In this document: one piece after another, positions 1 to 64,000 of the stretch | Layout: each line of letters begins with the position of its first letter | Numbering within the stretch: position 1 is the first letter of the stretch | Source of the DNA: Clostridium sp. BJN0001 | Lineage (GTDB): Bacteria; Bacillota; Clostridia; Clostridiales; Clostridiaceae | DNA: 64,000 nt | Assembly: GCF_022869825.1 (NCBI RefSeq) | Contig: NZ_CP094971.1 | Coordinates: 2,557,501-2,621,500 of the forward strand | Direction: 5' to 3' | Notes under the pieces: model-generated | Told to the model about the DNA's origin: nothing | What the model saw: the letters and a program-made list of their open reading frames with translations, nothing else | Databases searched by the model: none | Position numbers and translations under genes: made by a program

Positions 1-729
1 CTTTTCTGGATTTTGTGATTTAAATATACCTGAACCTACAAATACACCATCACTTCCAAGCTGCATCATAAGTGCTGCATCCTGAGGAGTAGCAATTCCT
101 CCTGCTGCAAAATTTACAACTGGAAGTTTTCCATTTTTCCAGACATATTTAACAAGATTATATGGTGCATCATACTTTTTAGCAATTGTCATAAGCTCTT
201 CTTCAGATGCACTTTGTATTTCTTTTATTTGACTTGTCATTGTTCTCATATGCTTAACAGCCTGAACTACATCCCCTGTTCCTGCTTCTCCTTTAGTTCT
301 TATCATTGAAGCTCCTTCGCCTATTCTTCTTAAAGCTTCTCCAATATTAGTTGCTCCACATACAAATGGTACTTCAAAATCTTCTTTATTTATATGATAT
401 TTATCATCTGCAGGAGTAATTACTTCACTTTCGTCTATAAAATCAATGTTTAGAGCCTGCAAAACCTGTGCCTCTACAAAATGTCCAATCCTTACTTTTG
501 CCATTACAGGTATAGATACAGCTTCCTGAATCTCCTTTATCATTTTAGGATCTGACATTCTTGCAACTCCACCTTCTTTTCTAATATCAGAAGGTACTCT
601 CTCAAGTGCCATTACTGCACAAGCACCTGCTTTTTCAGCAATAACTGCCTGCTCTTTATTTGTAACATCCATTATTACTCCGCCCTTTAACATCTGGGCA
701 AGATTTTTATTAGTCTCTTCTCTTTTCAT
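1..729 (-). CDS. pdxS: PdxS, pyridoxal 5'-phosphate synthase synthase subunit (3' end beyond window)
   Basis: Reading the minus strand from the ATG at 729 gives a TIM-barrel PdxS: an N-terminal [13 protein letters not shown] segment, then [24 protein letters not shown]-type and [12 protein letters not shown] segments and GTGDVVQAV. PdxS condenses ribose 5-phosphate, glyceraldehyde 3-phosphate and ammonia from PdxT into PLP in the cytosol. The C-terminus is cut by the window edge after about 243 of roughly 290 residues. It is divergent from the adenine deaminase gene; a PdxT gene would be expected beyond the edge. Family assignment is secure. Confidence 0.95.
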
Positions 730-779
730 AATTAATAGCCCCCTCAATTTTTATCACTTTAATAATAAATCTCAATTAC

Positions 780-838
780 ACATATTGCAAATGTATTAGT
801 ACAATTTGTCAAGATACATATTGGACAATTTATTAGTT
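780..838. promoter_or_regulatory. Imperfect 36-bp-spaced direct repeat between pdxS and ade
   Basis: The element ACATATTG followed by an A/T-rich stretch and TATTAGT occurs at 780-800 and again from 816, a period of 36 bp, inside the divergent promoter region. Direct repeats of this kind are typical of MocR/PdxR-type regulators of PLP synthesis, but no pdxR gene is visible here, so the regulator is inferred. It could also be a site for the ade promoter. Confidence 0.3.
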
Positions 839-903
839 TGATAATACTTTAATTACTGTTACAATATAAAATAAAGATTGTTTACAGAAAGAAGTGATTA
901 TTT

Positions 904-2664
904 ATGAATAAAAGCCTTCTTGTAGATACAATAAAAGCTTCTACAGGCAAGCTTCCCTGTGACTTTTTAATTAAAAATATTACTATTATTGATGTATTTA
1001 ATAAAAGACGTTTCATTAATTCAGTTGCTATTAAAGATGGATATATTGTAGGTATAGGAAAATATAAAGCGGATACTATTATAGATGGTACAGGAAAATT
1101 TATATGTCCAAGTCTTATTGATTCTCATTGCCATATAGAATCAAGCTTTGTAACTCCCGATGAATATTATAAAATAGCTCTCTTAAATGGAATTACCTCA
1201 GCAATTGCAGATCCTCATGAAATTGCTAATGTTATGGGTGTAGACGGAATAAAATTTATGCTTAAGTCATCTAAAAATATACCTTTTGATATGTTTTTTA
1301 TGCTTCCATCATGTGTGCCAGGAACTAATTTTGAAGATTCTGGTGCTGTACTTAATGCAGAAGATTTAAAAGAATTTTATAATAATAAAAAAGTATTAGG
1401 TCTCGCAGAAGTTATGAATTATCCTGCGCTTTCTAATACTGAAGATTCAATGATTGATAAAATATATGATGCTATTTCAAATAATAAAATAATAGATGGT
1501 CACGGAGCAGGATTTACATTCAATATGAATAACTCTTACAGAACTGCCCATATTGAAACAGACCATGAATCCATCAGTAAAGAAGAAGCTTTATCTAAAA
1601 TTAGTCTTGGTATGAATATACTAATTCGTCAGGGAACAGCCGCTAAAAATCTTAAAGAACTCTTTCCTGCAATTAATCAAAATAATAGCTCGCGATTTGC
1701 ATTCTGCACTGATGATATGCATATAGATGATATACTTAAAAAAGGTTCAATAAATTCATCTATAAAATATTGTATAAAAAATGGTTTAAGTCCGGAAACT
1801 TCTATATCAATAGGCTCATATAATGGCTTTAATATATATGGTCTTAAAAATAGAGGTGCTATTGCTCCTGGATATAGAGCAGATTTTATAATACTTAATG
1901 ATTTAAATAATTTTGTAATTGACAGTGTTTATAAAGATGGAAACTTAGTTGTCAAAAACGGTAAACTTATTAATATCTCTTCAAAAAATAGTACTAAATT
2001 AAATTTATCTATTCCTAATTCAATAAATATTAAGCGTAATCTCACAAAAGAAGATCTACAAATAAATATTACAAATAAAAGCAAATTAAATGCAATAAAG
2101 CTTATTCCAAATAAACTTGAAACAAAACATTTATCATTAGATATTACTGATGATCTTAAAGATAAATTTAATAACGATTATGTATTTAAACAATCTACCA
2201 AAAGAGATTTATTAAAAATTACTGTTATAGAAAGGCATAAAGCTACTGGGAAAATTGGAACAGGTATTTTAAATGGACTTCTTTTAAAAAGAGGTGCAAT
2301 TGGAACTACTATAGCCCATGATTCTCATAATATAATTATTGTAGGAACAAATGATAATGATATGATAGCTGTACAAAAGCAGCTTTCAAAAATAGGTGGA
2401 GGACTTGTTATTATAGATAATGAGAAAGTTATAGCTTCTCTTCCTCTTCAAATAGGAGGACTTATGACAAATCTTCCATTTGAAGATATAAAAGAAAAAC
2501 TTAATAATATTCATACTGCTTTAAACTATATTACTGATAATGCAGATTTTGATATTTTTCTCACAATGTCATTTTTATCTCTTCCCGTAATTCCATCATT
2601 AAGAATTACTGATAAAGGTCTTTTTGATGTTCAGAAATTTAAATTCATAGATACTGCATTTTAG
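904..2664 (+). CDS. ade: Adenine deaminase
   Basis: The 586-residue protein is a full-length Ade of the amidohydrolase superfamily. It hydrolyses adenine to hypoxanthine and ammonia in purine salvage or catabolism. Visible are the metal-binding DSHCHIESS motif near residue 73, the ADPHEIANV segment, the GHGAGF segment, FCTDD near residue 270, and the C-terminal HDSHNIIVVG-like adenine deaminase domain. The start follows a GAAAGAAGTGATT ribosome site. The next gene begins 13 nt downstream, so both are probably co-transcribed. Confidence 0.95.
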   Translation: MNKSLLVDTIKASTGKLPCDFLIKNITIIDVFNKRRFINSVAIKDGYIVGIGKYKADTIIDGTGKFICPSLIDSHCHIESSFVTPDEYYKIALLNGITSAIADPHEIANVMGVDGIKFMLKSSKNIPFDMFFMLPSCVPGTNFEDSGAVLNAEDLKEFYNNKKVLGLAEVMNYPALSNTEDSMIDKIYDAISNNKIIDGHGAGFTFNMNNSYRTAHIETDHESISKEEALSKISLGMNILIRQGTAAKNLKELFPAINQNNSSRFAFCTDDMHIDDILKKGSINSSIKYCIKNGLSPETSISIGSYNGFNIYGLKNRGAIAPGYRADFIILNDLNNFVIDSVYKDGNLVVKNGKLINISSKNSTKLNLSIPNSINIKRNLTKEDLQINITNKSKLNAIKLIPNKLETKHLSLDITDDLKDKFNNDYVFKQSTKRDLLKITVIERHKATGKIGTGILNGLLLKRGAIGTTIAHDSHNIIIVGTNDNDMIAVQKQLSKIGGGLVIIDNEKVIASLPLQIGGLMTNLPFEDIKEKLNNIHTALNYITDNADFDIFLTMSFLSLPVIPSLRITDKGLFDVQKFKFIDTAF

Positions 2665-2677
2665 AAAGGATTAAATA

Positions 2678-3646
2678 ATGGATTTACCAGCAGAATTAAA
2701 AAACTATATTGAAAATCAGACTTTTAATATAAAAAATGAAACTCTTATTAATAGTAGAAAATCATTAACAGACAAATATAAAAATAAAAGTGGAAAAGGA
2801 CTTAATCTTATTGATTCAGATAATGATGCATCAGTCTATTCAATTGTCAGGATGCCAGCTACCTTTGGTTCTGTTTATTCTGCGCTTAAATACACTTTAG
2901 AAAATATAGATTCTACATTTTCTTCACTCATAGATGTTGGTGCGGGTACAGGTGCCGCATCATGGGCAGCTTATTCATTAATTAATTTAGAAAAAATCAC
3001 ATGCCTTGAACGTGAAGATAAAATGAGAAACCTTGGATCTAAAATAATGAAAACTGGTCCTAACATATTAAATAATGCTAATTGGATAAAATATGATATA
3101 ACAAAAGATAGTCTTAAAGAGAAAGGTGATATAGTCATAACTTCATATATGTTAAATGAATTAAGCGAAGATTTTCGTATAAAAGCTATAGATAAGCTTT
3201 ATGACATGACAAACAATCTTCTTCTTATAGTAGAACCTGGTACCCCTCAAGGATTTAAAAATATAAAAATGGCACGTGAATATCTTTTAAAAGAAGGTGC
3301 ACACATAATTGCTCCTTGTCCATCTAATAACACATGCCAAATTGAAGATTCTGACTGGTGTCATTTTTCATGTAGAATTCAGCGTAGTAAACTTCATCGT
3401 ATATTAAAAAAAGGAGACGCTCCATATGAAGATGAAAAATTTTCATATATAGCCGTTTCTAAAAATGATTTTAAGCTTAAACCATATTCAAGAATATTAA
3501 GACATCCTATAATAAAAAAAGGACATATATCACTTCAAATCTGCACAGATAATAATAAAGTAGAAAATTTATCACTAACAAAAAAAGATGGAAGCTTATA
3601 TAAGTCTTCTAAGAAATTAAAATGGGGGGATTCCCTTTTTAAATAA
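2678..3646 (+). CDS. Rsm22-family small-subunit rRNA methyltransferase-like protein
   Basis: The 322-residue protein carries the Rsm22 pattern: an N-terminal LPAELKNYIE region, an SAM-binding LIDVGAGTGAASWAA glycine-rich loop near residue 86, TSYMLNELSE as motif IV-like, EPGTPQGF, and a Cys-rich segment (CPSNNTC, DWCHFSCR) that in mitochondrial relatives binds an Fe-S cluster. Bacterial members are usually annotated as small ribosomal subunit Rsm22-like; the target nucleotide is not established. It lies 13 nt after ade, and a bidirectional terminator follows. Confidence 0.8.
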   Translation: MDLPAELKNYIENQTFNIKNETLINSRKSLTDKYKNKSGKGLNLIDSDNDASVYSIVRMPATFGSVYSALKYTLENIDSTFSSLIDVGAGTGAASWAAYSLINLEKITCLEREDKMRNLGSKIMKTGPNILNNANWIKYDITKDSLKEKGDIVITSYMLNELSEDFRIKAIDKLYDMTNNLLLIVEPGTPQGFKNIKMAREYLLKEGAHIIAPCPSNNTCQIEDSDWCHFSCRIQRSKLHRILKKGDAPYEDEKFSYIAVSKNDFKLKPYSRILRHPIIKKGHISLQICTDNNKVENLSLTKKDGSLYKSSKKLKWGDSLFK

Positions 3647-3649
3647 AAT

Positions 3650-3684
3650 AAGACTGGTTTTTCAAGAAATTGAAAACCAGTCTT
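3650..3684. terminator. Bidirectional intrinsic terminator
   Basis: A hairpin with arms AAGACTGGTTTT and its complement sits between two convergent genes, the Rsm22-like gene and a LysR gene, with A-rich sequence before and a T-containing tail after. Confidence 0.8.
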
Positions 3685-3689
3685 AATAT

Positions 3690-4628
3690 CTAATTATATT
3701 TATCTTTTGCAATTTTTATAAACTCTTTAGCTGCTTTTGAAATATATCTATCTTTTCTATATCCTATAGCTAAAGTGCCATGTGTTTTTTTGTATTCCAA
3801 GTTATATATATTTATCTCTTTAAACATATCCCTAACAAATGTCAGATCTTTATTATTCATGAGTGTTCTTGGATAAAATGTTATCCCCATTCCTTTAACA
3901 GAAAGTGCAAGAACAGTTTCTATATTTTCAGTTTCTAATATTATATTAGGCTTAATATTTTTTTCTTTAAACATCTCATCCGCTATTATTCTTACTCTAT
4001 TTCTAGCATTCACCATTAAAAACGGACAATTTTTTAGAAGCGAAATATCAATATCTCTTTCAAATTGATTTTTTATATTCTGATAAGTATTTTTGCAATA
4101 TTTTTTTAAAATCTTATCAGGTACTATCATTAATATTTCTTCTTTACATAGCTTCTCTACCGCAGTATTTTCAGCATTAAATGGAAGCATTCCTACTATT
4201 ATATCAACTTCATCTTTATCAAGAGCTACATCAAGTTCCTTTGAATTTCCTTCAAATATATGAAACTTTATATTAGGAAACTTTCTGCTATACTCTGGCA
4301 AAATATCTGGAAGAAGAGCACGTCCTCTTGTATGAGATACTCCAATATAAAGATCTCCTGTTTTAAAATCAATAATATCAGCTATTTCTTTTATAGATTC
4401 TTCTTTAAGATCCAACATTTTAGCTGCATTTTTAGCAAAACTCTTTCCTGCATGAGTAAGAGTAAGTGGATTTGAGCGATTAAAAAGCTTAACATTTAGA
4501 TTTTTTTCAAGTTTTGATATATGTGAACTTAATGACTGCTGTGAAATAAAAAGTTTTTCTGCTGCCCTTGTAAAATTAAGTTCTTCTGCTGCTACTAAAA
4601 AATACTTAAGATTTAAGAAATTAATCAT
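3690..4628 (-). CDS. LysR-family transcriptional regulator downstream of alsS
   Basis: The 312-residue protein has the N-terminal winged helix (FTRAAEKLFISQQSLSSHISKLEKNL, residues 18-43) and a periplasmic-binding-like effector domain. It starts 12 nt after the stop of the acetolactate synthase gene on the same strand, so it is probably in the same transcript. By position it resembles AlsR, the acetate-responsive activator of acetoin synthesis in bacilli, although AlsR is normally divergent from alsS. The co-directional order suggests autoregulation; the effector is not predictable from sequence. Confidence 0.85.
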   Translation of the reverse strand: MINFLNLKYFLVAAEELNFTRAAEKLFISQQSLSSHISKLEKNLNVKLFNRSNPLTLTHAGKSFAKNAAKMLDLKEESIKEIADIIDFKTGDLYIGVSHTRGRALLPDILPEYSRKFPNIKFHIFEGNSKELDVALDKDEVDIIVGMLPFNAENTAVEKLCKEEILMIVPDKILKKYCKNTYQNIKNQFERDIDISLLKNCPFLMVNARNRVRIIADEMFKEKNIKPNIILETENIETVLALSVKGMGITFYPRTLMNNKDLTFVRDMFKEINIYNLEYKKTHGTLAIGYRKDRYISKAAKEFIKIAKDKYN

Positions 4629-4640
4629 ATATTTATCTCT

Positions 4641-6311
4641 CTATATCTCCTGATAAATTTTTTTAAGATGCTCTGTAAGTTTAACATTTTCTCCGTAATC
4701 AACAGGGCAATCTATTATAACTGGTACTGTCTGTTTAAATGCTTCTTCTAAAATAGGCATTAATTCCTCTGCTTTATTTACCCTATATCCTTTTGCATGC
4801 ATACTTTCTGCAAGTTTAACAAAATCAGGATTTGTAAAATCAACGTAGCATGAAGTTCCATATTTATCCTGTTGTTTCCATTTTATAAGTCCATAACTTG
4901 AATCAGTAAATATAAGAACTACTATAGGAGTTCTAATACGAAGTGCAGTTTCCATTTCTTGATTATTCATCATGAATCCACCATCGCCTACAATAGCAAG
5001 TACTTTCTTATCAGGATTTATAAGTTTTGCTGAAATAGCTCCTGGTACTCCTATGCCCATTGTTGCAAATCCATTAGATATAATGCATGTATTTGGCTCA
5101 TAGCAATTATAATGTCTTGCTATCCACATCTTATGAGCTCCTACATCTGAAATTACAATGTCTTCTTTTCCCATTACTTTTCTAACATCATTTAATATTT
5201 TTTGAGGTTTCATAGGATATGAACTATCATTTTCATAGCTTTCATGTTCTGCTTTCATTTTTTCCTTTATTTTAAGCGCATCTATAGGTTCTTCCTTTGG
5301 TGCTGTTCTTCCTAAAATACTATAAAGCGATTCAGATATATCTCCAATAACTTCTACTTCAGGCTGATATAATTTATTTATATGTGATTGACGAGTATCT
5401 ATATGAAGAATTTTAGTCTTTCCATCAGGATTCCACTTAAGTGGTGCGTACTCAACTATATCATATCCTACCGCAATAACAAGATCAGCTTCCTCAATTA
5501 TCTTATTTACATAATCTTTTTGAGGAATTCCTATTGTCCACATTGAATATTTATTATCAAATGGAATAATTCCTTTTGCCATCATTGTATTTATTACTGG
5601 TATTTTTAACTGTGTAGCGAATTCTGTAACTGCCTTAGAAGCTTTGTTTCTAATTGCTGAGCTTCCTGCAAGAACTACAGGTTTTTTTGCTTTAAAAATT
5701 TCACATGCTGCCTCTTCAACTGCTTTTAAATCCGCAGTTTCTTTTGGTGCAATTTTCTTTTTTAAAGGCATTTTGTTTTCCCCTACACTCATTTTTGCTA
5801 TATTAACAGGTAAATCAATGTGACATGCCCCTGGTTTTTCACTTTCTGCATATTTAAAAGCAATTCTTACTATTTCATTTACAGTATCAGGACGAACTAT
5901 CTGCTTACTTCTTTTAGTTATTGGTTCAAACATTTTTACAAGATCCAAAAACTGATGTGAAGTAAGATGCATTCTTTCTGTACCAACCTGACCTGTAATA
6001 GCTATCATAGGTGCTCCATCACTATCTGCATCTGCAACTCCTGTAACAAGATTAGTAGCTCCAGGTCCCAAAGTCGCAAGACATACTCCAGCTCTACCTG
6101 TAAGTCTTCCATAAACATCTGCCATAAATGCTGCGCCTTGTTCATGTCTTGTTGTAATAAATTTTATACTTGAATTTGAAAGTGCATTCATAACTTCAAG
6201 ATTTTCTTCGCCTGGTATACCAAAAACATATTTTACCTTTTCAGCCTCCAAACATTTTACAAGCATCTGTGCTGTATTTAACTCATTTTTATTAGTATTT
6301 TCTATCTCCAT
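4641..6311 (-). CDS. alsS: Catabolic acetolactate synthase (AlsS type)
   Basis: This TPP enzyme joins two pyruvates to acetolactate, the entry to acetoin/butanediol. The catalytic Glu lies in RHEQGAAFMADVYGRL (about residue 55) and the TPP motif in VGDGGFMMNNQEM. Length (556 aa) and lack of a linked regulatory subunit gene fit AlsS rather than biosynthetic IlvB. An in-frame ATG at 6323 lies only one base after an AGAAGGG ribosome site; the ATG at 6311 is at a workable distance, so it is preferred. The gene precedes a LysR regulator, and an unusual palindrome lies upstream. Confidence 0.88.
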   Translation of the reverse strand: MEIENTNKNELNTAQMLVKCLEAEKVKYVFGIPGEENLEVMNALSNSSIKFITTRHEQGAAFMADVYGRLTGRAGVCLATLGPGATNLVTGVADADSDGAPMIAITGQVGTERMHLTSHQFLDLVKMFEPITKRSKQIVRPDTVNEIVRIAFKYAESEKPGACHIDLPVNIAKMSVGENKMPLKKKIAPKETADLKAVEEAACEIFKAKKPVVLAGSSAIRNKASKAVTEFATQLKIPVINTMMAKGIIPFDNKYSMWTIGIPQKDYVNKIIEEADLVIAVGYDIVEYAPLKWNPDGKTKILHIDTRQSHINKLYQPEVEVIGDISESLYSILGRTAPKEEPIDALKIKEKMKAEHESYENDSSYPMKPQKILNDVRKVMGKEDIVISDVGAHKMWIARHYNCYEPNTCIISNGFATMGIGVPGAISAKLINPDKKVLAIVGDGGFMMNNQEMETALRIRTPIVVLIFTDSSYGLIKWKQQDKYGTSCYVDFTNPDFVKLAESMHAKGYRVNKAEELMPILEEAFKQTVPVIIDCPVDYGENVKLTEHLKKIYQEI

Positions 6312-6425
6312 AATTATATACATCCCTTCTTAAAAATTAATCGAAAGGATAACCCCATTGTTCTCCTGTCTCGTAATAAAGCATACTATTAAAAACTCTG
6401 TTTTTCCAACATTTTTTTATTTTTA

Positions 6426-6451
6426 TTACCACAGCCATATGGCTGTGGTAA
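6426..6451. promoter_or_regulatory. Perfect 26-bp palindrome upstream of alsS
   Basis: The arm TTACCACAGCCAT is followed immediately by its exact reverse complement. It lies between the end of the chemoreceptor gene and alsS. Flanking A/T runs are on the wrong side for an intrinsic terminator on either strand, so an operator is as likely as a terminator. A weak TTGGAA/TATGCT promoter pair reading towards alsS begins about 20 bp further downstream on the minus strand. Confidence 0.5.
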
Positions 6452-6471
6452 ATTATAATTTCTTATCTATC

Positions 6472-8064
6472 CTATTCAATCAATAATTTAAGTTCATCAG
6501 CTGATTTATTTAAATTAGTAAGTCTTTCATTTACTTCTTTCATAGCATCCATTACACAATCTGAATCACTATCAAGCTTTTTAGAATCTGAATAGAATGT
6601 TTCAGATCTTTCTGTTATCTGAGAAAATAATTTAAGTATACCCTCTGTTCCCTTATTTATTTTGCTAAGAATTTCTGTTTCATTTTTAATTCTTAATGTA
6701 ATCTTATCATTTAAAGATGAAACGCCCTTAAATGATTCCTCTGTACTTTTAACTATACTGCTTTGCTTTAATACATTATCTTTAGTAACTTTCATTGCAT
6801 TCGATGTATTCTTTATTTCACTTTGTACATCATTTATAAGTGCTTTTATATCACTTGCTGCTTTACCAGTACTTTCAGACAATTTCTGAACTTCTTGTGC
6901 AACAACACTAAATCCTTTTCCATTTTCTCCTGCTCGTGCTGCCTCAATTGATGCATTAAGTGCAAGCAAATTTGTCTGTTCAGAAATATCAGTTATTGTT
7001 TCTATAATTAAATTGATTTTCTTTGACTTTTGTGAAAGGATCTCTATTTTTTTATCCACTTCAAATAGCTTGGCTGAATTTTCATTATTCTGATCTTTAA
7101 GATTTACCATTTTGCTAAGACTATTTTTATTCATATTTAATATAGAATCAGAACTTTTCTGAATTTCATTATTTATATCTGATGCTTTATGTATAATCTC
7201 TGCAAACTCTTCTACATTTTTGTTATTTTCTATTAAAATATCATTCTGATCTTTAGTTGTATAAGACATATTGTTAATAAATCCTTTTATAGATTCTATC
7301 TTATTAGCAGAATGATTTACTGATTTCGTAAGATTTGTAACTATATCCATTAAAACCACTGAAACATCCTTAATTTTTGAATTAATAGCTAATATTTTCT
7401 TATTTGATTCTTCAGATTTTTCAGCAAGTTCTTTCTGTTTTTTTAATAATATTCTAGGATTATTGATAATTGTATCTTTTATAAAAATAAGAACTATAAG
7501 TGTAAAAAATGCATTCATAAGTGTCATAGGAATAAGAAGTGTATTAACCATAGAAACAAATGCTTCTGAAAAACTCTTCTGTCCAAGTAAAGGTACAAAA
7601 ATTAAAAGATGAATAATTTCAAAGCATGCTGTTACTAAGAAATATAAAATTACTTCTTTAAAAGTAAGTTTATTTATACTTCTTTTTCTTATTATAATTA
7701 GAATTGATGCTACTAATCCTGAAAATATTGTAGCCGTGCAGCATCCAAATGTTGTCCATCCTCCAAGCGTAAACCTATATGCTGCTCCTATAAAGGATAC
7801 GATTATTCCTACAATGGGTCCTCCAACAATAGCTGCTACTACAGCTATACCATCTCTAATATTTATCGATGCTTCATTTATCCGCATAGCAAATTTTGAT
7901 GTAAGAATAATAGGGATACTAAAAATAGTAACCATAAATATTCTTCCACAAACTGTTTTTAAATTATAATAAATATACTTGTTAACTATATTTACTTTAC
8001 TCAAAACATAAATAACCAATAAACATAACGAAATAAATTCAAATAATTTTGTATAAATCTCCAT
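6472..8064 (-). CDS. Methyl-accepting chemotaxis protein with LytS-type membrane sensor domain
   Basis: The 530-residue protein has an N-terminal membrane part (about residues 1-205) with the 5TMR-LYT signature [19 protein letters not shown] and the LGGWTT segment, known from LytS-type sensor kinases. A coiled coil follows, then a cytoplasmic MCP signalling domain with the hairpin tip [21 protein letters not shown]. No periplasmic Cache domain or HAMP is obvious, so sensing probably occurs in or at the membrane. A good promoter lies 35 bp upstream of the gene. It is transcribed alone. Confidence 0.88.
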
Positions 8065-8098
8065 AATAATTTCTCCTCCTCAAAAACCCTTTAACTAT

Positions 8099-8126
8099 AC
8101 TATAGTTTTTTTTACAAAAAAGTCAA
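8099..8126 (-). promoter_or_regulatory. Sigma-A-type promoter of the LytS-type chemoreceptor gene
   Basis: On the minus strand TTGACT (8126-8121) and TATAGT (8104-8099) are separated by 16 bp, upstream of a GAGGAGG ribosome site and the start at 8064. Confidence 0.65.
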
Positions 8127-8164
8127 CATTTTCTTGTAAATGTTTTCGAAAGAAATAGAAAAAA

Positions 8165-8213
8165 GCACAAATATAGAGCATCTTTAATATACTAAGATGT
8201 TCTATATTCATGC
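8165..8213 (-). terminator. Intrinsic terminator of the PanE-like gene
   Basis: On the minus strand the arms GCATGAATATAGAACATCTT and a near-complement (AAGATGCTCTATATTTGTGC) are followed by TTTTTTC, about 20 nt after the stop of the PanE-like gene. Confidence 0.75.
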
Positions 8214-8235
8214 CTTTTATTAAATTATTTATTTT

Positions 8236-9159
8236 TTATGCAGGTTGAAGCATTTTAAGACTTTCATATGCCATTTTACTATATGGTATTGATACTCCAA
8301 CGTCATTTGCCATTCTGCACAAGTCTCCACAATATGCTTCAAGTTCAAATTTTCTACCCCTTATTAAATCCTTATGCATTGTACTTATTGCTTTTTTTGA
8401 TAACTTTTTCAAACAATTTATTGCTATATTATATATGTTAGGATTTAATTTAATTCCCCTTGATCTTCCTACGTTTTCACATTCTTTTGCGATATTGCAG
8501 AATGTTTCAAACTTAATTCTATCCTGAAGAATTCCATCTGCTCCAACATCATAATATGAATCTGTAATATTAAATGCACAATTAAAAACATACTTATCCC
8601 ATGCTTTAGCCTGTGCATCATCACTTATGATGCATTCTACTTTTGCATTATCTAAAACATTTTTCACTATATCAAGATTTATTTTATATACAGGATGATT
8701 GCTATTTGATGATATTATAAATTCATAACCATCATTAGCAACATAAACAATTCCTGTTCCAATTAGCCTTAAATTTGAGTGAAATGCAGAATCTATAATT
8801 TTTCCTTTTTTTAAGGATCTATATAATTTATCACAAGAATTAACTCCACTAACAACTGGAATAACTATAGTATATTCTCCAACAAAATTCTTTATCTTTG
8901 CTGCAGCTTTTTCTAAGCACTCAGATTTTACACATACAAAAACAATATCCATAAGCATATCTTGCTTTTCTGAAAAATCATTTATAAATTTAGGCATATT
9001 TTTATAATAAAGATTACCGTCTTTTAATGTTATTCCATCTCTTTTTAATAATGAAAGCATTTCTCCTTCTGCAAATAAATAAACGTCTTCCTCTGCTCTT
9101 AGAAGTTTAGATGCAATATATGTTCCATTAGCACCAATACCAATTATTCCAATTTTCAT
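8236..9159 (-). CDS. Ketopantoate reductase (PanE/ApbA) family protein
   Basis: An N-terminal Rossmann motif GIIGIGANGTYIA, a VCVKS segment near residue 90 and the helical C-terminal domain with KAWDKYVFNCAFN match 2-dehydropantoate 2-reductases, NADPH-dependent enzymes that make pantoate. The set is divergent and panB/panC are absent, so the substrate may be another 2-keto acid. The ATG at 9159 is preferred over one at 9168 that directly abuts the AAAGG ribosome site. A LysR gene is divergent upstream and probably controls it. Confidence 0.8.
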   Translation of the reverse strand: MKIGIIGIGANGTYIASKLLRAEEDVYLFAEGEMLSLLKRDGITLKDGNLYYKNMPKFINDFSEKQDMLMDIVFVCVKSECLEKAAAKIKNFVGEYTIVIPVVSGVNSCDKLYRSLKKGKIIDSAFHSNLRLIGTGIVYVANDGYEFIISSNSNHPVYKINLDIVKNVLDNAKVECIISDDAQAKAWDKYVFNCAFNITDSYYDVGADGILQDRIKFETFCNIAKECENVGRSRGIKLNPNIYNIAINCLKKLSKKAISTMHKDLIRGRKFELEAYCGDLCRMANDVGVSIPYSKMAYESLKMLQPA

Positions 9160-9274
9160 TAATATCATCCTTTCTATAAATTTATCACTATTTTTTAGTA
9201 ACTATATTCTACTATATTTTGTGATATAATTAAAAGATATATTAGTTATGATATTAATAACTGGAGGTTATAAT

Positions 9275-10180
9275 ATGTTAGGTGATCTTAACCTATATAA
9301 ATATTTTTATACTGCAGCTACATGTAGAAATATTTCTCGTGCATCTGAAATTCTTTATGTATCACAGCCTGCTGTCAGTAAATCAATAAAACAGCTTGAA
9401 TCTGAACTAAATATAAAGCTTTTTGAAAGAAATTCGAAGGGAGTTTCTTTAACATCTGAAGGAAAAGAATTATATAATCATATAGAAAAAGCTTTTAGTG
9501 AAATTTTACTTGGAGAAAACATATTAACTAAACTAAAAAATAAAGAAGCAGGACTAATAAATATAGGAGTTAGTACAACTATAGGAAAAAATTATTTTCT
9601 TCCTATACTTCATCAATTTATTAAATATTATCCTCATTTTAAAATTAAAATCATTAATAGGCCTACATTTGATAATATAGAACTTATAAAATCTCAAAAA
9701 GTTGACATTGCAATTGTAGGGCTTTCAAATTGTAAAGATGAAGATTTAAAATTTATAAAATTAAAAAAACTCCATGATATATTAGTATCTTCTCCAGAAT
9801 ACTTAAAAAATTTAAATTTAAATAATATAGATGAAATATTTACTAAGGCAAGCTTTATGCTTCTTGAGAATCCAAATGCAACACGTCAGTATATTGATAA
9901 ATATTTTTTATCTCAAAATCTTAATATAGTTCCTGATATAGAAGCAAGTAATATGGATTTTTTAATTGAATGTGCCAGAATTGGTCTTGGAATAACTTCA
10001 ACACTTAAAGAATTTTTGTCTAAAGATTTAGAAAATAAAACACTACTAGAAATACCAGTAAATATACCAATACCTGAAAGAAATATCGGTATAGTATATA
10101 AAAAAAATAGTTCACTGCCTATATCAGTAAACTGTTTAATAGAGTTTTTAAAAGAATATTCTAAATCGAGTAGGAGCTAA
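9275..10180 (+). CDS. LysR-family regulator, C-terminus altered by intron insertion
   Basis: The helix-turn-helix (NISRASEILYVSQPAVSKSIKQLE) lies within the first 45 residues, followed by an effector domain. The start at 9275 is chosen because GGAGG lies 7 nt upstream; earlier in-frame ATGs lack a site. A TATAAT box is at 9225-9230. It is divergent from the PanE-like reductase and probably regulates it. The last codons (about 10169-10180, AGT AGG AGC TAA) come from the 3' end of the group II intron. Joining the flanks without the intron would give ATA TAA instead, so the protein lost one native residue and gained three. Confidence 0.85.
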   Translation: MLGDLNLYKYFYTAATCRNISRASEILYVSQPAVSKSIKQLESELNIKLFERNSKGVSLTSEGKELYNHIEKAFSEILLGENILTKLKNKEAGLINIGVSTTIGKNYFLPILHQFIKYYPHFKIKIINRPTFDNIELIKSQKVDIAIVGLSNCKDEDLKFIKLKKLHDILVSSPEYLKNLNLNNIDEIFTKASFMLLENPNATRQYIDKYFLSQNLNIVPDIEASNMDFLIECARIGLGITSTLKEFLSKDLENKTLLEIPVNIPIPERNIGIVYKKNSSLPISVNCLIEFLKEYSKSSRS

Positions 10181-12086
10181 ATAATTATTTTATTTAGCGT
10201 CCTCTCACACCACCGTACGTACCGTTCGGTATACGGCGGTTCATCAGAAATTAATGTATCATTTGATATGTTTGTGTTAGACTAATAAATCCTAGAGATT
10301 CTAGGTATTTATTATTTAGAGAGTTGTTTAGTATAGGGCTTTTGGAGATTCTCCAATAGCCTTTTCTTGTATTTGCATATTCCCATGCTTTGTATTTATT
10401 GATTCCTAGTTTAGCTAAATTTCTTTGTTTAGTGCTAATCTTCTTCCATTGTTTCCATATGCAAGCTCTTAGTCTTCTTCTAATCCATTTGTCTAGTTCT
10501 ACTAGCTTTCCGCGAGCGTTAGCAATTCCATAATAATTAATCCACCCTCTTGTGATTTGATTTAATTTTAATAGTCTGTATTCCATGCTAATTCCTTTAT
10601 TTCTATTAGTATAGAATTTGACCTTCTCCTTAAATCTCTTTAGGGATTTCTCATGGATTCTTATTTCTGCTCCGCTTCTCGAAAAGTAAAACGAAAATCC
10701 TAAAAATTTTCGTTTAGATACAAAGTCTACTGCACTTTTATCCTTATTTACTTTAAGCTTTAAATTATTTTCAATTATATTTGTCATAGATTTCATTACT
10801 CTAAGTCCTGCTCTTTTACTTTTGACATATACATTATTATCATCTGCATATCTGCAAAATTTGTGACCTCGTCTTTCAAGTTCTTTATCTAATTCATCTA
10901 ACATTATATTAGCTAATAATGGACTTAACGGACCACCTTGCGGTGTTCCTTCTTCACTTGTTACTGAAACCCCATTAATGAGAATTCCGCTTTTGAGGTA
11001 TTTTCTTATTAATGCTAACAATCTTTTGTCTTGTATCTTCTTTTCAAGTTTACTCATAAGAATATCATGATTAACTTTATCAAAGAATTTCTCTAAATCC
11101 ATATCTACAACCCATCTATTTCCTTGATTTATATATTGTTTTGATTTTGTTATAGCATCCTTTGCTCCTCTACGAGGACGGAATCCGAAACTATTTTCAG
11201 AAAATAAAGGTTCATATATTTTAGATAAAACTTGAGCAATAGCCTGTTGAATCAATCTATCTTGTACAGTTGGTATCCCTAATAATCTAATTCCACCATC
11301 TGGCTTGGATATTTCTTTTCTCCTTACAGGTGATGGGTTATATCTATTTTCTAGTAGTTTAGCTTTAATTGTTTCCCAGTGTTTCTTGATATGCTCACGA
11401 AGTTCATCGGTCTTCATTCCATCGACACCATGGCTACCTTTATTGCTAATTACTCTTTTAAGTGCTGAAAGCATATTATTTCTTTCTAGAACTTCTTCAA
11501 GTAATCTACTAGTATCAAATGCTCCATCGTTTACGCTTTCTCTATTTGGTAAAACCATAGGATTGCTCGGCACCTTTGATTTACCTTGAAGTTCCACTTC
11601 TACTTCCATCAATTGGTCTCTATATTGAGTTTTCTGCTTTCTTTGCAATTTCTTTGATTTATCCAAAGTTGTAAACCTCCTAACGTTCAGTCCTTCATCC
11701 GCTATCGCGATTAGCGGAGTTACTATGACTTCTGCTGACTTCTGATAGTTCAGCTATATATCACTATATAGGTTGTACCTAGAAACTTAATTTCTTTAGG
11801 CACTTATCTATCAGACCTCCCCAGGTAAGAACACGTACTTTCACCTCATCTATCTGCCACATTTACTCTTTCCGTTTCGGATAGTTATTGGGCTTTACTT
11901 TGTATAGCAAGTTCACCCACGGAATTGAGCCTCAGATGTGGTTCGTATTCCTCAGACCAAGGCTTTGCCGCCGACTTCCTTCAGATTCCACCTTGCGATG
12001 GACACCCTTGTCTTAAGCTAATGGTTGGCACTATCAGCCCCCATTACGGACTTTCACCGATTAGCACGTGCCCATGCTGGGCACAC
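10170..12086 (-). mobile_element. Group IIC-like intron inserted behind a terminator
   Basis: The ribozyme runs on the minus strand from GTGTGCCC at 12086 through about 420 nt of structured 5' RNA, the maturase gene, a domain V-like hairpin (CCGTATACC / GGTACGTACGG region, 10210-10235) and a domain VI hairpin (GCTAAATAA / TTATTTAGC, 10178-10200), ending near 10170 at CTCCTAC. The 5' exon is a terminator hairpin plus TTTTTTATA. This site choice, the compact RNA and the lack of an endonuclease domain fit the IIC class. Exact 3' boundary is inferred. Confidence 0.85.
10251..11666 (-). CDS. ltrA: Group II intron reverse transcriptase/maturase
   Basis: The 471-residue protein has the reverse transcriptase fingers/palm with GSHGVDGM (about residues 77-84), KPDGGIRLLGIPTV, the SFGFRPRRGAKDA block, EEGTPQGGPLSPLLANI and the catalytic RYADD at about 272-276, followed by the maturase domain X (RGWINYYG). 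There is no HNH endonuclease domain. It starts at TTG with AGGAGG 9 nt upstream. It should be required for splicing and retrohoming of the surrounding intron. The frame is intact. Confidence 0.95.
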   Translation of the reverse strand: MDKSKKLQRKQKTQYRDQLMEVEVELQGKSKVPSNPMVLPNRESVNDGAFDTSRLLEEVLERNNMLSALKRVISNKGSHGVDGMKTDELREHIKKHWETIKAKLLENRYNPSPVRRKEISKPDGGIRLLGIPTVQDRLIQQAIAQVLSKIYEPLFSENSFGFRPRRGAKDAITKSKQYINQGNRWVVDMDLEKFFDKVNHDILMSKLEKKIQDKRLLALIRKYLKSGILINGVSVTSEEGTPQGGPLSPLLANIMLDELDKELERRGHKFCRYADDNNVYVKSKRAGLRVMKSMTNIIENNLKLKVNKDKSAVDFVSKRKFLGFSFYFSRSGAEIRIHEKSLKRFKEKVKFYTNRNKGISMEYRLLKLNQITRGWINYYGIANARGKLVELDKWIRRRLRACIWKQWKKISTKQRNLAKLGINKYKAWEYANTRKGYWRISKSPILNNSLNNKYLESLGFISLTQTYQMIH

Positions 12087-12089
12087 TAT

Positions 12090-12122
12090 AAAAAATGTAC
12101 AGCTTTAAAAGCTGTACATTTT
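12090..12122 (-). terminator. Terminator of the secreted-protein gene; intron target site
   Basis: On the minus strand ATGTACAGCTT / AAGCTGTACAT with a 3-nt loop is followed by TTTTTT and ATA, after which the intron begins at once. Before insertion the hairpin would have served both the secreted-protein gene and the convergent LysR gene. Confidence 0.9.
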
Positions 12123-12125
12123 ATC

Positions 12126-12605
12126 CTACTTTGTAGCTACATCAACCATTCCGTTATCACCTTTATAATTTTCAGCACCAGGCTCTGTTATATGAAGAAC
12201 AATAATCTTATACTTCATTTTTGCTGGGATTTTACATTTAAATTTTAAAGTATAAACTTTATTAGTTGAATCTTTAGGAGATATAGTTACGCTCTCCTTC
12301 TTTAATGAATTTTCTTTATCTTGTTTTCCATTTTTTCCAAGTGTTGCAATCGGACATGGCTTTTCCTCTGTAAGAGATTGAATCCAGTAATTTTCTGGCA
12401 TGCAAGCCTTCTTTGGATCTACTTTTTTATCGTATGTAACTTCAATTGTATCTTCTGAAGCTTGACAAGCTGATACAATTTTAGGCATACTGCTTTTTTC
12501 TTTCTTTCCTGCCTCCAAAGCCTTTACATTTGCACTAGGAATTAGAAACATACCTAATGCTAATACTGTTGCAATCACTTTAATTTTTTTTAAATACTTA
12601 ATCAT
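12126..12605 (-). CDS. Small secreted protein, unknown function
   Basis: The 159-residue product starts with a Sec signal peptide (MIKYLKKIKVIATVLALGMF, probable cut after ANVKA). The mature part contains IEVTYDKKVDPKKACMPENY and a TLKFKCKIPAKMKYKI segment, which resembles the beta-sandwich, Ig-like modules of Firmicute surface proteins, with a few Cys residues. I do not recognise a family. It stands alone between YeiH and the intron; the terminator downstream is intact. Confidence 0.6.
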   Translation of the reverse strand: MIKYLKKIKVIATVLALGMFLIPSANVKALEAGKKEKSSMPKIVSACQASEDTIEVTYDKKVDPKKACMPENYWIQSLTEEKPCPIATLGKNGKQDKENSLKKESVTISPKDSTNKVYTLKFKCKIPAKMKYKIIVLHITEPGAENYKGDNGMVDVATK

Positions 12606-12707
12606 TGGCTACTCTCCTTTTTTGATTTGTTTTACCCACTTAGTTTTTATAAAATTTAAAATTTTATTCATTTAAATTTTATTTTAAGAGTAACCTGCTA
12701 TTTTTTC

Positions 12708-13706
12708 TTACCAAATATGTAATAAATGCTGCATAAATAATGATACAAATATTATTGCTATCCAGCAGAATAAACCAAGTATAATAGGCTTTCCACCTGT
12801 TTTTATTAATTTAACAATATTCGTATTTAATCCTATAGCACCCATAGCCATTGTAATGCAGAATTTTCCGAGTTCTGTTAATGGTTTTGTTATTGATACA
12901 CTTAAATTTAAAAATGTACTTAAAACTGATGCTAATAAGAAAAATAATACAAACCATGGAAATACCTTAGTAAACTTTACTGAGGTTGCAACCTGCTTTT
13001 TAGAACGATAAAACGCAAGAAATAATGTAATTGGTATAATTGCAAGTGTTCTTGTAAGTTTAACTATTGTTGCATAATTTAAAGCAACATTATTTCCATA
13101 CATGCTTGACCATGTTTCACCTGCTGCAACAACAGAAGATGTATCATTAATTGCAGTTCCTGCCCACATTCCAAATCCTGTATCACTAAAATGAAACATG
13201 CTTCCGATTATTGGGAAAGCAAATGCTGCTATTATATTAAATAGAAAAATTACTGAAATTGATCTTGCAATATCAGAATCGTCTGCATCTATAACTGGTG
13301 CTGTAGCTGCAATTGCAGATCCTCCACATATAGATGAACCAACACCTATCAAAATAGCAGTATTTGACTCTATTTTCATAATTCTGCTAAATACATATGA
13401 AACAATTAAAGATGTTGATATTGTTGATACTATGATTATTAACGACTGGCTTCCAACTCTATATATTTGATATAAATTCATTGAAAATCCAAGTAAAACT
13501 ATTGCATATTGAAGAATCTTTTTTGAAGTAAACTTGATTCCAGTTTCAAAATATTCTTTTCTTGGTATAAATGCTATAATAAGTCCTAAAATTATTCCAA
13601 ATACAGGTCCTCCTATAATTGAAAATTGCTTACCCAAAAACCATGCAACAAGCCCTATTAAAAAGCTTAACGCTATGCCTTGGTAATTTTTTTTAATAAA
13701 ATCCAT
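12708..13706 (-). CDS. YeiH/UPF0324-family membrane protein, putative sulfate exporter
   Basis: The 332-residue protein has about ten hydrophobic segments and the family signatures IGVGSSICGGSAIAATAPVI and GTAINDTSSVVAAG. Members are annotated as putative sulfate exporters; substrate is not proven. The divergent LysR gene at 13832 is the usual partner (YeiE/CysB-like), which supports control by sulfur status. Confidence 0.88.
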   Translation of the reverse strand: MDFIKKNYQGIALSFLIGLVAWFLGKQFSIIGGPVFGIILGLIIAFIPRKEYFETGIKFTSKKILQYAIVLLGFSMNLYQIYRVGSQSLIIIVSTISTSLIVSYVFSRIMKIESNTAILIGVGSSICGGSAIAATAPVIDADDSDIARSISVIFLFNIIAAFAFPIIGSMFHFSDTGFGMWAGTAINDTSSVVAAGETWSSMYGNNVALNYATIVKLTRTLAIIPITLFLAFYRSKKQVATSVKFTKVFPWFVLFFLLASVLSTFLNLSVSITKPLTELGKFCITMAMGAIGLNTNIVKLIKTGGKPIILGLFCWIAIIFVSLFMQHLLHIW

Positions 13707-13831
13707 TCTTATTCCTCCCTCTTCGTTACTATCTTATCATCTAGCAATCATAATATAAAATTATTTATTTTTATATATCAATAAAAATATGTTATGATAT
13801 ATAAAATAATACAATTTTAAAAGGAGAAAAC

Positions 13832-14704
13832 ATGCTTGATTTTAGAATATATACTTTTCTTAACGTGTGTAAATATATGAATTTCACAAAAGCAGCTAAT
13901 AAATTATGTATTACACAGCCTGCAGTATCTCAGCATATTAAATATTTAGAAAAAGAATATAATACAAAATTTTTTGAGTATGAAGGTAAAAAAATAAGCC
14001 TTACAAAAGAAGGCAGTATTTTTTATGAAGCAGCTCTTACAATGAGCCATGATGACAAATTTTTAAAAGAAAAAATTAATCAAAGAAACAAAAATATTAG
14101 AAGTTTAAAATTCGGAGCAACTTTAACTATAGGTGAATTTATTTTACCTAATAAGCTTCATAATTACTTAAAAGTTAATGATATTTCAGATGTCACTATG
14201 ATAGTTGAAAATACATCAACTCTTTTACATAAATTAAAACATGGAGAAATAGATTTTGCATTAATTGAAGGATACTTTGTAAAAAATGAATATGACTATA
14301 TAATTTATTCAAAAGAGAATTATATCTGTGTTTCTGGTCCTGAATATAAATTTAAAAAAAGCGCAAAAAAATTAGAAGATCTTTTATCTGAAACTCTTAT
14401 AACAAGGGAAAAAGGTTCTGGGACACGAGATATACTTGAAAGGAACTTAGAAAGACATAACCTTACTATAAATGATTTTAACAAAAAATATCAGGTTGGC
14501 AATATAAATGCTATAAAAAGCCTTGTTAAAAACAATATGGGAATTACTTTTCTATATGAAGTAGCTGTAGAAGAAGAATTAAAAAAAGGACTATTAAAAA
14601 AAATAGAAATTGATGATCTTCAAAAAAATCACAATTTCTATTTTATATGGAGAAAAGGGAGTATATTTTCTAATCTTTATAAAACACTTGCTAAAAATCT
14701 TTAA
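13832..14704 (+). CDS. LysR-family regulator divergent from yeiH
   Basis: A 290-residue LysR protein with the HTH NFTKAANKLCITQPAVSQHIKYLEKEY in the first 45 residues and a CysB/YeiE-type effector domain. AAAAGGAG lies 8 nt before the ATG. The 125-bp intergenic region to the YeiH gene would hold both promoters. The last 4 bp overlap the convergent MATE gene. Confidence 0.88.
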   Translation: MLDFRIYTFLNVCKYMNFTKAANKLCITQPAVSQHIKYLEKEYNTKFFEYEGKKISLTKEGSIFYEAALTMSHDDKFLKEKINQRNKNIRSLKFGATLTIGEFILPNKLHNYLKVNDISDVTMIVENTSTLLHKLKHGEIDFALIEGYFVKNEYDYIIYSKENYICVSGPEYKFKKSAKKLEDLLSETLITREKGSGTRDILERNLERHNLTINDFNKKYQVGNINAIKSLVKNNMGITFLYEVAVEEELKKGLLKKIEIDDLQKNHNFYFIWRKGSIFSNLYKTLAKNL

Positions 14705-16065
14705 TTAGCAGTAACAGCAGTTAAATTAACCATCCATTTCTTTCTTCTAAGTACAACAATAGTAATTATAAATCTTACAAACTCTTCGAAAGATATGAAC
14801 ATATAGACAACAGGGAGAGATAAATTAAATACGAAAGCCATAATAAATCCAAGTGGAATTCCTATAACCCAAGTACCTAAAAGATCCATATAAAGAGTTA
14901 TTTTAGTTTCTCCACCACTTCTTATAATTCCTCCTGCTCCTACCATGTTGGAAATCTTTATCCAAACTACAAAAGCATAAGCTATTACCATTTTATATGT
15001 AAGATTTACTACGCTTGTATCAACATTAAATAATGCTACATAGTATCTATTTACTATAAACAATATTCCTGCAAGAATTATTCCTCCAAATATACTAATT
15101 TTCATAAAGAATCTGCTATAATTATATGCTTCTTCCTTATTTCCTTCACCTAGAAGATTACCAACTATTATTCCAGATGCAGCAGCTATTCCTTGAAATA
15201 AACCTATACATGCATTTTGAATTGGATACGTAAGTGCCATTGCCGCCATTTCCGTTGTCCCCATTCTACTATATATAAGACTATAGAGTGTATCTCCAAG
15301 TCCCCATAAAAATTCATTAAGTATAACTGGTATAAGAATTATCATTATCTTTCTATAAAATGTTCCTTCTATCTTCATAATCGATTTATCAAACTCATAA
15401 TTTTTTATCTCTTTTATAAATGATATTATAAGAATAATACATTCAACATATACACTTATTACTGTTGCTATTGCTGCACCAATATAGCCAAGCTTTGGCA
15501 TGCCAAACTTTCCAAATATTAATACATAGTTAAGTCCTGTATTAACTGCAACAGAAGCCATTGATGCTAGTACAACTATTCTTATCTTTTTTATACTTCT
15601 TATATAAGCAGTAAGTAATGCTCTTAATGTCATAGGAATGAATGCAACTAAAAGAATTTTATAGTAATTTACTGCAACAGGAATTACATCTGTATCTTTT
15701 GTAAAAAATCCAATTATCTCTTTTGGAAAAATAAGCGATGGAATTAAAAATAATATAAATACCAATATAGCAAATATCAAATTTCCTACTAAAGATTCAA
15801 TCATGCATTTTTTATTTTTAGCACCAAAATACTGACTGACCATTATACCTACACAAGTACCTATAGATGTTATAGTAATTACAAAAAGATTAGGTATCTT
15901 ATAACCGATTCCGACACCTGCTACAGATGTAGTACCAAGCTGTCCTACCATAATCTGATCAATACCGCTTAAAGATGCGATAAGAATGTTTTGTAGTGAT
16001 ACAGGGACTGCAATTAAAAGTATTTGTTTCCAATATTCAAATAGTTTATTTTTTGACATCATCAT
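14701..16065 (-). CDS. MATE-family multidrug efflux transporter
   Basis: The 454-residue protein has twelve hydrophobic segments in two MatE repeats, with typical GIDQIMVGQLG and GAAIATVIS segments. MATE pumps export cationic drugs using Na+ or H+ gradients. Three successive in-frame ATGs begin the gene; the third is best spaced from GGAGAG. It follows a TrmB-type regulator gene by 18 nt and should be co-transcribed with it. Confidence 0.92.
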   Translation of the reverse strand: MMMSKNKLFEYWKQILLIAVPVSLQNILIASLSGIDQIMVGQLGTTSVAGVGIGYKIPNLFVITITSIGTCVGIMVSQYFGAKNKKCMIESLVGNLIFAILVFILFLIPSLIFPKEIIGFFTKDTDVIPVAVNYYKILLVAFIPMTLRALLTAYIRSIKKIRIVVLASMASVAVNTGLNYVLIFGKFGMPKLGYIGAAIATVISVYVECIILIISFIKEIKNYEFDKSIMKIEGTFYRKIMIILIPVILNEFLWGLGDTLYSLIYSRMGTTEMAAMALTYPIQNACIGLFQGIAAASGIIVGNLLGEGNKEEAYNYSRFFMKISIFGGIILAGILFIVNRYYVALFNVDTSVVNLTYKMVIAYAFVVWIKISNMVGAGGIIRSGGETKITLYMDLLGTWVIGIPLGFIMAFVFNLSLPVVYMFISFEEFVRFIITIVVLRRKKWMVNLTAVTAN

Positions 16066-16083
16066 CTCTCCTTCATTTAATTT

Positions 16084-16875
16084 TTAATCTCTTCTATTTT
16101 CAAGTAGAGTATTTAATTTAATATCATCATTTATTAGTTCTCTCTTTTCTTTTTGTTTAAGTTTTAACATATAGATATCATGATGAATATGCTCTGACAC
16201 AATCTTTGCAAGCAGTTTATCTTCTGTGAATGTTCCTTTAAGATTTATATTTTCAGCATCTGATGAACATATAAGAGTATATTTTAAATCAGCAACCATC
16301 ATAAGTCTTATTTCCTTAGGAAGATTATGATTATTTTCAGGATACCTATATAATTCAACTGGTAAATCGTGCTTATCCATAGGTCCATATGAGAAAATAA
16401 TTATCCTGACATTTCTTTTTGATGCATTTAATATATCTTCCTTAAAAACATCTATATCGATACATGTATTGATATAAACTTCTTTTTCTGCTATTGATAA
16501 AAATTCTTTTGCTTTATTAATAAAGTTCTCAGTTCCTTTTAAATTGTAATAAACTACACTTTCTTCTTTACTTTTTAGATTTAAAAGTTCGTCTTTAAGA
16601 TTTTCAGTATTTTTCTCAAAATTGCTTTTTAACATATTAATCAGCACATCTGGATTTTTAGCCTTATACATATTTGTTTTATCTGCTACAAGATAAACAA
16701 TACCTTTATCGTAAAGATTATTTAATGCAGTATAAACAGATGATCTTGAAACATTAAGTTTCTTCGCTATTTGAGAACCATTAAGTTCATTAAATTTTAT
16801 CAAAGCTATGTATATTTTTGCCTCAACATTGTTAAAACCAAGGTTTTGTAATTTTTCTGTTATATCATCATACAT
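16084..16875 (-). CDS. TrmB-family transcriptional regulator
   Basis: The 263-residue protein starts MYDDITEKL after AGGAGG at a normal distance; the longer frame to 16965 has no ribosome site. It carries the TrmB winged helix (NNVEAKIYIALIKFNELNGSQIAKKLNVSR region in residues 16-45), a coiled coil, and a C-terminal effector domain. It is first in an operon with the MATE pump, and its promoter overlaps a perfect inverted repeat, so it probably represses itself and the pump until an inducer binds. Confidence 0.85.
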   Translation of the reverse strand: MYDDITEKLQNLGFNNVEAKIYIALIKFNELNGSQIAKKLNVSRSSVYTALNNLYDKGIVYLVADKTNMYKAKNPDVLINMLKSNFEKNTENLKDELLNLKSKEESVVYYNLKGTENFINKAKEFLSIAEKEVYINTCIDIDVFKEDILNASKRNVRIIIFSYGPMDKHDLPVELYRYPENNHNLPKEIRLMMVADLKYTLICSSDAENINLKGTFTEDKLLAKIVSEHIHHDIYMLKLKQKEKRELINDDIKLNTLLENRRD

Positions 16876-16889
16876 TTTTATTTCCTCCT

Positions 16890-16927
16890 GTTGTACATAT
16901 TGTACAACTTTATTTAAACGTATGCAA
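16890..16927 (-). promoter_or_regulatory. Promoter with overlapping operator for the TrmB-MATE operon
   Basis: The inverted repeat GTTGTACATATTGTACAAC (16890-16908) covers the -10 box TACAAT (16904-16899); TTGCAT (16927-16922) is the -35 with a 17-bp spacer. The ribosome site starts one base further downstream. A protein bound here would block transcription. Confidence 0.75.
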
Positions 16928-16943
16928 TAGTTTTCTAAAAATA

Positions 16944-16977
16944 AAAAAACTCCTAAATGCAGCATTTAAAAGTTTTT
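16944..16977. terminator. Terminator-like hairpin upstream of the TrmB operon
   Basis: AAAACTCCTAAATGC and AGCATTTAAAAGTTTT form an imperfect hairpin flanked by A and T runs. No annotated gene ends here. The 140 bp between it and the hairpin at 17118 holds no ORF; it includes the inverted repeat AAATTCC-GTA-GGAATTT near 17070-17090, and could be spacer or a small RNA. Confidence 0.4.
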
Positions 16978-17117
16978 CTTGTTTTTACCTATATATGTTT
17001 TAATTTATATTGTAGACTTATTTTAAAATTAATGAAGATGTATTTTAATAATTACAAATGTGGTGAAAATTCCGTAGGAATTTCAATTTATGTTTTTTTG
17101 ATCCTTGCGCAAAATAC

Positions 17118-17146
17118 AAAAGCTTTCGCATAAAGCGAAAGCTTTT
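17118..17146. terminator. Intrinsic terminator
   Basis: AAAAGCTTTCGC and GCGAAAGCTTTT with a 5-nt loop form a strong hairpin about 85 nt downstream of the 76-residue gene read on the minus strand. Confidence 0.7.
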
Positions 17147-17184
17147 AAATTCTAATTTTCTGTGATTTAGCAGAAACCCCCATC

Positions 17185-17228
17185 TTTGTCATTTGTCATT
17201 TATTATGTCCTTTGTCCTTTTTCATTTG
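17185..17228. repeat. Short degenerate tandem repeat
   Basis: TTTGTCATTTGTCATTTATT and GTCCTTTGTCCTTTTTCATT form a degenerate run of 7-mers (TTTGTCA/TTTGTCC) directly after the stop codon of the 76-residue gene. Such slippage-prone runs occur in other clostridial intergenic regions. Confidence 0.4.
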
Positions 17229-17459
17229 TTATTTTCCGCTGCATCCGCCTCTTTGAAATGAATCTGGTGATTCTTCCACATAATTAGTTCTATATGATGC
17301 TGATATTTCTGAAAGCTCCATCTTTCCATCTATATATGGCTGATACATATCGTATCCATCCACACATTCTTCACATCCTATATCACTATAACCTAAAGAT
17401 TTTTTTACTATCTCTTCTCTTTGCTGTTTTGTAGTATTTTTAATTAAATATTCATCCAT
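17229..17459 (-). CDS. Small clostridial Cys-containing protein, unknown function
   Basis: The 76-residue product begins MDEYLIKNTTKQQREEIVKK, contains GCEECVDGYDMYQPYIDGKMEL and ends in GGCSGK. The motif order (LIKNT...REEIV...C...YIDGKMEL) recalls a short conserved clostridial protein often labelled PurH without basis; it has no PurH domain. AAAGGAAAA lies before the ATG. It is downstream of the kdpE terminator, so it is probably its own unit. Confidence 0.6.
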   Translation of the reverse strand: MDEYLIKNTTKQQREEIVKKSLGYSDIGCEECVDGYDMYQPYIDGKMELSEISASYRTNYVEESPDSFQRGGCSGK

Positions 17460-17495
17460 TACTGTTTTTCCTTTCCTTTCAATTCTACTCTAAGA

Positions 17496-17542
17496 AAATT
17501 AGCTAAAGAGCCGTAGTAGATTTACGGCTCTTTAGCTAATTT
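17496..17542. terminator. Intrinsic terminator overlapping the kdpE stop codon
   Basis: A 20-bp perfect stem (17496-17515 with 17523-17542, inner arm AGAGCCGTA) includes the kdpE stop codon and is followed on the minus strand by TCTTAGAG after a short T run. Confidence 0.85.
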
Positions 17543-18246
17543 GCATTAATTCTAAGCATTCTATAACCAATTCCAACATGCGTTTGAATATATTTTGGAT
17601 TAGAAGGTGTTTCTTCTATTTTCTTTCTAAGTGTTGCCATAAAAACTCTAAGAGATGGCACATCACTAGGAAGTACATTTCCCCAAACTTCTTTTAAAAT
17701 AAAATTATGTGTAAGAACTTTTCCAACATTTCTTGCTAAAAGACACAATAATTTATATTCTATAGGAGTTAAATGAATTTCATTTTCTCCAATAAAAACA
17801 CACCCTGCTAAATAATCAATCTTTAAATCTCCATTTATAAATAAATTTGAATCTTCCCCATTTTTCTTTTCCTCAATATAATTAATACGTCTTAGAGTTA
17901 CTCTAAGTCTTGCTAAAAGTTCCTGAACACTAAATGGCTTTGTTATATAATCATCAGCACCCGAATCAAGCGCCTCTATTTTATCTTCATCTTCACTTCT
18001 TGCACTTACTACTATTATTGGTGTATTAGACCATGAACGCACTTTTTTTATTATTTCTACTCCATCCATATCAGGAAGTCCTAAATCAAGAATAATAATA
18101 TCCGGTCTATATGATACAGCTTCTACAATTGCTATACTCCCATTTTCTGCAATTCTATATTTATAATTCTGAGTTTCTAATGTAGTAGTTATAAGATTTC
18201 TTACTGCTTTATCATCTTCTACTACTAATATCTGCGGTTTATTCAC
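17536..18246 (-). CDS. kdpE: KdpE response regulator
   Basis: The 236-residue OmpR-type regulator has a receiver domain with phospho-acceptor Asp in IIILDLGLPDMDG (about residue 53), Lys in ITKPF, and a C-terminal winged helix (LTPIEYKLLCLLARNVGKVLTH). It overlaps kdpD by 8 bp. KdpE activates the kdp operon at low K+ or turgor when phosphorylated by KdpD. Confidence 0.93.
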   Translation of the reverse strand: MNKPQILVVEDDKAVRNLITTTLETQNYKYRIAENGSIAIVEAVSYRPDIIILDLGLPDMDGVEIIKKVRSWSNTPIIVVSARSEDEDKIEALDSGADDYITKPFSVQELLARLRVTLRRINYIEEKKNGEDSNLFINGDLKIDYLAGCVFIGENEIHLTPIEYKLLCLLARNVGKVLTHNFILKEVWGNVLPSDVPSLRVFMATLRKKIEETPSNPKYIQTHVGIGYRMLRINAN

Positions 18247-20938
18247 TATAATTTACCTCCTCAGCATACAATGTAAAACCAAAAATAGTTCCATTTGGAA
18301 TATTATCTTTTACATATATTTTACCACCATGTGCATTTATTATTGATTTACATAATGATAATCCAAGTCCTAGTCCCCTTCTTCCATCACCATGATTATT
18401 ATTTACAGTAAAGAACATATTAAATATCTTTTCCTTATCCGAGTCATCTATACCAGATCCATTATCTCCAATCTCTATATAAACCATTTTACCACGTTTT
18501 GTTGCTGCTATCGTTATATCTGAACCTGCTTTTGTATATTTTATTGCGTTATTTACAATATTTATTATAACCTGAATTATAAGTCTTGAATCCATCCTTG
18601 CCATTAAAAGATCATCAGATATATCAGTTGAAATATTATAATCAGAAGCTTTTCTATCAATATGATTTAGTGCTTCATGGATTATTTCATCAACAAGCTG
18701 AGGCTCAATATTTAAATCCATAGTTCCATTCTCTATCCTTGTTACTGATAATAAATTTTCAACAAGATTTATAAGCCACATAGAGTCATCATATATATCA
18801 CTATAAAGATCCTGTTTTTTACTTTCAGATAAAATCTTTGAATTTTCCATTAAAATTGCTGAATTTCCAGATATACTTGTAAGTGGTGTTCTTAAATCAT
18901 GTGAAATTGCCCTTAAAAGATTTGCTCTTAATTTTTCTTGCTCTGCTTTCATGAATATTTCATTTTTTACTTCATTAATGTTTTCTTTCTCTAAAGATAG
19001 TGCACTTTCACCTAAAATAGCTATAAGCAAATTCTTTTCTAAAGCATCTAACCCTTCATCTTTTTTTATTGGTATTGCTATTACAGCAAATGATTCCTTA
19101 TGATTTTTTATCGCCATATATAAACATTTTGCAGCTGGAAGTGTATTAGTTGTAGCTCCAGCATGTTTTTTATTTTTAAATACCCATTGTGCTACTGCTT
19201 TCTCTTCTTCGTTTATATACTCATTAATATCCTCATCAGAGTTTGATTCTTTATAAATCATAGGTTCTAATAATTTACCATCTTTTACTGGATACAATAT
19301 TATTGTTTTATCTAATAATTTCTGTGCCTGATTGGCTGTTTTTACAAATATATCTTCTTTATTCTTAGCTGCCTGAAGTTTTTGGCTTGTTTCCAATAAG
19401 ACTTCAGTTCTATATGCTTTTTTTGCTGACTGTTTCGCTTCAGTTTTTGCTTTTGTTGCAAGATTTGTAGATATTAATGATGACAATAACATTACTATAA
19501 ATGTAAGAGGATAACTTCTACCATAAGCCTGCATTGTAAATCTCGGATTTGTAAATAAAAAATTAAATATTAATACACTTAGTAATGATGATAATAATCC
19601 ATATTTTTTTCCGTCTGTTATAATAGAAATAATCAAAACACCTAATATATATATAGTAATAATATTCGCTTCATTAAATCCAAGGTCATAAAAAATAAGT
19701 CCTATTATAGTAATTATTAAAAGAACTCCTATAGTCTTTAATATATCTATTAATGTAAATCTGCTCCAATTCACCTTTGTTCTATTTTTTTTATATTTTT
19801 TACTATTATCAGGTATTATATAAATATCAATGTTTGGTGCAACCCCAGTAAGTTGATCTACTAAAGTCTTTTTCCTATTAAATAATGTTTTTTTATTATT
19901 TGATCTTCCTATTACTATCTTTGAAACTCCACTAACTCTAGCATACTGTGCAATCTGATTTGCAACATCATCACCATAAACTGTAGCAATTTTTGCTCCA
20001 AGCTGCTGTGCAAGTTTTAAATTACTTTCAAGTCTCTTTCTATTTTCTCCTTCAAACTCCCTACTATTAGTAGTTTCAACAAATAATGCTGTGAAAAGTC
20101 CATGAAATGCCTCTGACATTCTCGCTGCTGTCCTTATTACTTTAGGATTGCTTGGTGAACTTGAAAGACATATAAGTACATGCTCTTCTGTATAATAATT
20201 TAAATTTTCTTTTTCTCTTTCTTTATCAGTTTTCTTATTAACTGCATCAGCTGTACGTCTTAATGCAATCTCTCTTAAAGCTATAAGCTTTTCTTTTGTA
20301 AAGAAATTATCCAAAGCCCTTTTTGCCTGATTTGTCTTATATATCTTTCCTTCATTAAGTCTTTCTATAAGATCGTCTGGCTCTATATCTACAAGTTCAA
20401 CTTTATCAGCCTGATCAAATACATTATCAGGTATTCTTTCTCTTACAACTATTCCTGTTATTGAAGCAACGATATCATTTAAACTTTCTATATGTTGTAC
20501 ATTAACAGTAGTATATACATTTATACCATTATTCAAAAGTTCATGTATGTCTTGATATCTTTTTATATGACGCACCCCTTTAGCATTTGTATGTGCAAGT
20601 TCGTCAACAAGAATAACATCAGGATGTCTTTTTATTGCTGAGTCAAGATCAAATTCATTTAATATTATTCCTTTATATTTAACTTTTAGATTAGGAAGCA
20701 TCTCAAGACCATCTAAAAGTTCTAGTGTCTCTTTTCTAGTATGTGGTTCTATATATCGTGCTACTACATCTATCCCAGCTTTTTTTAATTCATGAGCTTC
20801 TTTTAGCATTGCAAAAGTTTTTCCAACTCCTGCTGCATATCCAAAAAATATTTTTAATTTTCCACGTGTTTCAGATTCTTCTTCTTCTTCACATGAAATT
20901 TTTTTTAGTATCTTATCCGGATTAGGACGTTCATCCAT
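18239..20938 (-). CDS. kdpD: KdpD sensor histidine kinase
   Basis: The start at 20938 (MDERPNPDKI) follows AGGGGAG; a longer frame to 21016 has no ribosome site. In order the 899 residues show the KdpD N-terminal domain with Walker A GYAAGVGKT, a universal-stress-like domain ending in VIGRSNNKK, four closely spaced membrane segments (about 380-490), a GAF-like region, HisKA with HDLRTPLTSISGN, and a HATPase with NIVNNAIKYT and GDNGSGIDD. It senses K+ limitation and controls KdpE. Confidence 0.95.
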   Translation of the reverse strand: MDERPNPDKILKKISCEEEEESETRGKLKIFFGYAAGVGKTFAMLKEAHELKKAGIDVVARYIEPHTRKETLELLDGLEMLPNLKVKYKGIILNEFDLDSAIKRHPDVILVDELAHTNAKGVRHIKRYQDIHELLNNGINVYTTVNVQHIESLNDIVASITGIVVRERIPDNVFDQADKVELVDIEPDDLIERLNEGKIYKTNQAKRALDNFFTKEKLIALREIALRRTADAVNKKTDKEREKENLNYYTEEHVLICLSSSPSNPKVIRTAARMSEAFHGLFTALFVETTNSREFEGENRKRLESNLKLAQQLGAKIATVYGDDVANQIAQYARVSGVSKIVIGRSNNKKTLFNRKKTLVDQLTGVAPNIDIYIIPDNSKKYKKNRTKVNWSRFTLIDILKTIGVLLIITIIGLIFYDLGFNEANIITIYILGVLIISIITDGKKYGLLSSLLSVLIFNFLFTNPRFTMQAYGRSYPLTFIVMLLSSLISTNLATKAKTEAKQSAKKAYRTEVLLETSQKLQAAKNKEDIFVKTANQAQKLLDKTIILYPVKDGKLLEPMIYKESNSDEDINEYINEEEKAVAQWVFKNKKHAGATTNTLPAAKCLYMAIKNHKESFAVIAIPIKKDEGLDALEKNLLIAILGESALSLEKENINEVKNEIFMKAEQEKLRANLLRAISHDLRTPLTSISGNSAILMENSKILSESKKQDLYSDIYDDSMWLINLVENLLSVTRIENGTMDLNIEPQLVDEIIHEALNHIDRKASDYNISTDISDDLLMARMDSRLIIQVIINIVNNAIKYTKAGSDITIAATKRGKMVYIEIGDNGSGIDDSDKEKIFNMFFTVNNNHGDGRRGLGLGLSLCKSIINAHGGKIYVKDNIPNGTIFGFTLYAEEVNYSE

Positions 20939-21038
20939 AATACGCTCCCCTTTCATATAAAATAAATTATAGGCTGTTATACTAAAAATGTCGAATACCC
21001 ATTTAATCTTTAGCATAACAGCCTTTTAAAATTTTATA

Positions 21039-21929
21039 TCATTTAACTTCATTCTTAACTGGAAATAGTATCTTTAATAAAATCTTTTCCGCTGCTGAGA
21101 ATGATTCAAAATTATAATATCTTCTTTTGCCATCTTTATCTATTATTTTAAAATCTCGTTTTGATTTTTCTACTTTTATATGTAGAGTCGATAATGCACT
21201 TCTTAATGCTAGCTCCCATGCAAATATACCATGCATTATGCTTCCCGAAACAAATCTATCATATAAAATTTCAAATTCAAATGCAGTATGATAATTACAT
21301 AAAAAATCTACCCATAAATTTTCTATCTGAGAAATATTTAACGAACCTATATAATCTCCATCATAATCCTCATCATTTAATATAATATAATTATATTTTG
21401 TATATTTAACTGAATCTTTTTCTTTTTGAGAAAAATAAACATCCCATTTTCTTTTTACAGCAATACAATCTGAAGTATATTTTATGCTACTAACTGCTTC
21501 ATTTAACAATTCCAGCTCTTCGTCATTAGATACCCTAATTCTAATGCATAAATCATAAATTATATCAAATTCTTTACCAGATTCACTATACTTATCTACT
21601 TTTAAACTATTGCCTTCATTAACAAATTTTATTTCACCAATCTCAAAATTATTAATTATTCCATTTACGCTAATAGACATCTTCTCTGATATATCTGCAA
21701 TAATACTAGCATAATCATCAATTATTGAATTGCTGTCAAATGCTGAATCTTCAAATAGAACCCATACTGACTTTTCATCCTTTATACATTTAACTTTTGG
21801 ATTAATACTTACTTCTTTGCTTAATTTATAGATAAGTTTCAGTATAAGCTCCATTTCTGATTTCTTATTATTCCTACTATCGGTTTTATTAAAAAAAGTT
21901 TTCTTTAATTCTAAAGCTAGACTTCTCAT
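21039..21929 (-). CDS. Uncharacterised protein inside the kdp operon
   Basis: A 296-residue soluble, acidic protein with no signal peptide or membrane segment, between kdpC and kdpD. The gaps are 28 bp to kdpC and 100 bp to kdpD. I do not recognise a domain; the sequence alternates beta-like and helical stretches (KFVNEGNSLKVDKYSESG, NLWVDFLCNYHTAFEFEILY) and ends SAAEKILLKILFPVKNEVK. Its place suggests a Kdp-related or potassium-response role, but that is only context. Confidence 0.6.
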   Translation of the reverse strand: MRSLALELKKTFFNKTDSRNNKKSEMELILKLIYKLSKEVSINPKVKCIKDEKSVWVLFEDSAFDSNSIIDDYASIIADISEKMSISVNGIINNFEIGEIKFVNEGNSLKVDKYSESGKEFDIIYDLCIRIRVSNDEELELLNEAVSSIKYTSDCIAVKRKWDVYFSQKEKDSVKYTKYNYIILNDEDYDGDYIGSLNISQIENLWVDFLCNYHTAFEFEILYDRFVSGSIMHGIFAWELALRSALSTLHIKVEKSKRDFKIIDKDGKRRYYNFESFSAAEKILLKILFPVKNEVK

Positions 21930-21957
21930 ATTATCTTTCCTTTATTTTTATTAAATA

Positions 21958-22563
21958 CTATTTTAATATTCCATCAAGTGCAAGATTTACTTCTAAAACA
22001 TTAACAGTCTTTTCTCCAAGAACTCCAAATAGTTTTCCTTTTGTATATTTTTTAATTATATTTTCAACTTCAGTTTCTGACATTTCATTGTTTTTAGCAA
22101 TTCTATCAACCTGATATTCTGCTGCTGCAACAGAAATATGAGGATCAAGTCCACTTCCTGAACATGTTACAATATCAACAGGGATATCTTCATCACCTTT
22201 TTCAGGATTAGCTTTTTTTATCATATCAATTCTTTCTTGTACCATTTTTTTATACTCATCACTTGCAGGACTCATATTAGAAGGTCCTGCATATGCTAAT
22301 TTATTACCATTTTCATCTGTAAAAGTATCTGTATCTACGTTCATTATTCTTCCCCAGAGATGCTTCTCATCAGTATACTGCTGAGCTAAAAGTGTACTGC
22401 CATATTTCTTACCATCAATTTCTATTATGCTTCCATTAGCCTGTTTAGGAAATAGAATTTGTGAAACTCCAGTTATTGATAAAGTATAAATAACACCACA
22501 TATAATTGTGAATATTATAAATAATATAGCTGCTCTAGAAAATATTTTTCCAAAATTATTCAT
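21958..22563 (-). CDS. kdpC: KdpC, potassium-transporting ATPase subunit C
   Basis: The 201-residue protein has one N-terminal membrane helix, the SGSGLDPHISVAAAEYQVDRIAK region typical of KdpC, and a C-terminal LNVLEVNLALDG-like end. KdpC stabilises the KdpA-KdpB complex. It lies 18 bp after kdpB. Confidence 0.95.
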   Translation of the reverse strand: MNNFGKIFSRAAILFIIFTIICGVIYTLSITGVSQILFPKQANGSIIEIDGKKYGSTLLAQQYTDEKHLWGRIMNVDTDTFTDENGNKLAYAGPSNMSPASDEYKKMVQERIDMIKKANPEKGDEDIPVDIVTCSGSGLDPHISVAAAEYQVDRIAKNNEMSETEVENIIKKYTKGKLFGVLGEKTVNVLEVNLALDGILK

Positions 22564-22581
22564 GCTAAATTCATCCTTTCT

Positions 22582-24647
22582 TTAAACAAGACCTACAAAT
22601 GTAATAATAAGGTCAATAATCTTTATTGCTACAAATGGTACTACGATACCACCTAAGCCATAAACTAGAAGATTTCGTGACAATAATTTTCCTGCTGAAA
22701 CTTCTCTATACTTTACTCCTCTAAGTGCTAAAGGAATTAATGCTACTATGATAAGCGCATTATATATAATAGCTGAGAATATTGCACTATCGGCGCTATG
22801 AAGATGCATAATATTAAGTGCAGATAATCCTGGATATAATCCTATAAATAATGCTGGGATTATTGCGAAATATTTTGCAAGGTCATTTGCTATACTAAAT
22901 GTTGTCAAACTTCCACGAGTCATTAAAAGCTGTTTTCCTATTCTTACAATGTCTATAAGTTTTGTAGGTGATGAATCTAAATCTACCATATTTCCAGCTT
23001 CTTTTGCTGCTTGAGTACCAGTATTCATTGCAACTGCAACATCAGCTTGAGCAAGAGCAGGTGCATCGTTAGTTCCATCTCCTGTCATTGCAACTAAATG
23101 TCCTTTTTTCTGGAATTCACGAATTGTTTTTAATTTTCCCTCTGGAGTTGCCTCTGCTAAGAAATCATCAACTCCTGCTTCTGCTGCTATTGCTGCTGCT
23201 GTAAGAGGATTATCTCCTGTAACCATTATTGTCTTAATTCCCATTTTTCTTAAATCAGAAAACTTTTCTTGAACACCCTGTTTTATAATATCTTTTAAAT
23301 AAATAACTCCAAGAGTTTGTCTATTTTTTGTTACAACAAGAGGTGTTCCTCCTTTATTTGCTATCTGAGTACTATTTCATCACATTCTTTTGGATAATTT
23401 CCACCATTATCTGTAACATATTCTTTTATTGAATCTGCAGCACCTTTACGAATTTCATTATTTTTAAAATTAACACCGCTCATTCTTGTTTTTGCTGTGA
23501 ATGGTACAAATTCCATCTTAAGTTCTGACATATTTCTTTCACGAATATCAAATTTTTCTTTTGCAAGAACAACTATACTTCTTCCTTCAGGTGTCTCATC
23601 TGCAAGAGATGATATCTGAGCTGCATCTGCAAGCTCTCTTTCACTCACACCACTTACAGGAAGGAATTGACATGCTTGTCTATTTCCAAGTGTTATTGTT
23701 CCTGTTTTATCAAGCATTAAAACATCAACGTCTCCTGCGGCTTCAATAGCACGTCCACTCATTGCAAGTACATTTGCCTGATTTAAACGGCTCATTCCTG
23801 CAATTCCTATAGCTGAAAGTAAAGCACCTATAGTTGTAGGGGCAAGGCATACTAAAAGAGCAACAAGCGATGTAACAGATGTTGGATTAGCTTTTCCCAT
23901 CTGATTTGCAGAAAATACTGAGTAAGTATATAAAGAAACTGTTACTAATACGAATATCATTGTTAATGCTACTAACAAAATTTGAAGAGCAATTTCATTT
24001 GGAGTTTTCTTACGAGCAGCTCCTTCTACCATTGAAATCATTTTATCAAGGAAACTCTGACCTGGTTCACTTGTAGTTCTTATTACAAGTATATCAGATG
24101 TTACTGTTGTTCCTCCGGTTACTGCACTTCTATCTCCACCAGCTTCTCTTATAACTGGTGCAGATTCTCCTGTTATTGCACTTTCATCTACAGAAGCTGC
24201 TCCTTCAATAACTTCACCATCTGCAGGAATCTGTTCTCCTGCCTTTACAAGTACAATATCACCTTTTACAAGTGATGCTGATGATACTTTTGTTATTTGA
24301 TCTTTCTTATCAGCTGAAGGAATTTTATGTGCCTCTACATCTTTTTTAGCTGCACGAAGTGAATCAGCTTGTGCTTTTCCACGTCCTTCTGCTATTGCCT
24401 CTGCAAAATTAGCAAATAAAACTGTAAGCCATAAAATTATTGTAATTCCAAATATAAAACCACAATTTGAATCTTTAACTCCAAATAATGAAACAACAAA
24501 CAATATTGTTGTTAATATTGAAGATATATATACAAGAAACATTACTGGATTCTCCATCTGAGTCTTTGGTGAAAGCTTAGTAAAAGAATCTTTAATTGCT
24601 CTTATAACCATTTTTTTATCGGTAAAACTGCTTTTATTTTCATTCAT
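22582..24647 (-). pseudogene. kdpB: KdpB, P-type K+-ATPase catalytic subunit, frameshifted
   Basis: Two frames cover KdpB. The first (24647 to 23361, 428 aa) has TGESAPV and the phosphorylation site LDKTGTIT, and ends at a TAG after DEIVLR. The second continues in another frame ([54 protein letters not shown]) down to 22582. The break lies at about 23361-23372, in ATAGTACTCAG, which is not a homopolymer; restoring frame needs a net gain of one base (or loss of two). KdpA, C, D and E remain intact, so this may be a recent mutation or a sequence error. Confidence 0.85.
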
Positions 24648-24662
24648 AATTTCTCACCTCAT

Positions 24663-26405
24663 CTAAGCAAACATTTGAAAAAATTCAGCAATAGGTCCGA
24701 GTGCCAATGCTGGGAAAAAGCTTAACGCTCCAATAAGTAATACTACAAATATTAAAAGACATATAAACATAGCATTGTGTGTAGGTAAAGTACCTGCACT
24801 AGCTGCAACATGCTTTTTCTGTACCATATTCCCTGCAATAGCTAATGTAGCTACCATTGGTACAAATCTTGCAAATAGCATTACAAGTCCAAGACTTACA
24901 TTTAAAAATGGAGTATTTGCATTAAATCCAGCAAATGCTGATCCATTATTACCTGCACATGATGAATAAGAATATAAAACTTCTGAAAATCCATGTGCTC
25001 CAGTATTATGCAAGCTATCAGTTACCTGTGGAAGAATACTTGCTATACCACTACCTACTAATATTGCAATAGGTGTTGCAAGGCATACTAAAACTGCCAT
25101 TCTCATTTCAAAAGGCTCTATCTTTTTGCCTAAATATTCAGGTGTTCTTCCAACCATAAGTCCTGCAATAAATACTGTAAGTATTGCAAATCCTAACATT
25201 CCATAAAGTCCACAACCTATTCCTCCAAAAATAACTTCTCCAAGTTGCATTTGAAGCATTGTAATCATTCCTCCAATTGGAGTATAACTATCATGCATAG
25301 AGTTTACAGAACCATTTGAAGCCGCTGTAGTAAAGGCAGCCCATGTAGTTGAACTTGCTATACCAAATCTTGATTCTTTTCCTTCCATATTTCCACCTGA
25401 TTGAGTCTGTGTGGCCTCTATATTTATCTGACCATTTCCTGCAATCTGTGGTGTTGCATTCTGTTCATTAATTCCAATTGTTCCAAGTGCTGCAACAAGC
25501 ATTATAGCCATTGCTACAAATATTGCTACTCCTTGTTTTTTATCTTTTATACTTTTTCCAAAAGAAAAGCATAATGATACTGGTATTAATAATATTGAAA
25601 GCATCTCAAATAAATTTGATAAAGCTGTTGGATTTTCAAGTGGATGAGCTGAATTTACTCCGAAGAATCCTCCTCCATTTGTTCCAAGCTGTTTTATTGC
25701 AATCTGGCTTGCTGCTGGTCCAAGAGGAACAACTCCCTCAGTAACTTCTGTTCCATCATCTAAAGTTATTGGTTCAGTAAGTGAAACTGTATCATACTGT
25801 TTGAAATTCTGAACAACTCCCTGAGATACTAAAACTAATGATACTACTATTGAAAGTGGTATTAGTATATACATAACTGATCTTGTAAAGTCAACCCAAA
25901 AATTTCCTATACCTTTTTGTTTTACTCTTAGTAATCCTCTTATTAATCCATAAAGTACACACATACCAACTGCTGGTGAAACAAAGTTCTGAACTGTAAG
26001 TCCTATCATCTGTGTAAAATAGCTTAATGCACTTTCACCTGAATATGCCTGCCAGTTTGTATTTGTTAAAAAACTTACTGCATTGTTAAATGCTAAGTCC
26101 CATTTGATTCCTGAGAATTTTTCAGGATTTAATGGTAAAACTCCCTGACATACATGAATTAAGAACAATATTACTAGATTTATAATAGAAAATAATATTA
26201 CTGAAAGTGAATATTTTTTCCATTCCATATCTTCGTTTTTATCGATACGCATTAATTTATAAATTCCATTTTCACAAGGTACTAATATCTTTGATAAAAA
26301 TACTTTTTCGCCATCCATAACTTTTGCTATATATTTTCCAAGTGGAATAGCTAATGCTACTAATATTATTAAATATAATGCATATTGCAATATTAAATTA
26401 GTCAT
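24663..26405 (-). CDS. kdpA: KdpA, potassium-binding and channel-like subunit
   Basis: The 580-residue protein has about ten membrane segments and the four SKT-type selectivity-filter regions: AVSFLTNTNWQAYSGE, QLGTNGGGFFGVNSAHPLENPT, SSTTWAAFTTAASNGSVN and SYSSCAGNNGSAFAGF. It carries K+ across the membrane for the KdpFABC pump. It overlaps kdpF by 4 bp (ATGA). Confidence 0.96.
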   Translation of the reverse strand: MTNLILQYALYLIILVALAIPLGKYIAKVMDGEKVFLSKILVPCENGIYKLMRIDKNEDMEWKKYSLSVILFSIINLVILFLIHVCQGVLPLNPEKFSGIKWDLAFNNAVSFLTNTNWQAYSGESALSYFTQMIGLTVQNFVSPAVGMCVLYGLIRGLLRVKQKGIGNFWVDFTRSVMYILIPLSIVVSLVLVSQGVVQNFKQYDTVSLTEPITLDDGTEVTEGVVPLGPAASQIAIKQLGTNGGGFFGVNSAHPLENPTALSNLFEMLSILLIPVSLCFSFGKSIKDKKQGVAIFVAMAIMLVAALGTIGINEQNATPQIAGNGQINIEATQTQSGGNMEGKESRFGIASSTTWAAFTTAASNGSVNSMHDSYTPIGGMITMLQMQLGEVIFGGIGCGLYGMLGFAILTVFIAGLMVGRTPEYLGKKIEPFEMRMAVLVCLATPIAILVGSGIASILPQVTDSLHNTGAHGFSEVLYSYSSCAGNNGSAFAGFNANTPFLNVSLGLVMLFARFVPMVATLAIAGNMVQKKHVAASAGTLPTHNAMFICLLIFVVLLIGALSFFPALALGPIAEFFQMFA

Positions 26406-26491
26406 TTTTTATCTCCCCCTAACAATATACATGCTAAATAAATAAAATATATGAGTGCCGCAACGCCAATTAGACAAATCACTACATTCAT
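26402..26491 (-). CDS. kdpF: KdpF, small membrane subunit
   Basis: A 29-codon frame, ATG at 26491 preceded by GGAGGAG, encodes MNVVICLIGVAALIYFIYLA plus CILLGGDKK, a single membrane helix ending with a short charged tail. The TGA overlaps the kdpA ATG, the usual kdpF-kdpA coupling. Too short for standard ORF calling but well supported by position, ribosome site and hydrophobicity. Confidence 0.88.
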   Translation of the reverse strand: MNVVICLIGVAALIYFIYLACILLGGDKK

Positions 26492-26648
26492 TTTTATCTC
26501 CTCCTTACTCTTGATGAATTTAGTGTAGCATATGAAAAATTAGCATAGTGTTATTATTCTTCTTATGGTATTAAGATTCTATTAATACACGTTTTTAATG
26601 TTACAAAGTTATCCTCACATTTAACTACAATATAATTTCCTAAAGAAT

Positions 26649-26680
26649 AAAAAAAATACTGGCTTTTAACCAGTATCTTT
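26649..26680 (-). terminator. Terminator of the hydrogenase gene
   Basis: On the minus strand ATACTGG and CCAGTAT with a 7-nt loop, followed by eight T residues, just after the stop at 26683. The kdp promoter must lie between here and 26491; no clear -35/-10 pair or riboswitch was recognised there. Confidence 0.85.
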
Positions 26681-26682
26681 AA

Positions 26683-28611
26683 TCATCTAGAAAAATAATT
26701 TGTATGAAAAAGCTCCCGTGCTTTTTTACTTAAAGGACATTCAAGGTATTTTTTATAAATAATGCGAACTTGCGAATTTTCATTTGAACGACGTATCTGC
26801 ATATTTTCATCTATATTATTTAAGCCTTCAGCTCTTGATTTTAAAACATTTTCCTTATTTTTTATAACTTTAGGCTGTCCGCCACCGCCAACACATCCAT
26901 ATTGACACGCCATTATTTCAATTGCATGAAAGAACTCTTCTCCTGATCTTATTTTATCTAAAAGTTTTTTAGCCTCTTTAAGTCCATATACAATTCCTAT
27001 CTTTAATTTAACTCCTTCAATATCTAAATTGCATACTCTAAAATTATCCCATCCACGAAGAGGTTCAAATTTTATTACATCAATCTTTTTACCCGTAATA
27101 TTTTGATAAGCTGTTCTTACTGCAGCTTCAATAACTCCACCTGTTCTTCCAAATATTATACCCGCTCCTGAATATTCACCAATAACTTTATCTATTTTTT
27201 CAGGCTCTATATTTTTTAAATCTATATTAAAATCTTTAAATAATTTTATAAGCTCTCTTGTAGTAACAACATAATCAACATCATAATTTAAATCCATTGA
27301 AAATTGTTCTCTTGAAGCTTCATATTTTTTAGCTACACATGGCATAATAGCTACTGAAACAAGCTTATCTCTTGAAATCTTATTTTCTCTTGCCCATATT
27401 TCTTTTATTACAGTAGCAACCATTTCCATTGGTGATTTTGCTGTAGATGGGACATCCATCATATCTCTATAATTTTCTTCTATAAAATTAATCCATGCTG
27501 GACAGCACGAAGTAAGTATTGGAAGTTTTACGTTTTTATCACCAGAAATATATTTTTTAAATCTTTCTACTAATTCTGCAGACTCTTCCATTATTGTTAA
27601 ATCTGCTCCATACGTAGTATCAAAAACATAATTTACTCCAAGCTTTTTAAGTGCAGCACATACTTTTCCTTCAACATTATCTCCAGGTTTAAAGCCGAAT
27701 GCTTCACCAATCGTAACTCTTATTGCAGGTGCCATCTGTGTAACTACCACATTATCTTTCAAAGACAAATCTCTTAAAAACTTAAGTGTATTGCTACCAG
27801 ATGTTATTGCATCAACAGGGCAAGCAGATATACACGCACCACAATAAGTACATCTTGTATGATCTATATTATGCTTTTTCTTAATTTCTCCATCTATGCA
27901 ATCTACTGGGCATACTCTTTTGCAGCTTCCACAGCCAATACATTTTTGTGTTATAGTGATCTTTACAAGATTATTACACTGATATGTATAACATTTCTTT
28001 TCCTTTATATGTTCCTCCATTTCACTATAAAAATTTTCTAATATATCTTCAATTACACTATACTCTTCATTCATTTTTTCTTTTATACTATTTGATAATA
28101 TCCTCAAACAATATAAATCTCTCATATTAGCTGCGCCCTTGCTGATTCTATCTAAAATGTTATAAATTCTTATAATATCATCTTTTACCTCTTCATATTT
28201 TTTATAAAGTCCTTCATTTATTTTCTCAATTAAATATTCTATATAATATAATGCATATTGAACTATACAATCCTGCTTAGATAGTATTATTATTGATTTT
28301 TCTTCACTTTTATTAAATAAGTCAGCTTTAATTTCTTTATTAATATCATTTTTTAATATAAGTTTTCCAATAGGCATATTTATCTGAGCAGCCTTAAACT
28401 CATTTTTATCTGAAATTCCACCTACAGAATCTATTATCTGACTAAGTGTCATATTAGGAATAAATTTAATGATTCCAGGTTTATTAACTCTCCCATATAC
28501 TGCAATTTTCATTTCTTTTTCAGATGATGTTTTCTCTGTGCTATCATCTTTTAATTCTGAAAATGCAAATCCAAATCTATTTTTTATTAACATATCATTT
28601 TTATCACTCAT
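26683..28611 (-). CDS. [FeFe] hydrogenase with NuoF-like N-terminal remnant
   Basis: The 642-residue protein has an SLBB-like segment (KIAVYGRVNKPGIIKF, residues 35-50), a helical region resembling the NuoF cluster domain but without its CxxCxxC motif, two [4Fe-4S] ferredoxin motifs (CIGCGSCKRVCP at 224-235, CTYCGACISACP at 254-265), and the H-cluster motifs TSCCPAW (367-373), MPCVAKKYE (423-431) and EIMACQYGCVGGGGQP (565-580), then the small-subunit-like tail ending HTNYFSR. It should evolve or oxidise H2 with ferredoxin. No maturases or diaphorase subunits are adjacent. Confidence 0.93.
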   Translation of the reverse strand: MSDKNDMLIKNRFGFAFSELKDDSTEKTSSEKEMKIAVYGRVNKPGIIKFIPNMTLSQIIDSVGGISDKNEFKAAQINMPIGKLILKNDINKEIKADLFNKSEEKSIIILSKQDCIVQYALYYIEYLIEKINEGLYKKYEEVKDDIIRIYNILDRISKGAANMRDLYCLRILSNSIKEKMNEEYSVIEDILENFYSEMEEHIKEKKCYTYQCNNLVKITITQKCIGCGSCKRVCPVDCIDGEIKKKHNIDHTRCTYCGACISACPVDAITSGSNTLKFLRDLSLKDNVVVTQMAPAIRVTIGEAFGFKPGDNVEGKVCAALKKLGVNYVFDTTYGADLTIMEESAELVERFKKYISGDKNVKLPILTSCCPAWINFIEENYRDMMDVPSTAKSPMEMVATVIKEIWARENKISRDKLVSVAIMPCVAKKYEASREQFSMDLNYDVDYVVTTRELIKLFKDFNIDLKNIEPEKIDKVIGEYSGAGIIFGRTGGVIEAAVRTAYQNITGKKIDVIKFEPLRGWDNFRVCNLDIEGVKLKIGIVYGLKEAKKLLDKIRSGEEFFHAIEIMACQYGCVGGGGQPKVIKNKENVLKSRAEGLNNIDENMQIRRSNENSQVRIIYKKYLECPLSKKARELFHTNYFSR

Positions 28612-28734
28612 AAACTTATTTTCTCCTATTTATAATAGTAAAATATATACATTAATATGTTCTACAAATAGAAGAAATTTTATGCAGAAAGCCTCTTTCA
28701 TATTAAATAAATAATGTTTATCTTTTTATATAAC

Positions 28735-28769
28735 AAAACCCAAACTTATTTTGTCTAAGTTTGGGTTTT
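28735..28769 (-). terminator. Terminator downstream of the CRISPR array
   Basis: AAAACCCAAACTTA and TAAGTTTGGGTTTT form a hairpin. Read on the minus strand it lies about 35 nt after the degenerate terminal repeat and is followed by GTTATATAAAAAG. Confidence 0.65.
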
Positions 28770-28803
28770 GTACTTATTTATCTTCTTCATAATTATATAG
28801 TTA

Positions 28804-29425
28804 TAAAAATTATCTGTTTTAATGGATATTGCTCTTCAATATTCGTTTGGAGCTAAAATTACTCAAGTGGTCTGCAAGTTTTAATCCTTGTTTTAATGGA
28901 TATCACTCTTCAATCTTGGGTTTGGATCTCTGTCTATATATTTGCTATATAGTTTTAATCCTTGTTTTAATGGATATCACTCTTCAATTTATATCCTGTT
29001 GTTGCTACAGCTGGGCTTAACGAGTTTTAATCCTTGTTTTAATGGATATCACTCTTCAATCTAATGCGGTACGTGTTTTACCAGTTCCTTGTTCCAGTTT
29101 TAATCCTTGTTTTAATGGATATCACTCTTCAATAATTACCTAAAAACGTGATTTTATTAGATTTTTAAGTTTTAATCCTTGTTTTAATGGATATCACTCT
29201 TCAATCCTACAAATATCTATTAGCAAGAAAATAACAAATAGTTTTAATCCTTGTTTTAATGGATATCACTCTTCAATAATGATAATTCTTATTTATATCC
29301 TCAAGAAATTTTAGAGTTTTAATCCTTGTTTTAATGGATATCACTCTTCAATCTTATGATGGATTGCAACAATCAAAACTGACATTTTGTTTTAATCCTT
29401 GTTTTAATGGATATCACTCTTCAAT
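28804..29425 (-). CRISPR. CRISPR array, leader-distal part (8 repeats plus degenerate end repeat)
   Basis: Eight identical 37-nt repeats, GTTTTAATCC at the left and CACTCTTCAAT at the right on the plus strand, start at 28878, 28952, 29024, 29097, 29169, 29241, 29316 and 29389. A degenerate copy at 28804-28840 (GTTTTAATGGATATTGCTCT in its middle) marks the leader-distal end. Spacers are 35-38 nt. On the minus strand the repeat ends GGATTAAAAC, close to the ATTGAAAC tag common in type I and III repeats, so the array should be transcribed from the minus strand. There is no leader; the array continues at 34058. Confidence 0.97.
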
Positions 29426-29443
29426 ATGGTATTGAACGTCAAA

Positions 29444-29481
29444 TTATTTGATGCTAATATCATAACTTTATTTGATGCTAA
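29444..29481. repeat. Subterminal transposase-site-like repeats, left end
   Basis: TTATTTGATGCTAA occurs twice in direct orientation (29444-29457 and 29468-29481), 24 bp apart, 13 bp inside the left end. A related inverted copy (TTAACATCATATAA, 33994-34007) is 13 bp inside the right end. Such repeats resemble TnsB/MuA-type binding sites. The remaining sequence to 29607 holds nothing recognisable. Confidence 0.65.
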
Positions 29482-29607
29482 AAATGAATATATTCTTCAA
29501 AATCTTCAATGAAAATGAGGCTACTTCGTTACGGTTTATGATGATAAATATTCTGAATATTACAAAAAAATCCACAAATACCTTATTGATATTTGCAGAT
29601 TTTACTT

Positions 29608-30411
29608 TTATCCAAGTTCAGTTTCATTAACAGCAAGCATTATTATGTCACTATCAATTGTATTCATATTTTTTGTATTGCCTATCATAAGGCTAGAATC
29701 ACAGATTTTATTAACAATTCTAGGAACTCCGTTCGAAGCGTTAGCAATTGCTTCAAGAGCGGTATCATCAAAAATATCAGTATTACATTTAGCACCAGTA
29801 AGCTTTGCTAATATATAGTCTTTAGTTTCTGATTTTGTGAGATTATCTAAATTATAATTCATTGTTATACGTTGTCTTAAAGGCTCATTAGCAACTAGCC
29901 TCATGGTATTATTTAACTGAGGAAGCCCCACAAGAAGTACTATTGCACGATCTCTTGAATCCATGTCAAAATTAAAAAGCATTTTTAAATCATTAAGTAT
30001 TCCATTACTTACATAATTAGCTTCATCAATAATTATTACAGGAGTTATACGTTTTTCAACTGAATATCTAGTTATTTCATTTTGGATAATTTTGAAATTA
30101 TCAATTTTTCTGCACATTGGCTCTAGTCCAAGCTGGGCAGCCATATTTTTATAAAATTCTGCAACAGTAAGTGTAGAAAGGGAACTATAAATAACTTTAT
30201 AAAGTGATGAATTAAGGCTATTAGACCAGTTTCTTATTATTGTAGTTTTACCTCGCCCTGGACCTCCGGTCAGGATTCCGAAACCTTTATTATTAAGTAA
30301 ATAATTAAGTCTACAAATAACTTCTTTATAGTCAGAAGTTTCTACTACTATTTCCTTAGAATTTTTTATAAACGGATTAAAATCCATTCCATATCTACTT
30401 ATATAATCCAT
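29608..30411 (-). CDS. ExeA/TnsC-like AAA+ ATPase of the transposon
   Basis: The 267-residue protein has Walker A GGPGRGKTT (about residues 49-57), Walker B VIIIDEAN (about 128-135), a sensor-like VLLVGLPQLNNTMR and the arginine-rich EPLRQRITMNY, matching ExeA-family and TnsC/TniB ATPases. In Tn7- and Mu-like transposons this type of ATPase selects the target and activates the DDE transposase. Its start codon overlaps the stop of the transposase gene by one base, so the two are translationally coupled. Confidence 0.9.
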   Translation of the reverse strand: MDYISRYGMDFNPFIKNSKEIVVETSDYKEVICRLNYLLNNKGFGILTGGPGRGKTTIIRNWSNSLNSSLYKVIYSSLSTLTVAEFYKNMAAQLGLEPMCRKIDNFKIIQNEITRYSVEKRITPVIIIDEANYVSNGILNDLKMLFNFDMDSRDRAIVLLVGLPQLNNTMRLVANEPLRQRITMNYNLDNLTKSETKDYILAKLTGAKCNTDIFDDTALEAIANASNGVPRIVNKICDSSLMIGNTKNMNTIDSDIIMLAVNETELG

Positions 30412-31655
30412 TATTCTTGACCTCCAGTAAGTTTTATTTTTTCCCTTTTTATAACAGAATTATCATGCTTATTTAAAAGCTTTATTTCTGTAAGTTCAGA
30501 AGTGTTTTTATCAACTACATAAATTTTGCTTAAATCAGGTGAATATCTTAGGGTTATTCTTTGTTTTGAGTATCTATAATCAACTTCATATTCTGTTTCA
30601 TCTATCATAACTACGTTATCGGCTGATACTCTTCTTTCATATTCAAGTAAAAAGGAAGTTTCAATTTGTTCATCTGTAAGCCTTTTAATCATGTGAGATT
30701 CCTTGAAAAACCTGTCCTGTGGAGATAGTCCATCTAGAGAAGAATGTATATGCTGATTATAGCTATTAACATATGAAATAAGGCTTATCCTAAGTTCATC
30801 TAAATTATTAAAATCATTCATATTAAGCTGGGACATCCATTGATCTTTTAATGTGCGAAACCACCTTTCAATTTTAGCTTTTGATTGTGGGGTATAGGGT
30901 GCACAATAACTAATAGTTGTACCTATTCTAGCTGCTAAAAGTTCCATTTGCTTGTTCTTATATGAAGCACCATTATCAAAGTTTAAGATTTTAGGTTTCC
31001 CGAATCGTGTAACAGCAGATTTTAAAACAGACATAAGATTTACAAAATTATCATTAAAAAATACATCTATTCCTGTTATGTATCTTGAAGCATCATCAAT
31101 AAGTGCTATTATGTAAACGCGTTTCTTTTTACCATCTACCTTCAAATAAGGTCCAACGCTGCTGTCACCACACCATACTTCATTTATATGAGCACGCTCA
31201 TATCTTTTCATATCTTTATTTTTAGAATATTTATTCTCAAGCTTAAGAACATTAACATACCTATTAATTGTTGAAAGTGAAATATCTCCTTTAACAATAG
31301 TTCCATTGTTAATAAGCTTTTGATAGATAAGTGTTGCTGGGATTCTTGGATATTCTTGTTTTAAATATTTAATCTGTTCTGTAATATCAGAATCTAATTT
31401 ACGTGTTCTTCCAGTGTCGCATCGTTTTACAGGTATGAGTGCCTCAAAGCCCTTATTCTTGTAATTGTAATACCAACGTTCAAGAGTAGCAGCAGCTACC
31501 TTAGTATCTTCACCATCTGGAGTCTGATATACTTTGCCTGCGGCATCTCGGAAAAATTGTTTAACACTTTTATTTTCATCATAAGTACCACTTATCAGAG
31601 GAGCCAAGATTCCGTACCTGAAAAGTGCTATTTCTTTTCTAGTTTTTTCGTCCAT
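30411..31655 (-). CDS. DDE transposase/integrase (TnsB/IS481-like)
   Basis: The 414-residue protein has N-terminal helix-turn-helix segments, an rve-type catalytic core with Asp164 (WCGDSS), Asp227 (LNFDNGA) and Glu263 (KAKIERWF), spacing D-D(35)E, and a C-terminal Mu/TnsB-like beta domain (TEYEVDYRYSKQRITLRY). It would cut and join the transposon ends. It is the middle gene of the three-gene module. Confidence 0.92.
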   Translation of the reverse strand: MDEKTRKEIALFRYGILAPLISGTYDENKSVKQFFRDAAGKVYQTPDGEDTKVAAATLERWYYNYKNKGFEALIPVKRCDTGRTRKLDSDITEQIKYLKQEYPRIPATLIYQKLINNGTIVKGDISLSTINRYVNVLKLENKYSKNKDMKRYERAHINEVWCGDSSVGPYLKVDGKKKRVYIIALIDDASRYITGIDVFFNDNFVNLMSVLKSAVTRFGKPKILNFDNGASYKNKQMELLAARIGTTISYCAPYTPQSKAKIERWFRTLKDQWMSQLNMNDFNNLDELRISLISYVNSYNQHIHSSLDGLSPQDRFFKESHMIKRLTDEQIETSFLLEYERRVSADNVVMIDETEYEVDYRYSKQRITLRYSPDLSKIYVVDKNTSELTEIKLLNKHDNSVIKREKIKLTGGQE

Positions 31656-32289
31656 ATTTTGAAAAAGCCTCCTTTGTTTTATTACAATATAAGCTTATAT
31701 CTACATAAATTAACAGTAAAACTAAGTTATGTGGTTTTACGAAAATAAAATATTATTGATGCATTTAATTTGCATAAATTGTCTTTTAAAGTTTTTTAAA
31801 CATTGCTTTGAAATACTTAAATCTAATGAAATTTTAAATGAAGTAATACGTTCCTTCCAATGCTCTAGATATTGTTTTATTATATAAAAAATATTGCTTT
31901 CATCGATAAATTCATTAGCTATCATAATGGGTTCAAAAGAAGCTTTGGAATTATAAGCATTAATAATTGAAATATGATCACATAAAAGAATTTGAGAATA
32001 AGGTACAATACACTCTGGAAATATAGCATGAGTTTTATTGCAACATGTACACTTTGCTCTAAGAATTGTTATAGATATCTTGCCATCACTGTTTTTAACA
32101 GTTCTCTTGTAATAACCATGCTTTACAAGCTGCCCGGACAATGTCGTCAACTTAGTAGATTAAGCTATGCAAAAATAAATTGAAAGAAATCATTTTTGAT
32201 GTCTATTTTAATTTATCTTAAAAAATGGTACACTAAATAAATCCACTGGATAAAGTGAATTTTAAATATGTATTTATTTATATTTAATA

Positions 32290-33558
32290 TTAAAAACAGG
32301 ATTTAATATTATGATGGTGCTTTTTTCTTGGATGTTTGTTTTTGCGCTCACAAGATCGGTTGCAACGTATTTGTGAGCGTATTTTTATAGCTTTTTCAAG
32401 TATTAATTCTAACAGCTTATTTCTTAATCTAGATTTAACTAATAAAGCTATAATTCGTTTGAATACCTGTCCCAAAATAAAATTCCTATTTGATTGATAT
32501 ATTGAATTTAAATCTTTATCCTTATTATCATTTGATATCGCAGCATCGGCATCTTTTTTTATAAGAGCTGCAATCATCGATAAATAAATAGAAACGTAAA
32601 AATCTTGCTTTATGGCAATTGGCTTAGTACCTGAAAATTCTTCGATTTTAAGACTGCATTTTAATTCTTTATATTTAGATTCAACGCCCCATCTTAAGAA
32701 ATAGAGTTCTTTGAATTTTAAAGGCGTAATAGTATCATCATAGATGTTAGTCACTAAAGTTTCTGTCACCTCATCTGACAGCTTAACTTTTACTACTCTT
32801 ATTTTTTTTATTTCACCTTTAACTTTATATTTTAAAATAAAGTCAGGGGAATCTATTGATTGTGCAAGTTTAAAAGATGTTGATACTCGCATTAAAAATA
32901 GTAATTCCTTGGAATTTAAATAATCAAACATATCATATGAAGGATAGCCTCTATCAAAAATAACAATGCTTTTTCGAGGACAGAATTTATCTCCTATTGA
33001 CTCTATATGTTGTTTTGCAATATGTCTTTCACTTGTCTTATATTTAGTAATTCTAGAATCTACAATAATGTCATTTAATACATCATATAAGGCTGACGCC
33101 GTCGCAATAGCAGTTCTTGTCTTATTTTGATTACTGCTTAATCCAAAATATTCACCACATTCTTTTGTATCTGGCACTTGTAGACTAGTTCCATCTACAG
33201 CTAGAATATTAAAACCATTCCAAGTGTTTAAATTTTTATTTATACTATAAAATTTATCAACAAAAAGTCTGCATAATTCATTAAAGGCTTCTGGTGATAT
33301 ATTTTGTCTTGCCTTAGAAAATGCTTGTTTTGTTATTGACGGAAATTTTAAACATTTATGATCTTCAATAAAATTATCAATTTCAGAAGAGATGGATTTT
33401 CGCAATGCGGAGCAAATAAAATGAACCGTATTTGAAAAGGATAGTTTTCTATTCCTTGAGAATGAGTTACCTAAGCTGTATGCTTCTTTGTACTCACTTG
33501 AAGTAATTAAATCGTTTGTTTCTTTTAAAATTAAAGATAATAATCTAGTATTTTTCAT
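32290..33558 (-). CDS. IS4-family transposase
   Basis: The 422-residue DDE transposase has LAVDGTSLQVP (first Asp), IVIFDRGYPSYD (second Asp) and YFLRWGVESKYKELK, the Y-(2)-R-(3)-E-(6)-K signature of the IS4 family. The frame is intact, with a basic, His-rich C-terminus. Its ribosome site is part of a stem-loop (see 33568-33599), a common safeguard against expression by read-through. Confidence 0.95.
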   Translation of the reverse strand: MKNTRLLSLILKETNDLITSSEYKEAYSLGNSFSRNRKLSFSNTVHFICSALRKSISSEIDNFIEDHKCLKFPSITKQAFSKARQNISPEAFNELCRLFVDKFYSINKNLNTWNGFNILAVDGTSLQVPDTKECGEYFGLSSNQNKTRTAIATASALYDVLNDIIVDSRITKYKTSERHIAKQHIESIGDKFCPRKSIVIFDRGYPSYDMFDYLNSKELLFLMRVSTSFKLAQSIDSPDFILKYKVKGEIKKIRVVKVKLSDEVTETLVTNIYDDTITPLKFKELYFLRWGVESKYKELKCSLKIEEFSGTKPIAIKQDFYVSIYLSMIAALIKKDADAAISNDNKDKDLNSIYQSNRNFILGQVFKRIIALLVKSRLRNKLLELILEKAIKIRSQIRCNRSCERKNKHPRKKHHHNIKSCF

Positions 33559-33567
33559 AATGTAAAA

Positions 33568-33599
33568 CCTCGCTATAAATTTATTTCTCTATAGCGAGG
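33568..33599 (-). promoter_or_regulatory. Hairpin sequestering the IS transposase ribosome site
   Basis: CCTCGCTATA and TATAGCGAGG form a 10-bp stem around a 12-nt loop. On the minus strand the 3' arm contains GCGAGG, the ribosome site 9 nt before the ATG at 33558. Read-through RNA from outside would fold and hide it. Confidence 0.7.
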
Positions 33600-33826
33600 C
33601 TGCAAAATTTTCCACTATTGTCAAGTGTTTTTTTTATTAAATTATCATTTTCTCTTAAGTTGACGACATTGGCTGCCCGGACCTTCCGCAGGAACAAGTA
33701 AGTTTGTGAAAATCTATGTCTTTAATAAATTTATCATAGGATTTTTACGTTAATGACTTGATTTTTGAATCTAAATTAGATATGATTTTTGTATCATAAA
33801 TATTAGTTATCATAGAATTTATGGTT

Positions 33827-33871
33827 AGCAGAGCAACAAAACTTTGGTCGGTGGTGTTGCTCTGCTTTTTT
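33827..33871 (+). terminator. Strong plus-strand terminator in the transposon
   Basis: AGCAGAGCAACA and TGTTGCTCTGCT (12-bp perfect stem) are followed by six T residues on the plus strand. It sits just upstream of the DUF6431-like gene and no plus-strand gene precedes it. Confidence 0.75.
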
Positions 33872-33912
33872 CCTTTCTAAGAATAATATAAAATAATAAT
33901 ATACTAAAAAAG

Positions 33913-33962
33913 GCAAGCATTAAATACTTTGACTAAAATTTAGTCATGCAAATAATGCTTGC
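33913..33962 (-). terminator. Hairpin near the right transposon end
   Basis: GCAAGCATTA and TAATGCTTGC enclose an inner TGACTAAA/TTTAGTCA hairpin. On the minus strand CTTTTTTAG follows, as for an intrinsic terminator. Transcription of the CRISPR array entering the transposon would stop here. Confidence 0.6.
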
Positions 33963-33993
33963 TCTTTATTTATTTTGAAGATATTTAAATTTT

Positions 33994-34007
33994 TTAACAT
34001 CATATAA
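33994..34007. repeat. Inverted subterminal repeat, right transposon end
   Basis: TTAACATCATATAA matches the complement of the left-end repeat at 12 of 14 positions and lies at the same distance (13 bp) from the end. Confidence 0.5.
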
Positions 34008-34057
34008 AATGCTATTCTATAATATGGTATGCCAGAAGGAAAATATATAAGGAGGGA

Positions 34058-35393
34058 GTTTTAATCCTTGTTTTAATGGATATCACTCTTCAATATTGCT
34101 ATTGATAGTGATGGAAAACCATATTCTAGTTTTAATCCTTGTTTTAATGGATATCACTCTTCAATATATTACTCAAGCAAATAATAAGAGAAATAATATG
34201 TTTTAATCCTTGTTTTAATGGATATCACTCTTCAATTTATATATAGAAAGTGGAAGAGATATAGTTCTAGTGTTTTAATCCTTGTTTTAATGGATATCAC
34301 TCTTCAATCTTGTCCTTTTCTTCTTAGAAACTAAATCTACAAAGTTTTAATCCTTGTTTTAATGGATATCACTCTTCAATAGAATCTGTATTTCCTATAT
34401 CTTCTGTTCCTATAAGTTTTAATCCTTGTTTTAATGGATATCACTCTTCAATTACACCAATAGAAATTGATTCTAGCTTAGCCTTAGGTTTTAATCCTTG
34501 TTTTAATGGATATCACTCTTCAATTTGACTAATTTCGTTTGGTTCAATAAGTTTACTTTCTGGTTTTAATCCTTGTTTTAATGGATATCACTCTTCAATC
34601 TGATATAGATAATATAGATAAGCAACTAGGGAAGTTTTAATCCTTGTTTTAATGGATATCACTCTTCAATTAAAAATCATCTACTCTTTAAAAGATCCGT
34701 CTGAATGTTTTAATCCTTGTTTTAATGGATATCACTCTTCAATCTTAGCAATATACCATTTGCTCTTATATTGTCCCCAGTTTTAATCCTTGTTTTAATG
34801 GATATCACTCTTCAATGGTCATTCCATGGGACTTTCTCGGATTATTGTTGAGTTTTAATCCTTGTTTTAATGGATATCACTCTTCAATTTATAGGAATAC
34901 TTTTGCTCCTTTATGCGTAAATAGTTTTAATCCTTGTTTTAATGGATATCACTCTTCAATATATAAGATTTACAAGTGAAGTCCAATCCTTTCCTATAGT
35001 TTTAATCCTTGTTTTAATGGATATCACTCTTCAATTGCATCTACTGCAAATTTTTGTCCTCTATCATAATGTTTTAATCCTTGTTTTAATGGATATCACT
35101 CTTCAATTTGAACCATATCTGATCTAGAATTATTTGTATTATGTTTTAATCCTTGTTTTAATGGATATCACTCTTCAATGAATGTAAAGCCACCGAATAA
35201 GTATAAGGGTACTGTTTTAATCCTTGTTTTAATGGATATCACTCTTCAATGATGGAGAAGTACATACAGGAACTATTTCTACAAGTTTTAATCCTTGTTT
35301 TAATGGATATCACTCTTCAATGCAACAAGAACAGTTGATAGTACAACAAGAACAATGTTTTAATCCTTGTTTTAATGGATATCACTCTTCAAT
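34058..35393 (-). CRISPR. CRISPR array, leader-proximal part (19 repeats)
   Basis: Nineteen copies of the same 37-nt repeat start at 34058, 34129, 34200, 34272, 34344, 34416, 34488, 34563, 34634, 34707, 34780, 34852, 34924, 34999, 35071, 35143, 35214, 35285 and 35357. The 18 spacers are 34-38 nt. All repeats read as identical, which suggests the array was active until recently. The first spacer on the left (34024-34057) is the second part of the spacer cut by the transposon. No cas gene is in the window; the 37-nt repeat and its GGATTAAAAC end fit a type I or III system, subtype undetermined. Confidence 0.98.
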
Positions 35394-35670
35394 AGCAAAA
35401 TTTAATACATCCCGCTGTTTCTAACTGCTCACACCAATTTTGAGACTAGCTTAAAATTCATGTTTTTGATAAATAAAACAGCATAATTGACGCTTTTTTA
35501 TATAGCTTTACATACCTATAACTGCCTCTAAAGTCAGTATTCATCACATATCTAGAAAAATAAAATTATTTTTTCAAAAAATTATATATAATTAATCTCT
35601 CTATCTATATTATACTATTATTTTTTCAGCTATCAACTATATTTAACATTTATAGTAAATATTAAAATAA
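35394..35670 (-). promoter_or_regulatory. Probable CRISPR leader
   Basis: The 277 bp right of the last repeat hold no gene and are very AT-rich (long A/T runs at 35560-35640). As the array reads on the minus strand and its degenerate repeat is at the far left, the leader and promoter should be here. The first 40 bp (AGCAAAATTTAATACATCCC) would touch the first repeat. No exact promoter is claimed. Confidence 0.65.
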
Positions 35671-36207
35671 TTATCTGCTTTCTCTTTTTGCCATAATAAT
35701 ATCAGGCTTGCCATATCCATTTGCATCAGGCATAACACCAACTATTTTAAATCCATTTTTCTGATAAAATTCATATGGATTATTTTTTAAATTTTTAATT
35801 GATTCAACTTTCTTAAATGTATCTTCATATAAATCCACTCCTCCTATAGAAGTTTCATTATTAGCATCTGCTGTAGTTAAAATAATTGTTGTTCCTTTTC
35901 TATGTATTACTTCCTGTTCAAATTTTTTTATAAGTTCTGTACCAATTCCTTTTTTATGAAAGTCTTCCTTTACAGCTATAGGCTGAATCTCCCATATATG
36001 TGCGTTGTACTGCTCAATCCCACATATAAATCCAAGCACATTATTTTTATTATCAACTGCTATCATACTGATTTTTGAAGGATTTATACATCCTCTTACA
36101 AACTGCTTAGTATATTCAAGGTCAGTAAAATCTTTAAAATACTTCATTATAAGTTTTGCACATTCTAATACTTGTTTTTCATTATCTATTAAATTTATTA
36201 TTTTCAT
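35671..36207 (-). CDS. GNAT-family N-acetyltransferase
   Basis: The 178-residue protein has the GNAT core: [23 protein letters not shown] (beta4), [21 protein letters not shown] with the acetyl-CoA loop, and [31 protein letters not shown] at the end, as in AAC(6')-type or related acetyltransferases. The substrate cannot be told. It is a single gene next to the CRISPR leader. Confidence 0.85.
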
Positions 36208-36389
36208 CTTTTTTATTCCTTCTCATTAATTTATTCCTATCTTTATATTATCGCACTTTTTATCCATATAATGATCTAATTAGACTTTTTTGTTATATAT
36301 TTCATATATTGTTGATAAGAGTTTATTATTTACTATATAATTATGGTGTTGGATTAATATATTTTATTAAAAAAAGGAGAATAGTACTT

Positions 36390-38057
36390 ATGAAAAAAAA
36401 TAATTCTTTAATTACAAATTTAACAAAAATAATTATTGTATTAATTATTTTAATCTTTTCTCTCACAACTTTATTAAACATATTAAATATCAAAAAAAAT
36501 ATGACTTCCGTATTACTATCCAAATCAATAAATACAGCTGATGAAGTTAAAAGCCTAATAGAATATATTATCGAAAATAAAGGTGAAGATATTGAAGAAC
36601 TTCAAAACCTTGTTGAAAAGAAAGCTTCATCAGATAATATTTGTTACGCCGTCATCATAGATAAAAACTGTGAGGCAATAGCACATAGTGATTCACAAAA
36701 AATCGGTAAAGTCTACGATGATGATTATACGCAAGACGTCGTTAAAAATGCTAAAACATCATCAATCAAATTTTACGCGGACGTTCAAAAAGTATGGTCA
36801 TATGATATTGTGGTTCCAATAATGGTAGATGGCAGTCAGTTTGGCTCACTCGATATTGGTATACCTATAAGTGGAATAAACTCTGTAATATCAAGTTTTG
36901 TTATTCTTCAAATAATAATTGCTATTATTGCTACAACTTTAGTTGCTATTATTATTCTTTTATTATTAAAGAGAACTTTAAATCCTTTAAAACATATAAC
37001 CCAATTAATAAATGAAACTAGTGAACTGAATTTCAATAATAATTCTTTATTAAATAAATATGTAAATAAAAATAATGAAATTGGTATTATATCAAAGTCT
37101 CTTATAAATATGAGAGAAAAACTTAAATGTATGATTTCAACAATTAAAAGCACTTCTGATGAAATAAACAGTTTTTCAACTAATTTAGGAACAACTGTTG
37201 ATAATTCAATAAATTCTTTAAATAATATTTCAAATGCTATTTCAGACATAGCTAAAAGTTCTGAAAATCAATCAGAAGATATTCAAAACGAAGTTAACCA
37301 GATTGATACTTTAAGCTCGCAAGTAGATAATATTTCAAATAAGACAGAAGTAACATTTGATAAAATAAGTAATACTGCTAACTTAAGCAAACTTGGAAGT
37401 ACAGTTGTACAAAATTTATCAGCATGTTCTGAAAAAAATGAAAATGTATCTAATAATATAAAACTAATAGTTACTGATGTTGATAAAAATTCAAAAGAAA
37501 TAGGAAGCATAATTGAAACAATTGATGAAATTGCAGAGCAGACTAATCTTCTTGCTTTAAACGCATCTATTGAAGCAGCACGTGCAGGTGAAAGTGGAAA
37601 GGGATTTACTGTTGTTGCAGAAGAAGTAAAAAAGCTTGCAGAAGAGACTTCTAAATTTACTAACGAAATTAAAGAAAAGATTAAAACAATACAAACAAAA
37701 TCAGATAGTGCAGTATCCTCTGTAGAAGAAAATATTAATATTGTAAATGAAAATACCGAGGCAGTTCAAAAAACCGAAAATATTTTTAAACAATTAACAT
37801 CTGAAATAGCTTTCTTATCAAAAACAATCACAGAAATTGTTGATTCAAACAAAACAATGCTTGAAAATAAAAATGCTATTTTAGATATTATACAAAATAC
37901 ATCTTCTGGATCAGAAGAAACAACTGCAGCAACTCAAGAAATAAATAGTATAACTAAAAAACAGATGATAGATATAAACAATCTATCATCTGAAGTAAAT
38001 AAACTTCAAGAATTTTCAGATTCTCTTACTACTGAAATGAATAAGTTTAATATATAA
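36390..38057 (+). CDS. Methyl-accepting chemotaxis protein with extracellular sensor domain
   Basis: The start at 36390 has AAAGGAG 10 nt upstream; the open frame before it has none. The 555 residues show a membrane helix (13-33), an extracellular single-Cache-like domain with [27 protein letters not shown] (about 65-165), a second helix (about 175-200), a HAMP-like linker, and the MCP signalling domain with [22 protein letters not shown]. It would report a small ligand to the chemotaxis machinery. Confidence 0.92.
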
Positions 38058-38065
38058 TTCTTTTA

Positions 38066-38100
38066 TATGATAAAGGCGGCTCAAAGCCGCCTTTATCATA
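38066..38100. terminator. Bidirectional terminator
   Basis: A 15-bp perfect stem (inner arm AAAGGCGGC, 5-nt loop TCAAA) between the convergent chemoreceptor and dihydrouridine synthase genes. Confidence 0.92.
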
Positions 38101-38101
38101 T

Positions 38102-39079
38102 TTATAATTTAAGTTTCTGAGCTGAAAATCCTCTCTTATCTATACTCTCTATTTTAAGATCATTAAATATACAATTTACTATTGTTTCATATTCATTAAT
38201 GTTCATACATTTTCTTATTTTCTTTTTATACTTCTCATTATCATAAAATAACTGTATCATATATGACCAAAATTCTTTCATCTTAAATAAAACATTCTTA
38301 TCGCCATATAGAACTTCTTTATATCCACTATAGACTGTCTTATGAAATAACCTTAATTTATCATTATCTGCTCCAAGTCCATCTCTAATTTCCAAAATAA
38401 GTCCAGGATTACATATAAGTCCACGTCCAAGCATAATCCTTTCTAAAGATGGACATCTTTTTATAAGATTATTATAGTTATTAATATTAAAAATGTCTCC
38501 ATTATAACAAACTGGATTTTTACTTTCTTTAAGTGCATATTCAAATATATCCATATGAATTTCGTTTCTATAAAAATCCTGCTGCGTTCTGGGATGTATT
38601 ATAAGCTCCTCTAAAGGATATTTATTATATATCTTAATAAGTTCATAAAACTCATCAGGCTTATCAATGCCTATACGTGTTTTGACTGATATTTTTACTT
38701 TTGTCTTTGAAAATACTTCATCAAAAAATCTATCAAGTTCCTCTCTTTTTTTAAGGAAACCTGAACCTTTAAATTTAGATACAACAGTTCCAGATGGACA
38801 TCCAAGATTTAAATTTATCTCATCATATCCAAGTTCTTTTAGTTTTTCTTCAGTATTTATAAAATACTCTGCATTATTTGTTAATATCTGAGGTATTACA
38901 TTTATATTTCTATTGTTTTCAGGCTGTACATCTTTAAGCTCTCTTGTCTTAAATTTTCTGCTTTTATTTGCTACAACAAAAGGAGTAAAATACTTATCTA
39001 TCTCTCCAAAAACTGACTCAAATGCATTTCTATATATATATCCTGTAATCCCTTCAAGGGGTGCAAAATAAAATTTCAT
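38102..39079 (-). CDS. dus: tRNA-dihydrouridine synthase
   Basis: The 325-residue FMN TIM barrel begins FAPLEGITGYIYRNAF, with LNLGCPSGTVVSKFKGSGFLKK (catalytic Cys in the CP motif, about residue 95), KISVKTRIG, LIIHPRTQQDFY and MLGRGLICNPGL. It reduces uridines in the tRNA D-loop. Length and motifs are those of the Dus family; the exact Dus type is not assigned. Single gene. Confidence 0.93.
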   Translation of the reverse strand: MKFYFAPLEGITGYIYRNAFESVFGEIDKYFTPFVVANKSRKFKTRELKDVQPENNRNINVIPQILTNNAEYFINTEEKLKELGYDEINLNLGCPSGTVVSKFKGSGFLKKREELDRFFDEVFSKTKVKISVKTRIGIDKPDEFYELIKIYNKYPLEELIIHPRTQQDFYRNEIHMDIFEYALKESKNPVCYNGDIFNINNYNNLIKRCPSLERIMLGRGLICNPGLILEIRDGLGADNDKLRLFHKTVYSGYKEVLYGDKNVLFKMKEFWSYMIQLFYDNEKYKKKIRKCMNINEYETIVNCIFNDLKIESIDKRGFSAQKLKL

Positions 39080-39151
39080 ATTAAAAAGCTCCTAATTATA
39101 TATTTTCATATATAATATAATACAAAAGAGTACGTTATAGCAAAAAAGTTT

Positions 39152-40327
39152 TTAATGGTGGAATAAACGTATTCCTGTAAATGCCATAGCCATATTATAC
39201 TTATCACATGTTTCAATTACATTATCATCTCTTATAGATCCCCCAGGCTGTGCAATATAAGAAACACCACTTTTTGAAGCACGCTCTATATTATCTCCAA
39301 ATGGGAAAAATGCATCTGAACCAAGTGAAACTCCACTTATACTTTCAAGATATTCTTTTTTCTCCTCTTTTGTAAATACTTCTGGTTTTTCTGTGAATAC
39401 TCTCTGCCACTCTCCATCTTTTAAAAGATCCATATAATCATCTGATACATATACATCTATAGCATTATCTCTATCTGGTCTTTTAAGTCCTTCTTTAAAT
39501 GGAAGATTTAACACCTTATCGCTTTGTCTTAAGAACCATATGTCTGCTTTATTTCCTGCAAGTCTTGTGCAGTGTATTCTTGACTGCTGTCCTGCCCCTA
39601 TTCCTATTGCCTGACCATCTTTAACGTAACATACAGAATTTGATTGTGTATATTTTAAAGTTATTAAAGAAATTAATAAGTCTCTTCTTGCATCTTCAGG
39701 TATATTCTTATTTTTAGTTGGAATATTATCTTTAAGAATTTCTTCTGATAATTTAACATTATTTCTATGCTGCTCAAAAGTCACTCCAAAAACCTGTTTC
39801 CTTTCTATTTCTCTAGGTGTATAATCTTTATCAATTTTAATTACGAGATAATTTCCCTTGCGCTTTCTCTTTAAAATTTCAAGAGCTTCATCTGAATATG
39901 AAGGTGCTATTATTCCATCTGAAACCTCATGAAGTAAAAATTCTGCTGTATCTTTATCACATTCATCAGATAATGCTGCAAAATCTCCATATGATGACAT
40001 TCTATCTGCACCTCTTGCTCTTATATAAGCAGTAGCCATTTCAGAAATCTCTTTTCCTTGAGCCATATACATTTTTTTAAGCTTATCATTAAGTGGAACT
40101 GCAACAGCTGCTCCTGCAGGACTTACATGTTTAAATGATGCTGCTGCTTTAAGATTTGTTGCTTCTTTAAGCTCTTTTACAAGTTGAAAACTGTTAAAAG
40201 CATCTAATAAATTAATATATCCAGGTCTTCCATTTAATATTTCAATAGGAAGTTCACCTTTTTCCATATAAACTCTTGCTGGTTTTTGATTTGGATTGCA
40301 TCCATATTTTAACTGTAATTCTTTCAT
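39152..40327 (-). CDS. Stand-alone AICAR formyltransferase (PurH C-terminal type)
   Basis: The 391-residue protein corresponds to the transformylase half of PurH, without the IMP cyclohydrolase domain. It has LKYGCNPNQKPA at the start, the catalytic KH pair in SFKHVSPAGAAVA (about residue 66), RIHCTRLAG and DAFFPFGDNIERA near the end. It makes FAICAR from AICAR and 10-formyl-THF. Single-domain forms are known in clostridia. A ZTP riboswitch with terminator lies in its leader, directly tying it to the folate/ZTP state. Confidence 0.92.
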   Translation of the reverse strand: MKELQLKYGCNPNQKPARVYMEKGELPIEILNGRPGYINLLDAFNSFQLVKELKEATNLKAAASFKHVSPAGAAVAVPLNDKLKKMYMAQGKEISEMATAYIRARGADRMSSYGDFAALSDECDKDTAEFLLHEVSDGIIAPSYSDEALEILKRKRKGNYLVIKIDKDYTPREIERKQVFGVTFEQHRNNVKLSEEILKDNIPTKNKNIPEDARRDLLISLITLKYTQSNSVCYVKDGQAIGIGAGQQSRIHCTRLAGNKADIWFLRQSDKVLNLPFKEGLKRPDRDNAIDVYVSDDYMDLLKDGEWQRVFTEKPEVFTKEEKKEYLESISGVSLGSDAFFPFGDNIERASKSGVSYIAQPGGSIRDDNVIETCDKYNMAMAFTGIRLFHH

Positions 40328-40361
40328 TTTACTTTACACACTCCTTTTAACAATAGAAAAG

Positions 40362-40446
40362 CCGGCCATCTGGGCTTTTCTCTGCCCAGACGGTCGGCTA
40401 AAATTTGTTATACTCCATGTGGTAAATCCACTTCCGTCAGTCATAT
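40362..40446 (-). promoter_or_regulatory. ZTP (pfl) riboswitch with intrinsic terminator
   Basis: On the minus strand the leader reads GACTGACGGAAGTGG, a loop, CCACATGGAGTA, then GCCGACCGTCTGGGC. This is the two-part pfl aptamer with its conserved CCG-CCTGGGC-type 3' segment. The 3' segment also forms a hairpin with GCCCAGATGGCCGGC, followed by TTTTCT. When ZTP binds, the terminator arm is held in the aptamer and the transformylase gene is expressed. Confidence 0.92.
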
Positions 40447-40490
40447 AACTTTATACTTAAAAAATATCATCAGTACTTCTATTTGTCAAG

Positions 40491-41963
40491 TTACTTTGCA
40501 TTAGGATTATTTACCACTCCTAAAAATAGTGGTGTATTATCATTATTTGTTATTGCAAATATAAATGGTCTGTTAAGTTTCATATCGTAATACTCTTTAT
40601 TAAAATCAGGAGCTGCACTAGAAACCATAGATATTTCAGTATATGCGGCAGCTTCTGCACCATATTCATCTATTGATACCCTGCTCTGCTGTTTTACATT
40701 TGAAACATAAAGTTCTCCATCTTTACTGTATTTAGAAAAGTCTGCAGCACTAGTATTATAAATATTTTCAAATCCAATTTTCTTTAACATATCATTTAAA
40801 GTATATGAAGATGAAAAATCAAATTTAGGAAGTGATAATGAAAGTTCTACTCTCTGTGAAGTATCAGAATCAAGAGAAGATAAAGCTTCATTTAATTCCT
40901 CTTTATTATTTAACATATAGTCACAATTTATATCTTCATTTGGAAGAATAAACATCATTTTCTGTCCATTTCTAAATGGAATTGAGCATGATACATAATT
41001 GTTTCCTTTATTAATTGAAGTAGAATATGTCTTATTCATAAAATCAGTAGATACTTTATTTCCATTTTCTAAAGTAAAATAATCTTCTGCAGTATCATTT
41101 TCATCAAATGCTTTAAGCCATGAATCTTTGAAATATACTGTATTAAATATGTCCATAACCTCATTATCTAATGCTTTAAACTGAGAACTTTCTAAATTTA
41201 ACTTATCATCAGTCTGCTCATTCAAATAAGAGGCTATCTCCTTTGAAGTTTCACTGTCTTGAAGATCTCTTTCAAATATTCCAGCATTATAATTGTTCTG
41301 AACTTTTTTTAATATATCTTTATTAAAAGAAACTTCTTTATTATTATTATCTATCCACACAGAATCAGCTATTTTGCACATTCCAGTATCATTTTTAAAA
41401 ATTTCTTTTTTATAAAGGTTCATAAAATCTGTGCTTAGTTTATCAGGTTCACTTATATTTAAACCTTTCATCATGTCCACTTTTGTATCATTATCTGCAC
41501 CTTCACTTAATACTGCAAGTGCCATAAATAAACTTACAGGTGAATAAGTGTAGTTATTATCTTTATTGCTGCCAGTTAAAAGCTGTGAAGATGAATCAAT
41601 GCAGAATTTATTTACTCCTTCATTAAAGGTATACTTCTTCTCTTTTTCAATCCAAGCTCCATCAGAACCCACTTCGAAATCACCAATAAATGTATCATGA
41701 GCCATTGAACCATCAGAATAAAGATAATACCACTTTCCTGCATCTTGAATCCAACCTGTCTGCATTTCACCAGTAGCGCCTAAATAATACCAGTCATTGT
41801 TATATATTTGCCAGCCTTTTAAAACATTTTGATCTTCATAATAATACCATTTGCCATTATTATTTTGCCACACATATCTATCATCTGCATATGTTCCTAT
41901 TGAACAAAAATTTGTTATTCCTAAAACAAAAATTAAAGTCAATGCTATTTTTTTAATTATCAT
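40491..41963 (-). CDS. Secreted serpin with N-terminal wall-binding-type repeats
   Basis: The 490-residue protein has a signal peptide (residues 1-26), then about three choline/glucan-binding-type repeats rich in Trp and Tyr (GKWYYYEDQNVLKGW, NDWYYLGATGEMQTGW, GKWYYLYSDGSM, residues 33-85), then a complete serpin domain (about 115-490). The reactive-loop hinge EYGAEAAAYTEIS (about 433-445) has the small residues needed for loop insertion, so it may be inhibitory. The likely P1 region is SMVSSA. It would inhibit serine or cysteine proteases at the cell surface. The PadR gene upstream probably controls it. Confidence 0.9.
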   Translation of the reverse strand: MIIKKIALTLIFVLGITNFCSIGTYADDRYVWQNNNGKWYYYEDQNVLKGWQIYNNDWYYLGATGEMQTGWIQDAGKWYYLYSDGSMAHDTFIGDFEVGSDGAWIEKEKKYTFNEGVNKFCIDSSSQLLTGSNKDNNYTYSPVSLFMALAVLSEGADNDTKVDMMKGLNISEPDKLSTDFMNLYKKEIFKNDTGMCKIADSVWIDNNNKEVSFNKDILKKVQNNYNAGIFERDLQDSETSKEIASYLNEQTDDKLNLESSQFKALDNEVMDIFNTVYFKDSWLKAFDENDTAEDYFTLENGNKVSTDFMNKTYSTSINKGNNYVSCSIPFRNGQKMMFILPNEDINCDYMLNNKEELNEALSSLDSDTSQRVELSLSLPKFDFSSSYTLNDMLKKIGFENIYNTSAADFSKYSKDGELYVSNVKQQSRVSIDEYGAEAAAYTEISMVSSAAPDFNKEYYDMKLNRPFIFAITNNDNTPLFLGVVNNPNAK

Positions 41964-42123
41964 GTATTTTTCCTTCTTCCATTTCTATTAACATCTCTTT
42001 ATAAATATACAACATAACTTTTCCAATAAAGGTACTTATCTTTAAATTTTAATTTTTAATTTAGAATTACAAATTCTTCAAATTGACTGTGTTATTAATA
42101 TTTCTTTTAACATAGCAATATAA

Positions 42124-42167
42124 CATATACAACATTTTATACATATATATTTTATATATTGTATATA
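42124..42167. promoter_or_regulatory. Candidate PadR half-sites upstream of the serpin gene
   Basis: CATATACAA (42124-42132) and TTGTATATA (42159-42167) are inverted halves of the palindrome found upstream of the PadR gene. The rest of the 243 bp between serpin and PadR genes is AT-rich and otherwise featureless. Confidence 0.4.
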
Positions 42168-42206
42168 TTATAAAATAATATATACTTAATATTTTTTATT
42201 TTATTC

Positions 42207-42917
42207 CTAATTTTTCATCATAGAAATTAATTTTTCAAGAGCTTTTTTTGAATTATGAGAATCACTTAAAATTATATTTTTTAATTCAGATATTTTGTTT
42301 TCATCTAATGATGTATTCTTTTTATTATCATTTGAAGCTTTATCAAAATCAGTATTTCTTATTATTTTTTCTTCTTCAACGCTGCATTTAATATGTTCAT
42401 CATATTCTTCCATAAGAGCTTTGTGCCATCTTATTGAATCTTCTATGACATTTATTATCATATCAAACGATATCTTTTCTGTCTTTAATGACTGATCAGT
42501 TATCTTAATGGTTCTTAAGTATTTCCAATAATCAAGTTTCTTATTAAGTTCTTCTATATGCTTTGAAATTATAGTGTATCCGTCTTCCTTATCTAATCTT
42601 TTAAACGTAATTGGTAGAATAAATTTATCAATAGATATAGGCATAAGCGGCTGTGAAAGTTCTTCTTTTATACATTCTTTAAGTTCTTTTTTCCCTTTTT
42701 CAGTTATGCCATAAATTTTTCTTACCTTAGAATCTAATGTTTCTTCTTTTAAAAGTTCTACTTGTCCTTCTTTTTCCATTTTATTTAAAGCATAGTATAT
42801 AGATCCCGATTTAATTTTTGCCCATTCATCAAGTCCAGTAGCTTGCATAAACTTTTGAATTTCATATCCATGAGTCGATTTTATGTTTAAATAGTACAGA
42901 ATTATTAATTTTACCAT
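42207..42917 (-). CDS. PadR-family transcriptional regulator
   Basis: The 236-residue protein has the PadR winged helix (ILYYLNIKSTHGYEIQKFM, KSGSIYYALNKMEKEGQVEL, ITEKGKKELKE; residues 6-80) and the Vir-like C-terminal coiled region, extended by about 50 polar residues. PadR proteins usually repress by binding AT-rich palindromes. It is 243 bp upstream of the serpin gene, same strand. Confidence 0.88.
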   Translation of the reverse strand: MVKLIILYYLNIKSTHGYEIQKFMQATGLDEWAKIKSGSIYYALNKMEKEGQVELLKEETLDSKVRKIYGITEKGKKELKECIKEELSQPLMPISIDKFILPITFKRLDKEDGYTIISKHIEELNKKLDYWKYLRTIKITDQSLKTEKISFDMIINVIEDSIRWHKALMEEYDEHIKCSVEEEKIIRNTDFDKASNDNKKNTSLDENKISELKNIILSDSHNSKKALEKLISMMKN

Positions 42918-42964
42918 ATTTTTCTCCTAATATTTTATTATTTCTTTTGTATATATTTATATTA

Positions 42965-42984
42965 TATATACAATATTGTATATA
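42965..42984. promoter_or_regulatory. Perfect 20-bp palindrome upstream of the PadR gene
   Basis: TATATACAATATTGTATATA lies 48 bp before the PadR start and fits a PadR-type autoregulatory operator. Between it and the NSS terminator there is no convincing ORF. Confidence 0.6.
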
Positions 42985-43151
42985 GTCAACTAATTATAAG
43001 TTATTGTATAATTTCTTGCTGAAATTAATAATTTTTTGTACATAAAAACAGAGGGAGAGATTTTTTATGTTAATAAATGTAATGTAAAATTATTCCTTAT
43101 ATTATATATCAATTTATCTCCCACTAACTCAAATAAATCAAGAAAAATAAT

Positions 43152-43180
43152 TAAAGCTTTCACCTTAAGCGAAAGCTTTA
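43152..43180 (-). terminator. Terminator of the NSS symporter gene
   Basis: TAAAGCTTTC and GAAAGCTTTA form a hairpin 13 nt after the stop of the symporter gene (minus strand). Confidence 0.7.
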
Positions 43181-43192
43181 TAATTTTAATTA

Positions 43193-44740
43193 TTAATCCC
43201 ACTTTTTAATATGATCGTCTTCAAAACCGGTATTCTTCTTATGCTTTATAATAGCTTTCGCTACAAAGCCACTAAAGAATACAAAGAATGTTACAGCCCA
43301 TCCTGCTACTATATTAGACCAAAGCGGATAGCCTGACTCTGCTCCATATACTCCTCCACTTGCAAATAATGTATGAAGGTTCCAAATGCAGAATACTACA
43401 AGTGCAATAGGAGCTATACATTTAATAGAGCCTCTAAACCACCATTTTGGAATTTTATATTTAGATGTATTTCTATTAACTTCATCTAATACCTTCTGAG
43501 GACTAAATACCCATCCAACAACAATACATTCTAATGCTCCTATTATTATCATGTTATATTGATTTGTCCAGTTATCTAAAATATCAAGCCATGCAAGACC
43601 AGACTGAGTTATAAATATTATTGATATAATTCCTGCTATAATACAGATTGTTTTTGTAGTTCTTCTTGCATTTAATTTGAATCTGTCTGCTAGTGCTGTT
43701 GAAACACCTTCTAAAATAGAAAAAGCTGAGTCTACTGCAAGTGAACATAAGCATAAATAAAATATCATTCCAAATAATGCATTAAACCATCCTATATTAG
43801 TTAAATTGACTATTGCCTGTGGAAAAATAACAAAAGCTGTGGCAATGCCTGACACTGACATATCATCGACTGTCATTCCTACACCATACATTGTTGTAAA
43901 CATAACTATTCCAGATAAAATACTAACTCCTAAATCTGCAAATGCAATTATTGTTGCATCTTCTGCTATATTAGAATTCTCTGAAAGATATGAACCATAT
44001 GCAATCATTATAGCCATCATTATTGAAAGACTATAAAATACTTGTCCTATTGCATCTATTATTAATTTTGACCATAATCCTTTTGCTGTAATTTCCCCAA
44101 AATCAGGAACAAATAATTTAACAAATCCTGTAGGTCCTCCTGGCATTGATAATCCTTTAAGGGCCATAATAATTAAAAATAATAATGGAAGAGTAAGTCC
44201 TGTGTATTTAACAACTTTACCAACACTTACTGTACCTTTACGAATACATATATATATTAATATCCATGCTATTGCAAGTGCGAAAGCCATAGACATTGGA
44301 ACGCCCACTCCTTTTATTGTCCATGAAGTCTGAGTAATCTGACCAAATAAATTACTTGCAGCCTCTGAATCTTTAACCATGCCTGCAAATTTAAAACTAA
44401 ATATTGCCATTGCTATTACCCAGCCAAATACTGCCGCATAATATACCCCTATAGCAAAAGCATTTGTTGTAGCCGCCCATCCTACATATTCTACTTTCTT
44501 GTTCATTGATCTAAATGCACCAGGTGCTCCCTGCTTTGTTTTTCTTCCTATGGCTATTTCCATAGCAAGCATTGGTATCCCAAGTACAATCATTGCTATT
44601 ATATAAGTAATTAAAAAAGCTCCTCCGCCATATTTTCCTGCAAGTCCTGGAAATCTCCATGCATTTCCAAGCCCAACAGCCGATCCTATTGCCGCTAAAA
44701 TAAATGTCATTCTAGACGACCAAGTATTTCTATTCTTCAT
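43193..44740 (-). CDS. Sodium-dependent transporter, NSS (SNF) family
   Basis: The protein has twelve hydrophobic segments and the family motif GSAVGLGNAWRFPGLAGKYGG in the first helix, with MAMEIAIGR and the YSLSIMMAIMIAYGSYL segment in helix 6. LeuT-like NSS symporters import amino acids with Na+. The start at 44740 is 8 nt after GGGAGG; the GTG at 44749 overlaps that site. Substrate not predictable. Single gene; 240 bp upstream is AT-rich with no gene. Confidence 0.93.
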   Translation of the reverse strand: MKNRNTWSSRMTFILAAIGSAVGLGNAWRFPGLAGKYGGGAFLITYIIAMIVLGIPMLAMEIAIGRKTKQGAPGAFRSMNKKVEYVGWAATTNAFAIGVYYAAVFGWVIAMAIFSFKFAGMVKDSEAASNLFGQITQTSWTIKGVGVPMSMAFALAIAWILIYICIRKGTVSVGKVVKYTGLTLPLLFLIIMALKGLSMPGGPTGFVKLFVPDFGEITAKGLWSKLIIDAIGQVFYSLSIMMAIMIAYGSYLSENSNIAEDATIIAFADLGVSILSGIVMFTTMYGVGMTVDDMSVSGIATAFVIFPQAIVNLTNIGWFNALFGMIFYLCLCSLAVDSAFSILEGVSTALADRFKLNARRTTKTICIIAGIISIIFITQSGLAWLDILDNWTNQYNMIIIGALECIVVGWVFSPQKVLDEVNRNTSKYKIPKWWFRGSIKCIAPIALVVFCIWNLHTLFASGGVYGAESGYPLWSNIVAGWAVTFFVFFSGFVAKAIIKHKKNTGFEDDHIKKWD

Positions 44741-44935
44741 TATTATCACCTCCCATTAATTATACTCCCATTTATGGTAAAATATTAATATAATAATAAA
44801 AAGTTATTATTACATTAATATTTTCAATAAAATCTTTCTATTTATATACATTTTGATAAAATACTTTACTTATTTATGCTAAATTGTGAAATAGGTTTTT
44901 ACCAATTAAAAACTTTTCATGAATTTATAGCACAA

Positions 44936-44976
44936 AAAAAGACACTATTATTATTAAAAAATAATAGCATCTTTTT
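44936..44976 (-). terminator. Terminator of the methionine aminopeptidase gene
   Basis: AAAAAGA..CTATTATT pairs with AATAATAG..TCTTTTT; on the minus strand the tail is T-rich. Confidence 0.7.
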
Positions 44977-44989
44977 AATCACATATATT

Positions 44990-45859
44990 CTATTTTGAAA
45001 TTATTTCTACTCCGTCTTCAGTTACAAGAAGTGTATGTTCCCATTGTGCTGAAAGTGAACCATCAACAGTACGCACTACCCATCCATCACGCTTGTCGAT
45101 GAATATTTCGTGTCCTCCCTGATTTATCATAGGTTCTATTGTAAATACCATTCCTGGTACTAAAATCATACCTGTTCTTCTTCTTCCATAATGAAGAACT
45201 ATTGGATCTTCATGCATAGTAAGTCCAACTCCATGTCCACAGAATTCTCTTACTACTGAGTATCCATTACTTTCTGCATGCTTTTGAATTACTTCTCCTA
45301 TATCTCCTAAAAATGTTCCAGGTTTTACGATCTTAACTGCTAATTCAAGACACTCTTTAGTGACTTTAACAAGTTTGTCTGCTTCTTCTGAAACTTCACC
45401 TATCTTAAACATTCTTGAAGCATCTGAAAAATATCCATTAAGATTAGTTGTTGCATCAACATTTACAATGTCTCCATTTTTAAGTATCTCATTTTCATTT
45501 GGAATTCCGTGGCATACAACATCATTAACAGATACACATATGCTCTTAGGATATCCTTCATAATTAAGATCTGCTGATACAGCACCTTTAATTGTTACAT
45601 ATTCCTGTGCCATTTTATCTATATCATTTGTTGACATTCCTTCTTTAATCTCACTTTGGATTAAATCAAGAAGTCCATTATTTACTTTAGCACTTTCTCT
45701 TATTCCTTCAATCTGCTCTTTATTTTTTATTAAGTTTCTGCCTGGAACAATATATCCTTTTCTTCTTAATCTTGATAACTTCTCATCAAATTCAAGATGA
45801 CAGTTTTTATACTTTAAGCCACTTTTACACCAGCATAAATCATTTCTACCTAATCTCAT
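44990..45859 (-). CDS. map: Methionine aminopeptidase, type I, with SEC-C zinc motif
   Basis: The 289-residue protein starts with a SEC-C motif (GRNDLCWCKSGLKYKNCH, residues 3-20) and continues with the catalytic domain: VNVDATTNLNGYFSDASRMF (two Asp ligands), GHGVGLTMHEDP (His), FTIEPMI (Glu) and QWEHTLLVT (Glu). It removes N-terminal Met from nascent proteins. The SEC-C form is a known clostridial variant and probably an extra copy beside the ribosomal-operon map. Confidence 0.95.
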   Translation of the reverse strand: MRLGRNDLCWCKSGLKYKNCHLEFDEKLSRLRRKGYIVPGRNLIKNKEQIEGIRESAKVNNGLLDLIQSEIKEGMSTNDIDKMAQEYVTIKGAVSADLNYEGYPKSICVSVNDVVCHGIPNENEILKNGDIVNVDATTNLNGYFSDASRMFKIGEVSEEADKLVKVTKECLELAVKIVKPGTFLGDIGEVIQKHAESNGYSVVREFCGHGVGLTMHEDPIVLHYGRRRTGMILVPGMVFTIEPMINQGGHEIFIDKRDGWVVRTVDGSLSAQWEHTLLVTEDGVEIISK

Positions 45860-45888
45860 TTAAAACTTTCCTCCATTTAAAATAATAT

Positions 45889-46689
45889 TTATTCTTTAAT
45901 TAATATATCTAAAGTATGTGCTCCCGCCCCCAAAAGTTCAGGTCTTTCACATGTTGATAAATGATATTTTATAAAAAGCTTAAATGTTTCTTCATCCATA
46001 TTATGAAGCATTGGTCTTAAATAATCAGCAGGACCATCAGATGAAATTATTTTTTCCCTTTTAAGTCCTGAAATCGCACTATCAATTTTATCAATATCTT
46101 CAAGCCTTACATAATCATATAAATCGTGAATTTCTGATAGGCAGTGAAAATCCTTTGAAATTTTCCCTTCGGCAATACATCTTGCTATATTATTTTGTTT
46201 GAACCCATAAGTAAGTATACTATATTCATTCATACAGTATGCAACAAGAATATATCCTTTACTTTTCGTAACACGCTTTGCCTCATTAAGTACTTTTATC
46301 TTGTCTTCTTCTGAATATAAGTGATACATTGGACCAAATACTAATGTCATATCAAAAGTATTATCATCAAATCTTGATAAATCAAGTGCGTTCCCTTGAT
46401 ATGCCTTTACACTGCTTTTTTTTGATTTTAAAACTCCAAGATTATGCTTTACAAGTTCTAATGCTGTAACATCATATCCCTCATTTGCAAGAGCTACTGA
46501 ATATCTCCCAGTACCTGCCCCAACATCAAGAATTTTAGGGTTTTGTACACCCTTAATATATTCATGAATATATTTCATAGAAGTTATATATTCAACCTGT
46601 CCATGCCTTCTTGTAAGTCTTTTATCTTCACAGAATTTATTATAGTACTTTTCAAGTTCCTCTGTTATTTCATCAATATTCTCTTTCAC
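45889..46689 (-). CDS. Class I SAM-dependent methyltransferase
   Basis: The 266-residue protein has motif I LDVGAGTGRYSVALA (about residues 55-69), an acidic loop VTALELV, and FDMTLVFGPMYHL as motif IV. Substrate unknown; small molecules are likely. It is 29 bp upstream of map on the same strand and may be co-transcribed. Confidence 0.85.
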   Translation of the reverse strand: MKENIDEITEELEKYYNKFCEDKRLTRRHGQVEYITSMKYIHEYIKGVQNPKILDVGAGTGRYSVALANEGYDVTALELVKHNLGVLKSKKSSVKAYQGNALDLSRFDDNTFDMTLVFGPMYHLYSEEDKIKVLNEAKRVTKSKGYILVAYCMNEYSILTYGFKQNNIARCIAEGKISKDFHCLSEIHDLYDYVRLEDIDKIDSAISGLKREKIISSDGPADYLRPMLHNMDEETFKLFIKYHLSTCERPELLGAGAHTLDILIKE

Positions 46690-46780
46690 TTCATTGCCAC
46701 CTCATTATTTCATATATATATTGTACCATAATTTAAAACACTTTATTTGCTGATGTCATATAAGCTTTGAAAAGAAAATT

Positions 46781-49684
46781 TTATACATCTTGCGATAAAA
46801 GATATTTTATTTCATTTTTTGTAAGCTTAGTATTACTCATGCAATAATCAGTATCATTATCTAAAAGATTATTAAACATACTGCTTTTTTCTTCTTTTAG
46901 CTTTAATATTTTTTCTTCTATTGTATCTTTTGATATTATCTTTATTACCTCTACATCATTTTTCTGTCCTATTCTATACGCTCTATCTGTTGCTTGATTT
47001 TCTACTGCAGGATTCCACCACGGATCAAAATGAATAACAACCTGTGCTGATGTTAAATTAAGTCCTGTTCCTCCTGCCTTTAGCGATATTAAAAATATAT
47101 CTGCATCATTAGTGTTATTAAATCTTTCACATAAATTCACTCTTTCAGAAGCTTTTGTTGAACCATCTAAATAGAAATATGATTTATTATCTTTGTCGAG
47201 TTTTTCTTTAAGTTTTTTTAAAACAGTTGTAAACTGTGAAAAAATAAGCACCTTCTTATTGCTTTTCTTACACATATCTATAATCTCTAAAACTTTATTA
47301 ATTTTACTACTTCCGCCTTTATATGTATCATCAATAATTGATGGGTCTAACGCAATCTGCCTAAGCTTTGTCAAAAATGATAATATGGATATCTGATTTG
47401 TCATTCCTTCAGATTCTTTTATGATTTTTTTTAAACTTAACTTATAGTATCTTTTCTGCTCTTTTGTCATTTCAACATAAAATGTTCTTTCAATTTTATC
47501 AGGTAGTTCTTTTAAAACCTGAGATTTAGTTCTTCTTAAAATAAATGGTTTTATCATGATTTTTAGATATTTAATCTGATTTTCATCTCCATTTAAAAAC
47601 CTTGTTTTAAATTCCTTTTCTGAAAATAAATATCCTTCCTTTAAAAAATCAAATATACTCCATATCTCTAAATAATTATTTTCTATCGGCGTTCCAGTTA
47701 GTGCAAATCTTACTTTGCTTTTAATATTTTTTACGCTCTTTGTAACTTTCGATTTATGATTTTTTATAAATTGTGCTTCATCTATAATAAGATTATCAAA
47801 GATGCAGTCTTTATAAAAATCTATATCCATATTAAGAGTTCCATAAGAAGTTATTATCACATTATATGAAGATAAACTTTTTATCATTTTCATACGTTTA
47901 TCTTTACTTCCATGAACACATGCTATTTTTAAAGTAGGTGCAAATTTTTTAAATTCAGCTATCCAATTATAAACAAGTGATGATGGTGTAACTATCATAG
48001 TTTTTTCTTTTCTATTTTTTAAAATAAAGCTTATTATCTGAATGGTTTTCCCAAGGCCCATATCATCAGCAAGTATACCAAAAAGTCCTTTTACTTTTTT
48101 ATTCTGAAGCCATTTTAAGCCTTCTTTCTGATAATTTCTTAAGCTGCCTTTAAAATCTTTTATCGTTGTTTTAAAAATTCTATTTTTCTTATCATCTTTA
48201 TTTATAACATCTATATAATCTACATTTTTAATAGCTTCATCAACCAAATCTTCATATCCTAAAGGTAGACTTATTTTATCTCCTTTATAATTAATTATTT
48301 TTAAGAAGTTCATAAATTTCCTTATATTTTCATCATTAAAATCAAGGAAATTATAATTGTTAAATCTATAAAATTCTTTTCCCTCTGAAAAACTATCAAG
48401 TGCAGAATTCCATTCATCATTTTCTATGTTAGAAATATTTAAATCAAACTTTAATTTATCTTCTTCATCTTCCAGTTTAGCTATAATATCATCAGCATCC
48501 AGCACTTTTATTTCACCAATATCTTTGGATGTTTTAATATCACATAAGTTCGATATGTTACTTTTTATAAGCTCTATCAGACTTTCATCTTCACCTACAA
48601 AATAATATAAATCATCTTTTTTAGTAAAACTATTTAAGAATAAAATTTCCTCTATTTTTTTTACTTTTGCTGATTTTTTCAAAGATGCTTTTTCCTTAGG
48701 AATATTAAATTCACAGTATAATTTTTCATTATCTTTTTTAAAATATAGATTAAATTTATACTCTTCTGACACCATATCAATCACATCATCATTTATCTTA
48801 AGTTTTCCGATTCTTCTTAAAGCTTTTATTACCTTTTGAGCTGAACTTTTCTTTATGTAGCAGTAGTGTCTTTCATGAAGGACATCATAAAATGGGGTAT
48901 ATAATTTATATTGCTTTATAGAAGGCAGGTAAATACATCGATTATATAAAAATACTGATTTTTCAGTGTTTAACGCTTCAATTTTTGTCTTAAAGGTCTG
49001 TAACTTTATCCGTTCATCTTCCAGTTTAATAGTAAAATTAAGAGGAATATTTTCATTTTTTATCTTAGAAATATATTCAGAATTTATCTTCATAGCAAAA
49101 TCTATATAAGTACATTCCATCAATATATTTCTAATATCTTCATCTTTAATTTTAAAATTAGTATTTTCAAGTATTCTTAAAAGATTTTCATTCTTTTTTA
49201 GAAAATCACCTTTATAATTTTCTATATATTTTTTAAGAGCCATAGGACTTGCTATTTTAGTTCTCTCATTTCCTATTAAAAACAAAATAGCATCAAATTT
49301 ATATGGAGAATTAAACTTTTCTTCAAGCCTAAGTTCCACTTTTATATTTTCGTTTTTATTTAAAGTATAATCTTCACCCTCTGTTAGCTTTAATAAAGTG
49401 GCAATTATATGTTCACATATAAAATTTCCAGAATATCTTTTTGCCTCTTCAGATAGCTCACAATTACATATAAAATCAATTTGTTGAGTAGCTTCATTTA
49501 TTCTTATTTGAGTAAAATATGATTTTGATTTATCATAAACTCTTCCATATATATTAGTAAAACCGTCTGTTTCTTTTACCTCTACAGACTTAACATTTTC
49601 ATTTAGAAGATGTTTTTTCCCCTTTTTGTAGCTTATACTAAATTTGTCTTTTAAAATATTCTTTATTACTATTTTAAGATTCAC
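46781..49684 (-). CDS. SNF2-family helicase with SWIM zinc finger
   Basis: The 967-residue protein has an N-terminal SWIM finger (CNC ... CEHI, about residues 73-98), a long middle region, then SNF2 ATPase motifs: ILADDMGLGKTIQI (Walker A), LIIDEAQFIKN (motif II), ALTGTPIENN (III), and the helicase C lobe with SLKAGGTGLNLTSAQ and QATDRAYRIGQ. It is a double-stranded DNA translocase of the bacterial RapA/SNF2 group, role unknown. No restriction or defence genes adjoin it. Confidence 0.93.
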   Translation of the reverse strand: MNLKIVIKNILKDKFSISYKKGKKHLLNENVKSVEVKETDGFTNIYGRVYDKSKSYFTQIRINEATQQIDFICNCELSEEAKRYSGNFICEHIIATLLKLTEGEDYTLNKNENIKVELRLEEKFNSPYKFDAILFLIGNERTKIASPMALKKYIENYKGDFLKKNENLLRILENTNFKIKDEDIRNILMECTYIDFAMKINSEYISKIKNENIPLNFTIKLEDERIKLQTFKTKIEALNTEKSVFLYNRCIYLPSIKQYKLYTPFYDVLHERHYCYIKKSSAQKVIKALRRIGKLKINDDVIDMVSEEYKFNLYFKKDNEKLYCEFNIPKEKASLKKSAKVKKIEEILFLNSFTKKDDLYYFVGEDESLIELIKSNISNLCDIKTSKDIGEIKVLDADDIIAKLEDEEDKLKFDLNISNIENDEWNSALDSFSEGKEFYRFNNYNFLDFNDENIRKFMNFLKIINYKGDKISLPLGYEDLVDEAIKNVDYIDVINKDDKKNRIFKTTIKDFKGSLRNYQKEGLKWLQNKKVKGLFGILADDMGLGKTIQIISFILKNRKEKTMIVTPSSLVYNWIAEFKKFAPTLKIACVHGSKDKRMKMIKSLSSYNVIITSYGTLNMDIDFYKDCIFDNLIIDEAQFIKNHKSKVTKSVKNIKSKVRFALTGTPIENNYLEIWSIFDFLKEGYLFSEKEFKTRFLNGDENQIKYLKIMIKPFILRRTKSQVLKELPDKIERTFYVEMTKEQKRYYKLSLKKIIKESEGMTNQISILSFLTKLRQIALDPSIIDDTYKGGSSKINKVLEIIDMCKKSNKKVLIFSQFTTVLKKLKEKLDKDNKSYFYLDGSTKASERVNLCERFNNTNDADIFLISLKAGGTGLNLTSAQVVIHFDPWWNPAVENQATDRAYRIGQKNDVEVIKIISKDTIEEKILKLKEEKSSMFNNLLDNDTDYCMSNTKLTKNEIKYLLSQDV

Positions 49685-49798
49685 ATAGTCACCCCCTAAG
49701 CCTTATCGTAATATTATCTACTAAAAGCAATTTAACATAAAATTATTTTACCATAAATATTATGTTCTTAGAATTTGATATTTATTTTTTACGCAAAA

Positions 49799-49832
49799 TG
49801 AGCTTTGCACTAATTATTTAATGCAAAGCTCA
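49799..49832 (-). terminator. Terminator of the cytidylate-kinase-like gene
   Basis: TGAGCTTTGCA and TGCAAAGCTCA form an 11-bp stem. On the minus strand TTTTGCGTAAAAAA follows. Confidence 0.7.
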
Positions 49833-49885
49833 ATACTACATTTAAAATATCTAATTTATAAACACTTTTATATACTTAATTACTT

Positions 49886-50515
49886 CTATTTATCGCCAAA
49901 TTTTATTTTTATTATTTCTTTAATTGTCTCTACACACTGTTCTCTTCCTAATTTATCACTATTTAATACCACATCATAATTTAAAGGTTCAGTCCAATCT
50001 AGTCCTCCTGAATAATAATTATAATATTGAGAACGATATTTATCTGTGCTACGTACAATTTCCTTTGCTCGTTCTGTAGATACATGCATTTTATTCTTAA
50101 TAGATTCTGTGCATGTCTCATATGGTGCTTTAATATAAACTTTAAGAACGTTTGGGTAATCTATTAAAATTTGATCTGCACATTTACCAATAATAATACA
50201 GCTTTCAGTTTTAGCAAGACTTTTAATTATTTCTGCCTGAATTTTAAAAAGATTGTTATCAGATATAAATTTTTTCTCTTGTGGTTCAATAACAAGGGCT
50301 CGTGGCAATCTTCTTAAAAAATTTGCAATATATTTTCCCCTTAACCTCTCATCAGTTTCAACAAACATACTTTCATCTATTCCACTCTTGTCAGACGCCA
50401 TTGTAATAATTTCTCTATCATAGCACGGAATATTTAATTCATCTGATAGTCTTGTCCCAATATATTTACCACCACTTCCAAATCCTCTAGCAATTGTAAT
50501 TACATAATTCTGCAT
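49886..50515 (-). CDS. Cytidylate kinase-like family protein
   Basis: The 209-residue protein starts MQNYVITIARGFGSGGKYIG with a modified P-loop, followed by YDREIITMAS, IIIGKCADQIL and the Lid-like STERAKEIVRSTDKYRSQYYNYY. It belongs to the cytidylate-kinase-like family of clostridia, not to canonical Cmk. It is 71 bp downstream of the carbamoylase gene, so it may be the last gene of the pyrimidine operon; a nucleotide or nucleoside substrate is plausible but not shown. Confidence 0.8.
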   Translation of the reverse strand: MQNYVITIARGFGSGGKYIGTRLSDELNIPCYDREIITMASDKSGIDESMFVETDERLRGKYIANFLRRLPRALVIEPQEKKFISDNNLFKIQAEIIKSLAKTESCIIIGKCADQILIDYPNVLKVYIKAPYETCTESIKNKMHVSTERAKEIVRSTDKYRSQYYNYYSGGLDWTEPLNYDVVLNSDKLGREQCVETIKEIIKIKFGDK

Positions 50516-50586
50516 CTTTTCCCCTCCCCATATAGTATTTGGGTAAAATCTTTCTATTATTTTTATAATCTTGGGGTTATGATTAA

Positions 50587-51849
50587 TTAATCATTATCAG
50601 CTTTTAAAATTGCATTAAGCATAACCGATGCTCCTTCTGTACAATGTTCTGGCTTTGAATATTCTGGTTCACAATGAGATAATCCATCTTTTGACTGTAC
50701 GAAAATCATAGTTGTTGGAATCATATAAGATGCAAACTGTGCATCATGTCCAGCTCCTGAATGAATATATTGATGAGATATGTCAAGTTCTTCGGCAGAC
50801 TCTTTTACGTAGCTAACTAACTTTTTATTCCAATATACTGTATCTCTATTCCATGCTTTTTCAACTTTACAAGTACATCCATCCCATACTTTATCAGCAC
50901 AACTTTTAACAATTTCAAGAACTTTTTCTAACACTTTAGGATCCTCATGTCTAGAATCAAATGAAAAATCAAAATAATCAGGTACACATGTATGTACACA
51001 TGGATGACATACAACTTCACCAGTTGTATATACTAAGTCCTTATATCCTAATTTATCTATTTCTTCATGAAGATAACAAAGAGCTTTTGACGCTGCTAAA
51101 AATGCATCTTTTCTCTTAGGCATTGGAAAAGTTCCTGCATGAGTAGTCTGACCGTAAAATTTTAATCTATAATTAAACATACCAAGTACACAATCAACAA
51201 CTCCTATATTCTTACCATTATCTTCAAGAATTGGTCCTTGTTCAATATGTGTTTCAAACATATACTCATATCTATCAGGTGATAATCTATATTTTTTATC
51301 TCCTTTAAATCCAGATTTTTCAAGAGCTTCTCCAAAAGTGCTTTTCTTATCAACAATACTCTTCGAATTCATCATGTCTTCATATCTGAATCCAGTTTTT
51401 ATATCTTCTGGTAAATAATCATAACATACAATTCCCGAACACATCATTGCTGGTGGGTATAAAGAACCTTCCTCATTTGTCCAAATCATTGCAGTTAATG
51501 GATGTTTATGTGGAATATTTTTTTCTACAACTGTTTCAAGCACTTCCATTGCAGACATAACTCCAAGTATTCCATCATAATTTCCACCATTTTTAACAGA
51601 ATCAATATGTGATGCCATTACAATTCTCTTAGCATTTTTATCAGAACCAGCAAGTGTAGCATACATATCTCCTAAATCATCTACTTCAATTTCTGCTCCA
51701 ATTGCTTCCATTCTCTTTCTATATTCATTTCTAGCTTTAATTGCTGCTTCTGAAAGAGAATATCTTGTTATTCCACCATGTCCAGCATCTCCATATTTCG
51801 AAAATGTTTCTATTTTATCCTTCATTCTTTCTAAATTACATTTATACAT
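50587..51849 (-). CDS. Zn amidohydrolase: beta-ureidopropionase/N-carbamoyl amino acid hydrolase family
   Basis: The 420-residue M20-family protein has ASHIDSVKNGGNYDG (metal His/Asp), WTNEEGSLYPP (catalytic Glu), EQGPILEDNG, GTFPMPKRKDAF and HSGAGHDAQF. Relatives hydrolyse N-carbamoyl-beta-alanine, N-carbamoyl amino acids or allantoate. In this operon, after reductase and dihydropyrimidinase, the third step of uracil degradation (to beta-alanine, CO2 and NH3) is the best reading. Confidence 0.88.
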   Translation of the reverse strand: MYKCNLERMKDKIETFSKYGDAGHGGITRYSLSEAAIKARNEYRKRMEAIGAEIEVDDLGDMYATLAGSDKNAKRIVMASHIDSVKNGGNYDGILGVMSAMEVLETVVEKNIPHKHPLTAMIWTNEEGSLYPPAMMCSGIVCYDYLPEDIKTGFRYEDMMNSKSIVDKKSTFGEALEKSGFKGDKKYRLSPDRYEYMFETHIEQGPILEDNGKNIGVVDCVLGMFNYRLKFYGQTTHAGTFPMPKRKDAFLAASKALCYLHEEIDKLGYKDLVYTTGEVVCHPCVHTCVPDYFDFSFDSRHEDPKVLEKVLEIVKSCADKVWDGCTCKVEKAWNRDTVYWNKKLVSYVKESAEELDISHQYIHSGAGHDAQFASYMIPTTMIFVQSKDGLSHCEPEYSKPEHCTEGASVMLNAILKADND

Positions 51850-51875
51850 ATATTAAGCACCTTCCTTTAATAATA

Positions 51876-53396
51876 TTAATTTTCTTTGTTTTTCTTTATT
51901 TCAACTCTTGTTCCTGCTGTAATTGAACCAGTAGGACATACTAATTTACACAATTGACATCCAACACATTTATTTGCATTAAGAATTGGCTGTCCCGTTT
52001 TTTCATCTAAATATATAGCTTGATGTCCTCCATCAAAACATGATAAATAACATCTTCCACAAGAAACACATGTTTTTCGGTTAAATTTAGGATATTGAAT
52101 AGTATTTCGATTTAATACATCTGTTGAAAATACTTTTGGAACTGCTTTTCCAATAATTTCTGACACTGATGAAAAACCTTCAGTTTTCATATAAGTTATC
52201 AGTCCTTCAATCATATCTTCAATTATGCGATAACCATACTGCATTACTGACGTAGTGACCTGAATTGTTCCACAGCCTAAAGCTATAAATTCTGCTGCAT
52301 CTTTCCACGTTTCAATTCCACCCATTCCACTTATTGGTATATTTTTCAATTCACTATTTGTTTTCATATCATATAAAAAACGTAAAGCAATTGGTTTTAC
52401 AGCTTTTCCAGAATATCCACCAACAGCAGATTTTCCATCAACATTAGGTGTTGATACAAAATTATTATATAAATCAACATTCATAATACTTTTTATTGTA
52501 TTAATTGCTGCAATTCCATCAGCTCCTGCTTTAACAGCAGCTAAAGCAGGTATTTCCATATTGGTAATATTAGGAGTCATCTTTGCTAAAATAGGAAGTT
52601 TTGTACCTTTTCTTACTGCTTTCGTATATTTTTCAACTAATTCAGGTTCTGTACCAACATCACTTCCAAGTCCATCCTTTGTCATATTAGGACATGAGAA
52701 ATTACATTCAACTATATCAGCTCCAGCTTGCTCCATTTTTTGTGCAAGATAAGTCCATTCCTCTTCATCTTGTCCCATAATTGATGCAATAATAATTTTT
52801 GTAGGATAATTCTTTTTTAATTTTTTTAAATATGTGATGTTTTCTTCTAATGTATGATCTGAAATTTGTTCAATATTTTTAAAACCAATAAACGGATTAT
52901 TTTCTTTTTCAAGACTTGCAAATCTTGGAGAAACTTCTTTAGGAACAAATTTACCAATTGTTTTAAAAGCTACGCCTGCCCAACCCATATCAAAAGCTTT
53001 TGCTACCATTTCATAATTACTTCCAACAACTGAAGATGATAGAAAAAACGGATTTTCACAATGAACTCCACAAAAGTCAACAGATAAATCTACTTTTATT
53101 GAATCTGAAAGTTTTTTCTCTGTTTTTATAGCATTTGTTTTTATAAAAATTTCTCTTATATTAACTGAACTATCAATTTGATTCCTTCTGCACATTTTCA
53201 TACATGGAGCATCACAGTTTAAACATTCAGCACCTTTTTTTAGTTTTTCACCTGCTCCAACATAATTTTCAAAACGTAATGAACGTATAATATTTGATAC
53301 ATTAATACCTTTTTTACAAGCTTTACTACAGGGAGCATCGTGACATAGAAGACACCTTCCACTCTCACTTTTTATAATCATTTCTTCGTATGCCAT
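51876..53396 (-). CDS. preA: PreA-like dihydropyrimidine dehydrogenase with extra N-terminal Fe-S domain
   Basis: The 506-residue protein has an N-terminal Cys-rich domain (CLLCHDAPCSKACKKG, CLNCDAPCMKMCRR; residues 15-75) like the first domain of dihydropyrimidine dehydrogenase or PreT. A dihydroorotate-dehydrogenase-type FMN barrel follows (CNFSCPNMTKDGLGSDVG, AKMTPNITNM, GYSGKAVKPIALRFLYDM), then two [4Fe-4S] motifs (CVSCGRCYLSC, CVGCQLCKLVCP). It should reduce uracil or thymine. The FAD/NAD(P)H part is absent and no PreT gene is adjacent, so the electron donor is open (ferredoxin possible). Confidence 0.88.
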   Translation of the reverse strand: MAYEEMIIKSESGRCLLCHDAPCSKACKKGINVSNIIRSLRFENYVGAGEKLKKGAECLNCDAPCMKMCRRNQIDSSVNIREIFIKTNAIKTEKKLSDSIKVDLSVDFCGVHCENPFFLSSSVVGSNYEMVAKAFDMGWAGVAFKTIGKFVPKEVSPRFASLEKENNPFIGFKNIEQISDHTLEENITYLKKLKKNYPTKIIIASIMGQDEEEWTYLAQKMEQAGADIVECNFSCPNMTKDGLGSDVGTEPELVEKYTKAVRKGTKLPILAKMTPNITNMEIPALAAVKAGADGIAAINTIKSIMNVDLYNNFVSTPNVDGKSAVGGYSGKAVKPIALRFLYDMKTNSELKNIPISGMGGIETWKDAAEFIALGCGTIQVTTSVMQYGYRIIEDMIEGLITYMKTEGFSSVSEIIGKAVPKVFSTDVLNRNTIQYPKFNRKTCVSCGRCYLSCFDGGHQAIYLDEKTGQPILNANKCVGCQLCKLVCPTGSITAGTRVEIKKNKEN

Positions 53397-53461
53397 AATA
53401 TTAGCCTCCTAATTTCTAATTATTTTTTTATTAAATCATATAAATATCATTTAATTTAAAA

Positions 53462-54826
53462 TTATTTTGGTTGTCTTTTTACATACTTACCAATACCAGG
53501 TTTCCCAACATATTCTCCATTATCATACACAAGCTGTCCTCTTAAATACGTCTGTACTGGATATCCATGAAGTTTTTTGCCTTCCCAAATTGTATGATCA
53601 TAATCAGAATGCATATTGTTAACACTTATTGTAAAATCTTTATCTTTATCATAAATAACAATATCTGCATCTTTTCCTATTGCAATAGCGCCTTTATCCT
53701 TGCATCCAAATATTTTTGCTACATTTGTTGAACATACTTCAACAACTCTTTCAAACGAAAGTTTTCCGTTATTAGCAGCATCAAGCATATATGGATATAG
53801 ATTTTCAACCCCAGCACAACCATTAGGAATCTTTGAGAAATCATCTTTTCCCCAATCCTTCTCATAACTTTGAAATGGGCAGTGATCAGTTGCAACAGTA
53901 TCAATAAATCCTGCTTTTAAAGCAGTCCACAATGCATCTTGACTCTCTTTACCTTTCATAGGTGGAGAACATACAAAGTTACGTCCATCTTCTCTTTTAT
54001 ATACATCGCAAGTAAATTCAAGATATTGAGGGCATGTTTCAATATATATATCCTTGCCTTTCTCTTTAGCCTTAATACATTCCTCAAGTCCTTCTTTATC
54101 TGCCATATGAACAAGATATACAGGTGTATCTAAGTGGCTAGCCCAGTGAACAACTCTCTTATCAGCTTCAGCTTCTACAAATTCTGGTCTACTCATATAG
54201 TGATACCACGCAGATGTCTTTCCTTCTTTTAAATATTGTTCAGTACGAAGATCTATTAAATCCGGATTTTCAGCATGTACATTAATCATTGCACCAAGCT
54301 CTTTTGCCCTAAGCAAAAGAGTTGTTAAAACACCATCATCAACCATCATTTTTTCTTTTTTATATACAAGAAAACATTTAAAACTTGTAATTCCTTCCAA
54401 AACAGCCTGTTTCATCTCATCTAATATTTGACCATCATTAAGATTTGTTATACAACAGTGAAATGCATAGTCACAACAAGCATCTGTTTCAAGTATTTTC
54501 TTTTTAGAGTTAACAAGCCCTAATATAGTTTCACCTTTATGTTGTACTGGATAATCAAAAACTGTAGTTACACCACCACATACAGCTGCTCTTGTTCCTG
54601 CTAAATAACTATCAGCTGAGACTGTACCCCCAAATGGCATTTGCATATGTGTGTGTGCATCTAAAGCACCAGGTAAAACTAATTTTCCATCAGCATTTAC
54701 AACCTTAGTAGCTGTAATATTTAAATTTTCACCAATATCAACAATTTTCCCTTTATTAACAGCAACATCAGCTAAATAACTTCCTGTTGCTGTTACAACA
54801 GTTCCTCCTTTAATTAATAAATCCAT
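53462..54826 (-). CDS. hydA: Dihydropyrimidinase (D-hydantoinase)
   Basis: The 454-residue cyclic amidohydrolase has DAHTHMQMPFGGT (metal His pair), the carboxylated Lys in GITSFKCFLVYK, INVHAENPDL, VYLVHMADKEG and VATDHCPF, and ends with the family's YDNGEYVG tail. It opens dihydrouracil or dihydrothymine to N-carbamoyl-beta-amino acids. It lies 65 bp upstream of the PreA-like gene in the same operon. Confidence 0.93.
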   Translation of the reverse strand: MDLLIKGGTVVTATGSYLADVAVNKGKIVDIGENLNITATKVVNADGKLVLPGALDAHTHMQMPFGGTVSADSYLAGTRAAVCGGVTTVFDYPVQHKGETILGLVNSKKKILETDACCDYAFHCCITNLNDGQILDEMKQAVLEGITSFKCFLVYKKEKMMVDDGVLTTLLLRAKELGAMINVHAENPDLIDLRTEQYLKEGKTSAWYHYMSRPEFVEAEADKRVVHWASHLDTPVYLVHMADKEGLEECIKAKEKGKDIYIETCPQYLEFTCDVYKREDGRNFVCSPPMKGKESQDALWTALKAGFIDTVATDHCPFQSYEKDWGKDDFSKIPNGCAGVENLYPYMLDAANNGKLSFERVVEVCSTNVAKIFGCKDKGAIAIGKDADIVIYDKDKDFTISVNNMHSDYDHTIWEGKKLHGYPVQTYLRGQLVYDNGEYVGKPGIGKYVKRQPK

Positions 54827-54881
54827 ACTATAAACACCCCTATTTCTATCTTTTTACTAAACTAATAAATATTAATTAACT

Positions 54882-55997
54882 TTAGCCCTGAAAATTTTTA
54901 TGCTTATATACAAGTGTAAGTCCTGATCTTTGGAATATTTGTGCTATCTCTACAAGATCCATTCCACTAGCATCTGCAACAGCCATATTAGTAGGCCATG
55001 TTACACCAAAATCAACAGTTCCGTTATTTACTGCAGTAGTTTCAGAAATATCTCCACCACCAGATATTATGTTAACTTTTAGTCCAGCATCTTTATAATA
55101 TCCTTTTGCATTTGCTACAAAATATCCCATAAATTGAGCATCTGGCAACCATTTTAACTGTATGCTTACTTCATTTTTTTCAACACTGAATTTTCCATCA
55201 GAAGCTTTTGCCGCATTATAATATGAGCTATCACGAATATCATCAAGAGTTAAACTTTTAAATTTTTCTTGAGCTGATGAATCATCTAATGTTACATATT
55301 TCTTTGCAATATCTAATGTCTGTTGCATTGCAGTATCGTTAATTTTCCCTATATCTTCTAAAACATCATTGCCTGACATATCTTTTTTAACAAGCTTTGC
55401 TACTTCATCTGCCATATATTTTTGATGCTCTTTGGAAACAGAAGAACCTGCTTCATAACATATTTGAGCTGCTTCCTCCGGATGTTCAACTCCATATTCC
55501 CATCCTTTTAAAGATGCATATAAAAATGCTTTTACTGTATTTGGGTTCTCACGTGCAAACTTTTTAGTGCAAAAAATATTGTCCTCAAGCATTGCAACTC
55601 CTTCATCATTCATATCAATGATTCCTACCTCATCCCCATAACCATATCCGCCATCATAATTATTCTTTACAAGACCAAGCTCATTGTATGTCATTGCCGA
55701 TGCAAGAGTGCTTGAATCATCATCAAAAGAATCCATTGTAAAATCTTGACTTAAATAATCGGTTGGAAGATTATATTTTGCTAATAAAGCTTTAACCTCA
55801 TATTCATTTCCAAGTCCCCAATTGCTAACTTTACTTTCACCTGCTGCTTTTTTAATAATTTCTTCTTTGCTTAATTCTCCTGATCCTGAAGATGTACTAG
55901 CAGTTGATTTTTTATCAGATCCGCATCCTACCATCATTGAAATTGACATTGTTGCAGCCACAATTATCCCTAATAATTTTACTGTTCTTTTTTTCAT
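54882..55997 (-). CDS. NMT1/THI5-like ABC substrate-binding lipoprotein with permuted lobes
   Basis: The 371-residue protein has a lipoprotein signal (lipobox MMVGC, Cys25). In NMT1/THI5-type binding proteins the segment VSIQLKWLPDAQFMGYFVA is normally just after the signal, and the SAMTYNELGLV segment much later. Here the order is reversed: VSNWGLGNEYEVKALL at 57, SAMTYNELGLV near 100, and VSIQLKWLPDAQF only at about 277, with the protein ending KHKNFQG exactly where a normal protein would go on to KVSNWG. Both lobes are complete. It should bind a pyrimidine or related ring compound for the adjacent permeases. Confidence 0.88.
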   Translation of the reverse strand: MKKRTVKLLGIIVAATMSISMMVGCGSDKKSTASTSSGSGELSKEEIIKKAAGESKVSNWGLGNEYEVKALLAKYNLPTDYLSQDFTMDSFDDDSSTLASAMTYNELGLVKNNYDGGYGYGDEVGIIDMNDEGVAMLEDNIFCTKKFARENPNTVKAFLYASLKGWEYGVEHPEEAAQICYEAGSSVSKEHQKYMADEVAKLVKKDMSGNDVLEDIGKINDTAMQQTLDIAKKYVTLDDSSAQEKFKSLTLDDIRDSSYYNAAKASDGKFSVEKNEVSIQLKWLPDAQFMGYFVANAKGYYKDAGLKVNIISGGGDISETTAVNNGTVDFGVTWPTNMAVADASGMDLVEIAQIFQRSGLTLVYKHKNFQG

Positions 55998-56051
55998 GTT
56001 AATTCCTCCTTATTTTCTGATATAAGCTTTTTTATAATTCATTTTTTAAAA

Positions 56052-56894
56052 CTAATGATAATATTTTTTAAAAATAATATTTTCTATAATTACCAAAATA
56101 ACATATGAAATAATACCTATAGCACACGCTATTACAATATATGCCCACGCTGTAGGATACTGCGCAAGAACAATATTTTCTCTTATCTGTCTTCCTACAC
56201 CTATGATATATTCTGCAAAGTATTCACTTACAATAGCAGTCATAATACTTGCAGGAACTGCTACTTTTAAAGCAACAAAAATATATGGAATTGAATTTGG
56301 AATACAAAGTTTAAATAAAACCACTCTTTTCTTAGCTGCATATGTGTCCATCAAATCCTCTGAATATGGTTTTAATTCTGTTAAACCACGATATGCATTA
56401 AGACACATATTAGCTGCTGAAATAAGCATAACTACAATAATTTTTGCTATCATACTTCGTATATTTGCATCACTTGATATTCCTTTTGTCCAATTATTAA
56501 AAACAGGTGCAAGTGCTACTACTGGAATTGATGCAAAAGCACCAAGTACACTTAATCCCCCTTTGCCGATTCTCGGAAACAGTGCAGCGATAACTGCTCC
56601 TCCATATCCAAGTAAACTCCCAAAAAATAAACCTAAAAGTGCGACAATCATTGTAGCAACAACATTCTTATATATATTTCCTACATTATCAGCTATAATG
56701 CTGCCAATTCTATCAAGTAATGGCAGTGTAAATGTATCTGTACTTAATAGCTTGTGCAGAATCTGTGTCTGCCATAAAATAACAATTATTACACTTAATA
56801 TAATTGGAAGAACAATAGCAGACATAGCTTGAACTTTCTCATTTTGCTCTAACCTGCGGTATAAACTTTTTTTTCTTTTTATTTTCTGCTGCAT
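56052..56894 (-). CDS. ABC transporter permease (SsuC/ThiX-like)
   Basis: The 280-residue membrane protein has six hydrophobic segments and the EAA loop YAAKKRVVLFKLCIPNSIPYIFVALK that contacts the ATPase. It is 2 bp from a second permease gene and 55 bp upstream of the binding-protein gene. Together they form a heterodimeric importer channel. Confidence 0.92.
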   Translation of the reverse strand: MQQKIKRKKSLYRRLEQNEKVQAMSAIVLPIILSVIIVILWQTQILHKLLSTDTFTLPLLDRIGSIIADNVGNIYKNVVATMIVALLGLFFGSLLGYGGAVIAALFPRIGKGGLSVLGAFASIPVVALAPVFNNWTKGISSDANIRSMIAKIIVVMLISAANMCLNAYRGLTELKPYSEDLMDTYAAKKRVVLFKLCIPNSIPYIFVALKVAVPASIMTAIVSEYFAEYIIGVGRQIRENIVLAQYPTAWAYIVIACAIGIISYVILVIIENIIFKKYYH

Positions 56895-56895
56895 A

Positions 56896-57741
56896 TTAAT
56901 TTCCTCCCCTTATTTTTTTAGCTTTTCTAAGTGCTCGTTTCTCTGGTGATACTAAATTCTCTATCCATGACATCAAAACTCCACTAAATATTCCAAGAAA
57001 AGCACTAAGAAATACTATTATCCAAAAAACATATATTGACATGGCATGCTTCAATGATTGTGAAAGCATACATCCAAGCCCTCCATCTCCCTGCAATGTA
57101 TCTACTAAGAAAGATGCTGTAAGTGCCATAGGTGCAGCAATCTTAGCACCAGTAAAGAAATAAGGTATTGCAGATGGAATTAATACCTTTAAATAAACTG
57201 TTCCCTTTTTTGCTGCATAAGTTTTCATAAGTTCATATTTATCTTTTCCTACAGATTTAAAGCCTGCAAGTGTATTTGTTGCTACTGGATAAAAACTTAA
57301 TAGTGCTGCAATTATAATACGACTCTTATTTATATCCCCAGTAATTGCTAAAACAATTGGAGCTAATCCAAGTACTGGAATAAGCTGAATTAACATCAAA
57401 TATGGGAATAATATTTTTTCACAAATACCTGATAATTTCATTAACAATGCCAATATAAAACCTGCAAACGCTCCAAGTATAAATCCAATCATTGCTCTTA
57501 TAACAGTTGCCTGTGCACTTACGAATACTACCATTGAAGCACTCATTCCACCTGAAACTTTCTTTGAAGAAAATATAGACATAATAATTTTATAAAGATG
57601 TGGCAATATGTTTTCTGGCGATCTTTTTGTTACTGATACAATAATTGCTCCAATCTCCCATAAAATAATAAGAATTGCAACCCATAAAATAATAGAAACA
57701 TATTTCTTATCAAATAATTTATTAATCTTACTCTTCATCAA
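56896..57741 (-). CDS. ABC transporter permease (SsuC/ThiX-like)
   Basis: The 281-residue protein has six hydrophobic segments and the EAA loop TYAAKKGTVYLKVLIPSAIPYFFTGAKIAAP. It overlaps the ATPase gene by 4 bp. Two different permeases next to one ATPase suggest a heteromeric channel, as in other pyrimidine/hydantoin NMT1-type importers. Confidence 0.92.
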   Translation of the reverse strand: MMKSKINKLFDKKYVSIILWVAILIILWEIGAIIVSVTKRSPENILPHLYKIIMSIFSSKKVSGGMSASMVVFVSAQATVIRAMIGFILGAFAGFILALLMKLSGICEKILFPYLMLIQLIPVLGLAPIVLAITGDINKSRIIIAALLSFYPVATNTLAGFKSVGKDKYELMKTYAAKKGTVYLKVLIPSAIPYFFTGAKIAAPMALTASFLVDTLQGDGGLGCMLSQSLKHAMSIYVFWIIVFLSAFLGIFSGVLMSWIENLVSPEKRALRKAKKIRGGN

Positions 57742-58532
57742 ACACTGCCCCCTTCAAAGCCGTCACGAACTTTTTTAACTAATTCGTTAAAATGAAGTGT
57801 TTCTTTCATTTCAATTGTTCTTGGTCTTGGAAGATCAATATCTACAATAGCTGTAAGTCTCCCTGGATGTGGTGATAAAACACAAATACGATCTGACAAA
57901 AAAACAGCTTCTTGAATATTATGTGTTACAAATACAACTGTCTTATGTGTCTGGCTCCACATATGAAGTAAATCTTCATGCAATTTTTCTTTTGTAAATT
58001 CATCTAATGCTGAAAACGGCTCATCCATAAGAAGTATCTCTGGACGTATCCCAAAAGCTCTAGCAATATTTACTCTCTGCTGCATACCACCACTTAACTG
58101 TTTAGGGAAATGATCTTTAAACTCTTTAAGTCCAACCATTTTTAACATCTCATCTGCTCTTTTAGATGCTTCCCCTTTTTCGTAATACATTATTTCCAAT
58201 GGAAGTTCTACATTTTTCTTTACAGTTCTCCAATCAAATAACACTGGTTGTTGAAAAACAAATCCAAATTTTTGCTTAAGTCTTACCTCTTTAGGTGTCA
58301 TTTTAGCAACTTTAATTTCCCCCTCAGTAGGCTCTTGCAAATCTGCAATACTACGAAGCAATGTAGTTTTTCCACATCCTGAAGGTCCTAAAAGTGAAAT
58401 AAATTCACCCTTATATATATCTAAATTAACATCTTTAAGAGCTTGTACAGTCTTGCCCGCATTGTCCTTAAAGTTTATATTTAAATCTTTTATTTGTATT
58501 TCTTTTTCCTTTTCTTTCTGTAATTCATTCAT
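57738..58532 (-). CDS. ABC transporter ATPase (SsuB/TauB-like)
   Basis: The 264-residue ATPase has Walker A LGPSGCGKTTLLRSI, Q-loop VFQQPVLFDWRTV, signature LSGGMQQRVNIARAF, Walker B EILLMDEPFSALDE and His switch VTHNIQEA. It is the first gene of the importer operon and follows a leader with a terminator and a promoter with paired regulator boxes. Confidence 0.95.
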   Translation of the reverse strand: MNELQKEKEKEIQIKDLNINFKDNAGKTVQALKDVNLDIYKGEFISLLGPSGCGKTTLLRSIADLQEPTEGEIKVAKMTPKEVRLKQKFGFVFQQPVLFDWRTVKKNVELPLEIMYYEKGEASKRADEMLKMVGLKEFKDHFPKQLSGGMQQRVNIARAFGIRPEILLMDEPFSALDEFTKEKLHEDLLHMWSQTHKTVVFVTHNIQEAVFLSDRICVLSPHPGRLTAIVDIDLPRPRTIEMKETLHFNELVKKVRDGFEGGSV

Positions 58533-58553
58533 ATAGTTACCTCCATTACTTTT

Positions 58554-58606
58554 TAATAAAAAAATACAGCCAAAAGCACTTAATTTTTTAGCGCCTTTGC
58601 TGTATT
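58554..58606 (-). terminator. Leader terminator (attenuator) of the importer operon
   Basis: On the minus strand AAATACAGCAAAGGCGCT pairs with AAGTGCTTTTGGCTGTATTT, followed by TTTTTTT. It lies between the predicted start site (about 58640) and the ATPase gene (58532), so every transcript of the operon must pass it. An extra upstream AAATACAG could pair with the 3' arm as an antiterminator. Confidence 0.7.
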
Positions 58607-58646
58607 TACAATTATCTGTATTTATTTATAATTTATTTATATCTTG

Positions 58647-58710
58647 ATTATACTCTTATTAAAAACTCAAGCAATGCTCTGTAGCACATATTTTTTTATG
58701 CTATAGCACA
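58647..58710 (-). promoter_or_regulatory. Importer-operon promoter with two regulator boxes
   Basis: On the minus strand TTGCTT (58674-58669) and TATAAT (58652-58647), spacer 16 bp. Upstream of the -35 are TGCTCTGTAGCACA (58675-58688, plus strand) and TGCTATAGCACA (58699-58710), right arms 22 bp apart. The same layout occurs at 61303-61366, which suggests binding by the PucR-type regulator. Confidence 0.78.
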
Positions 58711-58720
58711 TTTAATACTT

Positions 58721-59881
58721 TTATGAAAAATAAATCTTCTTATATATATTTATACAATCTTCTTTAGTTATAGTTTTTATTGTATTTGCAGGACTACCAG
58801 AAAGAATTGCATCTTCCGCCATTTTAGGAATATATTTGATAAACTTATCTTCTTCGATTCCATATTCTCTTAAACTAGGGATTTTGCAAATTTTACATAG
58901 TTCTTCTACTTTTAGTATCAATTTCTCTGCTGCTTCCTTATCACTATCATCTTTTCCTGATATTTTTATAGCACGGGCTAAGCTAGCAAATCTATCATAT
59001 GCACCATCTAAGGCAAATCCAAGACATTCTTTTAAAATCATAGCATTGCTCATTCCATGAGGCACATGAAATAAAGCTCCAATAGGACGGCTCATTCCAT
59101 GTACAATAGTTACGCTAGAATTATTAATACAAACTCCTGCTTCAAATGCAGCAATTGCCATCTGTTCGCGTGCCTTTGCATCATATCCATTTTTATAAGC
59201 TATAGGCAGATATTTCATTATTCTTTTTACTGCAGAAATCGCATATATATCAGTCAATTCAAATGCTTTTCGAGAAGTATATGCTTCTAATGCATGGGTT
59301 AAAGCGTCTAATCCTGTTGATGCAGTAACGCTTTTTGGCATATCCACAGTAAAATCAAAATCAATAATCGCAATATCTGGGACTAAAGAATTTCCTTTTA
59401 AAAGCATTTTAATATCTTTTTCTTTATCTGTTATAACTGTAAATTTTGTAGCTTCTGAACCAGTTCCAGATGTAGTTGGTATTGCAACAATAGGAATCAT
59501 ATTTCCTATAATCTCTTTTCCATTATAATCAGATATTTTTCCACCATTTGCTACTAATGCTGCAATTGCTTTGGCTGAATCAAGAGGACTACCCCCACCT
59601 ATACCAATACAAAACTGACATGAATTTTTTTTGTAAAGTGAAGCTCCTTCTTCTATCATTGTATCAATTGGTTCGCCAATAATTTCATCAAATACATAAT
59701 AAGAAATATTTTCTTCTTCTAGTACTTTTTTTAATTGATTCATCATTGGAGATTTTCCAACATGCTTTCCTGTAACTATAAAAGCTTTATTTCCTAAATT
59801 TTTAAAATATGCTTTTGCTTCTTCTATTGCATTTTTTCCTATTATTACATGTGACGGTATTGAAAAATGAGACATACACAT
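58721..59881 (-). CDS. Iron-containing alcohol dehydrogenase
   Basis: The 386-residue protein has GIGGGSPLDSAKAIA (nucleotide site), TTSGTGSEAT, the HALEAYTSRKA segment and the metal-binding HGMSRPIGALFHVPHG. Group III alcohol dehydrogenases reduce aldehydes with NAD(P)H. As it follows a beta-alanine-type aminotransferase by 15 bp, reduction of malonate semialdehyde to 3-hydroxypropionate is the proposed job; this rests on context. Confidence 0.9.
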   Translation of the reverse strand: MCMSHFSIPSHVIIGKNAIEEAKAYFKNLGNKAFIVTGKHVGKSPMMNQLKKVLEEENISYYVFDEIIGEPIDTMIEEGASLYKKNSCQFCIGIGGGSPLDSAKAIAALVANGGKISDYNGKEIIGNMIPIVAIPTTSGTGSEATKFTVITDKEKDIKMLLKGNSLVPDIAIIDFDFTVDMPKSVTASTGLDALTHALEAYTSRKAFELTDIYAISAVKRIMKYLPIAYKNGYDAKAREQMAIAAFEAGVCINNSSVTIVHGMSRPIGALFHVPHGMSNAMILKECLGFALDGAYDRFASLARAIKISGKDDSDKEAAEKLILKVEELCKICKIPSLREYGIEEDKFIKYIPKMAEDAILSGSPANTIKTITKEDCINIYKKIYFS

Positions 59882-59895
59882 CTCTCCTTACATTA

Positions 59896-61227
59896 TTATA
59901 TAAATTCTTTATCTACTATTGTTAATACTTCATCTAATTTTAATAGTTCCTCTTTAAGCTGATCTTCTGTAATTATAAGTGGAGGACATATAAAAATCAT
60001 ATTTTCATGAGAATAAGTCATAAATTTCTTTTCCTTAAGCATACCAATTATTTTTCCCATAGTGCCTTCAAGATCTTTACCATAAGGAACAATCGGTTCT
60101 TTTGTTGTCTTATCTTTTACAAGTTCAACACAAGAAAATAAACCAATATGACGAGTATCTCCTATAGAAGGATGTTTTTCTTTCATGAAATCCAACTCTT
60201 TTGCAAGTACAGCACCAACTCTATTAACATTTTCTAAAATATTAGCTTTGCTATAATAATTTACACAAGCAACACCTGCAGCACATGCAAGAGGATGTCC
60301 ACTATATGTAAGACCACATGATAAAAGGTGGTCATCAAAATATGCTGCTATTTTTTTGCTTACAGCAACTCCTCCTAATTGTACATATCCACATGTAACA
60401 CCTTTAGCAAATGTTACAATATCAGGAATTACATCAAAATTTTCAAATGCGAACATTTTTCCTGTTCTTGCCCATCCAGCCATAACTTCATCGCATATCA
60501 TAATTATTCCGAATTCATCGCATATTTTTCGTATTCCTGGAAGATACCCTTTTGGTGGAATAATAATACCATTTGAACCAGTAATTGTTTCTATTTCAAT
60601 TGCTGCAACACTATCAGCACCTTCGTATATAATTTGTTCTCTTAATTTTGCTAAATAGTATTTTGTTGCTTCCTCTTCAGATTTAAAATCAATTGGTTCA
60701 CGATACATATATGGATCAAAAAATTTAACAAATCCCGGGATTCCAGGTTCTAATGGATAACGTCTTGGTTCTCCTGTTAAATTACCAGCTCCGAATGATG
60801 ATCCATGATAACTCCTATAACGACTAAATATCTTGTTTCTTCCAGTAACCATTCTTGCAATTTTAATTGCATTTTCATTTGCATCTGCACCTGCATTAGT
60901 AAAAAAAACTTTTCCAAATGTATCTGGTAAAAGATTTATAATCATTTTTGCTAATGTAACTCTTGATTCAGCTGCATATGATGGTCCTATAAAACAATAT
61001 TTATCAACCTGCTTTTTAATTGCTTCTGCAATATCTGAATTGCCAAATCCTAAATTTAAATTTACAAGTTGTGAGGACATATCTGTATATCTATTTCCAT
61101 CATAATCATAGAAATAAATTCCTTCTGCTTTTTTTATTGGTAATGGATTAATCGAATTTTGCTTACTCCATGATTGTAATACATATTTTTTTGCATTTTC
61201 TTTTATTTCTGCTGCTGACATTGTCAT
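59896..61227 (-). CDS. Class III aminotransferase, probably beta-alanine:2-oxo acid
   Basis: The 443-residue PLP enzyme has NAGADANENAIKIAR, SRYRSYHGSSFGAGNLTGEPRR, MICDEVMAGWARTG and the Schiff-base Lys in VTFAKGVTCGYVQLGG. Class III omega-aminotransferases act on beta-alanine, GABA or taurine. First gene of a two-gene operon with the alcohol dehydrogenase, with an activator-type promoter shared with the importer operon. Confidence 0.9.
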   Translation of the reverse strand: MTMSAAEIKENAKKYVLQSWSKQNSINPLPIKKAEGIYFYDYDGNRYTDMSSQLVNLNLGFGNSDIAEAIKKQVDKYCFIGPSYAAESRVTLAKMIINLLPDTFGKVFFTNAGADANENAIKIARMVTGRNKIFSRYRSYHGSSFGAGNLTGEPRRYPLEPGIPGFVKFFDPYMYREPIDFKSEEEATKYYLAKLREQIIYEGADSVAAIEIETITGSNGIIIPPKGYLPGIRKICDEFGIIMICDEVMAGWARTGKMFAFENFDVIPDIVTFAKGVTCGYVQLGGVAVSKKIAAYFDDHLLSCGLTYSGHPLACAAGVACVNYYSKANILENVNRVGAVLAKELDFMKEKHPSIGDTRHIGLFSCVELVKDKTTKEPIVPYGKDLEGTMGKIIGMLKEKKFMTYSHENMIFICPPLIITEDQLKEELLKLDEVLTIVDKEFI

Positions 61228-61302
61228 ATCAATATCATCCTTTCTCTAATTAATAAATATATAAATTATTACATCTGTAGTTATTTTTCTTGATTGATTT
61301 TT

Positions 61303-61366
61303 ATTATATTCTTTTGACTAGTATAAACAACATGCTATCGCCTAATTTCATTTGTGCGATAGCACA
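61303..61366 (-). promoter_or_regulatory. Aminotransferase-operon promoter with two regulator boxes
   Basis: On the minus strand TTGTTT (61330-61325) and TATAAT (61308-61303), spacer 16 bp. Next to the -35 are TGCTATCGCC (61333-61342) and TGTGCGATAGCACA (61353-61366), cores 22 bp apart. Distances to the -35 match those at the importer promoter. Confidence 0.78.
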
Positions 61367-61422
61367 ATCAAATTCATTATTTTAAATATAATTTAATATA
61401 TGAAATAAACTATCCAAATAAT

Positions 61423-61450
61423 TTGCAATTATTTTAAATAATGATATAAT
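61423..61450 (+). promoter_or_regulatory. pucR-type gene promoter
   Basis: TTGCAA (61423-61428) and TATAAT (61445-61450), spacer 16 bp, reading to the regulator gene at 61540. Confidence 0.7.
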
Positions 61451-61464
61451 ATTGATAATAAAAG

Positions 61465-61506
61465 CAGGCAAAGAAGCTTATTATGGTTTTCTTTGCCTGT
61501 TTTTTT
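61465..61506 (+). terminator. Leader terminator (attenuator) of the pucR-type gene
   Basis: CAGGCAAAGAA and TTCTTTGCCTG (11-bp perfect stem) are followed by seven T residues. It is about 10 nt after the predicted start site of the regulator transcript and before its ribosome site. No plus-strand gene ends upstream, so it looks like attenuation. Confidence 0.78.
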
Positions 61507-61539
61507 ATATTTATACTTAATATAAAAAGGAGAATGATT

Positions 61540-62703
61540 ATGTCAGTTGAACTTTATAAATTAATTAAAAATTTAAATAATATGGACATAACTTTAGCTG
61601 CTGGAGAAAAAGGTATGCATAATATTGTAAGATGGGTTCATATGGTTGAAACCACTGAAGCTTCTTCTTTTTTGCAAGGAGGAGAAATTGCTTTTGCTAC
61701 AGGATTTGGACTTAGTAACAGACAAACCTTATTAGAATTAGCTAAAAGTATTTATAATAATAATGCAGCAGGACTCATATTAAATACTGGACCATTTTTA
61801 GAAAAAATATCTGATGATGTATTAGAATTTGGTAACAAAAATAATTTTCCTATTTTTATTGTTCCTTGGAAGATTCATTTAGCAGAAATAATGCGTATCT
61901 TCTGTCTTTCAATATTAAAAGATGAGCAGAAAAATATAGAAATATCTGCTGCATTTAAAAATGCAATATTTTTTCCAAAACAAGAAGAATTATATGTTAT
62001 TCAGTTATCTCAAAGAGGATTTAATATTAGCTGGCACTATGCTGTATGCGTAATAAATTTAAAAAATTCAAAAGATTCTATTTCAAAAAAGTTAAATTCC
62101 ATAATAATAAATTTAGAAAATCATATGGCTCATAATTATAACAATTTTGCTATTTTTCTTCATAATACAGAAATATTTATTATTTTAGCAAATTATTCAA
62201 GCGAGGAATTGCATAGTTATATTGAGGAATTAATTAATCACTTAAAAATATTATTAAACGGTAGAGAAAATTTCACTATAGGAATTGGGAAACAAACAAA
62301 GAGCATACGCTGTCTTTGTAAAAGTTATCGACAAGCAAAAAACATACAGACGCTCCAGACAAAAAATAAAATTGATAAATCTCTTATTTTTTATTCTGAT
62401 ATGGGTATTTTTAAACTTCTTATGAATATTGAAGATAGCGATATACTGTATGAATATTACGAACATACAATAAAACCAATACAAGAACATGATAAAAAAA
62501 ATGATTCTTCACTCGTAGCAGTTTTGCGTTCTTATCTTAAAAATAATGGAAGTGTAAAAGAAACCGCTGACGAACTATTTATTCATCGTAATACTGTAAA
62601 TTACAAAATCAATAAAATAGAGGAATTACTCAATATGGATCTTTCTTCATTAGATTCTAGAATACAACTCAGTGTAGGACTTATGCTTAAAGATATGCTT
62701 TAA
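61540..62703 (+). CDS. PucR-family transcriptional regulator
   Basis: The start at 61540 has AAGGAG 7 nt upstream; the longer frame to 61483 runs through the leader terminator. The 387 residues show an N-terminal PucR domain (ELYKLIKNL...EKGMHNIVRWVHMVE), a middle CdaR/GGDEF-like region, and the C-terminal HTH (YLKNNGSVKETADELFIHRNTVNYKINKIEELL). PucR proteins control purine or pyrimidine catabolism. It is divergent from the aminotransferase operon and probably activates both that operon and the importer operon. Confidence 0.9.
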   Translation: MSVELYKLIKNLNNMDITLAAGEKGMHNIVRWVHMVETTEASSFLQGGEIAFATGFGLSNRQTLLELAKSIYNNNAAGLILNTGPFLEKISDDVLEFGNKNNFPIFIVPWKIHLAEIMRIFCLSILKDEQKNIEISAAFKNAIFFPKQEELYVIQLSQRGFNISWHYAVCVINLKNSKDSISKKLNSIIINLENHMAHNYNNFAIFLHNTEIFIILANYSSEELHSYIEELINHLKILLNGRENFTIGIGKQTKSIRCLCKSYRQAKNIQTLQTKNKIDKSLIFYSDMGIFKLLMNIEDSDILYEYYEHTIKPIQEHDKKNDSSLVAVLRSYLKNNGSVKETADELFIHRNTVNYKINKIEELLNMDLSSLDSRIQLSVGLMLKDML

Positions 62704-62723
62704 ATAGTCAATATTTAATTTTT

Positions 62724-62773
62724 AAAAGCTGCACCAAATTAAGTTTTTAGCTTAATCTGATACAGCTTTTTTA
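62724..62773 (+). terminator. Terminator of the pucR-type gene
   Basis: AAAGCTGCACCAAATTAAG and CTTAATCTGATACAGCTTT form a long, slightly mismatched hairpin with a tail of T residues. Confidence 0.85.
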
Positions 62774-62849
62774 TACATCCTAATTATTTTTTAATATTGT
62801 AAAACTTTTTTTATTAACCATTATTAAATATAATATAATTTTTATTTAA

Positions 62850-63458
62850 TTAAACTTCAGGTGAACTACTTTCATCTGAAGTATCTGTTGTTGTTGTAGA
62901 CTTTGATTCTGTTTGTGAAGACTTTTTATTAGGCTTTGAATCTTTAATTGCGTTTTTTACTGCATCTTTAGCTTCTTCATCAGTCATTTTTGATATATCT
63001 ATTCCTAATTTTTCTGCAGCCTTTTTAACTCTTTCAACTGAATTTTCTTTTCCCTTCGCTTTCATAGCATCTTTTACTGCACTTCTAACTTCTTCATCAG
63101 TCATTCCTGATATGTCTATTCCTAATTTTTCTGCAGTTTTTTTATCTCTTTCAATTGATTTTTCTTTTCCTTGTGCTTTCATCGCATCTTTTACTGCTTT
63201 AATAGAATCTTCCTGACTTAATCCTGTTATATCTACTCCTAGTTCTTTTGCTTTTTCAGCATAATTATCTGCTGTAATTTTAAATCTTTCTGCTTTGCCT
63301 TTTCCCTTGCAATGTTTAGTTGTATTTGTTGTGTTTTCAGTCTGAGTCTCTACTGATGCTTCTGTACTTGTTGTTAAATCAGCTGCAAATACTGGGACAC
63401 TACTTGTTATTCCTATAAAACCTGCTACAAATAATCCTAATAATTTTTTCTTATTCAT
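62850..63458 (-). CDS. Secreted protein with three helical repeats
   Basis: The 202-residue protein has a signal peptide (residues 1-25, cut after VFA), a Thr-rich linker, then three repeats of about 35-40 residues with the pattern AEKLGIDISGMTDEE..AVKDAMKAKGKE (about 66-170), and a Ser/Thr-rich tail. No enzymatic motif. The repeats look like short helix pairs; a surface or metal-binding role is only a guess. Upstream on the same strand is a histidine kinase gene that may regulate it. Confidence 0.65.
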   Translation of the reverse strand: MNKKKLLGLFVAGFIGITSSVPVFAADLTTSTEASVETQTENTTNTTKHCKGKGKAERFKITADNYAEKAKELGVDITGLSQEDSIKAVKDAMKAQGKEKSIERDKKTAEKLGIDISGMTDEEVRSAVKDAMKAKGKENSVERVKKAAEKLGIDISKMTDEEAKDAVKNAIKDSKPNKKSSQTESKSTTTTDTSDESSSPEV

Positions 63459-63519
63459 ATATAATTCTCTCCTTTTAAATACTTATTTTTATATATTTGT
63501 TTTTACAAGTTTATAATAA

Positions 63520-64000
63520 CTATTTAATGTGAAATTTATGTGAAATAGAAAAAATTTTTTTAATATTAGGAATTTCAATTATGAAAATAACTCCGTTTTC
63601 AAGATTAACTACACTGCATTTCCCTTTGTGAAGTTTTGATATAAGTTTTACTAAAGATAATCCTATTCCATGTCCACCATACTCTCTTGTTCTTGCTTTA
63701 TCTACTCTATAACATACATCCCATATTTTATTTAGTTCATTTTTTGGTATATTGTTGCCAGTATTAAATACGCTTAATAAAAAATTATCCTCTCTTAATA
63801 TGCCTTTTATATTTATTTCTTTTTTATTTTCTTTTGCGATGCAATAATTAACCGCATTTAAAAGATAATTGTTTAAGGCTTTTTCAAGAAGCTCTCTATC
63901 TGCATTTAAAATAATATCCTCTCTACATTCTATATTTACATCAATGTTTTTCTCTTCAAATAAAGGCTTAAACCTTTTTACTGCATCTTCTATAAAGTCA
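63520..64000 (-). CDS. Sensor histidine kinase, C-terminal part (5' end beyond window)
   Basis: Reading in from the window edge, the minus strand encodes about 159 residues of a HATPase domain: ALNNYLLNAVNYC (N box), LLSVFNTGNNIP (G1-like), YGGHGIGLSLVKLI (G2), ending FIIEIPNIKKIFSISHKFHIK. The start and sensor parts lie beyond 64000, where a response regulator would be expected. Confidence 0.85.
   Translation of the reverse strand, partial: DFIEDAVKRFKPLFEEKNIDVNIECREDIILNADRELLEKALNNYLLNAVNYCIAKENKKEINIKGILREDNFLLSVFNTGNNIPKNELNKIWDVCYRVDKARTREYGGHGIGLSLVKLISKLHKGKCSVVNLENGVIFIIEIPNIKKIFSISHKFHIK

What the first reader, a model, noticed from the sequence alone, without database searches (positions are those of the whole stretch)
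29389..34094. A transposon has split one CRISPR array by inserting inside a spacer
The repeats on both sides (8 left, 19 right) are identical over 37 nt. After the repeat ending at 29425 comes ATGGTAT, and before the repeat at 34058 comes ATGGTAT plus 27 nt. Joining them gives a 34-nt spacer, the length of its neighbours. The direct repeat AATATGGTAT at both junctions supports transposition rather than two independent arrays. The cut is only 2-7 bp from a repeat boundary. This opens the possibility that the DDE/ExeA/DUF6431 element uses CRISPR repeats, or proteins bound there, as an attachment site.
Basis: partly seen in the sequence, partly recalled or inferred. Interest (0 to 1): 0.85.

Follow-up and report, generated by a model that had tools for sequence, protein, structure and literature searches.

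The report
Transposon inserted inside a CRISPR array
A small transposon has jumped into a bacterium's CRISPR memory bank and cut it in two; distant cousins of the same transposon were found inside CRISPR banks in other bacteria more often than chance would suggest, although most copies sit elsewhere.

Summary
The split is real. One array (27 identical 37-nt repeats, one leader, one degenerate end; a type I-B cas locus lies elsewhere in the genome) is interrupted by a 4,592-bp insertion at 29430-34021. The true target duplication is 6 bp, ATATGG (last 2 bp of the repeat plus first 4 of the spacer). The insert is a 3,049-bp DDE/AAA-ATPase/DUF6431 transposon with a nested 1,532-bp IS4-family IS. 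The genome holds 13 near-identical copies; 12 lie outside CRISPR arrays, several in genes, so a strict 'CRISPR attachment site' is not supported.

The surprise is across genomes. Of 106 copies with both flanks in 32 genomes, 6 lie inside arrays (4 genomes; the other three DDEs only 31-32% identical to this one) and 1 abuts one; about 0.1-0.5 would be expected. In those four genomes, 0 of 102 DDE_Tnp_1 hits lie directly in the mapped arrays, against 6 of 33 copies here. Positions in the arrays are not fixed. A weak array-level preference is plausible but unproven: without the index case it rests on three arrays (P about 0.0003-0.03). IS insertion into CRISPR arrays is already published.

The parts
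28878..29425 (-). Leader-distal part of the CRISPR array: 8 repeats, 7 spacers; a degenerate terminal repeat lies just left (ending 28841)
29424..29429 (.). Left copy of the 6-bp target-site duplication ATATGG (last 2 bp of repeat + first 4 bp of spacer)
29430..34021 (-). Inserted element, 4,592 bp (3,049 bp without the nested IS and its extra TSD copy); begins TATTGAAC, ends TTCTATA
   Evidence: boundaries shared by 13 copies
29608..30411 (-). AAA ATPase, 267 aa (AAA_22; weakly MuB-like)
30411..31655 (-). DDE transposase, 414 aa (rve domain; nearest solved: transposase of IS5376, and TnsB)
31737..32139 (-). 3' part of the DUF6431 gene, cut by the nested IS (5' part lies at about 33683-33816)
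   Evidence: intact gene seen in another copy (L020)
32140..33671 (-). Nested IS4-family insertion sequence, 1,532 bp, transposase 32290-33558, 11-bp TSD at 32129-32139 and 33672-33682
34022..34027 (.). Right copy of the TSD ATATGG
34024..34057 (-). Complete 34-nt spacer left intact beside the element, parted from its leader-distal repeat
34058..35393 (-). Leader-proximal part of the array: 19 repeats, 18 spacers
35394..35560 (-). CRISPR leader, conserved with the leaders of the other two arrays of the genome; shows transcription runs right to left

Best explanation
A DDE/AAA-ATPase/DUF6431 transposon (IS21/Tn7/Mu-like layout, 6-bp TSD) inserted once at a repeat-spacer junction of an array that shares its leader with the array beside a type I-B cas locus, and parted the 7 leader-distal spacers (8 with the one next to the degenerate repeat) from the leader. 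Shown: one insertion, one array, a nested IS4-family IS. Shown: the family inserts at many unrelated sites, most of them in long reading frames. Supported but not proven: its insertions are over-represented in CRISPR arrays. Inferred: the MuB/TnsC-like ATPase, perhaps with the zinc-ribbon-like DUF6431 protein, settles more often on array DNA because of a general property of arrays (long untranslated, regularly repeated or protein-occupied DNA), not because of a fixed repeat sequence.
For: Exact 6-bp TSD and element ends common to 13 copies. Leader shared by the three arrays. 6 of 106 two-sided copies are inside arrays: window, L144 (TSD ACTATC), L212, L213, L214 (TSD CTATGA; CCTTAT shared between L212 left and L213 right), L224 (TSD CTACCT). 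Expected under uniform insertion about 0.12-0.46, depending on the assumed array content of 28 genomes. Control: of 102 PF01609 hits in the same four genomes none lies directly in the mapped arrays, two only as ISs nested in our element; Fisher P 0.00015 for 6/33, 0.0006 dropping the index, 0.011 dropping the index and counting G969 as one; with hits merged to 96 places and the two nested ones left out, 0.0002, 0.0008 and 0.013. Survival bias looks small: 29 of 48 TSD-intact non-array insertions lie in ORFs of 150 codons or more, against 682 of 960 random flank positions.
Against: 100 of 106 copies are not inside arrays. The four positive genomes were picked for the control because they were positive, which favours this reading. 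Three of the six cases are one array of one genome. Counted as arrays and without the index case, P is 0.0003-0.012 (0.0008-0.028 with a 1.4-fold survival correction), depending on the assumed array content. Five further copies found in a fresh class and others on short contigs showed no array. An IS66-like element also sits in the G720 array, so arrays accept other elements. No fixed position in the repeat unit.
Confidence: 0.55

Rival explanations
1. Ordinary transposition into a dispensable locus: insertion is near random, and arrays merely tolerate it (safe haven).
For: 12 of 13 copies here lie outside CRISPR arrays; TSDs show only a weak composition bias; IS and MITE insertions in CRISPR arrays are on record for other elements.
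Against: Gene insertions of this family are hardly purged (29 of 48 in ORFs of 150 codons or more, 682 of 960 at random), so a haven effect should be only about 1.4-fold; 6 of 106 against 0.12-0.46 expected; 0 of 102 control hits directly in the mapped arrays.
Confidence: 0.38
2. The element uses the CRISPR repeat, or a protein bound at it, as a defined attachment site.
For: In the window and in L144 the cut lies within about 10 bp of a repeat end.
Against: 100 of 106 copies are not inside arrays; in-array cuts also fall mid-repeat (L214, L224, L213 left) and late in a spacer (CCTTAT); repeats of the four arrays differ.
Confidence: 0.03
3. Array insertions are selected because they weaken CRISPR immunity or remove harmful spacers.
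For: IS insertions that inactivate cas genes are published (PMC10359306, passages).
Against: Here only the leader-distal spacers are parted from the leader; the two other arrays show no large gap and the cas genes are found. No spacer compared matched the element or the fetched loci over its length (spacers of the mapped arrays of the four positive genomes, without the third G000 array).
Confidence: 0.03
4. Two independent arrays flank a transposon; no array was split.
For: None beyond the gap itself.
Against: 6-bp TSD, identical repeats, spacer completed to 34 nt, leader at one end and degenerate repeat at the other.
Confidence: 0.01

Closest known systems
[quoted passage not shown]
   Same: IS copies inside repeats or spacers of a CRISPR array, several positions, recombination between copies (PMC7708916, passages seen)
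   Different: Unrelated IS (IS3 family, recalled), one species complex, no ATPase partner (recalled)
MITE HqIRS37 in a CRISPR spacer of Haloquadratum walsbyi HBSQ001
   Same: Insertion within a spacer; original spacer inferred by removing the insert (PMC3119063, passages seen)
   Different: A MITE in an archaeon; one case in the passages seen
IS21 family (IstA/IstB) and Tn7/Mu-type transposons (TnsB/TnsC, MuA/MuB)
   Same: DDE transposase plus AAA ATPase; DDE profile matches the transposase of IS5376 (an IS21-type element, recalled) and TnsB (E about 1e-9); ATPase weakly matches a 'target DNA activator B' (MuB; E 0.0016); TGT..ACA ends in most relatives
   Different: Third gene is DUF6431; IS481 is the top NCBIfam hit but below its cut-off, and IS21 also below
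CRISPR-associated transposons (CAST)
   Same: Share TnsB/TnsC-like proteins (recalled)
   Different: No cas genes or guide array inside the element; here the array is the target, not the tool

Membership tests
IS21 family | DDE transposase scores above the curated IS21 model cut-off | tested here: not met
   NF033546 67.5 bits against cut-off 160
IS481 family | DDE transposase scores above the curated IS481 model cut-off | tested here: not met
   NF033577 164.5 bits against cut-off 224
Transposons with DDE transposase plus AAA target-selection ATPase (Tn7/Mu/IS21 superfamily) | Adjacent rve-type DDE and AAA ATPase genes | tested here: met
   PF00665 and PF13401 above cut-off, genes overlapping by one base; ATPase found in the representative locus of 33 of 33 genomes, beside the DDE in 32 and about 4 kb off in one (G838)
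Transposons with DDE transposase plus AAA target-selection ATPase (Tn7/Mu/IS21 superfamily) | TG..CA-type ends with short fixed TSD | tested here: met
   6-bp TSD at 52 sites in 12 genomes; ends TGT..ACA in most genomes, TGT..ATA in G510, TAT..ATA in this one
Tn7-like transposons / CAST | TniQ target selector | tested here: inconclusive
   No TniQ named by Pfam or NCBIfam for the four proteins scanned; the DUF6431 model gave only weak structural matches
Tn7-like transposons / CAST | Guide array or cas genes carried by the element | tested here: not met
   Only three long genes in the 3,049-bp element
Type I-B CRISPR array served in trans by the host cas locus | Leader and repeat shared with a cas-adjacent array | tested here: met
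   Leader alignment of three arrays, related repeats; best PADLOC matches Cas1b, Cas2b, Cas4b, Cas8b, Cas7b, Cas5b, Cas3b, Cas6 in L045. Service in trans itself is inferred

The most novel reading that the evidence does not exclude
A widespread family of DDE/ATPase/DUF6431 transposons has a built-in bias to land in CRISPR arrays as a kind of DNA, without a sequence site, so that defence memory banks act as a preferred home for a class of transposon.
Probability: 0.35. Interest if true: 0.8.

Novelty: new variant of a known kind. Interest (0 to 1): 0.5.

Why it matters
IS insertion in a CRISPR array is known case by case. If one transposon family lands in arrays far more often than others, arrays have a physical feature that a target-selection ATPase can read, and mobile elements shape the loss of old spacers. 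It would also give a natural probe of which proteins or structures occupy arrays. If the excess is chance, the case is an ordinary insertion.

Tried and rejected

Rows dropped before counts: L141 and L142 (contig ends) and other contig-edge copies left out of the 106; L201 masked in the background estimate; that estimate (351 of 874,867 flank bp is CRISPR) leaves out the loci inserted in or beside arrays and was used only as one end of the assumed range. The 102 PF01609 hits include pieces of one gene (96 places over 1.5 kb apart) and one hit below the family cut-off; two hits lie within 3 kb outside an array (G383, G969). Array maps: three arrays in G000, one each in G383, G720 and G969; other arrays in the latter three were not sought.

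Full report
What is there. The window lies in a 2.69-Mb single-contig genome (G000) of a genus that also holds genomes whose contigs match, by length and match, records named Clostridium sp. MSJ-8 and D43t1. At 28878-29425 and 34058-35393 stand 8 and 19 identical 37-nt repeats. Two further arrays were seen: 35 repeats with a 3-mismatch repeat at 84 kb, and 34 repeats next to a type I-B cas locus at about 881-892 kb. All three share a leader of over 130 nt; in the window it lies right of the array, so the array is transcribed right to left. The left end carries a degenerate repeat. This is one array.

The insert. Aligning the 13 copies of the element in this genome fixes the ends at 29430 and 34021. 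The duplication is ATATGG, 6 bp; the copies L019, L020 and L023 also have their own 6-bp TSDs, L026 five of six, and the other eight do not match on their own. The cut spans the last 2 bp of the repeat and the first 4 of the spacer, so the whole spacer is still present at 34024-34057. Without the nested IS the element is 3,049 bp with three genes: AAA ATPase, DDE transposase and DUF6431. The nested IS4-family IS breaks DUF6431; one other copy (L021) carries the same IS at the same place.

What kind of element. The DDE is nearest to the IS5376 transposase and TnsB among solved structures, the ATPase weakly to MuB. It passes neither the IS21 nor the IS481 curated cut-off. In one representative locus per genome, the ATPase is found in 33 of 33 genomes (beside the DDE in 32) and DUF6431 in 30 of 33. 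Ends are mostly TGT..ACA with 6-bp TSDs. DUF6431 looks like a zinc-ribbon protein by its conserved cysteines; its role is inferred.

Does it target CRISPR? In this genome 1 of 13 copies is in an array. The others lie, for example, in an acetyltransferase-like gene, a solute-binding-protein-like gene, an AraC-type regulator and an alpha-glucosidase-like gene (names by eye). That alone speaks against an attachment site. I then collected copies from searches of the genus (5 of 68 genomes positive), family (16 of 206), class (13 of 391) and phylum (30 of 398), from two further group searches and the handle search, and fetched flanks. 106 copies in 32 genomes have both flanks, full or partial copies included. 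G539 is outside this count, as both its fetched copies end at contig edges.

Array hits. L144 in G383: 80 repeats, TSD ACTATC, cut starting 4 nt into a spacer. L212, L213 and L214 in G969: a 228-repeat array with three large gaps, each holding a copy of the element; L214 has TSD CTATGA inside the repeat; CCTTAT is shared by L212's left and L213's right flank, so two copies have swapped flanks. L224 in G720: about 56 repeats, interrupted by our element (TSD CTACCT, in the repeat) and by an IS66-like element. The DDEs of G383, G969 and G720 are 31-32% identical to the window's. L203 in G147 ends 39 nt from an array. So five TSD-verified insertion events in four arrays, at different points of the repeat unit.

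Is it more than chance? Array DNA is 0.257% of G000, 0.421% of G969, 0.112% of G720 and 0.158% of G383, the last three lower bounds from one array each; for the other 73 copies I assumed 0.04-0.5%. Expected 0.12-0.46 hits, observed 6. Without the index, 5; counting arrays without the index, 3 (P 0.0003-0.012, or 0.0008-0.028 with a 1.4-fold survival correction). Among 52 TSD-intact sites 4 are in arrays. Control: 102 PF01609 hits (96 places) in the four positive genomes, none directly in the mapped arrays; two lie within arrays only because they are nested inside our element. The genomes were chosen because they were positive, so this control leans towards the claim. Survival bias is small: 29 of 48 non-array sites lie in long ORFs, against 682 of 960 random flank positions.

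Reading. The split is certain. A repeat-sequence attachment site is ruled out as a general rule. An array-level preference is the more interesting reading and fits the counts, but with three arrays besides the index I hold it only as plausible. I have no tested mechanism; a MuB/TnsC-like ATPase choosing array DNA by structure or occupancy is my inference.

Prior art. [quoted passage not shown] None of the passages seen describes a family-wide preference.

Noticed in passing
G000 copies L021, L022, L027, L028, L029, L030: The 6-bp flanks of different copies match crosswise (CTCTGT, CTTAGG, ATGGAT; ATATAG also recurs), against 0.13 off-diagonal matches expected by shuffling; one alpha-glucosidase-like gene seems parted between two copies about 1.1 Mb apart. 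Copies have recombined and rearranged the chromosome, or the assembly was joined wrongly.
   Followed up: partly
window 32140-33671 and the L021 copy: The same IS4-family IS sits at the same place in two copies of the element, so a copy with a broken DUF6431 gene spread, by trans help or by conversion.
   Followed up: partly
G969:C1:1748269-1777334 (L212, L269, L213, L214): A 228-repeat CRISPR array holding three copies of the element, with other insertions nested inside two of those copies and swapped flanks between two of them.
   Followed up: partly
G720:C1 near 1658805 (L224): An IS66-like element (named by eye from its ORFs) with an apparent 8-bp duplication, GAAGGTTT, also interrupts the array of G720.
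   Followed up: partly
G147, L203:8157-8755: A full-length copy ends 39 nt, about one spacer length, from the first of 9 CRISPR repeats and lacks a matching TSD; the other part of an array may have been lost by recombination.
   Followed up: partly
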